Positions 1-64,000 of a stretch of DNA of 64,000 nt are shown in pieces (within the stretch, counting starts at the first letter, position 1; each line of letters opens with the position of its first letter). The translations under genes and the position numbers were made by a program. The DNA lies in contig NZ_KI519512.1 of the NCBI RefSeq assembly GCF_000482845.1, positions 1-64,000 of the forward strand, in the 5' to 3' direction. The notes below the pieces were generated by a model. It made no database searches and had not been told where the DNA came from. It saw only the letters and a list, made by a program, of their open reading frames with translations. Source of the stretch: Anaerobiospirillum succiniciproducens DSM 6400. GTDB lineage: Bacteria > Pseudomonadota > Gammaproteobacteria > Enterobacterales > Succinivibrionaceae.

Positions 1-2
1 AG

Positions 3-914
3 TGCAATCAATATATTGCACGCAGTTTTTTAAGAGATCTTTACCAATACTCGAGTCATCCACGTATTGAGATTGATGCATCGCTTGAAGATGTAGTTAC
101 CTCTCTCTTCCCTGTGTTTAGCTTGGCCGTAGATTTACCTGAGCAACTGCACTCTAAGGTAAGCCTGATAAAGACAAGCTTACACAGCCTTTACATTGAT
201 CATAGATATATTAAGGAGCCCAGCTTAGATAATGCTATAGCCATTTTGTTCCAAGGTGGCTACTTAAGCATTAAGAAGGTTCTATACAACGATGCATACT
301 TAGGTTTAGCCAATCATGAAGTTGCTTATTCTTTAGCCACTTTCTTAATTGGCGAGCTCAGAAATGGGCGACCAGCACTTGCTGATATCAATCATAAGCT
401 CTTTAGCCTGCTTAGTGAGCATGAAGAAGTATTTGAACGCCTGCATCAAGGCCCTCAGAGGATTGCAGATCTATTAAATCTCATACTCAATTGCCTTGAT
501 GAAAAGCTCTTCCAAGAGCCAAATTACGATGACGTGCTTACATCGGCTATAACCATGTCACTGATATTTACTGGCTATGCCAAACAGCGTGACGTTCAGT
601 CCCTTTTTGGCCCTGCAGATTTGGTGATTTATAAGCAAGATATTGGAGTCAAAGTACCTAACTTGTTAATTGAGTTTAAGCTAGCACGCTGCAGTGATGA
701 TGTCATCAAGAAACTTGATGAGGGCTCTAAGCAAATGGTAGATCGCAAGTATGGCTTTAGTTTGCTTAACTCAGATCCGCATCGCTATTGCATAGTCATT
801 AGCAATGCTCTAAAGCAAGTTGCAGCTGTCTCTAGGATTAACAATGACGGCACTTATGCTATTGAGTATCAACACCCTGATATCAATGCCAATGGTATAG
901 CCCTGACAAAATAG
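3..914 (+). CDS. AAA-ATPase-like / PD-(D/E)XK nuclease-superfamily protein, 3' part
   Basis: The reading frame is open from the left window edge (frame 3), so the gene is truncated at its 5' end. A GTG at 114 could be taken for a start, but coding continues upstream with no stop and no ribosome-binding site. The visible part resembles the C-terminal portion of the AAA-ATPase-like family (PF09820/PF08011 type). A helical region containing a 'LFQGGYLSI' segment is followed by a nuclease-like core with ADLVIY and, further on, LIEFKLA, matching the D...(E/I)xK arrangement of PD-(D/E)XK folds. The ATPase domain would lie outside the window. These proteins are common, often multicopy, and of unclear function; many are thought to be mobile or defence-related. 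No partner gene is visible downstream. Family assignment is from recognition of motifs, so moderate confidence. Confidence 0.6.
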   Translation, partial: CNQYIARSFLRDLYQYSSHPRIEIDASLEDVVTSLFPVFSLAVDLPEQLHSKVSLIKTSLHSLYIDHRYIKEPSLDNAIAILFQGGYLSIKKVLYNDAYLGLANHEVAYSLATFLIGELRNGRPALADINHKLFSLLSEHEEVFERLHQGPQRIADLLNLILNCLDEKLFQEPNYDDVLTSAITMSLIFTGYAKQRDVQSLFGPADLVIYKQDIGVKVPNLLIEFKLARCSDDVIKKLDEGSKQMVDRKYGFSLLNSDPHRYCIVISNALKQVAAVSRINNDGTYAIEYQHPDINANGIALTK

Positions 915-1500
915 CACAATACAGCCTGCTAAGACGCCGTTTGTCATACTATACATAAGTTATGGCGACGAAAGGCAAGCGTCTTTGGCCTATTGATCGC
1001 GGCGCACTGCTCGCGACTATGGAGCATGTTTACTGTTTTTGGTCATGCTCAATTTCTAGGCAAAAGATCACTATGTTGCTGATAGCTGATAGATAGCTGA
1101 AAGTTGCATGATTGGTAAGGTGAGGGGATTTTGAAAGGGGACTCAGTGATGAGCGTAAGCATGAATTGATCTTGCCTATGCTCACATGATCTTGCATGCT
1201 TGTGTGCAAGATCTTAGAGGGATTGCCCATCAGCAGCCCTCTTGGACTTAAGAGCCTAAGAGGGTGTTTATTAAGCTAAATGATTGCTCATTGCCAAATA
1301 GCTTATGCTGCCAACATCTTACGCTGCAAAGATCTGATGCTTTGCTTGGCCTTGTATGTTCTTAACAACAAGTGCTGATGGTGCAATAGTGCAGCACTCT
1401 AGTGAGTGCTCGAGCACTTAGTTAGATGCAGTGGCTCTTAGGTTTGAGCATAGCAATTTCTTTAAGTGCTCGGCACTTGTTTAAGTGCATGGGCACTTGA
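915..1500. other. Gene-free stretch with AAGTGC hairpins
   Basis: No convincing gene lies between the partial nuclease-like gene and the converging alcohol dehydrogenase. The right half (about 1390-1500) carries repeated AAGTGC/GCACTT inverted pairs. The rest shows nothing I can assign. Confidence 0.5.
1404..1498. repeat. Three consecutive AAGTGC/GCACTT hairpins
   Basis: Short inverted repeats occur at about 1404-1419 (GAGTGCTCGAGCACTT), 1464-1478 (AAGTGCTCGGCACTT) and 1483-1498 (AAGTGCATGGGCACTT). They lie immediately downstream of the minus-strand alcohol dehydrogenase stop. They could form stem-loops at the 3' end of its transcript, but no strong U-tract follows, so a terminator role is only possible. 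Confidence 0.45.
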
Positions 1501-2664
1501 TTAGAGGGCGTTGCGATAGATCTGCTTGATGTCCTCGAGGTACAGAGGGCGTGGGCACTTGTCGAAGCCTGGGTTAAAGGCTAAGGCATGCTCGGCCATC
1601 TCATCAATGTGCTTGTCATCGATATTGAGAGCAGATAAGTTGTTTGGAATACCAATAGAGCTAAAGAATGCCTCAGTCTTATTGATAGCCTCATTAGCCA
1701 TAGCATAGCGATCTTCTTGATCTTGCATGAAGAATACGGCCTTACCATAATGGCAGAAGCGCTCAACAGTATCGTCGTTAAGGGCATAGCGCATTAAGTG
1801 AGGAGTTAAGATCGCCAGACCAACACCATGGGTGATGTCATAAATAGCAGAAAGCTCATGTTCCATAGCATGACATGGCCATGGACGCTCGCCATTGCCT
1901 AAGGAGCAAATGCCATTGCAAGCTAAAGAAGAAGCCCACATCATCTGAGCACGGGCATCATAGTCCTCTGGGTTTTCCATAAGCTTTGGAGCACAATCAA
2001 TGATGGTACGTAAGATAGTCTCGCAAATGCCATCAGAGATTAAGTTAGTCTCTAAGCAAATGTACTGCTCAAAGATATGAGACATGATGTCAGCTGCGCC
2101 AGCTGCGATCTGATACTTAGGCACACTGAAGGTGTACTGAGGATCTAAGATAGAAACCTTTGGGAAGAGCGCATCGTGGCAGATAGCTAACTTCTCATTA
2201 GTCTCAAGATTTGAAATCACTGCACCAGAGTCATACTCAGAACCAGTTGCTGATAAAGTGAGCACAGTGATTAAAGGCAGAGCACCCTTAACCTTGCGCC
2301 AATCCAGAACCAGCTCCCAAGCATCACCCTCGTAGCAAGCACCAGCACAAATAGCCTTAGCACAGTCTAAAACAGAGCCACCGCCTACAGCTAACACGAG
2401 CTCAATACCGTGCTCTTTGCACTTAGCTACACCATCACGTACGGAGTCAATACGTGGATTTGGCTCAACACCTGCTACTTCGTAAATGGTGCAGTCACTT
2501 AAACGAGCTAATACGTCATCATACAGTCCAGAGCGCTTAATGGAGTTGCCACCATATACGAGTAAGACCTTCTTACCGACAGCTACGACTTCATCGTGGA
2601 GCTTCTCAATCTGACCCTTGCCAAAATGAACCTTAGTTGGTGTGCAGTAAGTAAAGTTATACAT
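1501..2664 (-). CDS. Iron-containing alcohol dehydrogenase (YqhD/BdhA-like)
   Basis: A cytoplasmic NAD(P)H-dependent group III alcohol dehydrogenase that interconverts aldehydes or ketones and alcohols. In fermentative bacteria such enzymes dispose of reducing equivalents or detoxify aldehydes. The 387 residues match the family length. The nucleotide-binding motif GGGSVLD is near residue 95 and the metal ligands are recognisable: an Asp and a His in ADIMSH (about 192 and 196), and His residues in CHAMEH and DITHG (about 265-280). The 'TLSATGSEY' segment is typical of the YqhD/butanol dehydrogenase branch. The ATG at 2664 has AGAGG five to six bases upstream. The gene stands alone and is divergent from the symporter gene 1.36 kb away. 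The exact substrate cannot be told from sequence. Confidence 0.9.
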   Translation of the reverse strand: MYNFTYCTPTKVHFGKGQIEKLHDEVVAVGKKVLLVYGGNSIKRSGLYDDVLARLSDCTIYEVAGVEPNPRIDSVRDGVAKCKEHGIELVLAVGGGSVLDCAKAICAGACYEGDAWELVLDWRKVKGALPLITVLTLSATGSEYDSGAVISNLETNEKLAICHDALFPKVSILDPQYTFSVPKYQIAAGAADIMSHIFEQYICLETNLISDGICETILRTIIDCAPKLMENPEDYDARAQMMWASSLACNGICSLGNGERPWPCHAMEHELSAIYDITHGVGLAILTPHLMRYALNDDTVERFCHYGKAVFFMQDQEDRYAMANEAINKTEAFFSSIGIPNNLSALNIDDKHIDEMAEHALAFNPGFDKCPRPLYLEDIKQIYRNAL

Positions 2665-4021
2665 AAAACCTCTTTGTTCCTTAACCTCAATTCAGCTCAA
2701 GGAGCAGCGTATCGCCACGCACGACAGACACATACAACTGCAGCACTACAACAGCCACTCAAAGCATGAGCGATGCAGTTCATAGCAAAGCTATCTAATG
2801 GAGCCAATCGCTATGCTTTACCGTGCTTTGCAATACTGCTACGTGCACTGAAGCTATGATCAACTAAGCTAAGCTCAGTAGTGTGCCTCTTACTTCATGG
2901 CAGTGCTTACACGTGCAACCTTTTTGCTATGACAAGATCATAGCAAAACATACCTAGCCTAAGGACAGGATCGATTAACTATGCCCTTATGCTCAAATTT
3001 TCAGCTCAAAACATCACTATTCTTTGTGCACAATTTCATCATATGACTGCAAATATTTGCAAAATCGCTGCAAGCCTTTTGAAGGTGCCATTTATACGGG
3101 ATAGAGCTTTACTCATCTTTTAAATTGATTGAAATCGTTGCATGTGCCTAAAGTGCGCTTACATATGACAGGCTATGAACTTACAACACCAGTAGATCAC
3201 AGCCATAAAAAGCTGTAGGCACATCCATTTCTCTAACTCATTTAGCCCATTAACTAAAGGGGCTAAGCATAGATGGCAATTAAGCAGATTAAGTGCTCAA
3301 GTGATGTAGCCTCACTATTATTTTCTTTGCTCTTCACTTAATTAATTTGACTAAGAGGGTACTTTTGGGGCGATTGTTCCGTTTTGGCCTCTCATGGCCT
3401 CGATGTGGTGCACTCATTTAATGTGAATGCGTGGAGCCGATATTTTTGCCGTTGCAGATGCGTTGGCATGAGCGTCTATGGATAAAGGTTTGAGTAACTT
3501 TGATAAAAAGTGTCGGCTCAGTAGGAATTTGATCCAACTCACACTTGATTCGTTTATGATTGTGGCTATCATTAATCGTCCTCGCAAGTGCAGATCAGTT
3601 TCATTTGCAACTTGTCAGGACAATAGTCTGATGCCAGTTCAGTACGATGCAGCTGCACCGCTGATCAGCTAATGAGAGCTCATGACTAGATGAGCCTAGC
3701 CATCTTGAGTACTACTTAAGACTCTTTTTAGTACTGCTCAAATCGCTATCACTCTTAGCGGCATTGTTAGAGGCAGCGCTACTGCACTTGTAAGTTTACT
3801 GAAAACTGATGTATCACTCTGGCATGCAAAAGCTAAAAGCCTTTGCAAAACCCAGTAGGCTGCAGCAGCACTTAAGCAAACACAAGCGCGTGAAGTAAAA
3901 CGCTGTCAAAGGTTAATTCAAACAGGAGACGATATCCCTTCTTGAAGATCACGGGCCTAGTTGAAAGTAACTATTTACTGTCAGTTTTAGGCATGCTCTA
4001 AGAGAATATATCGGTTACTAC
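2665..4021. other. 1.36-kb gene-free divergent intergenic region
   Basis: This region lies between the divergent alcohol dehydrogenase and symporter genes and should hold both promoters. A 64-codon open frame near 3478 has no family resemblance or good ribosome-binding site and was not accepted. The only clear structure is a perfect inverted repeat at 2922-2948. Confidence 0.5.
2922..2948. repeat. Perfect 11-bp inverted repeat upstream of the alcohol dehydrogenase
   Basis: TTTTGCTATGA, a five-base loop (CAAGA), then TCATAGCAAAA form a perfect 11-bp stem about 260 bp upstream of the minus-strand dehydrogenase start. No U-tract follows on either strand beyond the stem's own T/A ends. It could be a regulator-binding palindrome or an RNA hairpin; function is unknown. 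Confidence 0.5.
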
Positions 4022-5320
4022 ATGTCAAAAGAAAACTTATCAAACGTTGATGCCATTCGTTCCAGCATGTCGCCGCAAGAGCAAAAGCGCCGCTTTGTTA
4101 ACGCTGCTTTCTATGCTGTGTGTTTGATCGCAGGCATTGGCTTTGGTTTTCTGAACAATGAGTCTGTCAATCAGCTGATGGGCTTCATTGCCACTGTCTT
4201 CACTCGACTGTTCTCATTTATCGCAGTCCCAATCATTGCTTTAGCTTTAATCTCCACCTTAGCTAAGCTTGGTAAGGACAGCTCTTCTGGTCGTATCTTT
4301 AAGCACACCATCTTCTACACCTTAGCTACCACCATCGCTGCTGCTGTTGTGGGTGCTGCTTTATATGTCATCATTGCTCCAGGCAATGTACCTGCTGAGA
4401 TCGCCGGTACCGCCACCGTTGGTGACATTAAGAATTTATCTTACTTAGACCACATCTTAAGCATTATTCCTAACAACATTCTGCAACCATTTGTTTCTGG
4501 CAACGTACTTTCAGTACTGATCATTGCTGCAGCTTTTGGTATGGCTTTAGCTTTAATGCCAGCTAATGCTCACCGCGATGGCCTGTTAAACACCATCTTA
4601 GGTCTGCAAGATGTTTTATTCATGCTCATCAAGTGGATCATTGCTATCCTGCCTATCGGTATCATGGGCTTTACTGCACAGCTCATCACCGAACTTGAGC
4701 ATGGTGTAGCTTTAGGTTCTGTAGGCACTTACTTTGGTGTTGTAGTTGGCGCAAACTTAATTCAGGCATTCATTATCCTGCCTTTATTCTTAATGATGCG
4801 CGGCTTAAACCCATTGAAAGTAATCCGTGGCATGATGCCAGCTGTTGCAGTTGCTTTCTTCTCTAAGTCATCTGCCGGTACCCTGCCAGTTACCATGAAC
4901 TCAGCTGAGAACAACCTCAATATTAATCCAAAGGTATCTCGCTTTGTTCTACCAATCTGCACCACCATCAATATGAATGGTTGCGCAGGCTTCATTCTCA
5001 TCACCTCTTTATTCTTAATGCAGAATGCAGGTATTGAGATCACCACTGGCACCATCATCGCTTGGATCTTCATTGCCACCATCGCTGCAGTTGGTAATGC
5101 TGGCGTGCCAATGGGCTGCTACTTCCTGACCATTTCCTTAATGTCATCCATGGGCGTTCCTGTATTACTCATGGGTATCATTCTCCCTGTTTACGCTGTT
5201 ATCGACATGATCGAGACTGCTGTTAACGTATGGTCAGACTCAACTGTAGTTAACATGGTTAACAAAGACTTAGATGGCAAGTTAGACGAGGATGAGGCTA
5301 AGCACAGCGTTGCAGCCTAA
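4022..5320 (+). CDS. Dicarboxylate/amino acid:cation symporter (DAACS family)
   Basis: An inner-membrane secondary transporter of the DAACS family (GltP/DctA/TcyP/SstT relatives), which couples uptake of dicarboxylates or acidic/neutral amino acids to Na+ or H+. The 432 residues match the family and contain multiple hydrophobic helices. The signature re-entrant loop SSSAGTLPVT (HP1) is near residue 280, followed by the TM7 motif NMNGCAG, a variant of the usual NMDGTA. The Asp-to-Asn and Thr-to-Cys differences in that motif make a standard Glu/Asp substrate uncertain. The ATG at 4022 has only a weak ribosome-binding site, but the N-terminus fits the family. A strong hairpin terminator follows. 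Confidence 0.9.
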   Translation: MSKENLSNVDAIRSSMSPQEQKRRFVNAAFYAVCLIAGIGFGFLNNESVNQLMGFIATVFTRLFSFIAVPIIALALISTLAKLGKDSSSGRIFKHTIFYTLATTIAAAVVGAALYVIIAPGNVPAEIAGTATVGDIKNLSYLDHILSIIPNNILQPFVSGNVLSVLIIAAAFGMALALMPANAHRDGLLNTILGLQDVLFMLIKWIIAILPIGIMGFTAQLITELEHGVALGSVGTYFGVVVGANLIQAFIILPLFLMMRGLNPLKVIRGMMPAVAVAFFSKSSAGTLPVTMNSAENNLNINPKVSRFVLPICTTINMNGCAGFILITSLFLMQNAGIEITTGTIIAWIFIATIAAVGNAGVPMGCYFLTISLMSSMGVPVLLMGIILPVYAVIDMIETAVNVWSDSTVVNMVNKDLDGKLDEDEAKHSVAA

Positions 5321-5371
5321 TTCCCAAACTTACCTAAGCTAAGAGCCCCCAAAAGCCACTTAGCTAATGCC

Positions 5372-5405
5372 AAAAAGGCGGTGCCTCACAACACCGCCTT
5401 TTTGC
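5372..5405 (+). terminator. Intrinsic terminator after the symporter gene
   Basis: AAAAAGGCGGTG and CACCGCCTTTTT pair perfectly (12 bp) around an eight-base loop and end in a T tract. The symmetric A/T flanks could allow function on both strands. Confidence 0.9.
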
Positions 5406-5562
5406 ATTTTTACAAAGCTACGAGCAGCACCATGCGTGTCCAACCTTTAGCAGCACTATGGAGTAACCAGCCTCTAGCAACGCCAGGATCTCTCCAAGCA
5501 CTTACAGCACCATGCGTTTCGCTGCAATCGTCTACACTAAGCTGCGATCGCCTCTTTTCATT

Positions 5563-5620
5563 GCCAATCTTGCAATGCCTATCTTTGCCCGGCCAATCTT
5601 GCAAGGTCTATCTTTGCCTG
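5563..5620. repeat. Direct repeat, period 29 bp, two copies
   Basis: The unit begins GCCAATCTTGCAA and ends CTATCTTTGCC(C/T)G. Copies start at 5563 and 5592 and differ at a few bases; a decayed third copy may begin at 5621. It is intergenic with no known function. Confidence 0.6.
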
Positions 5621-5869
5621 GCCTAAATTTGGGCAGGATTAAGTAGCTCTACTATGCCTTTGTTGTGAGACAATCGGCCACTATAGTACAATGCGCGCAA
5701 CTTAATAGTCTTTTTTAGGTCTGTTCGTACTTGCGTCTTTTTAGACGTGAAAGCGCCATAGTTATTGCTGAACATTGGTCGCTTATCATAAGAGTACTCT
5801 TTACTACACTAGCTACTCATGATCTTATGAGTAAGCCTAGCTTTTCCGTTTATCTCGAGGTTAGTCAGT

Positions 5870-7048
5870 ATGCGTAAAATGTCAGTACGCCAGCAGGTGT
5901 ACGTAGCTCGCATCGGTTATTTCCTATCAGGTTTTGCTGTAGCATGCTGGGCACCTCTGATCCCAATCTTGCAGCATAATCTGCAGCTCTCTACTGAAGC
6001 TGTGAGCGTCATGGTAGTAACCTTTGGTGTGGGTGCAGTTGTCGGCATGCTCTTAAGCGGACCCATCATGCGCTACTTTGGCTTTAAGATTACTTATGCC
6101 TCGTGCTGTTTTTTAATCTCTACCACCATCTGTATTATCGCGTGGATGCCAAGTTACGAGATTGTACTGGGCGCTCTGGTGCTGTTTGGTATCTCGCTTG
6201 GTTGTATTGATGTGGCCATCAATGTCTTTGCGGCCTATCTTGAAAAGCGCTATCGCCTACTGCTCATGTCAGTGCTGTATGCCTACTACTCCATGGGCGA
6301 GGTAATTGGCGCGATCTTAATGATGTTCTTGCTCACTATCGCTATGTCTCCATCACTGGCGATCTTGATGCTCATCTCCATGATCTACATTGCATCGGCT
6401 TACTACACTCCAGTTATCATCAACATTAAGTCGGAGAACAAGCAAGATAACCGCAGCTTTGTTATGCCTGTACAACCAGTGATCTCACTTGCCTTAATCA
6501 TTGCTTTTACTTACGTAGTTGGTGGAGCGATCTTAGATTGGTCGGGACTGTACCTAACCATGGAGGCAGGTATTCCGCTTAACTATGCAACTCTGGGCTA
6601 CGGCATTGTTTCAGCCTGTATGCTGGTATTGCGTATTTGGTCACGACCAATCATCAATGTCATTGGCACCTTCAACTTTGCTTTCTTTGGTGCCCTCATC
6701 ATGATTGCTGGCTTAGTTGCGATGGTGCTCTTTCCAAACATCATCGTCATTATCATTAGCTTCTTTGCTATTGGTATTGGCATGTCTAACATTAGCCCGC
6801 TCGTTACCTCTGCCACAGGTAAGCAAGATAAGATGCCACTGGTACCTGCGATCTCATTTTTATCAGTGTGCGGCTACACTGGACTGTTATTAGGCCCTGC
6901 AGCCTTAGGCGGCATTGCCTCCTTCATCAGCCTTGGCGGCATTTTCCTCTTCCTTGCCGCCCTCACTGCAGTTAGCGCCGTCCTCATATACACCGTCCGT
7001 CGCGAGCTCAATGCCATCGACCCACGCCTCAACACCAACGTCGACTAA
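5870..7048 (+). CDS. MFS transporter (YbjJ-like)
   Basis: A 392-residue inner-membrane protein with about 12 hydrophobic segments, the size and pattern of the major facilitator superfamily. The N-terminus ('ARIGYFLSGFAVACWAPLIP') resembles the YbjJ-like branch, whose substrates are mostly undefined. A GAGG sequence lies about ten bases upstream of the chosen ATG at 5870; an in-frame ATG at 5879 is the alternative. It is a single gene, flanked by a terminator upstream and a long hairpin downstream. No neighbouring metabolic gene hints at the cargo. Confidence 0.85.
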   Translation: MRKMSVRQQVYVARIGYFLSGFAVACWAPLIPILQHNLQLSTEAVSVMVVTFGVGAVVGMLLSGPIMRYFGFKITYASCCFLISTTICIIAWMPSYEIVLGALVLFGISLGCIDVAINVFAAYLEKRYRLLLMSVLYAYYSMGEVIGAILMMFLLTIAMSPSLAILMLISMIYIASAYYTPVIINIKSENKQDNRSFVMPVQPVISLALIIAFTYVVGGAILDWSGLYLTMEAGIPLNYATLGYGIVSACMLVLRIWSRPIINVIGTFNFAFFGALIMIAGLVAMVLFPNIIVIIISFFAIGIGMSNISPLVTSATGKQDKMPLVPAISFLSVCGYTGLLLGPAALGGIASFISLGGIFLFLAALTAVSAVLIYTVRRELNAIDPRLNTNVD

Positions 7049-7067
7049 CCAAACTCCCGCCACTCCT

Positions 7068-7108
7068 GGCCATAACAGCTCTTGCTATCTAGCAAGAGCT
7101 CTATGGTC
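7068..7108 (+). terminator. Long hairpin after the MFS gene
   Basis: GGCCATAACAGCTCTTGCTA pairs with TAGCAAGAGCTCTATGGTC through a two-base loop, with one bulge. The stem is very stable, but no clear T tract follows, so it may terminate weakly or stabilise the 3' end. Confidence 0.65.
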
Positions 7109-7319
7109 AGCTGACTCCTCTTTGCCACCCCACTTCTTGGCAGCATCAAACCCCAAAATCTCTTATCTTTGAGCATGTACTATCACATCTACCAGTAGCC
7201 ATTGGTACTATGTTTGCGTATCTATGGCATAATAATCATATGTGTTTTGCTCAGTAGCAGCGCCCGCACACTTGGTTGTTTTTTCGGGGCTAGTAATCTT
7301 AAAGAAAGAGGAGTGCATC

Positions 7320-10058
7320 ATGGCAGATCTGAAACCTGAAGAGCGTGCTCGTCAATGGATTGATAGAAAGCTTAAAGATGCTGGCTGGGAAGTTATCAAC
7401 CGCAATGACTTTGCGCCTAGCATGAATGCTGTTGCTATACGTGAGACTTTAATGTCAGGTGGTCTTGAAGCTGACTATGTTTTGTTTCTTAATGGCAAAG
7501 CAGCTGCAGTTATTGAGGCAAAACGTGAAGAGATTTCGCTTGATAATCCACAACTAATTGCACAAGCTGAGAACTACACTACAAAGGCATTAGAATGGGT
7601 GCCTCTATGGGAAAATCCTATCCCTTTTGTTTTCCTCTCCAATGGCAAAGAGATAGCATTTAAAGATTGTCGTAAGCAAGATGCCAAATACGAAAAGCTT
7701 AAGAATTTTAAGCGTCCTTGGGATCTGGCCAAAGCACTCTGTCTAAGCGAATTTGCCGGACTACCATACCTTGCACCTGAAGGTCTGAGATCTTGTCAAT
7801 ATGAGGCCATTTCCAATCTCGAGGCTTCTTTTAAAGATGGCAACCGCCGTGCTTTAATGGTTTTAGCCACTGGATCAGGCAAGACCTTTACTGCATGCAT
7901 GATGATCTACCGTATGCTCGCTTTTACTCCAATGAGGCGTGTACTTTTCTTAGTAGATCGCACTAATCTAGGAAACGATGCCGCTTCAGCATTATCTGGA
8001 TTCAGCTTAACAGACAACAAAAAACCTTTGTCAGAAATCTTTCTTATAAATAAGCTCGATAGTAAGAATATTGAGAAAAGAGCTAGTGTATTTATCAGCA
8101 CCATACAGCGACTATACTCTGCTTTATCTGGCAAGAATGACATGCCATCTGAGAAAGAAGAAGATACTGATATCTATCAAAAAGAAGATGCTGATTTATT
8201 TGATGATCTGAACAAGTCAGTTGATTTACCAGACAATCCATGTCTACCAGCTGACTTCTTTGATCTTATTATCATAGATGAGTGCCATCGCTCTATCTAT
8301 AGCAATTGGCAAAAAGTACTGACCTACTTTAAAACAGCCAGACTTGTAGGCCTTACTGCAACCCCAATTCCTGAAACTGTTGCTTTCTTTAATAAAAATA
8401 TAGTTGCTAACTATAGTTACGAAGACTCGGTAAAAGATAATGTTAATGTGGGCTTTAACATTTACCGTATTAAAACAATGGTAAGCGAAGAAGGTGGTGA
8501 GATCGAAACTGGGGATACCATTCTCTCCACCATACGTGGCGAAGATAAATCAAAAGAACAAATTGCCATTTGCGATCGCGAGTTTGATAAAAACAAGCTA
8601 AATCGCAGTATTGTTGTTCCAGATCAGATTCGCAAAGTACTACAAGAATACAAAGATGTGGTCTACACAAGCATGTATCCTGATCGCGAACCTAACTATG
8701 ACTATCTGCCTAAGACTCTAATCTTCGCCGTTTCTGAGGATCACGCCAAGATCATTGTTGAAATTGCTAAAGAAGTCTTTAACCGTAAAGTAGACGATAA
8801 TAAGTTTGTCCAAAGAATTACTTACTCTTGTGATGATACTAAGAAGCTAATTCAGCAATTCCGTTATGACGTCGATTTTCGTATAGCTGTTACTGTTACT
8901 TTAGTGGCTACAGGCACTGATGTACGTCCATTAGAAGTGCTCCTCTTCCTCAATGATATACGCTCTGAGACTCTCTATGCGCAAATGAAAGGACGAGGAT
9001 GTCGAGTAATTACACAGTCAGAACTTAGAAGCGTAACTCCCAACGCTTCAAGTAAGGATTTGTTCTATATTATTGATGCAGCTGGCGTCACCGAAAGTGA
9101 AAAAGTAATGCCAGGAATTGGACCAAGAGACGACAAGATAGTTCAGCCTTCCTTAACACGATTATTTGAGATGATGGCGCTGCGAAATCTATCAGATGAT
9201 TTGTTTATCTTATTAGCCAATAAACTTAGCGTAATCGGAAAGAAAGTCTCGCCAGAAGATCTAGCTGACTACGAAAGGCTTTGTCCAATCACACCGACTG
9301 ATTGGGCACAAATTATCTTCGATAGAATTGAAAAAGGAGATTTGCCTCCTTTTGTTTCAGCATCAGAGGACAATACTGAACGACTTGATGTTATTAGAGA
9401 ACTTCTTGAAAATAGACCAGCACGACATAAACTAATCGAAATAGCCCGAGGCTATGTCAAAGAGCTGCCAAACATGGTAGACAATGTTACATATTCAGGC
9501 TTCTCAACTGAAGAGGCCAAGTCTTACACTCAGGCTTTCAAAGAATATATCCAAACTCATAAAGATGAGATTGAGGCACTACGTCTTATTTACAATCACG
9601 ATGTAGGCAAGCTCACTCGCGATCATATTGACGAGTTAAAAAGCAAGCTTGAATTATCTATCTCTGGCTTTACAATTGACCGCCTATGGAATGACTTTGC
9701 TTTATTAGAGCAAGATAAAGTAAAACCACTAAAGAGCGATCAACAAGCCGTTACTAACCTTATTCAACTAGTTAGATACGCATATAACATGATATCTGAG
9801 CTATGCCCGCTAACAGCACTTTGCGCTCAGAGATTTGCACTTTGGTGCGGACAGGCGCAGCGTGATATATCTCCCGAACAAAAGGAGCTTTTTAGAGAAA
9901 TAGCCGCTTATATTGCGAACAATGGCAGTAGTGATTTTAAAAACATCATTAGTGTACTGCCTAATACTGCAAGTGGCCTATTAAGGCACATAAGAGATAG
10001 AGCAAAGATAGATCAAGAGATCTCATCTCTCAACGAATTCATACTTAAGGTAGCGTAA
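7320..10058 (+). CDS. hsdR: Type I restriction endonuclease R subunit
   Basis: The motor and nuclease subunit of a type I restriction-modification complex (R2M2S), which translocates unmodified DNA and cuts it at a distance. The N-terminal PD-(D/E)XK nuclease core shows EADYVLF and VIEAKRE near residues 57-74. The SF2 helicase follows with Walker A ATGSGKT (about 183-189), Walker B DECH (about 320), TATP, and a late helicase motif containing KGRGCRV. The C-terminal helical part contacts HsdM. I chose ATG 7320 because AAAGAAAGAGGAG ends seven bases before it; a GTG at 7242 would add 26 residues without a ribosome-binding site. Length is 912 residues, typical for EcoEI-like HsdR. hsdM starts four bases after the stop, so the operon order is R-M-S. 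Confidence 0.95.
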   Translation: MADLKPEERARQWIDRKLKDAGWEVINRNDFAPSMNAVAIRETLMSGGLEADYVLFLNGKAAAVIEAKREEISLDNPQLIAQAENYTTKALEWVPLWENPIPFVFLSNGKEIAFKDCRKQDAKYEKLKNFKRPWDLAKALCLSEFAGLPYLAPEGLRSCQYEAISNLEASFKDGNRRALMVLATGSGKTFTACMMIYRMLAFTPMRRVLFLVDRTNLGNDAASALSGFSLTDNKKPLSEIFLINKLDSKNIEKRASVFISTIQRLYSALSGKNDMPSEKEEDTDIYQKEDADLFDDLNKSVDLPDNPCLPADFFDLIIIDECHRSIYSNWQKVLTYFKTARLVGLTATPIPETVAFFNKNIVANYSYEDSVKDNVNVGFNIYRIKTMVSEEGGEIETGDTILSTIRGEDKSKEQIAICDREFDKNKLNRSIVVPDQIRKVLQEYKDVVYTSMYPDREPNYDYLPKTLIFAVSEDHAKIIVEIAKEVFNRKVDDNKFVQRITYSCDDTKKLIQQFRYDVDFRIAVTVTLVATGTDVRPLEVLLFLNDIRSETLYAQMKGRGCRVITQSELRSVTPNASSKDLFYIIDAAGVTESEKVMPGIGPRDDKIVQPSLTRLFEMMALRNLSDDLFILLANKLSVIGKKVSPEDLADYERLCPITPTDWAQIIFDRIEKGDLPPFVSASEDNTERLDVIRELLENRPARHKLIEIARGYVKELPNMVDNVTYSGFSTEEAKSYTQAFKEYIQTHKDEIEALRLIYNHDVGKLTRDHIDELKSKLELSISGFTIDRLWNDFALLEQDKVKPLKSDQQAVTNLIQLVRYAYNMISELCPLTALCAQRFALWCGQAQRDISPEQKELFREIAAYIANNGSSDFKNIISVLPNTASGLLRHIRDRAKIDQEISSLNEFILKVA

Positions 10059-10062
10059 AAGA

Positions 10063-11493
10063 ATGACTGAAACCAATGAAACATCTATCGAATCAATAAA
10101 GAACAAGCTAGATCAACTATGTAATATTTTGTCTGGCGGTGGTGTTGGCTCTCAAGACTTCATTTCACAGCTCATCTATTTAATTTTTCTAAAAATGGAT
10201 AAAGAGAAAGTTGAGTTATTTGGCGAAGAGACAATTATCCCTAAAGGTTATCGTTGGGAAGATCTTGTAAGCAATCATGGCGATGATCTTATAGTTCAAT
10301 ATGAGCAAACCCTAGATGTTTTAAAACGTGAAAGCGGTGTAGTCGGAACGATATTCTCTAAAGCTCAGAGCCGCATAAACCAGCCCGCCAATCTAGAAAA
10401 GCTGATTTCATATATCAATGAAACATCATGGCTGCTTTTAGACGATGACGTGAAAGGAGCTTTGTATGAAAGTATCTTGCAAAAATATGGTCAAGATAAA
10501 AAGGCTGGTGCAGGGCAGTACTTTACTCCTCGTCCACTTGTTGACGTAATTGTTGAATTAGTTAATCCTAAAATTGGAGAAACTGTAACTGACCCGGCGT
10601 GCGGCACTGGCGGTTTTTTACTCTCAGCTTTTAAACACATGCATAAACAGTCACTTGATGCAAAAAAGCTGGAGTTTTTACGCAATAACACAATTCATGG
10701 AAACGATATAACAGATCTTCTTGTAACAATGGCATCCATGAACATGTATCTGCATGGTATCGGCCTTAAAAAAAGCCCAATAGAGCACAAAGACTCTCTA
10801 TTAAATGAACCAACCGAGCTTAGTAAGATAGTGTTAGCAAATCCACCCTTTGGAGTTAGAGCTGCTGGATCTATCGATATTAATCGACCTGACTTTATTA
10901 AGGAAACTAAAAACAACCAGATGAATTTTATGCAGCACATAATGTCACTACTAGAGCGTGGTGGCCGTGCTGGTGTCGTTGTTCCTGATAACGTGTTGTT
11001 CGATAAAGTTGGTACTGTAATTCGTGAAAGACTATTAAAGGATTTTAATCTACACACTATATTACGTTTGCCAGATGGATTGTTCTATGCGTCGGGTACA
11101 AAAACTAATGTTTTATTTTTCACTAAAGGTCAACCAACCAAAGATCTGTGGATCTATGACTATCGAACAAACGTTAAGCACACATTAGTTGAAAACCCAC
11201 TAACTCGCGAACATCTTGATGACTTTGTTAAGTGCTTCAGCGCAGATAATCTCTCCAAGCGCAATGAAACATATGATAAAGACAACAATCCAAATGGCCG
11301 CTGGAGAAAGTATTCTGCGCAAGACCTGCTAGCTCGTGACCAGGTTAACTTGGATATCACTTGGATGAATGAGACCAAAAGCGAGGAAGAAACTCTTTCA
11401 ATGGAAGAACTATTTACTCGCATGTCTGAAAAGGTAGCCACCATACAAAATGCCTTTGCTAAACTGCAAAAGGAGCTTGGCAATGATCTTTAA
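10063..11493 (+). CDS. hsdM: Type I DNA adenine methyltransferase M subunit
   Basis: An S-adenosylmethionine-dependent N6-adenine methylase that, with HsdS, modifies the recognition site and forms the core of the restriction complex. An N-terminal HsdM helical domain (about residues 1-130) precedes the catalytic domain. That domain contains FTPR (about 154), the SAM-binding motif DPACGTGG (about 177-184) and the catalytic NPPFG (about 260-264). The 476 residues match the family. It is four bases downstream of hsdR and its end overlaps hsdS by 11 bases, so all three genes are likely translationally coupled. No truncation or missing motif is apparent, so the methylase should be active. Confidence 0.96.
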   Translation: MTETNETSIESIKNKLDQLCNILSGGGVGSQDFISQLIYLIFLKMDKEKVELFGEETIIPKGYRWEDLVSNHGDDLIVQYEQTLDVLKRESGVVGTIFSKAQSRINQPANLEKLISYINETSWLLLDDDVKGALYESILQKYGQDKKAGAGQYFTPRPLVDVIVELVNPKIGETVTDPACGTGGFLLSAFKHMHKQSLDAKKLEFLRNNTIHGNDITDLLVTMASMNMYLHGIGLKKSPIEHKDSLLNEPTELSKIVLANPPFGVRAAGSIDINRPDFIKETKNNQMNFMQHIMSLLERGGRAGVVVPDNVLFDKVGTVIRERLLKDFNLHTILRLPDGLFYASGTKTNVLFFTKGQPTKDLWIYDYRTNVKHTLVENPLTREHLDDFVKCFSADNLSKRNETYDKDNNPNGRWRKYSAQDLLARDQVNLDITWMNETKSEEETLSMEELFTRMSEKVATIQNAFAKLQKELGNDL

Positions 11494-12784
11494 ACGTATG
11501 CGTGAACATATTCTAGGCAAAGCAATTAGAGGTAAGCTAGTACCTCAACTTCATGAAGAAGGATATGTTAAACAGATTTGCAATGCTCCAACAAACGTAC
11601 CTTTTGCAATCCCCTCCACATGGAAGTGGTGTTCTCTTGGAAACCTAGTTGATTATGGTAAAGCGGAGAAAATTTCATGCAACGATATACCTTCTTCAAC
11701 ATGGGTATTAGAGCTTGAGGATATAGAGGAAAATACTGGCAAGATCCTTGAGAAGAAACGTGATGTTGAAGTAAAAAGTAATAAGAACGTTTTTGAAGAA
11801 GGTTATTTACTTTATAGTAAGCTTCGACCTTATCTAAATAAAGTCGTCATAGCTGATGAATGCGGAGTTTGTACTACTGAATTAATTCCAATAAATGTAA
11901 AAAGTGCAAAAGCTCCTCTTTTACCAAAGTATTTACAGTTTTTCTTGATGTCTCCTGACTTTGTTGATTATGCAAATAGACACTCTCACGGGGCAAAACC
12001 TAGACTTGGGACAAATGACGCTAAAGCAGCAAATATTCCTATCCCACCTTTTGAAGAGCAAAATAGGATAGTTGCTAAGATTGAATCGTTATTTGGCGAG
12101 ATCGACCGTGCAGAAGAGGCATATGAAGAATTGCAGTCCTTGGCAAACGTACTAAGAGGCCAAATTCTTCAAAAAGCCATCCAAGGCAAGCTTGTTCCTC
12201 AGCTACCTGAAGACGGTGTAGTTAATCAGATTGGCGATGCTCCTGCTGAAGTGCCTTTCGATATTCCTGACTCATGGAAGTGGTTAACACTTGAAGCAAT
12301 AGGCTTTTGGAAAGCTGGTGCTACACCATCACGCTCCGTCAAAGAGTATTACGAAAACGGAACAATCCCTTGGCTAAAAACAGGGGATCTAACAGATGGC
12401 ATAATTAGTACTGTAGAAGAACAAATTACGCAAGATGCACTTGATAGCTGCACTGCACATATAAACTCAAAAGGTTCTGTTCTTATTGCAATGTACGGAG
12501 CAACAATTGGAAAGCTAGGTGTTCTTGATATTGATTGTGCTACAAATCAAGCATGCTGTGCGTGCCAAGTTAATTCATCATTAATTTATAATTGGTACCT
12601 CTTTTACTATTTAATGTCTCAGAGAGCTAATTTCATTGCTCAAGGTGCAGGTGGAGCCCAAACTAACATTTCTAAAACAAAAATTACTGTATATCCAATC
12701 CCTCTACCTCCACTTGCTGAGCAGAAGCGTATTGTCGCGAAGGTCGAAGCTCTTTTCGAGCAAATTGACTTGATGACCAAATAG
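11483..12784 (+). CDS. hsdS: Type I restriction-modification specificity subunit S
   Basis: The DNA-recognition subunit, with two target recognition domains (TRDs), each reading half of a bipartite site. The 433 residues are built as two repeated halves. Each starts with a conserved helix (HILGKAIRGKLVPQL near residue 8; QILQKAIQGKLVPQL near 230) and a WKW segment, continues with a variable TRD, and ends with P.EQ.RIVAK(I/V)E(S/A)LF. ATG 11483 was chosen because AAGGAG (11470-11475) lies about seven bases upstream; an earlier in-frame start at 11450 would lie deep inside hsdM. The two TRDs differ from each other, so the recognised half-sites should differ. No second hsdS or inverted TRD cassette is present here, so phase variation by inversion is not supported. 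Confidence 0.93.
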   Translation: MIFKRMREHILGKAIRGKLVPQLHEEGYVKQICNAPTNVPFAIPSTWKWCSLGNLVDYGKAEKISCNDIPSSTWVLELEDIEENTGKILEKKRDVEVKSNKNVFEEGYLLYSKLRPYLNKVVIADECGVCTTELIPINVKSAKAPLLPKYLQFFLMSPDFVDYANRHSHGAKPRLGTNDAKAANIPIPPFEEQNRIVAKIESLFGEIDRAEEAYEELQSLANVLRGQILQKAIQGKLVPQLPEDGVVNQIGDAPAEVPFDIPDSWKWLTLEAIGFWKAGATPSRSVKEYYENGTIPWLKTGDLTDGIISTVEEQITQDALDSCTAHINSKGSVLIAMYGATIGKLGVLDIDCATNQACCACQVNSSLIYNWYLFYYLMSQRANFIAQGAGGAQTNISKTKITVYPIPLPPLAEQKRIVAKVEALFEQIDLMTK

Positions 12785-12809
12785 CTTATTCTAGGCACGA
12801 CACGGCTGT

Positions 12810-12826
12810 CCCAGCTTGGTGCTGGG
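12810..12826. terminator. Hairpin between convergent hsdS and parA
   Basis: CCCAGC and GCTGGG pair around a five-base loop in the 92-base gap between the two convergent genes. No T tract follows, so the terminator role is tentative. Confidence 0.4.
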
Positions 12827-12876
12827 GGCTTAATGGAGTGCAATGCGTTTAGTGCAGCTTTGTAAATGGCTGCACT

Positions 12877-14007
12877 CTATTGTGGAAGGTTGTTATTGGC
12901 CACGGCTTCGGTTGCAGCAGCTACATCAGCTGGCGGCGCTGCAGTTGGCGCATCTGTTGGGACGGCGCTAGCTGCATCTTGTGGCGCGGCTATGGCTGCT
13001 TTTTGTGGACGGTTGCCTATTAAGCTGTTAGTGCGCGGTTCTGCATATTCAGGCAAGTCATCGTCGCTTAGGTAGTCATCCTCACTGTCTACTGCTGTTG
13101 ACTGGTCATGAGCGGGCGCTTGGGCTTGATGGGCCTCTGTGGCCTGATTTGCATCGGGGTCTTGAGCTGCAGGTGCGGCTTGAGCGGAGTTTGCATCGGG
13201 CTCTTGAGCTGCCGGTGCTTGGGTGAGGCGGTTTTGTTCCATGCGCTTGAGGATTTCGCCAGCAAGGGAAAGGTAAGCGCGGGAGCCTAGGCAGCTGCGG
13301 TCATATAAGATGACTGGGCGCCCCATGGACGGAGCCTCGGAGATGAGCGAGGTGTACGGGATGATGGTGTTGAAAAGCAAGGTACCAAGATTGGACTTTA
13401 AGTCCTCGGAAATCTTCTTGGCAAGTGGCTCGCCTAAGCTATAGAGCGTTCTTACAATACCCATGAGACGCACATTACTCATGCCATCGGTCTTGAGCTT
13501 TTCAAAGAGACGCAGAAGTGAGCTTAAGCCATCTACCGCAAAGTAATCACAAGTAGTTGGGATGATGAGATCATCAGAGGCACACAGGGCATTAATGGTG
13601 AGTAAGTTGAGTGCTGGTGGGCAATCAATGATGATGAGGTCGTAAATAAGACGTAAAGAGCTTAAAGCATTTCTGAGCCTAAACTCTTTGCCCTCTTCAT
13701 TGATGCAGGAGACGCAAAAGGCAGTTAAGTCGTCATTAGCTGGAACTAAATCAAACTTAGCTAAGTTATACGGCTTGATGCATGGAACTAAGGATGCCTC
13801 ACTCATCAGGGCATTGCCAGATGAGATAAGTCCAGTAGGACGCTTACGCAGAATCGATACAGTAGCAGAGCCCTGAGGATCGAGATCGATAAGCAAGACG
13901 CGACGACGCGTACCAGCAAAGGCACACGCAAGGTTAATTGCAGTGGAGGTTTTACCCACACCGCCCTTGTGATTGGCAACAGATAGAACTATACATTCTG
14001 AGCGCAT
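12877..14007 (-). CDS. Orphan ParA/Soj-family ATPase with low-complexity tail
   Basis: A Walker-type P-loop ATPase of the ParA/MinD superfamily, which positions DNA or protein complexes by ATP-dependent patterning. The deviant Walker A KGGVGKT is near residue 15, DLDPQGS near 42 (switch region) and IIIDCPP near 122. The ATPase domain occupies about 255 residues. It is followed by about 120 residues rich in Ala, Pro, Asp and Gln, with an internal near-duplicate (PAAQEPDAN / PAAQDPDAN). No parB, parS-like cluster, replication gene or chemotaxis gene is adjacent, so chromosomal Soj, plasmid-type ParA and protein-positioning ParC/PpfA-like roles all remain open. It converges on the restriction operon. 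Confidence 0.88.
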   Translation of the reverse strand: MRSECIVLSVANHKGGVGKTSTAINLACAFAGTRRRVLLIDLDPQGSATVSILRKRPTGLISSGNALMSEASLVPCIKPYNLAKFDLVPANDDLTAFCVSCINEEGKEFRLRNALSSLRLIYDLIIIDCPPALNLLTINALCASDDLIIPTTCDYFAVDGLSSLLRLFEKLKTDGMSNVRLMGIVRTLYSLGEPLAKKISEDLKSNLGTLLFNTIIPYTSLISEAPSMGRPVILYDRSCLGSRAYLSLAGEILKRMEQNRLTQAPAAQEPDANSAQAAPAAQDPDANQATEAHQAQAPAHDQSTAVDSEDDYLSDDDLPEYAEPRTNSLIGNRPQKAAIAAPQDAASAVPTDAPTAAPPADVAAATEAVANNNLPQ

Positions 14008-14777
14008 ATCTATGCCTTAGCGATAGCACCACATCGCAAGATTGAAACAAAAAGCCTAAAAGCACGCTAAAGACTGCAAATCAGCTTGCACTGTGCATGT
14101 ACTGCCAATACGGTTATGGCTACACATGCGCCTGTCTTTTAGTTATGTACTTTCAGGTTTAACCTACTTTAACGGACACACCAAGCATCATTGCCTGTTA
14201 GCTTATATTAACCATAAGAGCGGTTAAAAGCTACTAAGCTTGGCTTCCTTTTGAAATCTGAATCGTCTTTGCTACCAAAAGCTAGTGCCTCTTGAGGCCA
14301 TAGCATGCAAGCTTGCATTGTGCTTTGGTAGTTAAAAAGACTTTAGCTATACGCATTAATACGCACAGCGAGCAACGTTATTAGTACAAGAGCTTGTACT
14401 TAGGAGCTAAGGTTCATTGTATTAGCAATTGTACAAAAGTTGAACTTACTTAACAGCTAATCTAGGAACCGCTCACAAAGTAATGCTTATGCCCGATTCA
14501 TGCCACATGATGGTGCCATCCTTCTGACGCTTATCTTGAGCATGCATAAACGCTTTATTTATCGCCTTTACGCTGCACAACATTCGTATTGGATCAGCTC
14601 AGATCAAGGATCTGAGCCTTATTACTCATGTTGTATGTACTTGTGCCCAAATTCTGTCATTGGCGCTATGTGGATGTATTGCTTTTGGGGTGCACCTTAG
14701 GCCTAGCTTTATGAAGGGTCAGAGTAAGCGCTTGTGTATTGTCATGGGCTGAGCGTTCTATAGCGATTAATCGATAG

Positions 14778-14804
14778 TTGGCGGGACTCTGCTTTATCCG
14801 CCAA
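14778..14804. repeat. Inverted repeat TTGGCGG/CCGCCAA
   Basis: A perfect 7-bp stem with a 13-base loop, directly before the 29-bp direct repeat. No T tract follows; function unknown. Confidence 0.4.
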
Positions 14805-14813
14805 TCGCCTGCG

Positions 14814-14870
14814 CTTTATTGTTTGGCAGTACATGGGTGGCTCTTTATTGTTTGGCAGAAAATTGGTGGC
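14814..14870. repeat. Direct repeat, period 29 bp, two copies
   Basis: CTTTATTGTTTGGCAG is repeated at 14814 and 14843, each time followed by a similar A/T-rich bridge and GGTGG. The period equals that of the unrelated repeat at 5563. Confidence 0.6.
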
Positions 14871-15474
14871 TCTTTTGGGTTGTGACGTGATGGTATGCCT
14901 GTGGTGGTCTGCACTTGAGGGTGGTTGCGTGCGGTTTTGTTTGATGGCAAGTGGAGTACGGGTGAAGATAGTATGCTCAAAGACGATATTTATAAGAAAA
15001 ATCTGGGGTAGTTCTCAAATTCAGCAATCTAGATACAACCTTTTCACAATTGCAGCCTAGTTTATGTTCTTGCTGACGCTGCCTAATGATATAATTCAAG
15101 CTTTGTTAAGGTTTAGTCATCAACTCTCGATGTATCTTGGGATACGTCTCAACACAATCTTTGCAAAAGCCATTTAGCTGCACGCATATGCTGTTTTTAT
15201 CAAGAGAGCATAAGCGATTCAAAGCAAATATTTGCTCAGGTGCGCTTGTTATTCGTAATGTAAACTCACTGGTACATTTGCCCTTTTGCTTGTATTACAT
15301 CCTTTGCTCATAACATGCTTTTATGTGTAGCTACAGTCAGTTTGATGCACAGATTGTTACTTAGATATAGTTCTTATTTGATGTTACCCAGCGCTTAAAT
15401 AGCCTTCTCATCGTTAAGCGTGTAGATGTGCATATGTAGCGCTAGCTTAGTAGCCTCATGCGTTAAGAGCTTAT

Positions 15475-15600
15475 TGAGCATTGCTTTGTTGGGCTTGAAG
15501 AGCTTATGAGGCATGGCTTCGAGCTTTAAGAGCTTATGTGGCATGGCTTGGGGCTTTTGGCGTTAAGAGCTTGTGGGCTTGGCTGTTGGCTTAAGGCGTT
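15475..15600. repeat. Imperfect AAGAGCTT-type repeats
   Basis: AAGAGCTT occurs at 15475, 15498, 15528 and 15565. The middle copies extend into TATG(A/T)GGCATGGCTT. Spacing is irregular (23, 30 and 37 bases). It lies just upstream of the sensor kinase gene. Confidence 0.5.
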
Positions 15601-15738
15601 GAACTTATCTAAGTATATTTAGGTAGGCAGTGTAGAGCTTGCTCTTAGCTGCTATCCATTGGCAGATGGCGGCTCTTTTGTTGTTTGCATCTGCACTATG
15701 GCGTTGACGAAAGATTCTTTGTTTGGGCAGGTACTACC

Positions 15739-18700
15739 ATGTTCAATTTCCAATCTCGATCCGAAGCATATTCTTTATTTCGCAGTCGTACCCGCAAAGC
15801 AAAGAAGATCTTTTTGTCTTATGGCACCATTTTATTCTTCGTCTTCTCTATCTTCTTAGTGGCATCTTTATACATGATGCGCGAAAACATTATTGCTAGC
15901 TCTAACTCTGCTGGTAATGAGACTGCGCAGCGTTTAGATGTAGCCTTAAAGTACGAGTTTGTTAAAGAAAAGCAGTTCATAGAATTTATCGCCCACTATG
16001 CTGATGTCTTCTTAAAAACCCACCGTTCTGATGCTGATGGCGGTAAACGTGCCTTTGAGCTGTGGCTTAAGAAAACCAAAGATGAGTTGCAAGAAAGACA
16101 GCGTGACTTCATTATCGATATCTACTCCTCTATCAACGGCCAAATCGTTGCCCCAACCTATTGGGATGGCGATCCTTTCTTAATTCCTGAGGCCCGTACA
16201 TGGTATCAAGAGGCCATGAAGGCAGAAATTGGTCATGCCACCGTGCTTGATCCATATGTCGATATCTTCACTAACACTGTTATCACCACTATTGCAGCAC
16301 GTATTGGCAATACCAAGGACGTTATTGCCATCGACTTATATTTAGAAAAGTCAGCTCAGGCCCACTCCTTTGCCAATATGGTGCCGGAGAACTTTAGCTT
16401 CTATTTAGTCGATTCAGCCGGCACTGTGATCCTCTACTATGACGATGATGCTTCTGACTACTTTGCTGTGCAGGATTTTGTCTATAGTTTCTTTGACAGT
16501 CATGTAAAAAATCATGCTGAGGAAAACCACGAGCCTATCATCGATCCTACGGGCGCTAAACGTAACGTCTTTACCTCGTTTAACCCGATCACGGGCTGGT
16601 ATACCATCACGACGAGCTTATACTCGGACGTGCTCTTTAGTTATCACACCATCTCCAACCTCTTCTTACTTTTAGTAGTGGTATTTATCATTATTGAAGT
16701 ATGGATGGTATGGCGCGAGTATCACCTCTCCTCACAAATTGAGACCTCAAATGAGGCCCTCAAGGTATTAGGCAACTCTTATCAAATCATCTTGCGTGTT
16801 AACTTCAAGATGGGTACTTTCACGACCTTGAAAGCACCAGATCAAATGCGTCTGCGCTTAGTTACTCGCAATAGCTATGATGATCTCTTATCTGCCCTGT
16901 CAGATATGGTGCTCCCAGAGAGTTGGAATAATTTTTACAAGACTTTCTCCATAAACCACTTACGTAACTTAGCCTCACTGTCCATTCGCGACTTTGGTCA
17001 TGACTATCAGCTTAAGCTTGATAATGACGATCGCTACAAGTGGTTCAATGCCCGTATTCTCTTTGACGAGTCTTTAGATCTCGATGAGTCAATCTTGTGC
17101 TTTAAGCTCATTGATGAAGAAAAGATCACCGAGATTGAAGAGCACAAGCTCTTAGCTGACGCTTTAGAGAACGCCAAGCAAAACGAAGAGTCTAAGAACG
17201 TCTTCTTTGCCAACATGTCTCACGACATGCGTACACCTTTAAACGGCATCATCGGCTTATGTCAGATTGGTATTAATCATATGAATATGAACGATACCGA
17301 CTCCTTACCTGACATCTTCCGCAAGATGACTACAGCCTCTAAGCAGCTGTTAGCCTTAGTGGATGACATTCTTGAGGTGGCTCGTCCTCAAATGGAGAAC
17401 CGCCAAAACCTCGAGCCTTTTGACATTATCAAGGCTGTTGAGGAAAACATTGATGTATTCAAGGTCAATGCTGCTCAGCAAGGCAAAGTAGTTAATCTTA
17501 GTTTCGATATTAAGCACAATGTAGTTATTGGTGATGCGGCAAAGTTACGTCAGATCTTAAATAACTTAGTGTCCAACTCACTTAAGTACTCAAACAAGGG
17601 CTGCGTGGTCAACGTATCGATTCGCGAAGTACTGCATCTGCACAAGCCATCCTTCATGATCGAAGTGTCAGATACCGGTATCGGTATGGAACGTAAGTTC
17701 CTCTCTAAGCTCTTTGATGCCTACTCTCGTGAGCACCGTCTTAACTCTGTACAGGGTACTGGCCTTGGTATGTCCATTGTTAAGAACGTAGTGACCATCA
17801 TGGGTGGTGACATTAAGGTTAAGTCTGCGGTGGATGTTGGTACTACCTTTACCATCAACATTCCATTCCGCCTAGCTGATGACGATACTGCAAATAAGAT
17901 TCGTCAAATTGCTAGCAGTGGTGCGGCTGACTTTAGCAATGGCGTTAATGCCGCATTAGAGCAAGCTGCCCTGCTACCTAGCGTTAACAAGAGTGATAAC
18001 GCCGAAAAAGAACAGCACAGCGAGATAAGCACTAATGAACAAGCCACTGCTGAAGCTAATAGCGCTGATAACACTGCCCGTAATAGCACTGATGTGGCTG
18101 CTAACTTCAAGCTTGAAGGTCTGCATATTCTCGTGGTTGAAGATAATGAGCTCAACATGGAAATTGCCTGCGACATTCTGCAGATGAAGGGTGTTAAGGT
18201 AAGTTGCGCTTGGGATGGTGCTGAGGCCGTTAAGGTCTTCAAAGAGGCCGATGAGTACACCTTTGATGCCATCTTAATGGATATGCGCATGCCAAATATG
18301 AATGGCTGCGAGGCATCAGCTGCTATTCGTGCTTTAGGACGAGCTGACTCTCTGACCGTACCAATCATTGCATGTACCGCTAATGCCTTTACCGAGGATA
18401 TTACCGCTACTCAAAACGCTGGTATGAATGCCCACGTCTCCAAGCCTTTAGACTTTACTGTCTTAGAGCGTGTACTGCAAAAGCTCGTAGCTACACGTAG
18501 AGATCTTGATGTTATGCAGGCCCTGCGTGCTCCTTCAGGAAGCACCGCCGACACTGCAGATGATACAAGCCACAGCCAAGATAGCTCTACTAGCTCTGCC
18601 GCTGCAGCATCTGAGCATGATGATGCTCAAGAGAGTGTTGAAGTAACTAGCGCCCCTGAGAGTGTAGCTACTGCAGATCATGACTTAGATACTGAACTTG

Positions 18701-19869
18701 CTAATAGCCATACAGCTGACAAGACCTCTGTAGCAGCTGCTGAAGATGTCAGCAAGAGCGTAAGTGCTGCTGATGCTGACTACAAGAGCTCAGCGATGGC
18801 AAATGCTGCAGGCAATGCTGCTGACAATGCAGCTGCAGATACAGCTGATGTTGTTGCAGCAGCTACTGCAACAAGTGATAGCGACGCTCACGAAGACACA
18901 AGTGACAAGACTGCTAATATAAACGAGACAGTAACATCCCACGAGCATAAGCTTACTGACTCTAGCGCTGCCGATAGTGCTGCAAATCAGGATGTCGACA
19001 ACAAGAGTGCTGCTAAGAGCGATGAGCTTGATACTAGTGCTGCCAAGGCTCAGAGTGCTGCTGTTGCTAATGTAGATACTAACAGTGCTGCTCCTAACGA
19101 GGCATCTTTAGAACAAGCTAAGGGCGCTGCAAACGAGCAAGACTCAGAATGTAGCATTGTTAAGACACTGTCAGAGCCACAAGAGGCTCACGCAAGCGAG
19201 CAGAAGTCTCAGGCTACTAGCGGTGATACCGTTGTGGTCAATGAGGCTATTAAGAAACTTGCTGACTTAGATAGCATCAACCGAAGCGCTACAGTAAATG
19301 CCAAGAAAGATGCTAAGAGCATGACACATGATGCTGCAAGCAATGGTGAGATTCTTAACAAGGACCAAGCATTAGTTGGAGCAAAAACTAACGAACCTAT
19401 TTTAGATGCTACTCATCGTATCCATGACCTCGATGATACAGTTAAGAAGTCGGTCTCAAATGCTAAGTACTATGAGATTGAGATCAAGGCATCCAATGAA
19501 GATGCAACGCCAAGCTTAATCCCTGTGGATAAGCTCTCAAGCTCCTTTAAGATTAATAAGCCTGAGATTAATAAGCCTGAGACTAATAGCGATAAGTCCA
19601 ATCAGCTCAGCAGCGATCACGACTCAGCGCAGCACAATACCTTTATTAATCTCTTAAAGTTTAAAAAGGCAAGCGCAAAGCCACAGCCGCAGCCACAAGA
19701 AGTTGACAAGAAAGACATATCACAGGCTGTTAACTACAGCCAAGATGAGCACATGGTGCCTGAGAGAAAAGCTCCACCACCAAAGATAGCTCACGAAAAG
19801 TCTTCTAAGACCACCGTAAGTCTGCGCTCTCAGCTAACTAGAAACGACGATAACGACGACTTTAGCTAA
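15739..19869 (+). CDS. Hybrid sensor histidine kinase with receiver domain and ~450-residue disordered tail
   Basis: A membrane sensor kinase of 1,376 residues. A transmembrane helix at about 24-46 and another at about 307-325 flank a periplasmic sensor region of roughly 260 residues that looks dCache-like. A cytoplasmic PAS-like segment follows. The HisKA dimerisation domain has the phospho-acceptor in SHDMRTPLNG (His about 495). The ATPase domain has the N box (NNLVSNSLKYSNKG, about 608), DTGIGM and GTGLGM. A receiver domain (about 793-910) carries VVEDNELN, the phospho-acceptor Asp in MDMRMP (about 848) and SKP. The last 450 residues are Ala/Ser/Asp/Lys-rich without a recognisable fold. 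The ATG at 15739 is preferred; an upstream TTG at 15685 lacks support. The kinase has no fused HPt domain; a separate HPt gene lies 0.66 kb downstream, suggesting a phosphorelay. The signal sensed is unknown. Confidence 0.92.
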   Translation: MFNFQSRSEAYSLFRSRTRKAKKIFLSYGTILFFVFSIFLVASLYMMRENIIASSNSAGNETAQRLDVALKYEFVKEKQFIEFIAHYADVFLKTHRSDADGGKRAFELWLKKTKDELQERQRDFIIDIYSSINGQIVAPTYWDGDPFLIPEARTWYQEAMKAEIGHATVLDPYVDIFTNTVITTIAARIGNTKDVIAIDLYLEKSAQAHSFANMVPENFSFYLVDSAGTVILYYDDDASDYFAVQDFVYSFFDSHVKNHAEENHEPIIDPTGAKRNVFTSFNPITGWYTITTSLYSDVLFSYHTISNLFLLLVVVFIIIEVWMVWREYHLSSQIETSNEALKVLGNSYQIILRVNFKMGTFTTLKAPDQMRLRLVTRNSYDDLLSALSDMVLPESWNNFYKTFSINHLRNLASLSIRDFGHDYQLKLDNDDRYKWFNARILFDESLDLDESILCFKLIDEEKITEIEEHKLLADALENAKQNEESKNVFFANMSHDMRTPLNGIIGLCQIGINHMNMNDTDSLPDIFRKMTTASKQLLALVDDILEVARPQMENRQNLEPFDIIKAVEENIDVFKVNAAQQGKVVNLSFDIKHNVVIGDAAKLRQILNNLVSNSLKYSNKGCVVNVSIREVLHLHKPSFMIEVSDTGIGMERKFLSKLFDAYSREHRLNSVQGTGLGMSIVKNVVTIMGGDIKVKSAVDVGTTFTINIPFRLADDDTANKIRQIASSGAADFSNGVNAALEQAALLPSVNKSDNAEKEQHSEISTNEQATAEANSADNTARNSTDVAANFKLEGLHILVVEDNELNMEIACDILQMKGVKVSCAWDGAEAVKVFKEADEYTFDAILMDMRMPNMNGCEASAAIRALGRADSLTVPIIACTANAFTEDITATQNAGMNAHVSKPLDFTVLERVLQKLVATRRDLDVMQALRAPSGSTADTADDTSHSQDSSTSSAAAASEHDDAQESVEVTSAPESVATADHDLDTELANSHTADKTSVAAAEDVSKSVSAADADYKSSAMANAAGNAADNAAADTADVVAAATATSDSDAHEDTSDKTANINETVTSHEHKLTDSSAADSAANQDVDNKSAAKSDELDTSAAKAQSAAVANVDTNSAAPNEASLEQAKGAANEQDSECSIVKTLSEPQEAHASEQKSQATSGDTVVVNEAIKKLADLDSINRSATVNAKKDAKSMTHDAASNGEILNKDQALVGAKTNEPILDATHRIHDLDDTVKKSVSNAKYYEIEIKASNEDATPSLIPVDKLSSSFKINKPEINKPETNSDKSNQLSSDHDSAQHNTFINLLKFKKASAKPQPQPQEVDKKDISQAVNYSQDEHMVPERKAPPPKIAHEKSSKTTVSLRSQLTRNDDNDDFS

Positions 19870-20533
19870 AAAGGCTAAGTATTGCATCCTGCACTAGTAA
19901 ATTACGCTCGTGCAAGATCTATCCAAGGCGCTAACTTGCATCTATCACAGCTTGTAAGCTCATGGCAGTGACCATGCGTTTAAGGGCATATGATCAAAAG
20001 CTTTTTGCCTACTGTTTATGCTCGATGCTTGTTGCTAGCTAAACTTTGCTTGCTAGCTATTCTTAGCTTTATTACTAAGCTTAGCTTGCTTGCTAACAAT
20101 TGCTTGTTAGCCTGGCACAAGAGCTTTAAGGCTTCTTAGCTTCATGCACACAAGTGCTTTGTGAGCTTGCCACCTTGGCTCTCTTGCTAACTTGGCTCTG
20201 CTTGCCTGATTAGCTCTGCGCACGGTTTGTTAGTAGGCTTGGGTCTAGAAAAGCCCTTGCAGCCTAGGCTGTTAAGATTTATCCGCATGCTAAGGTGAGG
20301 CTATGTATTTTAGGCGTAGACTATATAGTGCGCTTGATGCATTGAGCACTGTGTTCGATGCTTAAATAGATTTTTGCTCGCTACGAGATATCTAAAAGAG
20401 CAAGGTGTTTAAGTGCTTTACACTAGGCGTGTGCACTGTCTATGCCTTAGCTACAAGAGAAGCTAATTTTTACGAGCAAGTCGTTGCTTAAAACGCAACA
20501 TTGCTCCTACTCAAGTTTGACGAAGGTTTAAAA
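19870..20533. other. Gene-free stretch between kinase and HPt genes
   Basis: It is rich in GCTTGCTAGC/TTAGCTT-type short repeats at about 20020-20115. There is no clear terminator after the kinase and no gene. The HPt promoter, if separate, would be near the right end. Confidence 0.45.
20020..20115. repeat. Degenerate GCTTGCTAGC / AGCTTAG repeats
   Basis: Clustered short direct and inverted copies of TTGCTAGCT, TTAGCTT and CTTGTTAGC. It is low-complexity intergenic sequence with no assigned role. Confidence 0.4.
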
Positions 20534-20884
20534 ATGAATTTACAAGAACTCGGTACTGTTGTCGACATCGATGTTAAGGGCTCACTCGAGCGTTTTTCTA
20601 ACTTTGAGCCAATGTACATCAAGTACCTCAAGAGATTCTTAACTGAGCCAACCTACGCTGCTTTAAAAGAAGCTATCGCTGCTCAGGACTTTAAGGGTAT
20701 TGAGACTCAGGCCCACACCCTTAAGGGCATTTGTGGCAACTTAGGCTTTACCACCTTATTCGACATGTTCAATAAGGTAGTTCAGGCTGTACGCGCTGGC
20801 GACAATGACTTAGCCTTAAAGCTGTGCGCTGAGGCCGAGCCAGAGGTACAAAAGGTCTGTGACGCTATCGCTCAGCTCGACTAA
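20534..20884 (+). CDS. Stand-alone histidine phosphotransfer (HPt) protein
   Basis: A small cytoplasmic four-helix HPt protein of 116 residues, expected to relay phosphate from a hybrid kinase receiver domain to a downstream response regulator. The phospho-acceptor motif QAHTLKGICGNLGF matches the HPt consensus (His about residue 60), followed by the usual helix with a second half-helix pair. ATG 20534 is preferred because CGAAGG lies just upstream; a further in-frame start at 20501 would add 11 residues. It lies between the hybrid kinase (no HPt of its own) and the REC-HD-GYP regulator, all on one strand, which makes a kinase-to-HPt-to-HD-GYP relay attractive. That link is inferred from context only. 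Confidence 0.9.
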   Translation: MNLQELGTVVDIDVKGSLERFSNFEPMYIKYLKRFLTEPTYAALKEAIAAQDFKGIETQAHTLKGICGNLGFTTLFDMFNKVVQAVRAGDNDLALKLCAEAEPEVQKVCDAIAQLD

Positions 20885-22201
20885 TCTTTGTCCAGAGCTA
20901 AGACCAACGTCTAACTACAGCATGCTTATTCAAACTAACAGCTCTCTATGTAGCACTTACGGGCAATAGCTTTAAAAGCTAGTGTTTTACAGCTAGTTGT
21001 GTGCAAGATACACAATGCATGTCTGTGCTGTGTACTAGAGAGCAACTTTGTTCTTAGAGACATTGCTTCAGCGCCAGAAGCACTTTAGTTTGTTGAGTGC
21101 CAGATGAGGCTAACATAGCAACTAGATAGCTTGATGCGACTTAATGTTATCTAAGGTCAATGCTTTTTCTTATGCTCAATTACTTTGCACATGCTTAGCT
21201 AATAGCAGCGGCTATGCTTAGAAGTTAACTCCATGGGCTTATAGCTAAAGGGCTGGTTTAACTCCTTAAGCACTGACATCCTTTATGTTTGCAAGAGTCT
21301 TAAGAGGGGCTAAAAATCATCATAGATATGCCGTTTTGTCATATCTTGTCATACAAGCTCGATTGTGTGCCTAGATCTCACTTTAAACATTTATTGCACA
21401 GACAATATTTCAGGTAACAAGCCCCTGATTCACTTAAAGCTATCATGTCAAATTGTTGTTTTTACTCAAAGAGGTCTTGCTAGATCTAAGGTGTAATTGT
21501 ACTTGCGCCAAGATAATTGCCATATTTTATGAGCTATCAGACCATCTCAAGTGCGCTTAAAAATGGAGTTTTTCTCCATCTTAAGCTGCAAAAGTGAAAG
21601 CCAATCCGTCATTATTTATCATTAGGTGTTTTTCTATCCTTATGAAATAGCTTACAATAGCTATAGCAAGACAAGCCTCTAAAATGAGGCGCATTGGCCA
21701 CAGCAAGCTGATGTTTATGCCAAAGCATAAGAAGATAAGGTCTCACAACAAGCATTTTCTTAGGAAAACGCACATACTTTTGATGTATCTAGAGTAAATT
21801 AAGTTAGCTGCTAATTTAGCAGATAGTTACGCGCTAAAGGCTCAATACTTTTCAAAACTTGCTCTAGTTGTGGACTATGTCATTTATGCATTGTTGTTTA
21901 TTGCTATACAATAGCTTCTAGATGTTTATATGTAGATGCATAAGCTAACAATAGTGGCCCTTGCACAGATTTCTTTAATGCAGTAGCTTCTTTGCCAAAG
22001 CTAAACAGCTCTTAGCATTAAGACATGCAAAGTTATGTTGCTGCAAATTATGACAGAGTATAAGTAAACATTCATATGGGCATATGAGCACAAGCTTGTA
22101 GACACACGCTCATATGAATCAACAACCTAAATCACTAAGATCTTGCTTGCTAAATGAGCTTAGCAAAGTACTTAGTGACTTTTAGATCTTTCGGAGGTTT
22201 G
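20885..22201. other. 1.3-kb gene-free region upstream of the HD-GYP gene
   Basis: AT-rich, with no acceptable open frame, tRNA-like sequence or clear terminator. Possible promoter and leader sequence for the HD-GYP gene, but nothing specific can be assigned. Confidence 0.45.
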
Positions 22202-23305
22202 ATGGACATTCAAGATCAGAACACTATTCTTATCGTGGATGACATCGAGATGAATCGAGAGATTCTCGATTGCATTTTCAACAAGGATTTCAAGACCCCG
22301 CAGTTTGACAATGGTCTAGATGCATTCTTATACACGAAAGATCACGCCGATGAGATCGTGGCAGTACTGCTCGATATCACTATGCCTGTTATGGATGGTT
22401 ACGGCTATCTTGAGAAGATCCGTGAGCACAATCTGTTAAATGGCGTGCCTATCTTCCTCATTACTGCAGAAGATCGCGATCAACAGTTAGCCGCTTTTGA
22501 ATACCAGATTTCTGACATTATTGAGAAGCCATTCACCCCTGCTTTCTTATTAAAGCGTGTAACTTCTCAAATTGAGTTATTTAAGATTCATCGCTCCTTA
22601 GAGTACAAGAATCTTCTGCAAGAGCGTGAGATTGCCCGTAAGAACAAAGAGTTCTCCGAGCTCAACGTTAAGGTTATCTCTACGCTGGCTTTATCCATTG
22701 AGTTCCGTTCTGGTGAAACCGGTAAGCACGTTCTCTCCATCCGTAATATCTCTTATGCGCTGCTGCACAAGCTGCGTGAGATTAAGTTTGGTGAGTGCGC
22801 CTTCTTAAGCGATGAGGATATTAACAATATCGCTTACGCCTCCATCTTGCATGACATCGGTAAGATTGCTATTCCAGATGCCATCTTAAATAAGCCAGGT
22901 CGTCTCACTCCAGAAGAGTTTGACATCATCAAGACCCACACTGTACGCGGTGCTGAGCTGATTAAGAAGATTGGTATTAACACCTCTAGCGTGCTTAAGT
23001 ATGCATACGACATCTGTCTGCATCACCATGAGCGTTATGATGGTCGTGGCTATCCTGAGGGACTTAAGGGCGATGAGCTGAGCATTTGGTCTCAGGTAGT
23101 GGGCCTTGCTGACGTATACGATGCTTTAACTCAAGAGCGTTGCTATAAGAAAGCCTTTAGCCATGAGACAGCCATTGAGATGATTTGCTCTAATCAGTGC
23201 GGTGTCTTCAACCCAGCTCTGATTGACGTGTTCAAGAACATCATCGATGAAATCGTAGCTAACGATCTCCACCAAGAGATCCCTGCTTTAGCCATCTCAG
23301 ACTAA
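22202..23305 (+). CDS. Response regulator with HD-GYP cyclic-di-GMP phosphodiesterase domain (RpfG-like)
   Basis: A two-domain response regulator of 367 residues. The N-terminal receiver shows ILIVDDIEMN and the phospho-acceptor Asp in LLDITMPVMDG (about 56). The HD-GYP output domain (about 160-350) has the metal-binding HDIGK, the HHERYDGRGYP signature and the following GLADVYDAL segment, all retained. It is therefore likely an active hydrolase of cyclic-di-GMP to pGpG/GMP, promoting motility over sessile growth. The ATG at 22202 follows a strong GGAGG (22193-22197); an upstream in-frame start at 22154 lacks one. The stop is followed by a good terminator. Its likely phosphodonor is the HPt protein encoded upstream. 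Confidence 0.94.
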   Translation: MDIQDQNTILIVDDIEMNREILDCIFNKDFKTPQFDNGLDAFLYTKDHADEIVAVLLDITMPVMDGYGYLEKIREHNLLNGVPIFLITAEDRDQQLAAFEYQISDIIEKPFTPAFLLKRVTSQIELFKIHRSLEYKNLLQEREIARKNKEFSELNVKVISTLALSIEFRSGETGKHVLSIRNISYALLHKLREIKFGECAFLSDEDINNIAYASILHDIGKIAIPDAILNKPGRLTPEEFDIIKTHTVRGAELIKKIGINTSSVLKYAYDICLHHHERYDGRGYPEGLKGDELSIWSQVVGLADVYDALTQERCYKKAFSHETAIEMICSNQCGVFNPALIDVFKNIIDEIVANDLHQEIPALAISD

Positions 23306-23360
23306 AAAAGCACACACAAATTACCTAAACGCCGTACCACAGCAAAAGTACGGCCTCAAG

Positions 23361-23413
23361 CAGCCTGCAGCAAGCTTAGATATCATCAAGCCACTGCAGG
23401 CTGTTTTGTTTTT
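23361..23413 (+). terminator. Intrinsic terminator after the HD-GYP gene
   Basis: CAGCCTGCAG and CTGCAGGCTG form a perfect 10-bp stem around a 23-base loop, followed by TTTTGTTTTT. Confidence 0.8.
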
Positions 23414-23503
23414 AAAAGTACCCACTTGCAACCACCTCAGCCCTTGCAAGCGATAACACCTACTAAGCCCTACCCAAGCGCCCGTACATCCAAGCCATTC
23501 ATC

Positions 23504-23823
23504 CTCTGCCAAAACTAAAATGACCATTGCCACATCGGCCACCACTGCCTTTTGCCAAATTGAAATGACTATTGCTACAGTGGCCACTACTGTCTTTTGA
23601 GCAAAAGAGATGGCCATTGCCACATCGGACACCACCGTCTTTTGCCAAAATTGAAATGGCTATTATTTCTGCGGGCTTCTTGGCCTTTTGCCAAAATTGA
23701 AATGGCTATTGTTACTGCGGACACCTTAGCCTTTTGCTCAAAAAGAAAAGGCCATTACTACAGTGGCCACTACTGCCATTTGCCAAAATTGAAATGGCTA
23801 TTGTTACTGCAGACAACAATAAT
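23504..23823. repeat. Degenerate tandem repeat, ~7 copies of 45-46 bp
   Basis: Units start at about 23504, 23550, 23595, 23640, 23686, 23732 and 23778. The consensus begins TTTTGCCAAAATTGAAATGG, continues with CTATTG and ends around a CACTACTGCC-like segment. The copies at 23640, 23686 and 23778 are the most alike. There are no unique spacers between copies, so this is not a CRISPR array. Non-coding minisatellite-like DNA. Confidence 0.85.
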
Positions 23824-24290
23824 TGTGGCTCACAAGCCTCTATCCACAATTAGAAAAAGCGATATAGCTTTTTGACAAACTATAAATGATCTTAATTACT
23901 TAAGGCTAAGACTAGCTTAGAGACAGTGACACCTTAGAGCTTTGTGTCTAATTCTTTGGTGCTCAATATGGTTCATATGTGGTCATTTTCGATGCACGAT
24001 GTACGCTCTTGATGGATGATACTTGTTAATTGAGTGCACGCATCAAATATTGTGGCTTATACACCTCATCGCTGTTACAATGGCGCTGACTTTTTCAGGC
24101 TCATTGTTCTTGTACATTTCTGTCTGACTACAGTCGCTTTTCTTTGCAGTGGGAGACGTTTTGCCTAAACTCTATTGGTTTTGAGTTGCGACGGAAATTG
24201 AGTGTAATACTCTTGGCTTAATTAAGCTTATCTGTTTGCGGCAATGCGTCAAACCATATTTTTTTAAAACCACATTTGGGGGAAACGGTA

Positions 24291-25433
24291 GTGCGTTTCA
24301 AACAAATTGCTGCCTGCTGCAGCGGCATCCTTTGCGCAGCTATGCTGAGCACTTCTGCTCAAGCCGATGAGGCCAATAAGGTCAACATCTGGAACTGGAG
24401 TGACTATATTGCTGAAGATACTGTAAGTAACTTCGAGAAAGACTCAGGTCTTAAGAGCAATTACGTCATGTTTGACTCAAACGAACTGGTTGAAGCCCGT
24501 ATGCTCTCTGGCAATACCGGTTTTGATGCCATCATGATGACCTCATACTATGTTCCTCGTCTTGCCAAGGCCGGTGCCCTGGAAAAACTCGACAAGAGCC
24601 TGCTGACTAACTACGAAGGTTTAGATCCAAAGCGTATGGAGCTCTTAGCTAAGCTCGATGAGGGCAATACATATGCTATTCCATACACTGAGATTTCTCT
24701 TGGTATTGGCTACAACACCAAGAAGATTAAGGAAATCTTCGGTGAGGACTTTAAGGTAGATAGCTGGGATGTGCTCTTTAAGCCAGAAAACTCCGCTAAG
24801 CTCAAGCAATGCGGTATTGCTGTTTTAGACTCTCCTGTAGAGGTAATCTCTACTGTACAGCACTATCTGAAGAAAGATCCAAAAGGTCAAAGACGCAGTG
24901 ACTATGCTGAGGCTCAAGAGCTTTTAACTAATCTTGCTAAGAACGTAGCCTACTTCCACTCAAGCCGCTACATCAATGACTTAGCCTCTGGCGATATCTG
25001 CATGGCTATCGGCTATTCAGGTGATATCCTTCAAGCTAAGGATAGAGCTGCAGCTGCTAAGCGTGACTATACCATTGAGTACGTATTCCCTAAGGAAGGC
25101 TCTTTATTATGGTTCGACTGCTGGGTAGTACCTAAGGGCGCTCCACAGCTTGCTAACGGCCACAAGTGGATTGACTACCTCATGCGTCCTGATGTTGCAG
25201 CTTCAGTTTCTAATGAGATTCGCTACATCCTGCCTGTAACTAAGGCTATGGATAATCTTGATGAAGCACTCAAGTCCAATCCATCTGTAAATCTCTCTGA
25301 AGAGACTTTAAAGACAGCCTACTTCCCTGAGGCACCAACTGCACGTCAAAGCAAGGTGCACAATCAGGTATGGAATGCCATGAAGCTCAATTCTACTAAG
25401 GATTCAGAAGAGGAAGGCACCGGCTGGGAGTAA
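24291..25433 (+). CDS. potF: PotF-like putrescine/polyamine-binding periplasmic protein
   Basis: A periplasmic solute-binding protein for polyamine ABC uptake. A Sec signal peptide ends around AQA-DEA (about residue 24). The mature part follows PotF/PotD closely: NIWNWSDYIAEDTVSNFEK near the N-terminus, FDSNE, DSWDVLFKPEN, and a YFHSSRYINDLASGDIC stretch that resembles E. coli PotF particularly well. GTG 24291 is preferred because a GGGGG stretch (24278-24282) lies eight bases upstream and it starts the signal peptide directly; an in-frame TTG at 24276 is less likely. No permease or ATPase gene (potGHI) is next to it, so the transporter must be elsewhere. Alternatively the protein is a sensor for polyamines. 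A terminator follows. Confidence 0.88.
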   Translation: MRFKQIAACCSGILCAAMLSTSAQADEANKVNIWNWSDYIAEDTVSNFEKDSGLKSNYVMFDSNELVEARMLSGNTGFDAIMMTSYYVPRLAKAGALEKLDKSLLTNYEGLDPKRMELLAKLDEGNTYAIPYTEISLGIGYNTKKIKEIFGEDFKVDSWDVLFKPENSAKLKQCGIAVLDSPVEVISTVQHYLKKDPKGQRRSDYAEAQELLTNLAKNVAYFHSSRYINDLASGDICMAIGYSGDILQAKDRAAAAKRDYTIEYVFPKEGSLLWFDCWVVPKGAPQLANGHKWIDYLMRPDVAASVSNEIRYILPVTKAMDNLDEALKSNPSVNLSEETLKTAYFPEAPTARQSKVHNQVWNAMKLNSTKDSEEEGTGWE

Positions 25434-26380
25434 AAGCCAAACCTAATGCATCAAACTGTATAGCCACATAACCAAGGCTATACAAGCACACAAGGCCTTG
25501 TAAGTAGCCCCAAACTACTTCTACAAGGCCTTTTGTTTATCCGCCCCAAGCAGATACTCTCTTGCCAAGGCACTGCACTCAGCCTATAAAAGGCCACAGC
25601 CTAAGCCTTCTACAAACGCCCTCTTAAGCAAGCAAGGCAACCGCATCATCTACGCATGCCCGCATAGCCTCAGTTTTTGCTTAACAAGCATCGCTAACCT
25701 GCACCCACCTGTATAAGACAAAGACCATAAGCACTGATTAACCGTGTTAAGGCAAGAATTACCAGCGTTTACTGAGCACAGTAAAGATACTCAACAAACT
25801 TTACACAATAGCTAAATTATAATCACCAAATCCAGCACAATATATATTACATAATAGTTGATAAATTTGATATATATGCTGAGCATCAAGCCTTACGTAT
25901 ACTAAGTTAATACGTCGTGGAAGTGTGTGAAAACAAATTTACTTTGATTGAACTTTACCCAAAGTTTCTATCAAATCTATTGTCTTAGCTTCTATTGTTT
26001 AGTTCTAAACGAACTAGAACTGCTTGATTAGCTGGTCAGGTTAGAACCGAGCTCTACGCGCGTTGTGGCCCCATCCGCAACTTATATCATCACCTCTTCT
26101 TTTAACTAACCATCATATTGATCTTTAGTCCATAAGCATTCAATGCCATGGAAAGATTGAGTGTGCTCTGAAATTAGCTTTGTTCTACACAATTAAAATT
26201 ACGCATACCTGCGCCAAATCCTACAAATCGGCCAATAGATGCTTAGCCATAGTCACGATAGAACCATTTATTCGATTTGCCCATGCACTGCCAACGCTTA
26301 AGCAAACGCTCCTCAATACAGTGACATGTAAAAGATAAGCAAATCGTACCCGTGTTATTCGTTAAAACTCTTTGCAAAGA
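25434..26380. other. 0.95-kb gene-free region upstream of the autotransporter
   Basis: It contains the potF terminator at 25491-25540; the remainder is AT-rich leader or promoter sequence. No gene or RNA is recognised. Confidence 0.45.
25491..25540 (+). terminator. Intrinsic terminator after potF-like gene
   Basis: AAGGCCTTGTAAGTAG pairs, with small mismatches, with CTACTTCTACAAGGCCTT around a short loop, followed by TTTGTTT. Confidence 0.8.
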
Positions 26381-29300
26381 ATGAAGCAAACTAACAACGC
26401 CATTAAGTTCTTAATGGCTCAATACCGCGCGATCTTCAAGAACGCCAATATCGCTATGGTAGCCGCCATGGCCGCTGCCGCTTTAGCTGCTGGTCAGGCT
26501 CAGGCTGCAGGCGCAGAGATCGATGTAGCAAAATTTAAAGCTATCGCAGCAAGTGAAGAGGGCTACATCTTAAACGGCAATGATTCTGATCCATATACTA
26601 AGATTAATATCTCTTCTGTAGATCAGGACATTAACAATAAGAACAAATTCACTTTAAACTTAACCGGTGGTGAGCACAAGATTGAAAGCAACGCTGGCAC
26701 CGCAATTGTAGCAGTAACAGCTGAGAACGCTTCCATTAAGGTAAATGGCGATAAAGCTACCTTAAACATTGGCGCAAATGGTTCTGGCGCAACAGTAAAG
26801 CTTGCTTCAATTGATGTTGCACAAGGTACCCTAAATGTTGGCAAAGCTGGTGCAAGTGCCGCAACAACCCTTACTGCTAACACAATTAACCTTGGAACCG
26901 CAGCTACCGGAGAGCAAGCAAAAGCAACTCCGTCAGCAAAGCTCGTAATTGGCCTTAAGAGCACAGTTGGTGGTGATAAAACAACTTTATTCACCGCAAA
27001 CAATGGCGCTGCTATAACTTTAGATGGCGGAGCTAACAAAGATGCAACAATTAAAGCCACTAATATTAAGCTTAATGGGGGCACATTAAGTATTGCAGAT
27101 GGTCAGGGCCTCAAGCTTGATGGCAAAGTTGCTGTAGCTGCGGTTGAAGGCACTGATGCTCAGATTGTTAAGAATGCTGGTGAGCTCACTCTTACTAATA
27201 GCGCAACTTTTGGTAAAGGCTCAATTAAGCAAGAATCAACTGGTAGCATCCAGACTGGCACGGACTTCGACTCCGATCTTTCTTTAACATTTAACGCCGC
27301 TGACTGGAACAACGTCTTTGCAGGCAAAGTTAAAGCTACTTTTAAACAATCAACCAATCATACCTTAGGACTTAATTTCGAAGGTGAGGATAAGGTTGAC
27401 TTAAACAAGGTTCTTGATGCTACATCAGGCGGTATCAAGGACAGCCGTATTACTGCAACAAATGGTGCTTTCTCTGTAACAGCTGAAAATGCCACTTTTG
27501 ATAAGGGCGCAAAAATTGATACAGACAAGGGCAGCTTTGTTTTCAACACCCTTACAGCAGGCACTAGTAATAAGTTTGAGATTACTAAGGGCACTTTAAA
27601 TATCAAAGATAAGCTAGAAGTAGCTGGTGAGAAGACCACTCTCTCAATCTCTGGCGCTAAGGCTACACCTGCAACCCTTACCCTTGACCGTAATGGTGCC
27701 AAGGCTTCAGGCAATGGTTTAGTAGTTGCTGAGACCATTACTCTTAACAGCGATAACATTGCAGGCTCTATTTTAAACGTAGAAAACGGCACTTGGGATG
27801 TTAAGAACCTGACTGTAACCAAGGGTACCGTTAACGTAAAAACAGGTGCAACCTTAGGTATTGATGGAACTTTAACTACTAAAGCTACAGACTCTGTTGT
27901 TAATGTAACTGGCGGCACTTTAGACCTTAACAAGTCTGGCTCTAAGGTAGCTATTGAATCTGCAACAGTTAAGCTTTCCAACACTGGTGTTCTGGAAATT
28001 GGAGCAGATAAGGTTCTCAAGAAGAATGACCAGGGTGCTTATGAGTTAGCTACTGGCTATGCAAAGAACTCTGTATCTGGTGACTCTAGCTCAACCTTAA
28101 AGTTAGTAAGCGCAGCAGACCAGTCTATTGTTGTTGCTGATAAAGCAGCTCTGGATAAGCTTGTTAGTGATATCGGCTTTACTGGCTTAATTTCAGGTAT
28201 TTCTCTTGAAAAGGCTCCTGAAGATGGCGCAACCTTAGATAAGATTAGCGCTAACACAGATGCATTCAAGGACGTACAGGTTAGCGTTGGTAAAGAAGAA
28301 GTTAAGAAAGCATACTCAGTTGACAGTGTTGTTCTGACTGGTGATGCTGAAAAACTTACTTTAAGCAAGGATACATCTGGCAACACCACTGGTAGTGTTA
28401 CCCTCAATGGTCCTAAAAACGGCATGTTCGTTTCTAAGGATGGCAAGGCTGCTGGCGTTTCATTATCTGACGCTGGTGCATCTGTAGTTCTTGCAGGCTC
28501 TGGTAAGATTGGCGCAATTGAGGCATCTGCCGCTGGCAACGGTAAGGTTACTGTTGGTAACCAGGCTGATGGTGGTACCGTTAGTGTTGCAGGTATTGGT
28601 AGCGCAAAAGCTGCTGTTGGTTCTTTAACTGTAAACGATAAAGTAACCCTTAACTCTACTGGTGATATCTCTGTTCAGGACTTTATCTTCAATGGTGACA
28701 AACTTACAGCTACTGAAAAAACCATTACCGTAGGCGGTTCTTCTAAGAAGGTTGAGATCAACGGCTCTATCGATGCTAAGGCATTAGAGGTATCCGCAGA
28801 TCAGACTTCTGTAAGCATCGCCAATGGCGCTATCGTAGATGTTGATTCTTTAACTTTAAAGGGCACCACCAAGGTAACTATTGGTACTGACGGTACTGAT
28901 TCTACTAGCGGCACTTTAGAGGCTGGCAAGCTGACCTTAGCTAAGGGTACCTTATTTGTAGACCCTCAGATTGGTAAGCCAGCTGCAATTGCTGCAGTTA
29001 AGACTCTGTCCAAGACTGAGAGCGATGGCAAGGGCACTGATGCCCAGGTTCTCGATGGTAACATCATCGTAGGCAAGAACTCCGCTGTTGGTGTTGGCTT
29101 CGATACTCGTGCTGAAGTTGAAGATCTCTTAATTCAGTCCAACTACATGGATCCTGTAACTAAGAGCTTCAAGGAAGGCACTGAAGCTTTACAAGCTGCT
29201 TTAATCCTGAACACCCCAATCAAGATCGATAATGGCGCTCAGGTTGTAATTAATGCCAAGGCAGACGTAAATACTGCAGGTACTAACGATCAGTTAGATA

Positions 29301-30703
29301 TTGCAGCTAACTCAGCTCTGGTTATCAATGACTCTGTATTCAGCGTAGGCGCTGATGGCAAGAAGACAGGCACTGCAGTTTCATTTGGTAAGACTGGTGG
29401 TTCAGGTACTGTTTCAGCTGCTAATGGCCAGATTATACTTGCTGGTGACTTCGACGGTGCAGATACTGGCATTCAGATCTTTGGCAATGCCACTGGCGCT
29501 GAGAATGTAAACGTAGTTTCTGCAAACGGCGTATTAAGCGGTAGGCTTGGTGCAAATGGTGCTATTGCTTCATTAACTCCTGACCCAAATAAGCTCAAGG
29601 GCATGTTCACCACTGTCTCTGAGCCAGTTCGCAAGCTGTTACAGGAACGTGTTGCTAACCAGAACAATGCTTTCGATAAGTCACAGCTCGGTGCTCAGTT
29701 CTTAGGCTCTGTTACTAACGATCCAAAGGATCTTTCTGGTGTTAAGGCTGACGCTGCTGCTCACGCTGCAACCTACGCTGGCGCTCAGCAGGCTGCTGTT
29801 GCCTCTGTAACCACCATGGCTGACGCTATGTTTGGTCGTGTTGGTGCAGTTGGTGTTGAGGCTGCCTCTATTGCTGCTACCGGTTCACAGGCTAACGGCG
29901 GTGTATGGTTAACCCCAATGTACAAGTCTGTTGATGCTGACGGCTTCAACGCTCAAGGTGCATCCTACGGTTCAGAAGTTGACTTAGCTGGTGTTGCTTT
30001 CGGTACCGATACTGTAAACGGCAACATGCGCTTCGGTGCTGTCTTTAACATCGGTTCTGGTGATGCAGACGGCAAAGGCAACGGTAACGGCTTAAAGGAC
30101 GAGTTTGATTACTACGGCTTTGGCATTTACTCAGCTATGGGCTTTGGCAACTTTGCTTTAGTTGGTGACGCTTCCTTAACCGTAATTTCACACGACGTTA
30201 AGGGCTTCGACCTCCATGGCAAGGCAGACACTAAGGCTGTAACCATGGGCTTAACTGGCCAGTACACCTTTGCTACCCCAGCTGTTGACGTAACCCCACA
30301 CTTAGGTGCTCGTTTCGTTCGTCTGGACACCGAGTCATACGACCTGAACTCAGCTAAAGGCACTATCGCTACTACTGACTTTGACGTTCAGAACGTATTC
30401 TCTGTACCAGTTGGCGTAACCTTATCTAAGGCTTTTGTTGCTGGCGGCTGGTCATTAGCTCCTAACGCTGATCTGACCTTAACCTTCAACTCTGGCGACA
30501 CCGAGGCTAAGTCCACTACCACCTTCACTGGTGCTCGTGCTATTGACCTCAATTCCGAGGTTATGGACGAAGTTACCTACGGTGTAACCTTAGGCTTAGG
30601 CGCTCAGTACGGTGCATTTGGTACCTCCTTTGGCATCAACTACACTGGTTCTGAGAACACCGATGCATTCGGCGTAAACGCTCAGTGCCGTTACATGTTC
30701 TAA
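26381..30703 (+). CDS. Autotransporter (type Va) with beta-helix-like passenger
   Basis: A 1,440-residue outer-membrane or secreted protein. It has an extended signal sequence whose hydrophobic, Ala-rich core (MVAAMAAAALAAGQAQA) ends near residue 46. A passenger of about 1,080 residues is Gly/Thr/Asn/Lys/Val-rich with many short beta-strand-like repeats (for example GTLNV, GTVNV, GTLDL), consistent with a beta-helix. The C-terminal beta-barrel covers roughly residues 1130-1440 and ends in Tyr-Met-Phe, the outer-membrane signature. The passenger has no Cys; the only Cys I see is seven residues from the end. ATG 26381 was chosen over a TTG at 26372. Function (adhesion, biofilm or enzymatic) cannot be told: no protease triad or known adhesin domain stands out. 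Two terminators in tandem follow. Confidence 0.9.
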   Translation: MKQTNNAIKFLMAQYRAIFKNANIAMVAAMAAAALAAGQAQAAGAEIDVAKFKAIAASEEGYILNGNDSDPYTKINISSVDQDINNKNKFTLNLTGGEHKIESNAGTAIVAVTAENASIKVNGDKATLNIGANGSGATVKLASIDVAQGTLNVGKAGASAATTLTANTINLGTAATGEQAKATPSAKLVIGLKSTVGGDKTTLFTANNGAAITLDGGANKDATIKATNIKLNGGTLSIADGQGLKLDGKVAVAAVEGTDAQIVKNAGELTLTNSATFGKGSIKQESTGSIQTGTDFDSDLSLTFNAADWNNVFAGKVKATFKQSTNHTLGLNFEGEDKVDLNKVLDATSGGIKDSRITATNGAFSVTAENATFDKGAKIDTDKGSFVFNTLTAGTSNKFEITKGTLNIKDKLEVAGEKTTLSISGAKATPATLTLDRNGAKASGNGLVVAETITLNSDNIAGSILNVENGTWDVKNLTVTKGTVNVKTGATLGIDGTLTTKATDSVVNVTGGTLDLNKSGSKVAIESATVKLSNTGVLEIGADKVLKKNDQGAYELATGYAKNSVSGDSSSTLKLVSAADQSIVVADKAALDKLVSDIGFTGLISGISLEKAPEDGATLDKISANTDAFKDVQVSVGKEEVKKAYSVDSVVLTGDAEKLTLSKDTSGNTTGSVTLNGPKNGMFVSKDGKAAGVSLSDAGASVVLAGSGKIGAIEASAAGNGKVTVGNQADGGTVSVAGIGSAKAAVGSLTVNDKVTLNSTGDISVQDFIFNGDKLTATEKTITVGGSSKKVEINGSIDAKALEVSADQTSVSIANGAIVDVDSLTLKGTTKVTIGTDGTDSTSGTLEAGKLTLAKGTLFVDPQIGKPAAIAAVKTLSKTESDGKGTDAQVLDGNIIVGKNSAVGVGFDTRAEVEDLLIQSNYMDPVTKSFKEGTEALQAALILNTPIKIDNGAQVVINAKADVNTAGTNDQLDIAANSALVINDSVFSVGADGKKTGTAVSFGKTGGSGTVSAANGQIILAGDFDGADTGIQIFGNATGAENVNVVSANGVLSGRLGANGAIASLTPDPNKLKGMFTTVSEPVRKLLQERVANQNNAFDKSQLGAQFLGSVTNDPKDLSGVKADAAAHAATYAGAQQAAVASVTTMADAMFGRVGAVGVEAASIAATGSQANGGVWLTPMYKSVDADGFNAQGASYGSEVDLAGVAFGTDTVNGNMRFGAVFNIGSGDADGKGNGNGLKDEFDYYGFGIYSAMGFGNFALVGDASLTVISHDVKGFDLHGKADTKAVTMGLTGQYTFATPAVDVTPHLGARFVRLDTESYDLNSAKGTIATTDFDVQNVFSVPVGVTLSKAFVAGGWSLAPNADLTLTFNSGDTEAKSTTTFTGARAIDLNSEVMDEVTYGVTLGLGAQYGAFGTSFGINYTGSENTDAFGVNAQCRYMF

Positions 30704-30730
30704 TTTGAACATCTGCAATAACTCTGTTTA

Positions 30731-30776
30731 AAGATCACGCCAAGGCATCTTAGGCTGAAAAATTTGGCGTGATCTT
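30731..30776 (+). terminator. First terminator after the autotransporter
   Basis: AAGATCACGCCAA and TTGGCGTGATCTT form a perfect 13-bp stem with a 20-base loop. The following T tract is short. Confidence 0.75.
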
Positions 30777-30779
30777 AAT

Positions 30780-30832
30780 AAGCGACCATGACTGATGTAT
30801 GGGATAGAACATCAATTGTGGTCGCTTTTTTA
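30780..30832 (+). terminator. Second terminator after the autotransporter
   Basis: AAGCGACCA and TGGTCGCTT form the outer stem, with an inner TGATGT/ACATCA stem, ending in a run of T. It lies three bases after the first hairpin, so readthrough is doubly blocked. Confidence 0.8.
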
Positions 30833-31440
30833 ATGCTATTTCCTTTCTCAAGGCCTACTCTTATCCCTGTTCCCTTTCTAAGGCTATTTCTAGCCATCTC
30901 TTATTCGACCTGCCTATTCTTCTGTACTTCCTTTTCTTGCTTTTGATACGTGCCGCTATTGTTGGAGAGCCTGGCATTGCGCATGATTCATGGCTGTTTA
31001 GGCTGCATACATGTTCTTTCATTAGTGCTTATCTGCAGCGATACTTTGAGTATAGACTGCTTCATATTCTGCTGCTTTTGGCTTGCAGCGGGGACTCATG
31101 GCCTTTTTGGGAACATGGCTTTTGTTCCATTGCTAGAGCTAAATAGCCTTGTTGATGTCTCGTGTGCGGGCGCTGATAATGACAATCTTTAGAAGATGAC
31201 CAATAAGTTGCATCAGCTGGAGAGACTTTGCCGCAGAGCCATGGACGTAGCCCTTGATATTGAAATCTTGCCTTCTATGATGCTGGCTATGAGATCAGAG
31301 CTTATAACTCATTACCTGAGTTTGCTTCAGTCTATGCAAGGGGTTAAATGCAAATAGCTGCAGTGGGTGCCACTAATCGTATCTAGCAGAGGTTGTGGCC
31401 TTGATAGGCATAATTGTACGGATGATGGAGAATGCTTGTT

Positions 31441-31464
31441 TAGGCCGGCAAGAAGTCGGCCTAG
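31441..31464. repeat. Inverted repeat TAGGCCG/CGGCCTA
   Basis: A stable stem (TAGGCCG ... CGGCCTA) with a short loop, 126 bases downstream of the minus-strand EAL-HDOD stop. No T tract on that strand. It might be a weak terminator. Confidence 0.4.
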
Positions 31465-31589
31465 AGAATTGTAGATGCGTTGAGCTGTGGCTTTTGCGTT
31501 GGCCTTTTTCTTGGCTTTTGCCTTGGCATTGGCGTTGGCTTTGAGGGTTGCGTGCGTGGCCGGGGCTCGAAGCTTGTTTGCTTTTATTA

Positions 31590-32918
31590 TTAGCGGAGGA
31601 TCTTCATGGTCATCATGTAGTCCATGGCTTTAATGGCGGCTTGCTCGTGTAAGTAGACAAGACGCAGGTCATTAAGCTTGTACTTCTGGGCTACACCACG
31701 AATGTTACGGAAGTTAATGTACTCAAGAGCATCACCTAAAATGATGAGGTCTTGGAGCACACGTAAGTAACGGCAACGTGGCTTGATGAGATCTTGAGTG
31801 ATTCTAAAGACCTTATCTGGACGATGAACAACCATAGCATCGAGGCCATGGAAGATCACGAACTCAAAGATCATATCGCGGCAAGGAGTAAAGTAAGGAT
31901 ACAGCTTGCACACTGACTCAATGAAGATAGCCTTAGTTAGCAGGCGCTTGAAGTAGTCAGGCAGAAGATCACCGTTTAAGTTTGTTGCACGGTTATAAAG
32001 ATCGTACTGCAGTGAGGCTACTACTAAAGAAATCAGATTACGCGCACCATGACCGCCAAAGTGCTTAACGATATCTTCCATTGACTTAAATGAGAAGAAT
32101 ACGCTCTTATCGATACTCTTAGCCAAGACGTTAATGGACTGCCACATCTTGAATGAGGAGCGCAGTAACATATTGATTTGCTCAATATTTGGCTTAGGAG
32201 CGCACATAAAGCTCATTAAAAGACACAGCTGACGCTGTTCTAAGAAGAGCTCTTTAGTAGAGGCGTTGTAAGGTGGCTTAATTAAGCAAGGTGGCAGTGG
32301 GTTATACATACCACTACCGGTGACAATAGAGGCACCTAAGGAGAATGCTACACGCATTTCCTTTTGGCTTTGAATGTTGGATACGAGCATCTTCAGACGA
32401 GGCTGAATCTGCTTAAGACTTTGCACTGCAATAATATCTTTAGCGATATTTGGTGAGTGCATGTCGAGCACAACGTAATCAAAGCGAGGGATATGTTCAA
32501 GCCACTTCTCGCGAATGAGAGTCTCTAAGTCTGTCGCAAATGACATACCGAAGTTACTCATTTCGCGCATCTGTTGAACAAGGCTAGGAGTTACTGGCTG
32601 ATTCGACGGCAGACGCACCAACATACGTGAGTAGTTGATGTCATGGCGGAAATCCATGAAGGTCGAGGTGAACTGAACATTGATAGCTACACCAGCTTTT
32701 GGACCTACGTACTTATCAAGTTGTGATTGCACGAGGTAACGGCCTAACACCTCAGCTGTGTGTTCAGGAGTGATACGTGTCTTTCGGTCGTTAGTAACAA
32801 AGGAGAGCTCGTAATAAAAAGCCTGACTTTGAGAGTTCCAATACGGAACTGTACTCATCAGCATGCTAGTTATCGGCTGCTGCTTCGCTTGGCCTTGAGC
32901 TTCGTTGGTATCAGACAC
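31590..32918 (-). CDS. Degenerate EAL-HDOD (YuxH/CdgJ-like) signalling protein
   Basis: A predicted cytoplasmic regulator of about 442 residues. The N-terminal half has the layout of EAL-HDOD proteins: an early YYELSF (cf. YELL/F), a central 'FDYVVLDMHS' strand and 'GASIVTGSGMYNP', the counterpart of the late GxxxxQGYxxxxP region. The canonical EAL catalytic and metal-binding residues are absent, so it should bind ligand or partner rather than hydrolyse cyclic-di-GMP. The second half (from about 240) has HDOD-like helices. GTG 32918 was chosen because AGGAGAG lies six bases upstream; an ATG at 32951 is possible but has no ribosome-binding site. Relatives affect motility. Assignment rests on overall pattern, so moderate confidence. 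Confidence 0.6.
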   Translation of the reverse strand: MSDTNEAQGQAKQQPITSMLMSTVPYWNSQSQAFYYELSFVTNDRKTRITPEHTAEVLGRYLVQSQLDKYVGPKAGVAINVQFTSTFMDFRHDINYSRMLVRLPSNQPVTPSLVQQMREMSNFGMSFATDLETLIREKWLEHIPRFDYVVLDMHSPNIAKDIIAVQSLKQIQPRLKMLVSNIQSQKEMRVAFSLGASIVTGSGMYNPLPPCLIKPPYNASTKELFLEQRQLCLLMSFMCAPKPNIEQINMLLRSSFKMWQSINVLAKSIDKSVFFSFKSMEDIVKHFGGHGARNLISLVVASLQYDLYNRATNLNGDLLPDYFKRLLTKAIFIESVCKLYPYFTPCRDMIFEFVIFHGLDAMVVHRPDKVFRITQDLIKPRCRYLRVLQDLIILGDALEYINFRNIRGVAQKYKLNDLRLVYLHEQAAIKAMDYMMTMKILR

Positions 32919-34536
32919 CGCTAACTCTCCTGGATTGGGACTCACATACAACTGCCAAAACGATCTTAGGAATCGTTTGGTAGCGTGTATACAAGACTCT
33001 TATGAGCCATGCACACATACCTAAGCATTTGCTTAGGGATATCTGAAGATTTAAAGAGCGCTTAAGCTAAGTGCTTTTTAAGTGCCATCTTCAGTGTTGG
33101 TATGCATCTACATCCCAACTCCGTACTACGAATAGTTAAGCCTTAAAAGGTCTATAACTATCCCCCGAATCAACACATAGCAAATTCTTTATAACGCGAC
33201 ATAGCAGAGCATAGCTGTATGTGCTTAAGTAAATCTGCAGTGATGAGTGTTTTCAGAACTTTTCTGAAAACTTTTGTAATCATTTAACAGCTTCAACATA
33301 TCAGTAGCCTTACGCTATCTTTTGTTGAGTGTTAGCGACATTGTACACCGCTAACTAACAATAATGCATAAAGACCACTAAAAGTGAGACAAACAACAGT
33401 AAAGATTAACCTAAATGCTCTGTCTAATTAGATGGACATCAACTTTAATATCTAGAAAGTTGAGGACACAAAATGCATCTACGTACAGCTTGAAGACAAG
33501 TTACACATGATTACAGCTATAGAGTATAGCAAAGAAAAATCTTAAATGTGAAAAATCCCCAAGGTAATGCATGTGTGTATCTAGGTTCTAAACAGACATT
33601 GTCATACACATCATAACAATACGCTGCGGTTATGTATGCTAATGACAAAGACTTAATCTATATCGTGCAAAAAATTACACACTTTGCTTTTGCACAGCAA
33701 GAATGCAAAATCGCACTAAGTTAATACCAAAACTGCAGCTAATCCACCGCCATAAACGGCAATTAGCAAGCACTTGCTCTCAAACTAGCTGTACATATGT
33801 TCATATCAACGCAAAGCCATCATTGCACTAGATAAAAGGGCATAATTGCCAACTTGCTTATGCAACAAGATGATATGAAACTACGTACTAATGCAAGCTG
33901 CATTAGCACTATGCTAAAGCTGTTCTAATGCTGTGCCTTTCTAGGCTGCATCTTATCTGACAGCTCTATCACTAGAGCCAGAGCATTTGCTACATGCTAT
34001 TGTCAGCTTGGTAGCGCTTTAGTGCTCGTTTAAGCTGTTTCCATGCAATTTTGAGTGTGCAATATCTAAGCCATCAGCTAAACATAATGCTTTGACACTA
34101 GAGGCAATGAATAAACTCTTAGCCTCCTAACATCGCATAGATACTTATAATTAGAGCTCTTCTCACTTGGCATACAGAGCATTTTAGTTCTCATTAGCCA
34201 TACATAAACATTCATTACTCTTGATGTTGTATTACAACTTTGTCTAGATATAGAGTCTCATAAGAGTCTTTTAGGCTGGCTGTTTCAGCAATTGCACGCC
34301 ACATATTGCAGCACATTGCAGCTCTTTGCAGCTCTATTTTGCCAAATCCCCAACTCAACCGCTGCTCAGAACTGACTATGCATAGTGCTGCCTTAAGGGG
34401 CCTCCACTAAGCGTCATGCATTTGCAGTGCTAGTCCCCAAATAGACAAAAGGCGCAGTACCTATCATCAGATACTGCGCCTTTAAGGCCTTGCTGTCTTA
34501 GAGCAAACATGGCCTAAACATTATTTTGGACTGGTA
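32919..34536. other. 1.6-kb gene-free region between ndh and EAL-HDOD genes
   Basis: AT-rich. Its right end holds the ndh terminator (34446-34484) and its left end should hold the EAL-HDOD promoter. No acceptable open frame, tRNA or clear repeat was found in between. Confidence 0.5.
34446..34484 (-). terminator. Intrinsic terminator after ndh
   Basis: Read on the minus strand, AAAGGCGCAGTA pairs with TACTGCGCCTTT around a 12-base loop and ends in TTTTGT. It lies about 50 bases past the ndh stop. Confidence 0.85.
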
Positions 34537-36195
34537 TTAAGCCTTGTCAGCGGCCTTTGGCTCTGCTGCAGGCTCGGCTGCGCCACTCTGTGCGGCAGGA
34601 TCAGCAGCCTGCTGCTGTGCGGCTGGCTCGACAGCCTTTGGCTCGGTTGCGGTACTCTTAGCCTCGTCGTTAGTTGAGGTCTTTGCGCTTTGAGCAGCTG
34701 CTTTTTCCATGCTGAGGTTATTTATGGCATCTAAACGTGCTGCAGCCTTGGCAAGAGCATTACGAGCTAACTCCTCGGCTACGGAATCGCCATCATCTTC
34801 TGCCTCGGCTGAGGTCTTGGTTCTATTAGCATAGATACGGGCTGCATCCATGGCAATTTCTTCAGAACGCTCACCCCAGTGACGCATGGAGATGTCGTAA
34901 TTACGTTGCAGAATAACCTTAGGATGCTTAACAGCAATGATGGTACGGTTGGACTTATCGTAAGTGAAGTATGACCATGCCCAATCAACTAAGGTTGCAA
35001 TCTTGTTACGTACACCGAGGATGGACATAAGGTGTACCCACATCCAAATCATCCAAGCAATAAAGCCAGTGAGCTTTAAGCCAAAGATGTCAGCAACAGC
35101 CTTATTACGGCCGATGGTTGCCATTGAGCCTAAGTCTTTGTAAACAAAAGGCTGCTTCTCTTCATTACGCAGCTCGCGAACAAAGTTGGCAGCTAAGGTA
35201 CGGCCTTGCTGAATAGCAGCCTGAGCCATCTGAGGGTGACCGTTTGGATACTCCTCAGTACGCATTAAAGCGATATCGCCTAAAGCGAAGATATTGTCGT
35301 AACCTTGTACCTTGCTAAACTCGTCAACAATTAAACGGTTGCCTGGACCATACTTATCCTCAGCAATACCCTTAATACGACGGCCAGTAACACCACATAC
35401 CCAAATAATGGACTGTGACTTAAAGGAACGACCATCACGCAGCTTAACTTCGTGATCTTGGTAATCAGTTACCTTTGCATTGAGCTGAACATCAACACCC
35501 ATACTAGTTAAGTACTTTAATGAGGTGGCAGATGCCTTCTCACTCATGGCAGGCAAAAGACGCTTACCGCCTTGAATTAAGTGAATCTTAAATAATGAGG
35601 TGTCCAGATCTGGATAGTCACGTGGCAGTACGTGCTGACGCATTTCAGCTAAAGCACCGGCAACTTCTACACCGGTTGGACCGCCGCCTACGATGATGAC
35701 GTTTAACAGCTCAGCACGCTCTTGCTCTGAGGCGCAAGTATTGGCACGCTCGAAGGTGTTTAACAGTGCGTTTCTTAAACCTAAAGACTCGGCAATGGTC
35801 TTCATTGGCATAGATTCTTCTTGAATCTTAGTGTTGCCAAAGTAGTTAGTGGTAGTACCAGTAGCAATAACTAAATAGTCGTAGTCAAGCTTGCCAATAG
35901 AGGTCTGGATATAACGCTCTTCAGGGAAAACTTCACGCAGTTCACACATGCGGTAGTAAACATTCTTGCTTCCAGCAAACATCTTACGGAAAGGGAAGGC
36001 AATAGAGCTTACCTGAAGACCAGAAGTAGCAATCTGATAAATGAGCGGAGGGAACTGATGGAAGTTATTCTGATCGATCAGAACCACCTGATAGTCTGGG
36101 TACTTGGCCAGGCTGGTACATAACTTAAGACCACCAAAACCACCGCCAACTACGACAATGCGTCGTTTCTCAGCATCAGGGATGTTAAAGCTCAT
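34537..36195 (-). CDS. ndh: NADH dehydrogenase, type II, with Ala-rich tail
   Basis: A membrane-associated single-subunit FAD enzyme that passes electrons from NADH to quinone without pumping protons. FAD-binding VVVGGGFGGLK is at about residue 14 and the NAD-binding IIVGGGPTGVEVAG at about 175. The C-terminal FAD contact IFALGDIAL and a Trp-rich amphipathic membrane-binding region (about 370-390, WMIWMWVH) follow. ATG 36195 was chosen because AGAGG lies six bases upstream; an ATG at 36213 is an alternative. At 552 residues it is about 100 longer than typical Ndh. The extra is a C-terminal tail rich in Ala, Glu, Pro and Gln with repeated AAEPxAA-type units. It is a single-gene unit with its own terminator. 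Confidence 0.93.
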   Translation of the reverse strand: MSFNIPDAEKRRIVVVGGGFGGLKLCTSLAKYPDYQVVLIDQNNFHQFPPLIYQIATSGLQVSSIAFPFRKMFAGSKNVYYRMCELREVFPEERYIQTSIGKLDYDYLVIATGTTTNYFGNTKIQEESMPMKTIAESLGLRNALLNTFERANTCASEQERAELLNVIIVGGGPTGVEVAGALAEMRQHVLPRDYPDLDTSLFKIHLIQGGKRLLPAMSEKASATSLKYLTSMGVDVQLNAKVTDYQDHEVKLRDGRSFKSQSIIWVCGVTGRRIKGIAEDKYGPGNRLIVDEFSKVQGYDNIFALGDIALMRTEEYPNGHPQMAQAAIQQGRTLAANFVRELRNEEKQPFVYKDLGSMATIGRNKAVADIFGLKLTGFIAWMIWMWVHLMSILGVRNKIATLVDWAWSYFTYDKSNRTIIAVKHPKVILQRNYDISMRHWGERSEEIAMDAARIYANRTKTSAEAEDDGDSVAEELARNALAKAAARLDAINNLSMEKAAAQSAKTSTNDEAKSTATEPKAVEPAAQQQAADPAAQSGAAEPAAEPKAADKA

Positions 36196-37131
36196 CTTTT
36201 TCCTCTTTTGCAAATGCTACTCAAGCCTACTTAACTAAAGTTAAACCATGAAACTAAACCATGTGTCTATTGATGATTTAGCTTAAAGGCCTTCGTGACC
36301 TTTAAGATCAATTGGTCTTACTTGCATGTAGTGCTTGTAATCTGACAGATCCAAATTCTAATACGCACTAGTGTACTCAACTACAGATAGGCTTAACACA
36401 GCAATAGCAAATATCTATCAAGTACTAGCGTACAAATAATCTTTTTAACCACTAAGTGGCTCAAACCCCATGTACCGATGAATGTGCAGCAACCGACAAG
36501 CTTAGAAGCAATCAAGAAAATATAACTAAGCACTTGTACACAGCAAATACAAAAAAGATGGCAGGGTATTACTTAGGCCATACAGTGTTATGGTTGCATG
36601 CAGCCTGGTATTAGGCAATGCATCATACATAAGGCAAAGGCCGCTCATTTGCCGACAAAAGCTATGCTTTAGCTCTTTAGCTCTTTAGCTTGAGGCATTT
36701 AGCAGCACTTAATTAGCAATCTTGCTTGGCTAAGGATCACGCATTATCTTTAATTAACGATGGCAATTCCTTAACCGCCTTATTGAAGCGCTGAATTATA
36801 CGCCCATCATAGTGTTTGCAAAACAATAAACTTTCATGAAAGCTACTTTAATCCTTAAGATCAATAGCTTTACATGCATGATCACAAGCAAACTAATTTT
36901 ACACTCCTTGTATGACAAGCTTAGCTAACAGCCACTATTCTGTAAAAAAAGCCTCAAAAAAATAAGGCTAAAGGTATCGCTACCATTAGCCTCATCTCAT
37001 GATCTTTACTTAGCAAAAAACTTTGCTCAAGTCTGCTTGAGCCACGATATGCACTTTTGCCCCCGTTGCTACTGCATGACTTAGAACATGCTTTTATTGC
37101 GGTGCATAAGTAAGCATAAGCTAAAGCTTAA
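36196..37131. other. Gene-free stretch between dnaX and ndh
   Basis: It contains the likely dnaX terminator (36944-36970) and the ndh promoter region. In E. coli ybaB and recR follow dnaX; neither is present here. Otherwise nothing recognised. Confidence 0.5.
36944..36970 (-). terminator. Intrinsic terminator after the dnaX (tau) frame
   Basis: On the minus strand AGCCT and AGGCT enclose a T-rich loop, followed by seven T. It lies about 160 bases beyond the end of the tau reading frame. The stem is short but the T tract is strong. Confidence 0.65.
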
Positions 37132-40100
37132 CTACTTAGCGCCAAGCTGACTTTCATTTGGCTCGCTGACATACAGTTCGATGGAGGCATTGGCGATATC
37201 CTCGCCGATCATACGCATGAGCTTGCTTAAACCATCAAGCTTAGTCAGATTTTGTCTTTCTTTTGCGATAGCCTCTTGCAGCGCAAAACGTGCCTCAATG
37301 ATTGGAGCACCACGAGGTATTTGTGGCTCGGTTACCACATCAAGTGCAATGGCATGACCAAGCTCGCTCTCAAAGCGCTGACGGGCATCATCCCAGAAGT
37401 TGTGGGCAATATATCCCCAGTCTGACTTCTCATCTAAAACTAAGAACCAATGGTTCTCATCATTTGGATCAATACGTCTTTCAGCGCCAGTTAAGATGGA
37501 GAAGTATGGGCCGCCCTCAGGATAGACCTTCTTTAAGAAAGCATACCAAGGATCCTTTGACTCTAAAGTCTCTAAGAAATCATCTTCGACCATGAGTCTC
37601 TTGCCTGGCATCTTAAAGGAATGGGCCTTAGTAGGAACAGCCGGCATATTACTGCCTACCACCTCAGTTGGGGTTAGTGCAGCACCATATGAGTCTAACG
37701 CGGCTTCGGCTGCATCAAACATTGGCCCCATATCCATGGATGCGCCGCCACCATCTACACCAAAGGTAGCATCATCAAAGTAATCATCATCTGAGCCCAT
37801 GTTGCTAGCAGCAGCAACTGCAGCCATGTTAATAGAGGCACTAGACTCATAGAAGTCATCATCAGCGGCAATATAATCTGGACGCTGACCAAAGTCGTAA
37901 TTGTCCTGATGCCCCTGATTGAAATTGCCATTACCTTGACCCTGACCTTGTCCCATCTGTCCCTGGCTTTGGTTATAGTTTTGACCATTACCAAAGTTTT
38001 GACCATTCCCCTGCCCCATCTGACCTTGTATTGGAGGCATGCCTTGTGGGCCACTTACAAACTGATTGCCTTGAGGTGCATGGCCATTGCCAAAGTTTTG
38101 TCCATTGCCTGGAGCCATCTGACCAGCCATTTGGCCAGGCATCTGGTTAGACATTTGGCCGTTCATCTGGCCTTGAATTTGAGCAGAAGCTTGGTTTGGC
38201 ATTGGTGACTGAGTCTGGCCTGGCATTGGAGGCTGCTGCACTGGGGCTACGTTAGCTTGCTGGGCAGGAGCCTTGATTTGCTCTTGATTTGGAGCTTGTC
38301 CTTGTGGTGTGGATGGTTCAACTTCCTTAGGTAAGGTGCTCTCAAGTGCACTATTAGAACGAGCTAATAAGCGCAAGAGATCAGTGTGTGGCTTGGTGTA
38401 GTCTTGACCCTGAGCCTTGAGTGCTTCGATACGCTCTGAGCAAGCCTTAGCCATGTCGTGATCAAATTGCATGAGGTTTCTTTCATCGGCCTCACACGCA
38501 CTTAAGTACTGCTCTACAGTGCCATTTTCTTGAGCAAAGTCGTGCTTTTCGCCGAAGAAAGGATTGATCTCACCATTAAAGATACGAGCTTTACGGCCAC
38601 TATGGGCTTTATCACTATCTAAAAGGAAGTTGCTATCACTTAATTGCATGAGAGCAGTCTTTGGCGGACGATTGAGCTTAATATCCGTACCATTAACATT
38701 GATAACTGTTACGGAGGCAAGATTGTCCCATGGTGATGGTTGATTACCACCGCTAAGCTCAATTTCTCTTTCTACCTTATCGCCAAAAGAGTTAAGCAGA
38801 TCTAAAGCTGACGCTGCTTGCTTTTGCTCTAAGGCCTTTCGCTCATCCTCGCTACGGGCTGACTTGATAGCTGCAGTAGCTTTTTCAAAGTCAGAAGCAG
38901 CTGCCTGCATCTTCTTTTGGCTATCTTGAGCCTGGGCATCATTGCTTATATCGCCGGTAGTTAAAGCTGTAGCATTGACATTGAGAGTGCCGGCATGACC
39001 TTGATCTGAGGCAATAACGGCACCGCCTTCAACAGCGCCTTCAGCCTCATTAGCTAAAGACATGGCCATCTTGTCTAAAGATGCAATGCTGCCATTATTT
39101 GCTGAAACAGCTGCACTAGCTGTGCTTACATTGCTAAGGCCTAGTCCATTATCAACAGCATTTGCAGTGTTTGATAAAACAGCTCCGCCTAAAGCTTTAT
39201 CTCCCACGGCTTTGCTATTGCCATTATTATCAGTACTAGTAACTGCACCAGATAAGCTGTTAGTGAAGATATGAGCATGCTCATTTACTACAGGGCCATT
39301 ATCCTGCTTTGACAGATCTGCAGCCTGAGGTAGCGCATCAGAGCCTTTTAGCTTTCTAAAGCGCTTCATCTCCTCTTCAGTTAAGTCCCAAGGTGGCAGA
39401 TCTTCATCATTGATGAGACTATCTGTGGCTGCACCACCTCTAAGTGCAGTGCCATCTTGAGATACATTAGCTGCACTATCATCAGCTTGGAGTGCCCCAC
39501 TGAGCAATGAGCCCACATTGGCATCTTGCTTATCATTTAAAGTCAGATCATCACTAGCTTTTTTACTCTCTGACTTGCCTGAAAGGATCTGAGCAGCAGG
39601 AGTGAGATCACCATGGTTTGGAATAAAGTCAGTACCCATGATGTCATCGATGCTTAGATCATCACCATGACCCTCAACCTCAGCAAGCGATGAGACCATA
39701 GCTGCTAAAGAGTTATTAGCCTGCTTAGATAAGGCAACACCTTCAGTACCTGCCGCTAAAGATAAACTTGCTTGAGCAGAAGCATCACTTACCTTTTTAA
39801 CTTCATCGCCACCATCGTTTGAAGCGCTATCAAGCACTGCTGTGCTATCGGCACTTGCCTGCCCAGCTGCATTATCTGTTGCTTGCTGTGCAGCTGTGTT
39901 AGTAGATGCTTGATCAGCTGTGTTAGTAGATGCTTGCTCAGCACTTTGAGCTGTATTTGGATCAGATGCGCTAGCAGCGCCCTGCTCTGCTGCTTGGGCT
40001 GCTACAGACGCTAAGCTATCAAGAGGACTTGGAGTGTGGCCCTGATTAGTTGTTGCGCTTGCATTTGCGTTTGCAGCATCGCTTTGATTTTGAGCAGAAG

Positions 40101-41904
40101 CGTTAGAACTATCAGCCACATTAGATGAGCCCATGGAGGCAAATGGCGATGCATCTGCAGCTGCCACATTTGTATCTGTAGCACTGCTAGTTGCTGCAGA
40201 GGTACCGTTTGCAGTGGCTAAATTAGCTGCTGCGTTAGTGGATGCGGCATTAGCATCAGTGGAGCTAAGCTGTGGTGGAGCTGGAGGCGCTTCAAAGCTA
40301 CCGCCAGGAGCAATCGAGCTATCGTTGTTGCTAAGCGAGATCGATGATACTAATTGAGCGCCTAAATGACGTGGATCATTTACATCATAGCCATGCGCAT
40401 CTTGCTGGACAAAAGCAAAGTCCTCAACTGCATCATCAGTATTTGGCGCAGTGCTTTGCTCAGTTGAGGCAGATGCTGTAGATGACTGAGCACCTTGAGG
40501 TAGTGAGAGCTTATCCATGAGCATTTGCATGATGGATGGGCTTGGCTTAGCGCTGTCATTGAGCTTGAGTGCATCCTCATTAGATGCAGCAGCATCAACA
40601 GGCACACCACTAGCCTTACTTTGCTGGAAGCTTTGAATACCAGCAATGACATTATTTAAAGCATTGAGCTCATACTTGGTGTCGTGCTGATTACCTTTAT
40701 GGCTATCTGCAGAAATCTCTGCCTCTTTAGCCACTAAGAATCTTAAGTATTCTCGGACGCGTGGGACTAAGGAGGTGAACAAGGCTCGATCAGATCGAAT
40801 TGCTGACCACTCAGACTCAGGATCAAAGGTCGGAATCTGGCTAGCAAGCTGCTCAGATAAGAGACTAGATCTGCCTTGCTTGCGGATCTCGTCCATGGTG
40901 TTATCAGAGCTTGAGAATGCATAGCGCTCATCAGTGGACACCTTCTTGCGTCCATCAAAGGTACCAAGCTGAGTATGACCCTCGGCCATGCCGTTAGATG
41001 CAACAGCAGATGCACTAGCTGCGCTGCTTTGTACGGCTTGGCTTGCATCCATGCCACTAGAGGCTTGTGTAGATTGGGCCAAGCTTGATGCGTTGTCAGC
41101 TCCATTTAAAGCAGCTTGATTTTGCTGTTTAGTACTTTGCTCTAGAGCAAGAGCGGCTCTTTGACCTGAAGTTGGCAGAGTAAAGCCTTCACGCATACCG
41201 CCATCTGGTCCTTTGCCCTCAAAGGTATTCTCTTTTGGATAGGCAAAATCAGTGTTTGGAGTATGGCTATTGTCCTGTGAGGCAGTGTTTAGGCTAGCAG
41301 GCAAAGATGCACGCATGGAAGCAAGCTTCTGCTGTTCTTGCAAGGTACGCTGCTGTACCTTTAACAGATGCTCTTTGGCCTCAGAAACTTGCTTTTTAGA
41401 TGCAGAAAGCTTCTGAGCTAAAGCCATAATCTCAGCTAACTGAGCATCATTAAGACCTAACTCTGAGCACAGTGAGTTAACACAATTTTGTACCGCACTA
41501 TCACCAAACTCTACAGCCTCAAGTAAGCGCTTGATATCGCCCTCACCAAGACCACGTAATAAAGGCACAAATGGTACTGGCGCGGCAGATGCCGAAGCTT
41601 GTGCAGTGCCACTGTTGGCTACATTGGATGCAACCTCTGCTTTTATGGCTGCAGCTTGATTTTTAAGCTGATTGAGCGCACCGCTAATGTCAGTCTTCTT
41701 GGTGCGCGAGTAGAGATTTGCAAGCTCCGATAAAGGATCAGATAAGGCAGGATCTGAGTTTTGAATAGACGCAACTGCACTAGCGCCACCTGCTAATGAA
41801 GCAGTTGAGGCGCTTGTTGTATTGAAGCCTTCTGGATAGATCTTGGCAACAAGCAAAGAGAGCTTGTCAGTCTTTACGCTGTTTGACTCGCCTCTAAAGA
41901 GTTT
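37132..41904 (-). CDS. dnaX: dnaX -1 frame: tau-specific C-terminal extension (domain V plus giant linker)
   Basis: About 1,590 codons, open in the -1 frame relative to dnaX and beginning exactly at the A10 run. A TGA in this frame sits immediately upstream of the run, and no ATG or ribosome-binding site occurs near the start, so entry by frameshift from dnaX is the only obvious route. Early residues include a helical, coiled-coil-like part (about 150-200 codons in). Then come about 1,100 residues of Ala/Ser/Asn/Asp/Gln low complexity and a Met/Gln/Gly/Asn-rich stretch at about 37880-38235 with GQM repeats. The last about 170 residues are folded-looking: 'KDPWYAFLKKVYPEG', a Trp-containing strand, ARQRFESELGHAIALDVV and 'EAIAKERQNLTKL'. 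This resembles tau domain V, which binds the polymerase alpha subunit. Family resemblance there is by pattern, not a database search. Confidence 0.75.
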   Translation of the reverse strand, partial: KLFRGESNSVKTDKLSLLVAKIYPEGFNTTSASTASLAGGASAVASIQNSDPALSDPLSELANLYSRTKKTDISGALNQLKNQAAAIKAEVASNVANSGTAQASASAAPVPFVPLLRGLGEGDIKRLLEAVEFGDSAVQNCVNSLCSELGLNDAQLAEIMALAQKLSASKKQVSEAKEHLLKVQQRTLQEQQKLASMRASLPASLNTASQDNSHTPNTDFAYPKENTFEGKGPDGGMREGFTLPTSGQRAALALEQSTKQQNQAALNGADNASSLAQSTQASSGMDASQAVQSSAASASAVASNGMAEGHTQLGTFDGRKKVSTDERYAFSSSDNTMDEIRKQGRSSLLSEQLASQIPTFDPESEWSAIRSDRALFTSLVPRVREYLRFLVAKEAEISADSHKGNQHDTKYELNALNNVIAGIQSFQQSKASGVPVDAAASNEDALKLNDSAKPSPSIMQMLMDKLSLPQGAQSSTASASTEQSTAPNTDDAVEDFAFVQQDAHGYDVNDPRHLGAQLVSSISLSNNDSSIAPGGSFEAPPAPPQLSSTDANAASTNAAANLATANGTSAATSSATDTNVAAADASPFASMGSSNVADSSNASAQNQSDAANANASATTNQGHTPSPLDSLASVAAQAAEQGAASASDPNTAQSAEQASTNTADQASTNTAAQQATDNAAGQASADSTAVLDSASNDGGDEVKKVSDASAQASLSLAAGTEGVALSKQANNSLAAMVSSLAEVEGHGDDLSIDDIMGTDFIPNHGDLTPAAQILSGKSESKKASDDLTLNDKQDANVGSLLSGALQADDSAANVSQDGTALRGGAATDSLINDEDLPPWDLTEEEMKRFRKLKGSDALPQAADLSKQDNGPVVNEHAHIFTNSLSGAVTSTDNNGNSKAVGDKALGGAVLSNTANAVDNGLGLSNVSTASAAVSANNGSIASLDKMAMSLANEAEGAVEGGAVIASDQGHAGTLNVNATALTTGDISNDAQAQDSQKKMQAAASDFEKATAAIKSARSEDERKALEQKQAASALDLLNSFGDKVEREIELSGGNQPSPWDNLASVTVINVNGTDIKLNRPPKTALMQLSDSNFLLDSDKAHSGRKARIFNGEINPFFGEKHDFAQENGTVEQYLSACEADERNLMQFDHDMAKACSERIEALKAQGQDYTKPHTDLLRLLARSNSALESTLPKEVEPSTPQGQAPNQEQIKAPAQQANVAPVQQPPMPGQTQSPMPNQASAQIQGQMNGQMSNQMPGQMAGQMAPGNGQNFGNGHAPQGNQFVSGPQGMPPIQGQMGQGNGQNFGNGQNYNQSQGQMGQGQGQGNGNFNQGHQDNYDFGQRPDYIAADDDFYESSASINMAAVAAASNMGSDDDYFDDATFGVDGGGASMDMGPMFDAAEAALDSYGAALTPTEVVGSNMPAVPTKAHSFKMPGKRLMVEDDFLETLESKDPWYAFLKKVYPEGGPYFSILTGAERRIDPNDENHWFLVLDEKSDWGYIAHNFWDDARQRFESELGHAIALDVVTEPQIPRGAPIIEARFALQEAIAKERQNLTKLDGLSKLMRMIGEDIANASIELYVSEPNESQLGAK

Positions 41905-43031
41905 TTTTTTTCAGGTGTAAAGGCAAGCAGGCGTAATAAGGTCATCTCAAATGCAGAACGACCATCGGCTGCATACTGATACTCTTGTACACCCTCAAGT
42001 ACGATTTGATAGTACAGCTGAATCTGCTCAGGACGCATGCGGGAAGCGTAAGTACGCAGCATTGAGGTACCAAAAGAGAATACCTCAAGCTTAGTGTCGC
42101 CAATGAGCTGGAATAAAGCTAAATCGTGGAAAGCGATCACCAGCTCATCAAGCAGGCTCTTGTAGTTTGGAGCCTTGGAGCGAATGCTTTCGAGCAGAGT
42201 AGCAAATGCAGTTGGAGTTTGAGCGTTTGGATCAGACTTTACTGATAAGAGCTCAAAGATTTCCTGAATTAGAGCATCACCCACAGTGCCTAACATGGAC
42301 TGTACGGACTGGCTGGTTAATGAACCATTACCAAGAGCAATGGCTTGATCGCATAAAGATAAAGCATCACGCATAGAGCCACGGGCTGCACGAGCCAGGG
42401 CAGTTAAAGCCTCTGCTTCGTATGTAATGCTCTCTTTAGTACAGATCTTAGTGAGCTGTCCAATAATCTCATCTGTGTTCAAAGAACGCAGACGGAACTG
42501 CAGACAACGTGAGAGTACTGTTGTTGGGATCTTATGCGGATCAGTGGTAGCTAAGATGAATTTGACGTATGCAGGTGGCTCTTCAAGAGTCTTTAACAGC
42601 GCGTTAAAGCTTGAAGTAGTGAGCATGTGCACTTCGTCAATGATGTAGATCTTATAGCGACCATTGATAGGTGGGTAATGAGTATTTTCAAGGAGCTGAC
42701 GAGTGTCATCTACCTTAGTCTGAGAGGCAGCATCGATTTCGATTACATCAGGGAAGTTGCCTTCAGTAATGCCTTCACACGCATCGCATTTACCACATGG
42801 ATGAGAGCTTACACCCTCACGGCATTGCAAAGCCTTAGCAAAGATACGCGCAATGGTGGTCTTACCGATACCGCGAGTACCAGTAAGTAAATAGGCATGG
42901 TGAGTGCGTCCAGCATCGATAGAATGAGAGACAGCTTTTAGAACGTGCTCCTGACCGACCACATCCTCAAACACCTGAGGACGATACTTACGGGCTAAAG
43001 CAAGATACTCACCGCCAAGGTCGATAGCCAT
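41874..43031 (-). CDS. dnaX: DNA polymerase III clamp-loader subunit gamma (DnaX, unshifted frame)
   Basis: The AAA+ ATPase of the clamp loader that opens and loads the beta sliding clamp. The 385 residues correspond to domains I-III. Walker A GTRGIGKTT is at about 51-59, the zinc-binding set CREGVSSHPCGKCDAC follows, then the DEVHM Walker B and the SRC sensor/arginine finger. The frame stops nine codons after an A10 run, giving a gamma-length product directly. Tau would need a -1 shift at the run into the next feature. ATG 43031 has AAGGA six bases upstream. The order apt then dnaX is the same as in E. coli, which supports the identification. In E. coli the roles of the frames are reversed: 0 frame tau, -1 frame gamma. 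Confidence 0.96.
   Translation of the reverse strand: MAIDLGGEYLALARKYRPQVFEDVVGQEHVLKAVSHSIDAGRTHHAYLLTGTRGIGKTTIARIFAKALQCREGVSSHPCGKCDACEGITEGNFPDVIEIDAASQTKVDDTRQLLENTHYPPINGRYKIYIIDEVHMLTTSSFNALLKTLEEPPAYVKFILATTDPHKIPTTVLSRCLQFRLRSLNTDEIIGQLTKICTKESITYEAEALTALARAARGSMRDALSLCDQAIALGNGSLTSQSVQSMLGTVGDALIQEIFELLSVKSDPNAQTPTAFATLLESIRSKAPNYKSLLDELVIAFHDLALFQLIGDTKLEVFSFGTSMLRTYASRMRPEQIQLYYQIVLEGVQEYQYAADGRSAFEMTLLRLLAFTPEKKNSLEASQTA
41902..41911 (-). promoter_or_regulatory. dnaX: A10 slippage site for gamma/tau production
   Basis: The mRNA-sense context is CCT GAA AAA AAA AAC TCT in the 0 frame. The 0 frame stops after nine more codons. A +1 shift reaches TAG after two codons (ACT CTT TAG). 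Only the -1 frame (AAA CTC TTT AGA) stays open. A run of ten A can support RNA-polymerase slippage (as with the A9 of Thermus dnaX) or ribosomal -1 slippage on tandem AAA codons. Only a small CTCT-TT-AGAG stem follows, and no upstream Shine-Dalgarno-like stimulator is obvious, so transcriptional slippage is somewhat favoured. A sequencing error in the homopolymer remains the alternative. Confidence 0.75.
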
Positions 43032-43225
43032 AATGATTCCTTAAACTGTCTTAACAAAGACGCAATCAATGATGAAAACGGGCCATACGGCCCATCTTTG
43101 CACACTAGCGCTCTAGTTGCCTTTCAAAAAAAAGAAAAGCCCCTCTCGCTTAGCGCTGTGTCGATAATTCATGGACAAGCTTAAAAATCTAAGAGTTAAC
43201 AGCTTATCCTGCTTGATGCTCTAGC

Positions 43226-43798
43226 CTAGTGACCTGGGAAGTCCATCAGGCTAACGCAATCAACACCGCACTCTTGTTTGATCTTATCATAGCCACCTAA
43301 ATCGACCAAATTGATAACGAATGCAGCCTTAACTACTTCAGCACCACACTTTTGAGCTAATTTGCAAGTGGCAATCATAGTACCACCAGTAGCTAACAGA
43401 TCGTCTATGCATAAAACACGATCGCCCTTGTTTACAGAGTTAGTGTGGATATGCAGCTCGTCGGTACCATACTCAAGAGCGTACTCTTCTTTAATAGTCT
43501 CGCGAGGTAACTTGCCCTTCTTGCGTACCATAACAAAACCAGCGCCTAAACGCTCAGCTAAAGGTGCACCGAAGACAAAACCACGAGCCTCAGAGGAGAG
43601 CACTTTGTCAATCTTCTGATCTTTGAAGATTTCATAGAACATGTCAGTGACCATTTTAAAGGCCTTACCGTTCTCACATAAGGTGGTAATGTCACGGAAT
43701 AAGATACCCTTAATTGGGTAGTCCTGAATGCTAGTAATAGTAGACTTTAAAAACTCGACCTTGTTGTCGTAATCTGCAATAGTCTCAGACAAGTTCAT
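43226..43798 (-). CDS. apt: Adenine phosphoribosyltransferase
   Basis: A cytoplasmic purine-salvage enzyme: adenine + PRPP gives AMP + PPi. The PRPP-binding loop VLCIDDLLATGGTM is at about residues 122-135, and GILFRDITTL and SEARGFVFG earlier in the chain are typical of Apt. ATG 43798 gives 190 residues, close to the family length. An in-frame upstream start at 43825 would add a short hydrophobic leader not expected for Apt. It precedes dnaX on the same strand with a gap of about 195 bases, the conserved gammaproteobacterial apt-dnaX order, so some cotranscription is plausible. Confidence 0.95.
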   Translation of the reverse strand: MNLSETIADYDNKVEFLKSTITSIQDYPIKGILFRDITTLCENGKAFKMVTDMFYEIFKDQKIDKVLSSEARGFVFGAPLAERLGAGFVMVRKKGKLPRETIKEEYALEYGTDELHIHTNSVNKGDRVLCIDDLLATGGTMIATCKLAQKCGAEVVKAAFVINLVDLGGYDKIKQECGVDCVSLMDFPGH

Positions 43799-44616
43799 GA
43801 AATTCACCAAAATCAATAATACCAATCAGATCTCTTGTAACCACAAGGCATGCTAAAAAGCACAATTATCCACTCAAGGCAAAGGCTCATGCAAAACAGG
43901 CTAGACCTTAAAAAGGCAAAGCCATATCCTCAAGAACATCAAGACAGTGCTTTATCCATAGCAGTACTTGTAGTTAGAGCAAGAAAGCAGCGGCGCATAT
44001 TATACCCTTTACTTACGCTTTCTTTACGACCATAGATCACATCGCTGCAAAATCCGATAAATATCGTGTTATCGACACACACATCTTGCTATAACTCAAA
44101 ATATAACAAGAAACATATCTGAGCAATGGAGCTAATCCCCATTGAGATGCCTATTTATAGCCACAGGTGCACTTGTTTACCAGCTAGCCTATCAAGTAAA
44201 CAGCTGGTCTTTTAGTCAAAACGTAAGGTTGGTTTACAAACCTTTTAACCATCAAAACTGATAACTTAGCCTGATTAACATTGTTTTGCTTGTTATGGGG
44301 CGGTAAGTTTGGCACAATCGGACAATCACTTATTAACAGTGATGGGATTTATAGCTTGATGCGACAGAGACTAGCTTTTTGTCTACTTATGGCTATGAAG
44401 TTTCGTGTACCGGGCACACATCAATAGCCACCAACTTAAGACCAAGCACATCACCTTGTAGATTGACTTTCAGATCTACTAATCTTGATGTTTGCAATGG
44501 AACAGCTTGAGAGCTGTTTAGCTGATGCTGTCATTTTTTATGAGGCAGTGTCTTGTCTTGGTTGACTTCTGGTGGTCTGATAATTTGAGTGTGCGACTGA
44601 CTACGGATGTTTGCTG
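43799..44616. other. 0.8-kb divergent intergenic region between apt and speA
   Basis: It should contain the promoters for both directions. No gene, repeat or riboswitch-like structure was recognised. A 61-codon frame at 43850 is not supported. Confidence 0.45.
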
Positions 44617-46497
44617 ATGAACGCCTATAACGTTAACTGGTGGGGAAATGGCTACTTTGATGTAAATGACAAAGGCCATATTGAGGTTTGCCCTGATCCT
44701 GATATTCCTGAGGCACGTGTTGATTTAGCTGAGTTAGTAGCTTCACGTGAAAAGAGCGGTCAAAGACTCCCTGCTCTCTTTTGCTTCCCACAAATTTTGC
44801 CGCACCGCGTACGTTCGATTAACAAAGCTTTTAAGAACGCTCGTGAGAACTATGGCTACCAAGGTGACTACTTCTTAGTTTTCCCAATTAAGGTCAATCA
44901 GCATCGTCGCGTTATTGAGTCTTTAACTCAAAGCGGTGAGCCACTAGGTCTTGAGGCAGGTTCTAAAGCTGAGCTCATGGTAGTACTTGCTCATGCAGGA
45001 CGTACCCGCTCTGTCATCGTATGTAATGGCTATAAAGACCGTGAGTACATCCGTATGGCACTCAATGGCGAAAAGATGGGCCATAAGGTCTATATCGTCA
45101 TTGAAAAGCTCTCTGAGCTGCAGTTAGCTCTTGAGGAGGCAGAGCGTCTTAAAGTATCACCTCGTTTAGGTGTACGTGCTCGCCTAGCCTCTCAAGGCTC
45201 AGGCAAGTGGCAAGCCTCAGGTGGCGAAAAGTCAAAGTTTGGTCTTTCAGCTACTCAGGTACTCGACTTGGTAGAGCAGCTTAAGGCCCAAGACAAGCTC
45301 GACTCACTACAGCTCATTCACTTCCACTTAGGCTCACAGATGTCTAACATCCGTGACATTGCCAACGGTGTACGTGAGTCTGCTCGTTTTTACGTTGAGT
45401 TAGCTAAGCTTGGTGCCAAGATTCAGTGCTTTGACGTGGGTGGTGGCTTAGGCGTTGATTATGAAGGTACTCGTTCACAATCCGACGGCTCAGTAAACTA
45501 TGGCCTCGGTGAGTACGCCAACAACATAATTTGGGCAATCGGCGATGCCTGTAAAGAGAATAATCTGCCACATCCAACCGTTATCACTGAGTCAGGTCGT
45601 GCGATTACTGCATACCACACTGTTTTAGTCTCTAATGTCATTGGTGTTGAGCGTGTTGCTGACATTCGCCATGTGCATGAGCCAGCTCCTGATGCACCTC
45701 GTCCACTCAAGTCTATGTGGAATACCTGGACTTTAATGCATGAGCCTGAGCAGCATCGTTCATTACGTGAGTGGCTGCATGACAGTCAGCTTGATCTTGG
45801 CGATGTCCACCACGGCTTTATCACTGGTGATTACACTCTGCAAGATCGTGCCTATGCCGAGCAGATGTATTTAAGCATTTGCTATGAGCTCAAGAAGATG
45901 CTCGATCCGCTCAATAAGTCTCACCGCATCCTCATTGATGAGCTTGAAGAGCGTATGGCAGATAAGCTTTATGTAAACTTCTCATTATTCCAATCTCTGC
46001 CTGATGCTTGGGGTATTGATCAGCTCTTCCCTGTCATGCCACTTGAGTTCTTAAATGAACCAATGACCAGAAGAGCCGTATTGCTTGATATCACCTGTGA
46101 CTCTGATGGTGCTATCGATCACTACATGGACGGTGATGACGTGGCTACTACCATGCCATTCCCTGAGTATGATAGTGATAACCCTCCATATATCGGCTTC
46201 TTCATGGTTGGCGCTTACCAAGAGATTTTAGGCAATATGCACAACCTCTTTGGCGACACCGAAGCTGTAGACGTATATGTTTATGAGGACGGCAAGGTAA
46301 GACTGCGTCTTAGCGATGAGGGCGATACTGTTGCAGATATGCTGCAGTATGTTCAGCTCGACCCATCTAAGCTCTTAAATGAGTTTACTCGTGAAGTACG
46401 CGATAGCGGCTTAGAAGAGCACTTACAACGTCAGCTGATTGATGACTTTAAAACTGGCCTGTACGGTTATACATACTTAGAAGAGGATCAGATCTAA
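44617..46497 (+). CDS. speA: Biosynthetic arginine decarboxylase
   Basis: A PLP-dependent fold-III decarboxylase converting arginine to agmatine, first step of the arginine route to putrescine. The sequence follows E. coli SpeA almost line by line: [13 protein letters not shown], the PLP-lysine segment [15 protein letters not shown] (about 85-100), a [17 protein letters not shown] segment, [15 protein letters not shown], and the C-terminal [13 protein letters not shown]. It is 626 residues and lacks the extra N-terminal leader of the E. coli protein. ATG 44617 is used; a TTG two codons earlier is in frame. Its stop overlaps the speB start by one base (TAATG), so translation of the two is coupled. 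Confidence 0.97.
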
Positions 46498-47465
46498 TGA
46501 GCGCCTGTGTTGTTAACAACCCAAATAAGCTGTGCGGCTTTCAGACCTTAAACCAAGTTGAAGACACTTCTTTAGTGGCTAATGCTTTTGGCTTTTTACG
46601 CACTCCTTTAGTGTTCAATCCTTACGATATGCCTGCTGATGTAGCAATCACTGGCGTACCTTTTGATATTGCCACTTCAGGCCGTTCTGGTTCTCGTTTT
46701 GGACCTCAAGCTATCCGCAATATCTCCACTCAGCTTGATTGGGAACACTGCCGTTACCCATGGGACTTCTGCTTAAAAGACAAGCTTAAGATCATGGACT
46801 GCGGTGACCTCGTTTATTCCTTTGGTGATGCTAAGTCTATGGCTGCAGCTTTAGAGGCTCACACCTTAAAGCTCTTAGAGTCAGGCAAGACCTGCCTTAC
46901 CTTTGGTGGTGACCACTTCATCACCCTGCCACTGTTACGCGCTCACTACAAGCATTTCTGCAAGAACGGTGAGAAGCTGAGCTTGCTGCACTTCGATGCG
47001 CACTCAGATACTTACTCTAATGGCTCTGATGCTGACCATGGCACCATGTTCTACCATGCTCCAATGGAAGGCCTCATTGATCCAAACCGCTCTGTACAGC
47101 TTGGCATTCGTACTGAGTACGACAAGTCCTTAGGCTTTAACGTAATCCATGGCGCTATGGCCAATGACTTAAGCGTTGATGAGATCGTAGCTTCAATTGA
47201 AAAGACTGTTGGTGACAACAAAGTCTACCTCACCTTCGATATTGACTGCTTAGATCCAGCATATGCTCCAGGTACCGGCACTCCAGTTTGCGGCGGTCTT
47301 TCTACCGATAAGATCTTAAAGATCATTCGTAAGCTCACCAAACTCAATATCGTTGGCTATGACGTAGTTGAGGTTGCTCCTGTTTACGACAACGCTGAAA
47401 TCACTGCTTTAGCTGCAGCTACCTTAGCAACCGACATGCTTTACCTGCATGCATCCAAGCGCTAG
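46497..47465 (+). CDS. speB: Agmatinase
   Basis: A Mn2+-dependent ureohydrolase splitting agmatine into putrescine and urea, completing the pathway begun by SpeA. The arginase-family metal motifs are intact: GGDHFITLP (about 140), DAHSDTY (about 163), and [17 protein letters not shown] (about 243-260). The 322 residues are slightly longer than E. coli SpeB. The start codon overlaps the speA stop, making an obvious speAB operon. Together with the PotF-like protein at 24.3 kb this suggests that the organism both makes and senses or imports putrescine. A strong terminator follows. Confidence 0.96.
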
Positions 47466-47498
47466 TACTAGCAACGCAAGCTAACACTAGCCTTGTAC

Positions 47499-47540
47499 AA
47501 GCCGTTCTCTAAACATTAGAGGGCGGCTTTGTTGTTTTTA
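47499..47540 (+). terminator. Intrinsic terminator after speB
   Basis: AAGCCGTTCTCTAA pairs with TTAGAGGGCGGCTT, with a small internal mismatch, across a three-base loop and continues into TGTTGTTTTT. Confidence 0.85.
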
Positions 47541-47748
47541 GCCTTGCCATTTTGTACACTTTCATGCGCTTTTTAGGCCAAAGGATAACTTCCTTCGCGC
47601 CTATCAAGCACTAAGCGCCAACAAGTCATTACAACAGCCTGAGCAAGGAGTTAGCTCAGTGCAGTAACTTGCCTAAAAGCAAGTTAGTTTGGCAAGTTAT
47701 AGCGCCTCAATTGAGTAAGCATTGCACACTGAACAGAGATCAAAATAG

Positions 47749-48438
47749 ATGAAGCACCATATTCCATGCATTCAGCCAAAAGCTGTTATCTTTGACCTTG
47801 ATGGTACCCTCTTAGATACTGCCCCAGACATTATCGCCGCTTGCAATGCAACTTTAGAACACTATGGTTTTGACCATATCGATGAAGAGTTAGCACGCTC
47901 TAAGATCACCGCTGGTATGCGTGAATTATTACGCCTTGCCATCCCTCAAGACAAGCAAGATCAGAACATGATTGAAGGTGAAATGCGTGATTACTTTGCC
48001 AAGTACTACACCGATAACATCAATGTGTTCACCAAGCCATTTGAGGGCATGGAGCAGCTCTTAACTGATCTTGAAAAGGCCGGCATTAAAGTGGCCATTG
48101 TGACCAACAAGTACTTTGATATGGCACAAAAGGTTCTTTCAAAGTACAGCTTCTATCAAAACTTATCTCTAATCTTAGGCTGCGATAGCGTAAGCAACTA
48201 CAAGCCTCATCCAGAGCCAATTTTACATACCTTAGAGCATCTGAATATTGGCCCATACGATGCTGTTTATGTAGGCGATCACTTAAACGACATCATGGCC
48301 GCAAACCGTGCCAAAGTGCACTCTGCAGTAGCCATGTGGGGCTATGGTCCTAAAGAGTGTGGTAATCCAAACGAGTGGCACGCCCACTTCATCCTCAACA
48401 GCGTAGATGAGCTCCGTCAGCTCTGCCTTAAGGACTAG
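47749..48438 (+). CDS. gph: Phosphoglycolate phosphatase-like HAD hydrolase
   Basis: A cytoplasmic haloacid-dehalogenase phosphatase of 229 residues that likely dephosphorylates 2-phosphoglycolate formed during DNA repair or oxygenase side reactions. Motif I is FDLDGTLLDTAPDI (about 15-28), motif II IVTNK (about 116), the conserved Lys lies in NYKPHPEP (about 150), and motif III/IV is YVGDHLNDIMAANRA (about 177), here with H-L-N-D rather than the common S-x-x-D. The helical cap lies between motifs I and II. GAGA lies about 15 bases upstream of the ATG at 47749. Other HAD phosphatases share this pattern, so substrate is probable rather than certain. Confidence 0.85.
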   Translation: MKHHIPCIQPKAVIFDLDGTLLDTAPDIIAACNATLEHYGFDHIDEELARSKITAGMRELLRLAIPQDKQDQNMIEGEMRDYFAKYYTDNINVFTKPFEGMEQLLTDLEKAGIKVAIVTNKYFDMAQKVLSKYSFYQNLSLILGCDSVSNYKPHPEPILHTLEHLNIGPYDAVYVGDHLNDIMAANRAKVHSAVAMWGYGPKECGNPNEWHAHFILNSVDELRQLCLKD

Positions 48439-49270
48439 AAGTAGTCATCATCCATAGCATTACTGCTAAATGGCCGTCTAAGTAGCCATCGACAGTAATC
48501 AAACAAATCTCTTCATGCGGTAGCCTTGAGCGTGATATACCGCATCTTTAGCCTCGTCAGCTTAAGAAGCTAATGAGGCTCTATTCCCGCCTTAATTAAT
48601 TTGTTTGTGCCGTCTTTTGCACGTAATGATTAGCACTATTAAGTAGCAAATAAGCACGACTTTGCATCATTATCTTTACATATTTGGCAAATTTGCCAAT
48701 AACTAGACTAAATATTTTGCCAATGAGACACATATTTAGTCTCTAATAGTCTATAGTGCTATGCAACTGCTTATCATTGCGACAATAAGACTTACTCAAG
48801 TAAGCCAATCTAGCGATCGTCATTTTGTTCCTTAGCCTCAAAAGGCTTATGGGCAAAACCATTGCTTGCTAAGTTAAATCTTGTCTATTTTATGCCGCAA
48901 TGTTCTGCTTTTAGTTTTCCAGATAACACTGTCAAAATGCCACATTTAGAGCTTAGGTTTAGAAAAGCAACTATAAGTTAGTGCTCATCAAGCATCGTTT
49001 AAACGCTCTATCAGCACACATCATTTCTTATGGCTGTGCCATTAGTACATGGAAGAAAACTGATATCAACAGTCAAACTGACTTGACATCAAGATTGAAA
49101 GTGCTAGCTTAAGGCGATTTATTAGCCTTCTTTTGCTCAAAGTGAGTGCTATATCTCACATTTTTTCTTGTACTTTGCGTATTGTTGCTTGTCCTTTGGT
49201 CTGATGCTCCTAAGTGTAGGCAGCCTCATTGTGTTAGTACCGTGTCCTGTAGCTCGTTCAGGGTTAATTT
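48439..49270. other. 0.83-kb gene-free region upstream of the porin gene
   Basis: It contains a weak hairpin at 48550-48580 after gph and an AT-rich stretch with the repeated word TTTGCCAA at about 48685-48725. The rest is presumed porin promoter and leader; nothing else recognised. Confidence 0.45.
48550..48580 (+). terminator. Possible terminator after gph
   Basis: AGCCTCGTCAGCTT and AAGCTAATGAGGCT pair with two mismatches over a three-base loop. No T tract follows, so only tentative. Confidence 0.4.
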
Positions 49271-50455
49271 ATGAGAAGTTATAGTATGCGTAGTAAAGCA
49301 TTTTCACCTGCAGCTCAAAAGCTAGCAGGCATCTCATGCGCATCATTAATGGCAGTTTCCACTCTATCCTTGCCTAGTGCATACTCTGCTCAGGTCTACA
49401 ACAAAGATGGTGTTAGCTTTGATATCTTTGGTTCTATTCAAGCAGCCTATGTTGATAGCGACACGTACAAAGACATTGCTCATCAAGAAAACGATAGCAA
49501 TAGCATCTACGCCTCAGGTGAATTAGGCATCTCTGGACGCTCAAACATTACTCACGGTCTCGATGGCATTATGATGGCAATGTGGGAAGCTACCTCCAAT
49601 GCAGATGGTTCTTCTCCAGGCGATCTTGCCTATACTCGCTACATGTATGCTGGCCTTGATGCATATCAGTACGGCACCTTGCTTTTAGGTAAAGCTGATA
49701 ATGCTTACTACTCAGTTGCTGGCGTTACTGATATTTTCAACGTGATGGAGGGTCATGCCTCAGATTACTATCTGCTTGGTGATCAAAAGCCTGCATCAAT
49801 CATGTACTCACTTCGTGCTTTAAGCTGGGACTTAAAGCTCTCCTACATGATGACTACCCATGAGCTTGGTGATACCCCACTACGTGCTCAACATGGTATG
49901 GCTGCATCTTTATCCACTAAGTTTGGAAAAAACGTTACTTTTGCCTACGGTATCGACTACTACCATTTTGATTTTGGTGGCGATCCAACTAACTCTGAAA
50001 AGTTTTTTGCCCATATGCTCAGCGCGGATGGCAGAACTTATGAGGATGCTCTTAAAAAGTCACAAGCACAGCATGTAGGCTCTAAAACAGAATACGGCGC
50101 ATCTTTATCTTACGGTGTTTTAGGCAGCGGTCTTTACGCAGCCTTATACGCAGGCGCTACTAAATACGATTATATGAATCACCATATCTACACTGTAGAT
50201 ACTGCACTCAACTATGCTTTTGATAACGGTCTGAGCCTCTCTTTAGGCTACGGCCTTAAGCACTATGACGGTATTGATATCGTCTCTGAATTGGGTGTTG
50301 GTGTGGCTTACAAATTTACACCTGCATTTACTGTCTTTGCAGAAGGTCAGTTTGATCTAGACGGTGAAGCAATCAAGTTCTACGGCCTCGATATGACTAA
50401 GAATCTTGGCTTAAATGAGAACAAATTTGCGTTCGGTGCTGAAATTTATTTCTGA
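49271..50455 (+). CDS. Gram-negative general porin
   Basis: A 394-residue outer-membrane beta-barrel that should form trimeric diffusion channels. A signal peptide is visible up to about residue 37 (core SLMAVSTLSLPSAYSA). It is followed by the typical opening VSFDIFGSIQAAYVD and an SGRSNITHGLDG segment equivalent to the first porin strands. The alternating aromatic strands end with FAFGAEIYF, the C-terminal Phe needed for BAM insertion. AGGG lies about eight bases upstream of ATG 49271; an ATG at 49286 is possible. The next gene follows after 55 bases, so the two may be cotranscribed. Confidence 0.9.
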   Translation: MRSYSMRSKAFSPAAQKLAGISCASLMAVSTLSLPSAYSAQVYNKDGVSFDIFGSIQAAYVDSDTYKDIAHQENDSNSIYASGELGISGRSNITHGLDGIMMAMWEATSNADGSSPGDLAYTRYMYAGLDAYQYGTLLLGKADNAYYSVAGVTDIFNVMEGHASDYYLLGDQKPASIMYSLRALSWDLKLSYMMTTHELGDTPLRAQHGMAASLSTKFGKNVTFAYGIDYYHFDFGGDPTNSEKFFAHMLSADGRTYEDALKKSQAQHVGSKTEYGASLSYGVLGSGLYAALYAGATKYDYMNHHIYTVDTALNYAFDNGLSLSLGYGLKHYDGIDIVSELGVGVAYKFTPAFTVFAEGQFDLDGEAIKFYGLDMTKNLGLNENKFAFGAEIYF

Positions 50456-50510
50456 TTGAGCTAATATTTGCATTGTATTAGGTCATTCTTTACTTCAAGA
50501 GAATTTAATC

Positions 50511-51302
50511 ATGTCCAAATTAGGTGCTTTACTGAAGGCTAGTGCTATTGCAGGCGCTTTAGCGCTCACTACTAATGCGATGGCAGCTTCATTCACTGTC
50601 CCTGTCAACTACTCTATCAAGCTTGTTGACGGTCAGGACTCTGATTACGACTACAACCGCTTCAACAGAACCCTTAACTTATCTGAAGGCCGTCACCAGA
50701 TCGTTTTACTGTTTGAAGGCAACTTCGGTAATGCACGAAGCTCTCGTATGTTCCAGGCAGCTAATCCTATCGTGGTAGAGATTCCTAATATGCCTGCTGA
50801 TGCAGAGTACTCATTCACTTACGACTACCCTCGTGATGAGAATGAGGCAGACGTATACACCAGATCTCAGAAGATTAACCTGATTGACTCTAAGAGCAAA
50901 GCACCTTTAAACGCAGAGCAGGCCTCTTACTACATCCTGACCTCCACTTCTGGTTTTGCTATCTTACGTGACTATCGTGAGGACTTAGCTTCTATCAATC
51001 GTTTATACGCTCCATCTAATGTATTAGATCAGATGCGTAGCAATTCTCCTCGCGTAGGCGTTACTAACAATGGTGTGCAGACCGTTCAGGCACGTGCTGG
51101 TAACTTTAACCAGGCTCCTGCTGCTGCTACTGCCATGACTGCAAGTGCTGCAGTTGCTGCTCCTGCTGCTGTTTCTAACCAGGCTCCAACTGTACAGGCT
51201 GGCGATGCAAACATGGCTACCTACAATCAGTTAGTCAACCTCTACAACCAGGCTGACGACGCTACCAAGCTCAAGTTCTTCAAGTACATCATGTCCAACT
51301 AA
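50511..51302 (+). CDS. DUF2057 (YccT/CsgI-like) periplasmic protein
   Basis: A predicted exported protein of 263 residues. The signal peptide (residues 1-25) ends in NAMA-ASF. The N-terminal domain shows the family pattern VPVNYSIKLVDG, an RTLNLSEGRHQIV strand and FEGNFG, matching DUF2057 proteins such as E. coli YccT/CsgI, reported to affect curli. An Ala/Pro/Gln-rich segment (about 195-230) leads to a short C-terminal helix 'YNQLVNLYNQADDATKLKFF' that many family members share. It lies 55 bases behind the porin. No curli genes are present nearby. Function in this organism is unknown. Confidence 0.8.
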   Translation: MSKLGALLKASAIAGALALTTNAMAASFTVPVNYSIKLVDGQDSDYDYNRFNRTLNLSEGRHQIVLLFEGNFGNARSSRMFQAANPIVVEIPNMPADAEYSFTYDYPRDENEADVYTRSQKINLIDSKSKAPLNAEQASYYILTSTSGFAILRDYREDLASINRLYAPSNVLDQMRSNSPRVGVTNNGVQTVQARAGNFNQAPAAATAMTASAAVAAPAAVSNQAPTVQAGDANMATYNQLVNLYNQADDATKLKFFKYIMSN

Positions 51303-51808
51303 GACATAAGTACCAAGACAAGCTAAATACTGATATCAAGTATCAGCAAGATCGCAGTGTCTTCCCCTTGATATCCAACAAGCCCGCTTCGCGGGCTTTG
51401 TTGTTTCTAACGCAATCAAATCTCAAGATCACCGCCTCTAAGATCCCCCACCTCACTTCAAAACTCTACGTCAAAAGCGATTTTTCAAAAGTCTAATCCA
51501 GCAGGATCACCAACATTATGGCTGTTATGTTATATAAATCCACCGATTGACAAACAAGCTATCAAGCCAAATTTAAAAGATCACAACATCCTTTCCCTGT
51601 GCCGCAATAAAAACATCATATATAAGCCATTTTATAAAAAGATAAATCCACGACTTATAAATGCTCCACTATTGTCATATTTAATGATAAATAATTCCGT
51701 TAACTAAGGTAGTACATAGGCTCAACGCCTATAAACGATTATTTGCCGTCTATGGATCAAAAGCTTTTTAGGATCTCACTTTGACGACAAACATCAGGAG
51801 ATAAGATC
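51303..51808. other. Intergenic region upstream of the flagellin cluster
   Basis: It holds the terminator at 51377-51406 and an AT-rich stretch that should include the flagellin promoter. A GCCTATAA at 51727 resembles a sigma-28 -10 element, but no correctly spaced TAAA lies upstream, so I do not call it. Confidence 0.45.
51377..51406 (+). terminator. Intrinsic terminator after the DUF2057 gene
   Basis: AACA-AGCCCGC and GCGGGCT-TTGTT pair around a TTC loop and end in TTGTTTCT. Confidence 0.9.
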
Positions 51809-52726
51809 ATGGCAGTATATGTAAACACCAATTACAGCGCCCTCCAAGGACAAAGATACCTTTCTAACGTCAATAATAGCCTGACTACTACATACCAAAG
51901 ATTATCAAGTGGTATGCGTATTAATAGCGCTAAAGATGACGCTGCAGGCCTCCAGATCGCTGATCGTCTGACCTCCCAAATCAACGGCCTCAACCAGGGT
52001 AACCGCAACGCATCCGACGGTATCGCCTTAGCTCAGACCATGGAAGCAGGCATGGATGAGATCGCTGGCATGCTTCAGAAGGTACGTACTTTAGCTGTTC
52101 AGGCCGCAAATGGAACTAACACAGCTGAGGATCGTGGTGCCTTAGCAAAAGAAGCTTCCTCATTAGTTGCTGAAATGCAGCGTATTTCTCAACAGACTAC
52201 ATATGCTGGCAAAACAATCCTCAAGGGAGCTAAGACCGACGACACCATTTATACTAAAGATGCCCAAAATGGCTCTAAGGGCGGCGTCATGACCTTACAA
52301 GTCGGCTCCAATAAGGGTGATACCATCTCATTTAGTGTTGCCAACTTTACTTTCTCTGCACTTGCTGTCGGTGCCTCAAAGGGTTTCAAAGGAAATGAGA
52401 TCAAAGAGGCCTCTAAAGGTACATTGGTAGCTTTCTCAACAGCAACCGCTGCACAGATGCTAATTAATTCTATGGATACTCTTATTGCTAAGGTTGATGC
52501 TCAGCGTGCCAACTTAGGTGCCATCCAAAACCGTCTTGAAAGCTCCATCCGCAACCAGTCTAACGTTGCTGCTAACGAAGCTGACGCACGTAGCCGTATT
52601 CGCGATGCTGACTTTGCTGAAGAGTCTGCAAGCCTTTCCCAGCAGTCTATTATCCAGCAAGCAGCTGCTTCCATGCTGATGCAGGCTAACACCCGTCCTC
52701 AGCTTGGCCTGAGCTTATTAGGTTAA
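51809..52726 (+). CDS. fliC: Flagellin 1 of 4
   Basis: A structural subunit of the flagellar filament, secreted by the flagellar type III system. Of 305 residues, the conserved N-terminal D0/D1 helices (about 1-140: NTNYSALQGQRYL, TTTYQRLSSGMRINSAKDD) and C-terminal D1/D0 helices (RIRDADFAEE, the MLMQANTRPQ segment, ending LLG) flank a short variable centre. AGGAG lies about ten bases upstream of the ATG. It heads a four-gene tandem cluster with 13-15-base gaps; no chaperone, cap or regulator gene is interspersed. The centre here is closest to that of flagellin 4 (both contain YTKD, NGSKGG and SFSVANFTFS). Confidence 0.96.
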   Translation: MAVYVNTNYSALQGQRYLSNVNNSLTTTYQRLSSGMRINSAKDDAAGLQIADRLTSQINGLNQGNRNASDGIALAQTMEAGMDEIAGMLQKVRTLAVQAANGTNTAEDRGALAKEASSLVAEMQRISQQTTYAGKTILKGAKTDDTIYTKDAQNGSKGGVMTLQVGSNKGDTISFSVANFTFSALAVGASKGFKGNEIKEASKGTLVAFSTATAAQMLINSMDTLIAKVDAQRANLGAIQNRLESSIRNQSNVAANEADARSRIRDADFAEESASLSQQSIIQQAAASMLMQANTRPQLGLSLLG

Positions 52727-52741
52727 TCGGAGGATAGTCAC

Positions 52742-53698
52742 ATGGCAGTATATGTTAATACCAATTACTCAGCTCTTCAGGGCCAGCGCTACTTAGGCAA
52801 CGTCCAGAACCAGCTCACGACCACATACCAGAGATTATCAAGCGGTATGCGTATTAACAGCGCCAAAGATGACGCTGCTGGCCTCCAGATCGCGGATCGT
52901 CTGACCTCCCAAATCAACGGCCTCAACCAGGGAAACCGTAACGCATCAGACGGTATTGCCCTTGCGCAGACCATGGAAGCAGGCATGGACGAGATCTCTG
53001 GCATGCTCCAGAAGATGCGTACCTTAACCGTACAAGCTGCAAACGGCACTAACACCGCAGAAGATCGCAAAGCTCTTGGCAAGGAAATGGAGTCCCTAGC
53101 AAACGAAGTTACTCGTATTGCTACAAAGACTACCTTTGCAGGCAAGACTATCTTAAATGGCAAGATCGACGGCTCTATTTTTGGCGATAAGCAAGTTCAG
53201 AATAATCCTGCTGGTGAAAAAGGCACTATGACCTTCCAAGTAGGTTCCAACAAGGGCGATACAATCTCCTTTGATTCTGAATCCGTTGTTCTGTCAAAGC
53301 TTGGTAACGGCGGCGACTTAATGGGCGAGACTGATAAGTTTTTATCGTTTAATAAGGATACTGGTGCTGTTACTGTAAACATGGACAAAGCAGACTTCGG
53401 AAACGCTGCTGCAAATAATTACATCGGTAAAGCTATTGAGTTATTTGACTCAATGATTGCTGCAATCGATAGCAAGCGTGCCGACCTTGGCGCTCTGCAG
53501 AATCGTTTAGAGTCATCTATCCGTAACCAGTCTAATGTGGCTGCTAATGAGGCTGATGCGCGTAGCCGTATTCGTGATGCTGACTTTGCTGAAGAGTCTG
53601 CTAACTTATCACAGCAGTCCATCATTCAACAGGCTGCAGCTTCTATGCTGATGCAGGCTAATACCCGTCCTCAGCTCGGTTTAAGCCTCTTAGGCTAA
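52742..53698 (+). CDS. fliC: Flagellin 2 of 4
   Basis: 318 residues, the longest of the four copies. The terminal helices are nearly identical to the neighbours (LGNVQNQLTTTYQRLSSGM at the start; RIRDADFAEESANLSQ and LGLSLLG at the end). The central part is the most divergent of the set, with a GDKQVQNNPAGEKG loop and an LMGETDKFLSFNKD segment. GGAGG lies about eight bases before the ATG and 15 bases separate it from flagellin 1. There is no frameshift or loss of the terminal helices, so it should assemble. Confidence 0.96.
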   Translation: MAVYVNTNYSALQGQRYLGNVQNQLTTTYQRLSSGMRINSAKDDAAGLQIADRLTSQINGLNQGNRNASDGIALAQTMEAGMDEISGMLQKMRTLTVQAANGTNTAEDRKALGKEMESLANEVTRIATKTTFAGKTILNGKIDGSIFGDKQVQNNPAGEKGTMTFQVGSNKGDTISFDSESVVLSKLGNGGDLMGETDKFLSFNKDTGAVTVNMDKADFGNAAANNYIGKAIELFDSMIAAIDSKRADLGALQNRLESSIRNQSNVAANEADARSRIRDADFAEESANLSQQSIIQQAAASMLMQANTRPQLGLSLLG

Positions 53699-53711
53699 TA
53701 GGAGTTAGATC

Positions 53712-54653
53712 ATGGCTGTTTATGTCAATACAAACTATAGCGCCCTTCAAGGCCAGCGCTACTTAGGCAATGTCCAGAACCAGCTCACAACTACGTACCA
53801 ACGCTTATCAAGCGGTATGCGTATTAACAGCGCTAAAGATGACGCTGCTGGCCTCCAGATCTCAGATCGTTTGACATCCCAAATCAACGGCCTCAACCAG
53901 GGTAACCGTAACGCTTCTGACGGTATCGCTCTTGCGCAGACCATGGAAGCAGGCATGGACGAGATCTCTGGCATGCTCCAGAAGATCCGTACTTTAGCTG
54001 TTCAGGCTGCGAACGGAACCAATACCGCTGAAGACAAAACAGCTTTATCAAAAGAAGCAACATCTTTAGCCAATGAGATCAGTCGTATCGCGTTACAAAC
54101 AACTTATGCCGGCAAGACTATCCTCAGAGGCCAGAAAGATGATGAGTCGACCATTTTCTCAAAGGCTGCAAATAATACTGATAATGGTAAGGCAGGCAAG
54201 TTAACTCTTCAAGTTGGCTCCAACAAGGGAGATACTATCTCATTTAGTGTTGAGAGCATGCAGTTTTCTAAGATTGGAAGCCGTGCTGATCCAAAATTCA
54301 AAGACAACTTCGTCGATAAGAATGTCATTAAGGTTACTGCAAGCGTTATTTCAATTGATTTCACTGTAAAGAGTGCCGCAGATATAACTATTGGCCTTAT
54401 GGATTCAATGATCGCCAATGTTGATGCACAACGTGCCGATCTTGGTGCTTTGCAGAATCGTTTAGAGTCATCTATTCGCAATCAGTCTAACGTTGCTGCT
54501 AACGAAGCTGATGCACGCTCACGTATTCGCGATGCTGACTTTGCTGAAGAGTCTGCTAACCTTTCACAGCAGTCCATCATTCAACAGGCTGCTGCTTCTA
54601 TGCTGATGCAGGCTAATACCCGTCCTCAGCTCGGTTTAAGCCTCTTAGGCTAA
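53712..54653 (+). CDS. fliC: Flagellin 3 of 4
   Basis: 313 residues. Its N-terminal 100 residues match flagellin 2 almost exactly, with LQISDRLTSQ instead of LQIADRLTSQ. The variable middle (QKDDESTIFSKAANNTDNG and a VDKNVIKVTASVIS segment) is its own. The upstream leader TAATAGGAGTTAGATC is identical to that before flagellin 4, indicating recent duplication of the intergenic piece together with the gene. Confidence 0.96.
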   Translation: MAVYVNTNYSALQGQRYLGNVQNQLTTTYQRLSSGMRINSAKDDAAGLQISDRLTSQINGLNQGNRNASDGIALAQTMEAGMDEISGMLQKIRTLAVQAANGTNTAEDKTALSKEATSLANEISRIALQTTYAGKTILRGQKDDESTIFSKAANNTDNGKAGKLTLQVGSNKGDTISFSVESMQFSKIGSRADPKFKDNFVDKNVIKVTASVISIDFTVKSAADITIGLMDSMIANVDAQRADLGALQNRLESSIRNQSNVAANEADARSRIRDADFAEESANLSQQSIIQQAAASMLMQANTRPQLGLSLLG

Positions 54654-54666
54654 TAGGAGTTAGATC

Positions 54667-55575
54667 ATGGCAGTATTTGTAAATACAAACTATAGCGCCC
54701 TCCAAGGACAACGCTATTTAAATAATGTCAACAATTCGCTTACCACAACTTACCAGCGTCTGTCAAGTGGCATGCGTATTAACAGCGCCAAAGACGACGC
54801 TGCAGGCCTCCAGATCGCCGATCGTCTTACTAGCCAGATAAATGGTTTAAATCAGGGAAATCGTAACGCTTCAGACGGTATCGCCCTTGCTCAGACCATC
54901 GAGTCAGGCATTGACGAGATCTCAGGCATGCTCCAGAAGATCCGTACTTTAGCTGTTCAGGCTGCAAACGGCACCAATACCAAGGAAGATCGTGACGCAT
55001 TAGGCAAAGAGGCATCAGCTTTAGTTGCTGAGATGCAACGTATTTCTCAGCAGACTACTTACGGTGGTAAGAAAATCCTTAAGGGTGCAAAGCAGGATGA
55101 TTCCATTTACACCAAAGATGACACTAATGGCTCTAAGGGCGGTAAGTTAGTACTGCAGGTTGGCTCTAACAAGGGTGACACAATTTCATTTTCTGTTGCT
55201 AACTTTACTTTCTCAGTTTTAGCTAAGAATGGTTCTGCTGGCTTTACTACTACTAAGGAAACATCCAAAGGCGGTGCCATCACTTTCTCTACAGGAGGTG
55301 CTGAGGCTTTAATCCAGTCAATGGACAAGATCATTGCTGCTGTAGACTCTCAGCGTGCCGACCTTGGCGCTCTGCAAAATCGTCTTGAGTCATCTATCCG
55401 TAATCAGTCTAACGTAGCCGCTAACGAAGCTGATGCACGTAGCCGTATTCGCGATGCTGACTTTGCTGAAGAGTCTGCTAACCTGTCACAGCAGTCCATC
55501 ATTCAGCAGGCAGCTGCTTCTATGCTGATGCAGGCTAATACCCGTCCTCAGCTGGGCTTAAGCTTATTAGGCTAA
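54667..55575 (+). CDS. fliC: Flagellin 4 of 4
   Basis: 302 residues. It begins MAVFVNTNYS rather than MAVYVNTNYS and has TIESGIDEISG where the others have TMEAGMDEI. The centre shares YTKD, NGSKGG and SFSVANFTFS with flagellin 1, and the leader before it is shared with flagellin 3, so gene conversion between copies is likely. It is followed by a strong terminator that closes the cluster. Confidence 0.96.
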   Translation: MAVFVNTNYSALQGQRYLNNVNNSLTTTYQRLSSGMRINSAKDDAAGLQIADRLTSQINGLNQGNRNASDGIALAQTIESGIDEISGMLQKIRTLAVQAANGTNTKEDRDALGKEASALVAEMQRISQQTTYGGKKILKGAKQDDSIYTKDDTNGSKGGKLVLQVGSNKGDTISFSVANFTFSVLAKNGSAGFTTTKETSKGGAITFSTGGAEALIQSMDKIIAAVDSQRADLGALQNRLESSIRNQSNVAANEADARSRIRDADFAEESANLSQQSIIQQAAASMLMQANTRPQLGLSLLG

Positions 55576-55615
55576 TAATGCTTTAGCGCGAGTGCGCAAA
55601 GTCTTTTTTTATATT

Positions 55616-55643
55616 AAGGCAGCCTTGGGGCTGCCTTTTTTTG
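55616..55643 (+). terminator. Intrinsic terminator of the flagellin cluster
   Basis: AGGCAGCC and GGCTGCCT form a perfect stem with a TTGG loop, followed by seven T. It lies about 40 bases after flagellin 4 and ends 20 bases before the convergent uvrC stop. Confidence 0.93.
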
Positions 55644-55661
55644 TGTTTGTTGGCTTAATGT

Positions 55662-58628
55662 TTAGCTATGAAGCTCATCATAGATTTGTTCGGCCATCTT
55701 TGGACTGATGCCAGGGACTTTCTTGAGCTCATCAATGCCAGCACGCAATACCTCTTGCATGCCGCCTAAGTGCTTTAATATAGCCTGACGACGCTTTGGA
55801 CCTACTCCTGCAATGCTTTCAAGCTTGGAAGTCCGTCTTGCTTTAGCGCGGCGATTTCTGTGTCCTGTAATGGCAAAGCGATGGGACTCATCTCGAATAT
55901 GGATCACCAACTGCAAGGCTGGTGAATTTAGAGTGAGATTAATGCGCTCGTGACTAAAGGCTCTAATAAGAGTCTCAAGACCTTCCTTTCTACCCTCTCC
56001 CTTGGCAACAGCTACTATGGTTGGCATTGGTGTCTTAGCATTAGCAAAGGCATTAGAGATTACCTCCTCAGCCTGGGATAACTGACCTGGGCCACCATCA
56101 ATAAAGACAAGCTGCGGACATTCACCACCATCAGGATCTTTAAAGCGCCTTGTTAGCACCTGATGCATAGCCGCAAAGTCATCTCCAGGAGTGATACCAT
56201 CGATATTGAACCTGCGATAGCGAGAACTATCTGGGCCTTCTCGATTAAACACTACGCACGAGGCTACAGTAAGCTCACCTTGAGTATGGGAAATGTCATA
56301 ACACTCCATACGCTCAACGCCACTAATGCCAAGCAAGCTCTCTAGTTCTTTAATACGATGCTCTGCAGTGGCAAATGACTGCACCTTAGCACTAAGAGCT
56401 ACAGACGCGTTAGTCATGGCTAGACGTACAAAACGATGCTTAGCACCTCGCACGCCACGGGTGAAGCGTACATTCTTATCAAACTGTTTCTTAAGCGCCT
56501 CTTTGAGTACGCTCAGCTCGTCTTTGAGCACTACAGCGCCCGCACCATCGACGGAAGTGTCATCGACAGCATCGCCTGTATCGGCTGTGTTGGCTGCATC
56601 GCCTTTATCGGTTGTATCGGCTGCATCGATGCATGATGTGTGGGCATCATCTGTTTCCTCTGCTTGTTGCTCTGAGATCGTAAGATGTGGTGTTTTGGTG
56701 TCTTTGTCCGAGTGCTCGTCGGTGAGGTATTCTTCTTCAAGATCAAGCGCATCTACAACATCATCATGGAGCTTACCTTGCAGGCGATCGTGGCGCTCTT
56801 GTGGATCGATATTGTCCATGGCCTTGATCTCTGCAACGAGGCTCTTTGCGCCAGCAATACGCTCGTCTTTATCCCCTGGCACGATGGACTGCTGCATACG
56901 ACGGGATCTTGAGGATACCTGTCCTGGTTTTAAGTTCTCAGACTCATCGCTACCAGCATTAGCATCTGCGCTAATTAGATCACTTGTTACGCCATCTTGT
57001 CCTGTCTCATCATCTGCTGCATTTACGGCATTGAAATCAAGATCAATTACCACCTCATCAGGGATAAGGTTGCTGTGAGTATCATTAAGATAGAAACGGC
57101 TTAAGAACGATAAGACGAGCTCAGTATTATTTCTAACTTCGCTTGTGAGCTTTGGAAAGAACGAGCGAGTTCCAAAGATGCGGCCATTTCGGATAAAGAG
57201 CACGTGGATACAGGCCATACCCTCTGCCATAGCAAAGCCAATGACATCTAATGGATACTCGATACCCGAGACAATACTATTAGCCTCTTGTACCTTTCTA
57301 AGCGAGGTAAGCTGATCTCTAAGCGCTGCGGCCTCTTCAAACTCCATACGTGCAGCATGCTCTTCCATCTTTTTAACAATAGCGCTCAAGAGCTCTTGAT
57401 TGTGGCCTTGTAAGAAAAGTTTAACGAGCTCTACTTGCTCAGCATACTGTGCCTGTTTTTCTTTAGACATAGGCACGCAAGGAGCTAAGCACTTACCAAT
57501 TTGAGCCATGAGACAAGGTCTAGAGCGATGAGCATAGACGGTATCTTCACATTGACGAATTGGAAAGAGCTGCAGCATGAGTCTAAGGCTGTCTTTTACT
57601 GCAGATGAATCCGGGAATGGGCCAAAGTATTCACCGGCTTTACGGCGTGCTCCACGGTGGTAGTAAATACCTGGATGCTCATGCTGAGAGGTAAGCAAGA
57701 TATACGGGTATGACTTATCATCTCGCAGCAAGATGTTAAAGTGCGGCTGATACTTCTTAATGAGCTCATTTTCAAGAATCAAAGCCTCACTTTCAGAGAA
57801 GGTAACAGTAAACTCAATATGAGCAATATGCGAGACTAAAACCCTGGTCTTAACGCCTTGATCTTGCTTTAAGAAATAAGAGCTTAAACGCTTCTTAAGA
57901 TCTTTAGCCTTGCCTACATAGATGACCTGATTGCGCAGGTCATACATGCGATAACAACCAGGACGATTTGGTACTGTCTTTAAGAAAGCCTTGCTATCAA
58001 AAAGCTCTGCACTACCATCCTCATCTACCTTGGCACCCTCAACTTGTCCTTGGATTTCGGCGTCAGCCATATCCATTTGAGGCTCAGCTACATCTGATCC
58101 AAAGCCTGCTTTATGGGCATCGTCATAGTTGCCATCTTCATCAGGAGCAAACTGAATGGATCTTCCAGCCCCGCGTAACTGACGCTCTTTAATTTTGCTA
58201 ATCTCGTAGGCAATACGACTCTTATTGCGATTACCAAAGATTTCATCTTCAGTTGCGCTCTCGAGATCATCAAAGCCATCCTCAAGGTCATCGCTTAATG
58301 GGCTATCAAGGTCTTCCTCTAAGGCATCCTCAAGGTTATTGCTTAATGAGCTATCAAGGTCATCCTCTAAGGACTCATCAAGCTCGTTTATCGAGGAGCT
58401 CTCGAGATCTTCTAATTCATCGTCATCATCAAGATCTGCGGCATAAGCACCAATACCAATCTCCTTAGCTGCACAAGCAATAGCATCTAAGGTTGTATCT
58501 GTTGCTTTGCTGTCTTTATCCTCCACTTGAGCGTTAGCAAGCGTAGCATTAACTGCTTGTGACTTTGCAGAGCTCTGAGTTGTGGATGCTAATTTAGCTT
58601 TAGATTTATTTGATGATGTGCGTGGCAC
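55662..58628 (-). CDS. uvrC: UvrABC excinuclease subunit C with large acidic extension and insertion
   Basis: The nuclease of nucleotide-excision repair, making both incisions with UvrB. Homology starts only near residue 215 with the GIY-YIG domain (NRPGCYRMYD, VIYVGKAKDLKKRL). The UvrB-binding UVR motif follows (about 410-440), then the RNase-H-like endonuclease domain (CYDISHTQGE, FIDGGPGQL), and the C-terminal double helix-hairpin-helix (IAGVGPKRR, VPGISPKMAEQIY). At 988 residues it is about 380 longer than typical UvrC. The extra lies in an N-terminal region of about 210 residues with Asp/Glu/Leu/Ser repeats (LEDDLDSSLS, LEEDLDSPLS) and an insertion of about 170 residues between the UVR and RNase H parts. 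GTG 58628 was chosen because CAGGA lies six bases upstream; a TTG at 58652 is an alternative. Confidence 0.95.
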   Translation of the reverse strand: MPRTSSNKSKAKLASTTQSSAKSQAVNATLANAQVEDKDSKATDTTLDAIACAAKEIGIGAYAADLDDDDELEDLESSSINELDESLEDDLDSSLSNNLEDALEEDLDSPLSDDLEDGFDDLESATEDEIFGNRNKSRIAYEISKIKERQLRGAGRSIQFAPDEDGNYDDAHKAGFGSDVAEPQMDMADAEIQGQVEGAKVDEDGSAELFDSKAFLKTVPNRPGCYRMYDLRNQVIYVGKAKDLKKRLSSYFLKQDQGVKTRVLVSHIAHIEFTVTFSESEALILENELIKKYQPHFNILLRDDKSYPYILLTSQHEHPGIYYHRGARRKAGEYFGPFPDSSAVKDSLRLMLQLFPIRQCEDTVYAHRSRPCLMAQIGKCLAPCVPMSKEKQAQYAEQVELVKLFLQGHNQELLSAIVKKMEEHAARMEFEEAAALRDQLTSLRKVQEANSIVSGIEYPLDVIGFAMAEGMACIHVLFIRNGRIFGTRSFFPKLTSEVRNNTELVLSFLSRFYLNDTHSNLIPDEVVIDLDFNAVNAADDETGQDGVTSDLISADANAGSDESENLKPGQVSSRSRRMQQSIVPGDKDERIAGAKSLVAEIKAMDNIDPQERHDRLQGKLHDDVVDALDLEEEYLTDEHSDKDTKTPHLTISEQQAEETDDAHTSCIDAADTTDKGDAANTADTGDAVDDTSVDGAGAVVLKDELSVLKEALKKQFDKNVRFTRGVRGAKHRFVRLAMTNASVALSAKVQSFATAEHRIKELESLLGISGVERMECYDISHTQGELTVASCVVFNREGPDSSRYRRFNIDGITPGDDFAAMHQVLTRRFKDPDGGECPQLVFIDGGPGQLSQAEEVISNAFANAKTPMPTIVAVAKGEGRKEGLETLIRAFSHERINLTLNSPALQLVIHIRDESHRFAITGHRNRRAKARRTSKLESIAGVGPKRRQAILKHLGGMQEVLRAGIDELKKVPGISPKMAEQIYDELHS

Positions 58629-58845
58629 GGCTAGTCCTGTTAATTGCTCCAAAAGGTGGCTACAGTCTATCAGGATTAATGGTCGATAACACGTACAATG
58701 CGATCTTGTCTTGTTTAGTGCCTAGCTATGAGTGCAGTTGGCTTACAGTGCTGGATTTCGGGCGGGAGTAAAGTTCTGGATTTAGCGCTGGATTTAGCGC
58801 TGGAGTAAGGTAATTACTTTAGTGGTGGGAATTTTGATAAGGCAA

Positions 58846-58881
58846 ATGCAGGCGGCGCTGTGGCTGCCTGCATTTTTTTTA
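58846..58881. terminator. Hairpin with T8 tract
   Basis: ATGCAGGC and GCCTGCAT form a perfect 8-bp stem with a 12-base loop. T8 follows on the plus strand and TTTGCC on the minus strand. Both flanking genes are on the minus strand, so it probably ends the metQ-like transcript, although its better T tract is on the other strand. Confidence 0.6.
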
Positions 58882-58904
58882 GGCTACCTTAGGTTTGGTA
58901 GCCT
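58881..58904. repeat. Inverted repeat AGGCTACC/GGTAGCCT
   Basis: A perfect 8-bp stem with an 8-base loop directly beside the previous hairpin. On the minus strand it is transcribed first after the metQ-like stop. Confidence 0.5.
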
Positions 58905-58933
58905 GTGGGGGTGATACAAGCTTTATGCTTGTA

Positions 58934-59737
58934 TTACTTGAGGTAAGAAGCTGGAGCTGGAACTACAGCACCCTTGTAAGTGTCAAGGATGAACTTAGCA
59001 GTTTCCTTGGAGGTGAGCTCCTCAACTAATACCTTAATGTCTGGGTTCTTGGCGCTCTCAGAGTTACCAACTAAGATGTTAACGTATGGAGAGTCTGCAT
59101 CCTCAGAGAGTAATGAATCAGTAAGAGGATTTAATTTAGCTGGAATAGCGTAGTTACTGTTAATAATTGCAGCATCAACGTCAGCTAAAGCACGTGGCAG
59201 CTGAGCAGCCTCGAGCTCTTGGAAGTGTAAGTTCTTCTTGTTCTCGGTAATATCAAGAACAGTTGCTACTACAGAGGTTGGATCCTCAAGGGTAATTAAG
59301 CCTTTCTTAGCAAGTAATAAAAGAGCACGGCCACCGTTGGTTGGATCGTTAGGAATAGCGATAGTAGCACCATCCTTGAGATCGTCGATTGACTTTAACT
59401 TCTGGGAGTAAAGGCCCATTGGCTCGATGTGAACGCCAGCAACTGCTACTAAGTCAGAGCCGTGATCCTTTACAAATACCTCAAGGTAAGGCTTGTGCTG
59501 GAAGAAGTTAGCATCAAGCTCAGCAGCATCTACAGCTAAATTAGGCTGTACATAGTCGTTAAACTCGGTGATCTCAAGCTTAACGCCTTTCTTCTCTAAT
59601 GCTGGCTTAACAAACTCTAAGATCTCAGCATGAGGAACTGGGGTAGCGCCAACCTTAAGAGTACCTGCAAAGGCGTTTGAAACAAAGCTAGCGGATGCGA
59701 CTAAAGCAACGGAGAGTGCAACTAAAGTTTTCTTCAT
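58934..59737 (-). CDS. metQ: MetQ/NlpA-family methionine-binding protein lacking a lipobox
   Basis: A substrate-binding component of a methionine ABC importer (MetNIQ type). The 267 residues match the family: TLKVGATPVPHAEIL at the N-terminus of the mature part, an EFNDYVQPNLAV stretch, DANFFQHKPYL, AIPNDPTNGGRALLLL and INSNYAIPA, the standard ligand-contact regions. Most MetQ proteins are lipoproteins; here the signal peptide (residues 1-24) ends SNAFAG-TLK with no Cys, so a soluble periplasmic form is predicted. The metN and metI genes are not adjacent. The ATG at 59737 has only an A-rich leader instead of a strong ribosome-binding site. Confidence 0.9.
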   Translation of the reverse strand: MKKTLVALSVALVASASFVSNAFAGTLKVGATPVPHAEILEFVKPALEKKGVKLEITEFNDYVQPNLAVDAAELDANFFQHKPYLEVFVKDHGSDLVAVAGVHIEPMGLYSQKLKSIDDLKDGATIAIPNDPTNGGRALLLLAKKGLITLEDPTSVVATVLDITENKKNLHFQELEAAQLPRALADVDAAIINSNYAIPAKLNPLTDSLLSEDADSPYVNILVGNSESAKNPDIKVLVEELTSKETAKFILDTYKGAVVPAPASYLK

Positions 59738-60468
59738 ATTACTTTTAAGCGAGGTTTTAGCTCGCCCCCTTGAACAATAACCTGAAAAATTTCGTTGGAT
59801 TCACTATAGCGAGAAACAATCATGCTCACAACCTAGTGTGTATGTGCCTTACCACTTTTGTGCTTTATTTTAGTGCATGATTTTGAAAATGGCCAGTAAA
59901 GTGAGTTTTTAACAAGCCTTATATTTAAGCCATCCGTAAACTATTTGGCCATACAAATGTGGCGAAATGCGACTTTCTACAAAAAATTCACTGCGCGAAT
60001 ATGGAACAGCGCCCACTTTTCGCGCAAATTATCAGGCTATAAAGCCCATATTTACGTGCTTTTGAACCCAAAAAACAGCATGATTACGCCATTTTTGAAC
60101 TACTTCACAAAGACAAATACCTATTTGCCACTGCAACGACTTGCAACGCATTTGCAGTTCTAAACGCATTAATCTCTTTAGCCTATGCCTCCGATAAATC
60201 ATCAACTAGTGATGAATAATGCATTTATTCAGATAGTGCACAGCGCTGCTGGCTTTTGAAAATACTATCGCAAGCACTTAAGCTACTTTTATCTTAGTGT
60301 ACTTAAGACGGCTGTATCTTAGGTAAAAAGACAAGCTTTATGCTCCCTTGCTTTCAATGATCTCAAGCTATGACTTACTTTCTTGCCATGACTTTTTTCA
60401 TCTAATGTGTCATAGCCATTGAGCGACTTAAGCTGTAAGCGCCTTGACTTGGCTGTTAGCAATTAACA

Positions 60469-60556
60469 GTTAGTGGTTAGCTTGTATCAGTTTGGCTTAG
60501 ACGTTAGTAGTTAGAGGTTATCTGGTATCTGTTTGCCTGAGAAGTTAGTGATTAGC
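60469..60556. repeat. Imperfect GTTAGT repeats
   Basis: GTTAGTGGTTAG, GTTAGTAGTTAG and GTTAGTGATTAG at 60469, 60503 and 60544, joined by related TATC(A/T)GTTTG(G/C)CT segments. They look like a degenerating tandem repeat. Confidence 0.45.
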
Positions 60557-60606
60557 AGTAAGTCTTTAGTTTTTTTTGTGTTTTGATGAGCTTGGAGGCT
60601 AGATAA

Positions 60607-60650
60607 ACAAAAGGCAATGGCGCGAACTTTTGAGCACGCCATTGCCTTGT
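60607..60650 (-). terminator. Intrinsic terminator after the D-lactate dehydrogenase-type gene
   Basis: AAGGCAATGGCG and CGCCATTGCCTT form a perfect 12-bp stem with a 14-base loop; on the minus strand TTTTGTTTATC follows. Confidence 0.88.
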
Positions 60651-60665
60651 ATATTGCTGGAGTTG

Positions 60666-60722
60666 GGCTCATCAAGTGATGTTGATGAGCCTATTGGACT
60701 CATCAAGTGATGTTGGTGAGCC
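60666..60722. repeat. Two tandem hairpins, period 31 bp
   Basis: GGCTCATCAA-GTGATG-TTGATGAGCC (60666-60691) and GACTCATCAA-GTGATG-TTGGTGAGCC (60697-60722) are near-identical palindromic units. They lie between the stop codon and the terminator of the minus-strand gene, i.e. in its 3' untranslated RNA. Confidence 0.8.
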
Positions 60723-60733
60723 TAAAAGCTTAC

Positions 60734-63616
60734 TTACATCTTGTAGCGAGCTACCTTGTCTACTAAGTAGATGAGGTTTTGCCATGCAATGTCACTATGA
60801 GAGTTTAAGCCAATCTCACAAGTAGAGGAGCTTGAGTAACCGCGCTTGAGATTTGGATTCTTCTCTTGCTCGTTGTCATAGTACTCATTGAACAGACGTA
60901 AGGCGCTATCGTTAAGCTCTGGGCGAGTAAAGCCCTTGTTACCGGCAAAGCCGCAGCACTTGGTTGAGCTATGTACATAGACCTTACCAGTGGTACATGC
61001 CTGAGCAACTGCCTTTAAGGAGCTATCCCACTTACCCTTGACGGTGGAGCACATTGGGTAAACAGCTACGTCCTCATCAATCTTACGGATAGAGATACGC
61101 TCAAGCAGTACCTTCTCTAAGAATACTGGCATATCCATGAAGTTGATGGAGCTGTCAGACTCCTTAAGACGCTTTAAGATCTCGTAAGAGCAAGCAGAGT
61201 GATCGCAAACTACGATGCAGTTCTTGGCAGTCTTGGCCATCTCGTGAATGATGTTCTGCAGCTCAGTTGCCTTTTGAGATTCTACCTCTGGATAGTCCTT
61301 GTAAGACTTACCGCAGCATAAGCTCTTAACCTTGTGAGGGTATACAACATCAATACCTGCCTTCTTGCACAGGCCCTCAAAGACCTCCTGCAGAGGACGC
61401 TTATCGAAGCGCTCATCACGTGGGGCAAAGACACGGTTAATACATGAGGTAAAGTAGATAACCTTCATGTCGTTGCCTGGAATGATCTTATCGTTGAAGC
61501 TATAGCCATTGCTCTTAGGCATAGTAACTGGGACGAATGGAATCTGTAAGGTCTCATTCATCTTGCGAGAAATCTTAGTTACAGTCTCGGAGCCTAAGAT
61601 AGTTCTAGCAGCATTAGCACCCATTAAGGAAGCCTTAGCAAGACCAATGGTAGTACCGTACATCTTAGATGAAGCCTTAGCTACTTCCTGACGGAATGGA
61701 GAGCGCATGAATGGCTTTAAGCTCAGAGCAATCTTGGCAGTATCAATCTCTAATGGGCAGAGAGTAGAACACATAGAGCAAGTAGCACAAGTCTCGATAC
61801 CAAAGTACTCATAGCCCTTCTTGAGCTCTTCAAGCTGAGCAGTTTCTTCAGCTGTACGGTGGTTCATGTTCTCAAGACGTACGATCTCCTTACGTACAGC
61901 AATACGCTGACGAGGAGTTAAGGTAAGCTCACGGCTTGGGCATACCTTCTCACAGAAACCGCACTCCATGCACTTATCAATGAAGTCTTCAACTTGTGAG
62001 GTTGTCTTGAAGTTCTTATTGTGAACATTCATGTCATCGGTGATGATGACATCAGGGTTGATAAGGTACTTAGGATCGAACAGTTCCTTAATGGCAACGT
62101 TAACCTGATAGGCTTTCTTGCCCCACTCGCGCTCCACAAAAGGAGCCACCATACGGCCTGTACCGTGCTCAGCCTTGGTGCTACCATCTAAGGAGCATAC
62201 AGACTCAACTAAAGCCTCCATGAAGGCAGCAAAACGTGCTGACTCATCAGGATCTGATAAGTCTGGAGTAATGATGAAGTGAACGTTACCAGCTAAAGCG
62301 TGACCGAAGATGGAACCAACGAAGTCATACTTCTTGAAAAGCTCAGTAATCTCGGCAATACCTTTAGCAAAGTTGTCAGTTGGGTAACATACGTCCTCAG
62401 TGATAACTGCAGTACCAGATGGACGTAAAGAAGCTGACAGCGGCAGAATGGACTTACGAATAGTCCAGTTTGATTCCATCTTCTTAGGATCAGAATCAAA
62501 ATGAGTGCCGTAGATAGACTTAGCAGGCTCGATTAAAGCTGTAACCTTAGCAATCTTCTTATCTAAAGTTGCCTTGTCAGCAGCTTCAAGCTGAACTAAC
62601 AGTGCACACTGACCTTCCTTAATGTCCTTTAACTCAGCTGGAGCATTATCAAGATCCTGAGCTGACTTTAAGCACTGATAATCCATGATCTCAGCAGAGC
62701 TGACGATATCTTGGTTCTTAGCTAAAACCTTAACTGCAACTGCAGCTTGGTCTAAAGAGGCATAGTGCAGCAGAGCACAGGACTTAAAGGCGCTATCTTC
62801 AACGCACTCGTACTCAACACGAGAGGTGAAAGCTAAGGTACCTTCAGAGCCGATAAAGATGTGGTTTAAGATGTCCTTAAGCTCGCTAAAGTCAACTAAA
62901 GAGTTGATGCTATAGCCAGTAGTGTTCTTAATCTTGAACTTACGCTCGATGAGCTTTACGAGTTCTTTGTCAGCAACTACGGTATTGCGCAGTGCCATGA
63001 GCTTTTCAACAAGCTCACCATGAGTCTTAACGAATGAAGCTAAGTTCTCACCCTCAGGTGCATTATCAGAGGTATCTAAGATGGTACCGTCACGTAAAAT
63101 CACACGCACAGACTTGATGGTGTTGTAGCTGTTTTGCTTAACACCACAGCACATGCCTGAGGAGTTATTGTTAAAGATACCGCCGATCATGGCGTTGTTG
63201 ATGGTTGCTGGATCTGGGCCAATCTTTAAAGAGTAAGGCTTTAAGGCCTCGTTAGCTTCACAACCGATAACACCGCAGTCAAGGAAAATTGACTTCTTGT
63301 CGTCGCTCACCTTGATCTTCTGCCAACGAGCATTAGCAATAACTAATACGCTTTCAGATGAGGCCTGACCGCTTAATGAGGTACCTGCAGCTCTGAAGGT
63401 AAGTGGAGTTTCAAACTCTTGGGCTAAAGCACAGATAGTCTGAATCTCGCTCTCATCAAAAGCACGAATAACTACCTTTGGAATATAGCGATAGCAAGAG
63501 GCGTCAGTACCATAAGCAAAACGACGTAAAAGGTCGGTATAGACACGATCATTGAAGTGCTCTTTAGCCTTAGCAGCAAAGCCCTCAAAGTCCAATTTGA
63601 GCTGAACCTTATTCAT
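60734..63616 (-). CDS. FAD-linked, 4Fe-4S D-lactate dehydrogenase-type oxidoreductase
   Basis: A 960-residue flavin and iron-sulfur enzyme of the Dld-II/YdiJ type that oxidises a 2-hydroxyacid (D-lactate or D-2-hydroxyglutarate) and passes electrons to the respiratory chain. The FAD-binding type 4 domain (RAAGTSLSGQ at about 75-85, GGIFNNNSSGM at about 145) is followed by the FAD-oxidase C-terminal domain. Two 4Fe-4S clusters then appear (CMECGFCEKVC about 548 and CATCSMCSTLC about 612). The C-terminal part has two CCG motifs (SLCCGKSYKD about 765; TKCCGFAG about 885). ATG 63616 is preferred from the family N-terminus; an ATG at 63637 would add seven residues. The substrate cannot be fixed from sequence. 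It is a single gene with terminator. Confidence 0.88.
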   Translation of the reverse strand: MNKVQLKLDFEGFAAKAKEHFNDRVYTDLLRRFAYGTDASCYRYIPKVVIRAFDESEIQTICALAQEFETPLTFRAAGTSLSGQASSESVLVIANARWQKIKVSDDKKSIFLDCGVIGCEANEALKPYSLKIGPDPATINNAMIGGIFNNNSSGMCCGVKQNSYNTIKSVRVILRDGTILDTSDNAPEGENLASFVKTHGELVEKLMALRNTVVADKELVKLIERKFKIKNTTGYSINSLVDFSELKDILNHIFIGSEGTLAFTSRVEYECVEDSAFKSCALLHYASLDQAAVAVKVLAKNQDIVSSAEIMDYQCLKSAQDLDNAPAELKDIKEGQCALLVQLEAADKATLDKKIAKVTALIEPAKSIYGTHFDSDPKKMESNWTIRKSILPLSASLRPSGTAVITEDVCYPTDNFAKGIAEITELFKKYDFVGSIFGHALAGNVHFIITPDLSDPDESARFAAFMEALVESVCSLDGSTKAEHGTGRMVAPFVEREWGKKAYQVNVAIKELFDPKYLINPDVIITDDMNVHNKNFKTTSQVEDFIDKCMECGFCEKVCPSRELTLTPRQRIAVRKEIVRLENMNHRTAEETAQLEELKKGYEYFGIETCATCSMCSTLCPLEIDTAKIALSLKPFMRSPFRQEVAKASSKMYGTTIGLAKASLMGANAARTILGSETVTKISRKMNETLQIPFVPVTMPKSNGYSFNDKIIPGNDMKVIYFTSCINRVFAPRDERFDKRPLQEVFEGLCKKAGIDVVYPHKVKSLCCGKSYKDYPEVESQKATELQNIIHEMAKTAKNCIVVCDHSACSYEILKRLKESDSSINFMDMPVFLEKVLLERISIRKIDEDVAVYPMCSTVKGKWDSSLKAVAQACTTGKVYVHSSTKCCGFAGNKGFTRPELNDSALRLFNEYYDNEQEKNPNLKRGYSSSSTCEIGLNSHSDIAWQNLIYLVDKVARYKM

Positions 63617-64000
63617 AAAAACACAATCCGCAACCATTCTCCGTACTTAGCGGCTCATTACTTAAAATGCCTATCTAAGTGGAGGGTAAATTTCACAAGG
63701 GCAAATACACAGCAATAAAAAACTAAGGCACTAAAAAGCGCACTGACTTTGCCTTGCGCATACTATAAAGAGTATGGACAAATCCTAAAACCCGGCCTAA
63801 GCAGGCCATCAATAGACATGCACCGGCATACCCAATTTCCTAGATACACCAATACAGCTATAGTCGCAAGATTCTAGCAATGGCATCTATATCGAAAAAG
63901 CTACATGATGATATTTCTTATCGTTTAACCTCAGAGATTCACGATTCTTTGACAACAATCAACAAAGATCCCCATAAATGATCATTGTTGCCCACCTCAT
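63617..64000. other. Upstream region of the D-lactate dehydrogenase-type gene
   Basis: About 380 bases to the window edge with no open frame of note. It should carry the promoter for the minus-strand gene. A small GGCCTAAGCAGGCC inverted repeat lies at about 63794. Confidence 0.45.

Follow-up and report, generated by a model that had tools for sequence, protein, structure and literature searches.

In Escherichia coli, dnaX yields two products: frame 0 encodes tau, and a -1 ribosomal shift on A_AAA_AAG, in the presence of a Shine-Dalgarno sequence and a hairpin, gives gamma. Thermus thermophilus reaches the same two products by another route, transcriptional slippage on an A9 run, which results in 50% gamma (PMC1088944). 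There too the unslipped template frame is tau, both other frames stop quickly, and ribosomal stimulators were not found. The opposite arrangement has been known since 2013. In the main text of Antonov et al. 2013 (PMC3711429), a GeneTack cluster of 17 genes from 12 genera, nine of them with A10, has a frame 0 that ends as gamma and a -1 shift at the poly-A run (mostly A10) that gives tau; transcriptional realignment is proposed there, and Chlorobium and Chloroherpeton are described besides. Atkins et al. 2016 (PMC5009743) discuss reversed dnaX genes and point out that, at an efficiency near 50%, the two products can swap roles through a change of a single base. Two further systems are related in mechanism. 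Shigella mxiE also needs a non-templated base, added by transcriptional slippage, for its long product (PMC1088944), and the tau of Blochmannia depends on slippage at a frameshifted poly-A tract (PMC3017870).

Here, we describe the dnaX locus in a stretch of 64,000 nucleotides of Anaerobiospirillum succiniciproducens DSM 6400 (contig NZ_KI519512.1, positions 1 to 64,000), hereafter the window, and compare it with dnaX genes of the Succinivibrionaceae and beyond. The PEP carboxykinase encoded in this genome matches PDB 1YTM, the A. succiniciproducens enzyme, with identity at all 469 residues compared, which agrees with an origin in this species or a very close relative and hence in this family. 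The locus resembles the type of Antonov et al. in its two ORFs, its frame-0 stop after a poly-A run, its tau ORF in frame -1 and the domain V homologue at the end of the latter. Their main text names no member of the Succinivibrionaceae; here, a whole family retains the layout, which comes with silent-site evidence and reversions. Like Thermus dnaX, the gene has an A run in the range of 9-10, quick stops in both non-tau frames and no ribosomal stimulators that we could find, but the template frame gives gamma instead of tau. The E. coli gene shares the two products, the A-rich lysine codons after domain III and, probably, the upstream apt, whereas in the window the shifted product would be tau. 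The mxiE gene is unrelated and encodes a transcription activator, not a core replication protein, and the Blochmannia tract lies inside the tau region of a reduced genome, whereas the run described here is conserved and sits at the gamma/tau border. Apparently new are the conservation across the family, the three returns to ordinary logic and the lineage that carries the tau tail as a separate gene: we did not find the family-wide history, the silent-site evidence or the split lineage in the literature searched.

Reading frames and domains of the locus

The dnaX gene lies on the minus strand and opens with an ATG at 43031. Translation of its frame 0 (41874-43031) gives a gamma of 385 residues comprising domains I-III, which matches DNA_pol3_delta2, DNAX_ATPase_lid and DNA_pol3_gamma3 in Pfam and TIGR02397 in NCBIfam (426 bits) and, judged by these matches, is a normal gamma. 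The predicted slippage site is a run of ten A at 41902-41911 (minus strand), from which frame 0 reads GAA AAA AAA AAC TCT TTA GAG GCG AGT CAA ACA GCG TAA. The earlier note had placed the frame-0 stop nine codons past this run, and a second reading of the sequence found this exact to the base (TAA at 41874-41876, minus strand). It had also described a TGA in frame -1 directly before the run, which is present at 41911-41913 (minus strand) and therefore closes the tau frame to entry from upstream. After the run, the same frame is open for 1,590 codons, as claimed, forming a tau-specific extension (37132-41910, minus strand) with its stop at 37134-37132. A +1 shift was said to meet a TAG within two codons; it does so at 41894-41896 (minus strand), two codons past the run, so that the +1 reading also ends as gamma. 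Joined to the -1 frame, gamma would become a product of 1,966 aa, against an earlier estimate of about 1,965. This is very large compared with the 643 residues of E. coli tau (the length of 8GJ0_B).

Most of the extension is a very long linker of low complexity, rich in Ala, Ser, Gln, Asn and Gly and without a Pfam domain (37615-41901, minus strand), and no known domain was found between domains III and V of tau. The frame after the run spans about 1,200-1,590 codons in the genus of the window and about 490-1,060 in most other genera. The last 160 residues (37135-37614, minus strand) correspond to domain V. Pfam and NCBIfam scans of the single window sequence did not detect this domain, so that the Pfam match suggested earlier failed for the sequence itself and held for part of its relatives, since PF12170 was matched in 7 of 31. 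A profile built from 31 species of the family and compared with the PDB retrieved 5FKU_E (E=5.6e-6), 8GJ0_B (3.8e-5) and 2AYA_A (6.4e-4), with E. coli tau aligned over nearly the whole domain. The AlphaFold2 model of the domain is confident (pLDDT 93.5), and its top three Foldseek hits are all E. coli tau (5fku_E, with a TMt of 0.76, 5fkv_E and 2aya). The profile and the model together show that the C-terminus of the -1 frame is a genuine homologue of tau domain V, as had been suspected, and this homology answers the objection that the frame might encode an unrelated separate protein. By analogy with E. coli, the domain would bind polymerase alpha.

The A10 run of dnaX is more than a chance occurrence. 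Ten copies of A10 exist in the 3.8 Mb genome, and only the one in dnaX lies inside a long sense frame, with 376 open codons upstream; the other copies have fewer than 90 sense codons and the longest antisense frame has 125. We conclude this both because the copy is the sole one in such a frame and because 42 dnaX genes in the family show that frame relation.

Upstream lies a phosphoribosyltransferase gene, probably apt (43226-43825, minus strand), and the order apt-dnaX, given this probable identity, is that of E. coli K-12. Elsewhere in the window, a UvrC of 996 aa (55662-58652, minus strand) is longer than expected for this protein, and likely carries a large insertion, since the two stretches that match UvrC RNase H (468-541 and 774-928) are far apart. 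An ORF of 1,443 aa (26372-30703, plus strand) had no Pfam domain. An Rfam search returned no match in the window.

The gamma/tau border across the Succinivibrionaceae

The border was inspected in 53 dnaX genes from the family, the window and 52 others. The reversed layout, with a frame-0 stop soon after the A run and a long frame -1, was found in 42 of them, from 11 genera; in two of these 42 the -1 frame is still open where the contig ends. The earlier note had proposed that related genomes be inspected for an out-of-frame run and that the unshifted frame gives gamma and the slipped one tau. The first expectation was borne out by these counts, and the second draws support from the sequence and from the strong family-wide comparison. 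All 42 genes have tau in frame -1. Their runs are A10 in 34 genes, A9 in five, and A11, A13 and A7 in one each, which makes at least nine A in 41 of the 42. Stops follow mostly within 1-3 codons in frame 0 (up to 13) and within 1-6 codons in frame +1 (up to 15); the window, with nine and two codons, falls within these ranges.

The remaining genes differ in layout. In seven, from two outer genera, frame 0 encodes tau and the border lacks a run of 8 or more. Four others are organised the E. coli way round, their frame 0 continuing into the tau-side frame and their -1 frame stopping at once: G056 (A8), G017 (A12), and G001 and G008 (both CGA followed by A10). Mapped onto the gamma tree, reversal requires four changes, for example one gain and three independent losses. 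Four genomes (G039, G040, G041 and G043) gave no strong dnaX match, and three of these are 87-92% complete; their dnaX may be on lost contigs or may be very divergent.

Synonymous codon usage around the run adds a further line of evidence. The species of the family are related, so the counts that follow are not independent, and the columns used for comparison share that relatedness. In all 42 reversed genes the two full lysine codons of the run are AAA, against a gene average of 38%, and the codon before the run ends in A (GAA in 26/26 vs 40%, CAA in 4/4 vs 24%). The run is thus preserved by silent codon choice. After it, 25 genes encode a [W/F][I/L] motif in the tau frame, and the I/L codon of this motif is NTA in every one (16 ATA, 7 CTA and 2 TTA, with ATA used for 16/16 Ile), which places a TAG in frame 0. 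Among 59 other conserved I/L columns of the same species, the best reaches an NTA frequency of 0.64, and ATA stays at or below 0.19 in other conserved Ile columns. The next glycine is GGT in 20 of 23 genes, compared with at most 0.64 in other Gly columns, and this choice places a TGA in frame +1. These biases point clearly to selection on the termination of gamma in frame 0, and probably also on termination in frame +1.

The source of the shift

Our preferred explanation, which we regard as likely, is that of a two-product dnaX with reversed logic, where slippage at A10 is mainly the work of RNA polymerase. Unslipped transcription and translation would stop at the frame-0 TAA and give gamma as the default product, and a one-base shift at A10 would join the -1 frame and give full-length tau. 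If RNA polymerase slips on the run, transcripts with A11 would encode tau, and those with A9, A10, A12 or A13 products of gamma length. The parts of this explanation differ in strength. That tau is made by recoding at the run seems almost certain; that transcription rather than the ribosome is the main source of the slippage is probable, to a slightly lesser degree than the explanation as a whole. The sequences establish the frames, domain V, the conserved layout and the selection at silent sites; the slippage itself, its transcriptional nature and a requirement for tau like that of E. coli are what we infer.

The same reversed logic could be served by ribosomes that shift by -1 on A_AAA_AAA or A_AAA_AAG, a reading that we find rather unlikely and that nevertheless has several points in its favour. 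An in-phase A_AAA_AAN heptamer occurs in every run, and the 26 of 42 reversed runs that end in AAG contain the heptamer of E. coli. The run of the window ends in AAC; it contains A_AAA_AAA, lacks A_AAA_AAG, and offers a last codon that makes for a poorer bacterial site. A ribosomal shift needs a run of 7, and transcriptional slippage is favoured because the runs are kept longer than this at both ends. Stops in frame +1, such as the TGA created by GGT, point the same way, since they are needless for a ribosomal -1 shift and suit transcripts with A9 or A12. Stimulators of a ribosomal shift were not found either. There was no Shine-Dalgarno signal upstream of the run across the family (mean percentile 0.82) and no conserved downstream hairpin by simple folding, which is blind to pseudoknots (mean z -0.43, mean percentile 0.42), although the same tests recovered both in the E. 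coli K-12 dnaX control (percentiles 0.009 and 0.03, respectively). Stable downstream structures do occur in a few species (L048, L051). Without a stimulator, heptamers in E. coli shift at 2.1-10 times a background of 0.055% (PMC4066793), which is weak.

One argument against RNA polymerase is that all 42 reversed genes need the -1 direction, and the main text of Antonov et al. 2013 (PMC3711429) takes a single shift direction as a sign of ribosomal frameshifting. This argument is tempered by the small number of independent origins. One gene, G045 (L057), has only A7, with an in-phase A_AAA_AAA heptamer, and A7 is too short for known transcriptional slippage. Chlorobium, too, is named by Atkins et al. 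2016 (PMC5009743) as a candidate for ribosomal decoding with stimulators.

Slippage at the run, by RNA polymerase above all, also has to be weighed against explanations that dispense with recoding. Gamma and the tau tail might be two separately translated proteins, the latter with its own start, as the congeners G001 and G008 carry the tail as an ORF of its own with a Shine-Dalgarno-like site and a GTG start. In the reversed genes, by contrast, no conserved start or ribosome site follows the run, the first possible start being 6 to 262 codons further on, and the tau frame shows conservation of both the run and the residues right after it, which makes this reading very improbable. An error of sequencing or assembly, or else one genuine frameshift mutation, could be suspected at any homopolymer, these being error-prone, and the genome of the window is an assembly of 155 contigs. 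We give this almost no credence: the out-of-frame relation is shared by the assemblies of 42 species, including a one-contig genome (G031), and silent sites are under selection for the frame-0 stop. The reversed layout in 42 of the 53 dnaX genes rules out sequencing error for the family, and the miscounted homopolymer that the earlier note had raised against its own reading thereby fails as an objection. Finally, run length does evolve (A12 in G017, A13 in G012, A11 in G007), as it would if changes in the DNA switched tau between cells by phase variation. We consider this highly doubtful, since the run is exactly A10 in 34 of 42 species, its length changes keep tau reachable, and the loss of tau should be lethal, as expected from E. 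coli.

Split genes, distant relatives and the meaning of reversal

In two genomes of the same genus, G001 (L041) and G008 (L040), the frame at the run is the ordinary one and dnaX frame 0 continues for about 100 codons before it ends. A spacer of about 180-320 bases separates this end from the tail, which includes domain V and forms an ORF of 1,542-1,565 codons with a GTG start and AGAGGA eight bases upstream. Third-position changes dominate most of this ORF, and no second strong dnaX match was seen in either genome. Judging from these sequences, the case looks like a gene fission of tau. We rejected the idea that the insert is a repeated element, because it is single-copy in each genome, and an Rfam search of the two split loci gave no match.

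Outside the family, an order sample of 139 genomes brought up a single genus (g20) of another family (f7), where the A run is present in 8/8 genomes read (L180, L181, L183-L188). Three of these are reversed, all with A10, and five have tau in frame 0, four with A10 and one with A9 (G142). In yet another family of the same class, G233 (L198) has a reversed border at A11, followed by a -1 frame of about 211 codons and then ybaB and recR, and would represent an independent reversed dnaX. The class sample, in which 131 genomes gave a match, contained no clear reversed case besides this one. Given f7 in the order sample and G233 as the only case in the class sample, the reversed state appears to be rare, to have arisen more than once and to have become fixed in few groups.

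Other dnaX matches with short frames in the order and class were examined and set apart from these cases. G115 lacks a long -1 frame. In the tiny genomes G079 and G100 no A run marks the border where the gamma-length frame ends, and a -1 frame of 367-425 codons begins 86-158 bases after this end. The short frames of G262, G267 and G306 are contig ends, and G192 has a gamma-only dnaX followed by recR. The dnaX of G141 (L195) switches frame within a GCAGAACAA repeat downstream of domain III, which may reflect repeat slippage or an assembly error. G133 has an A7 near the border.

Whether the decoding logic of dnaX is truly fluid within one family, ordinary, then reversed, then ordinary again or split into two genes, is to us an evenly balanced matter. 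The proposed reason is equally balanced: if the A run caused slippage in a large fraction of readings, the default could be either of the two products. Should slippage be so efficient, RNA polymerase would, by slipping, determine the ratio of gamma to tau in the replisome. Nature has replicated one site within the family, with runs from A7 to A13, reversed and ordinary logic and one split lineage, and these cases can test the idea of Atkins et al. 2016 that slippage near 50% lets one base swap the default product. There is also a practical consequence for genome annotation: automatic gene finders will tend to annotate no more than a gamma and an orphan tail, and tau will therefore look missing. 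In these gut bacteria, the protein linking the polymerases with the clamp loader would seem to arise only by way of a decoding 'error'.
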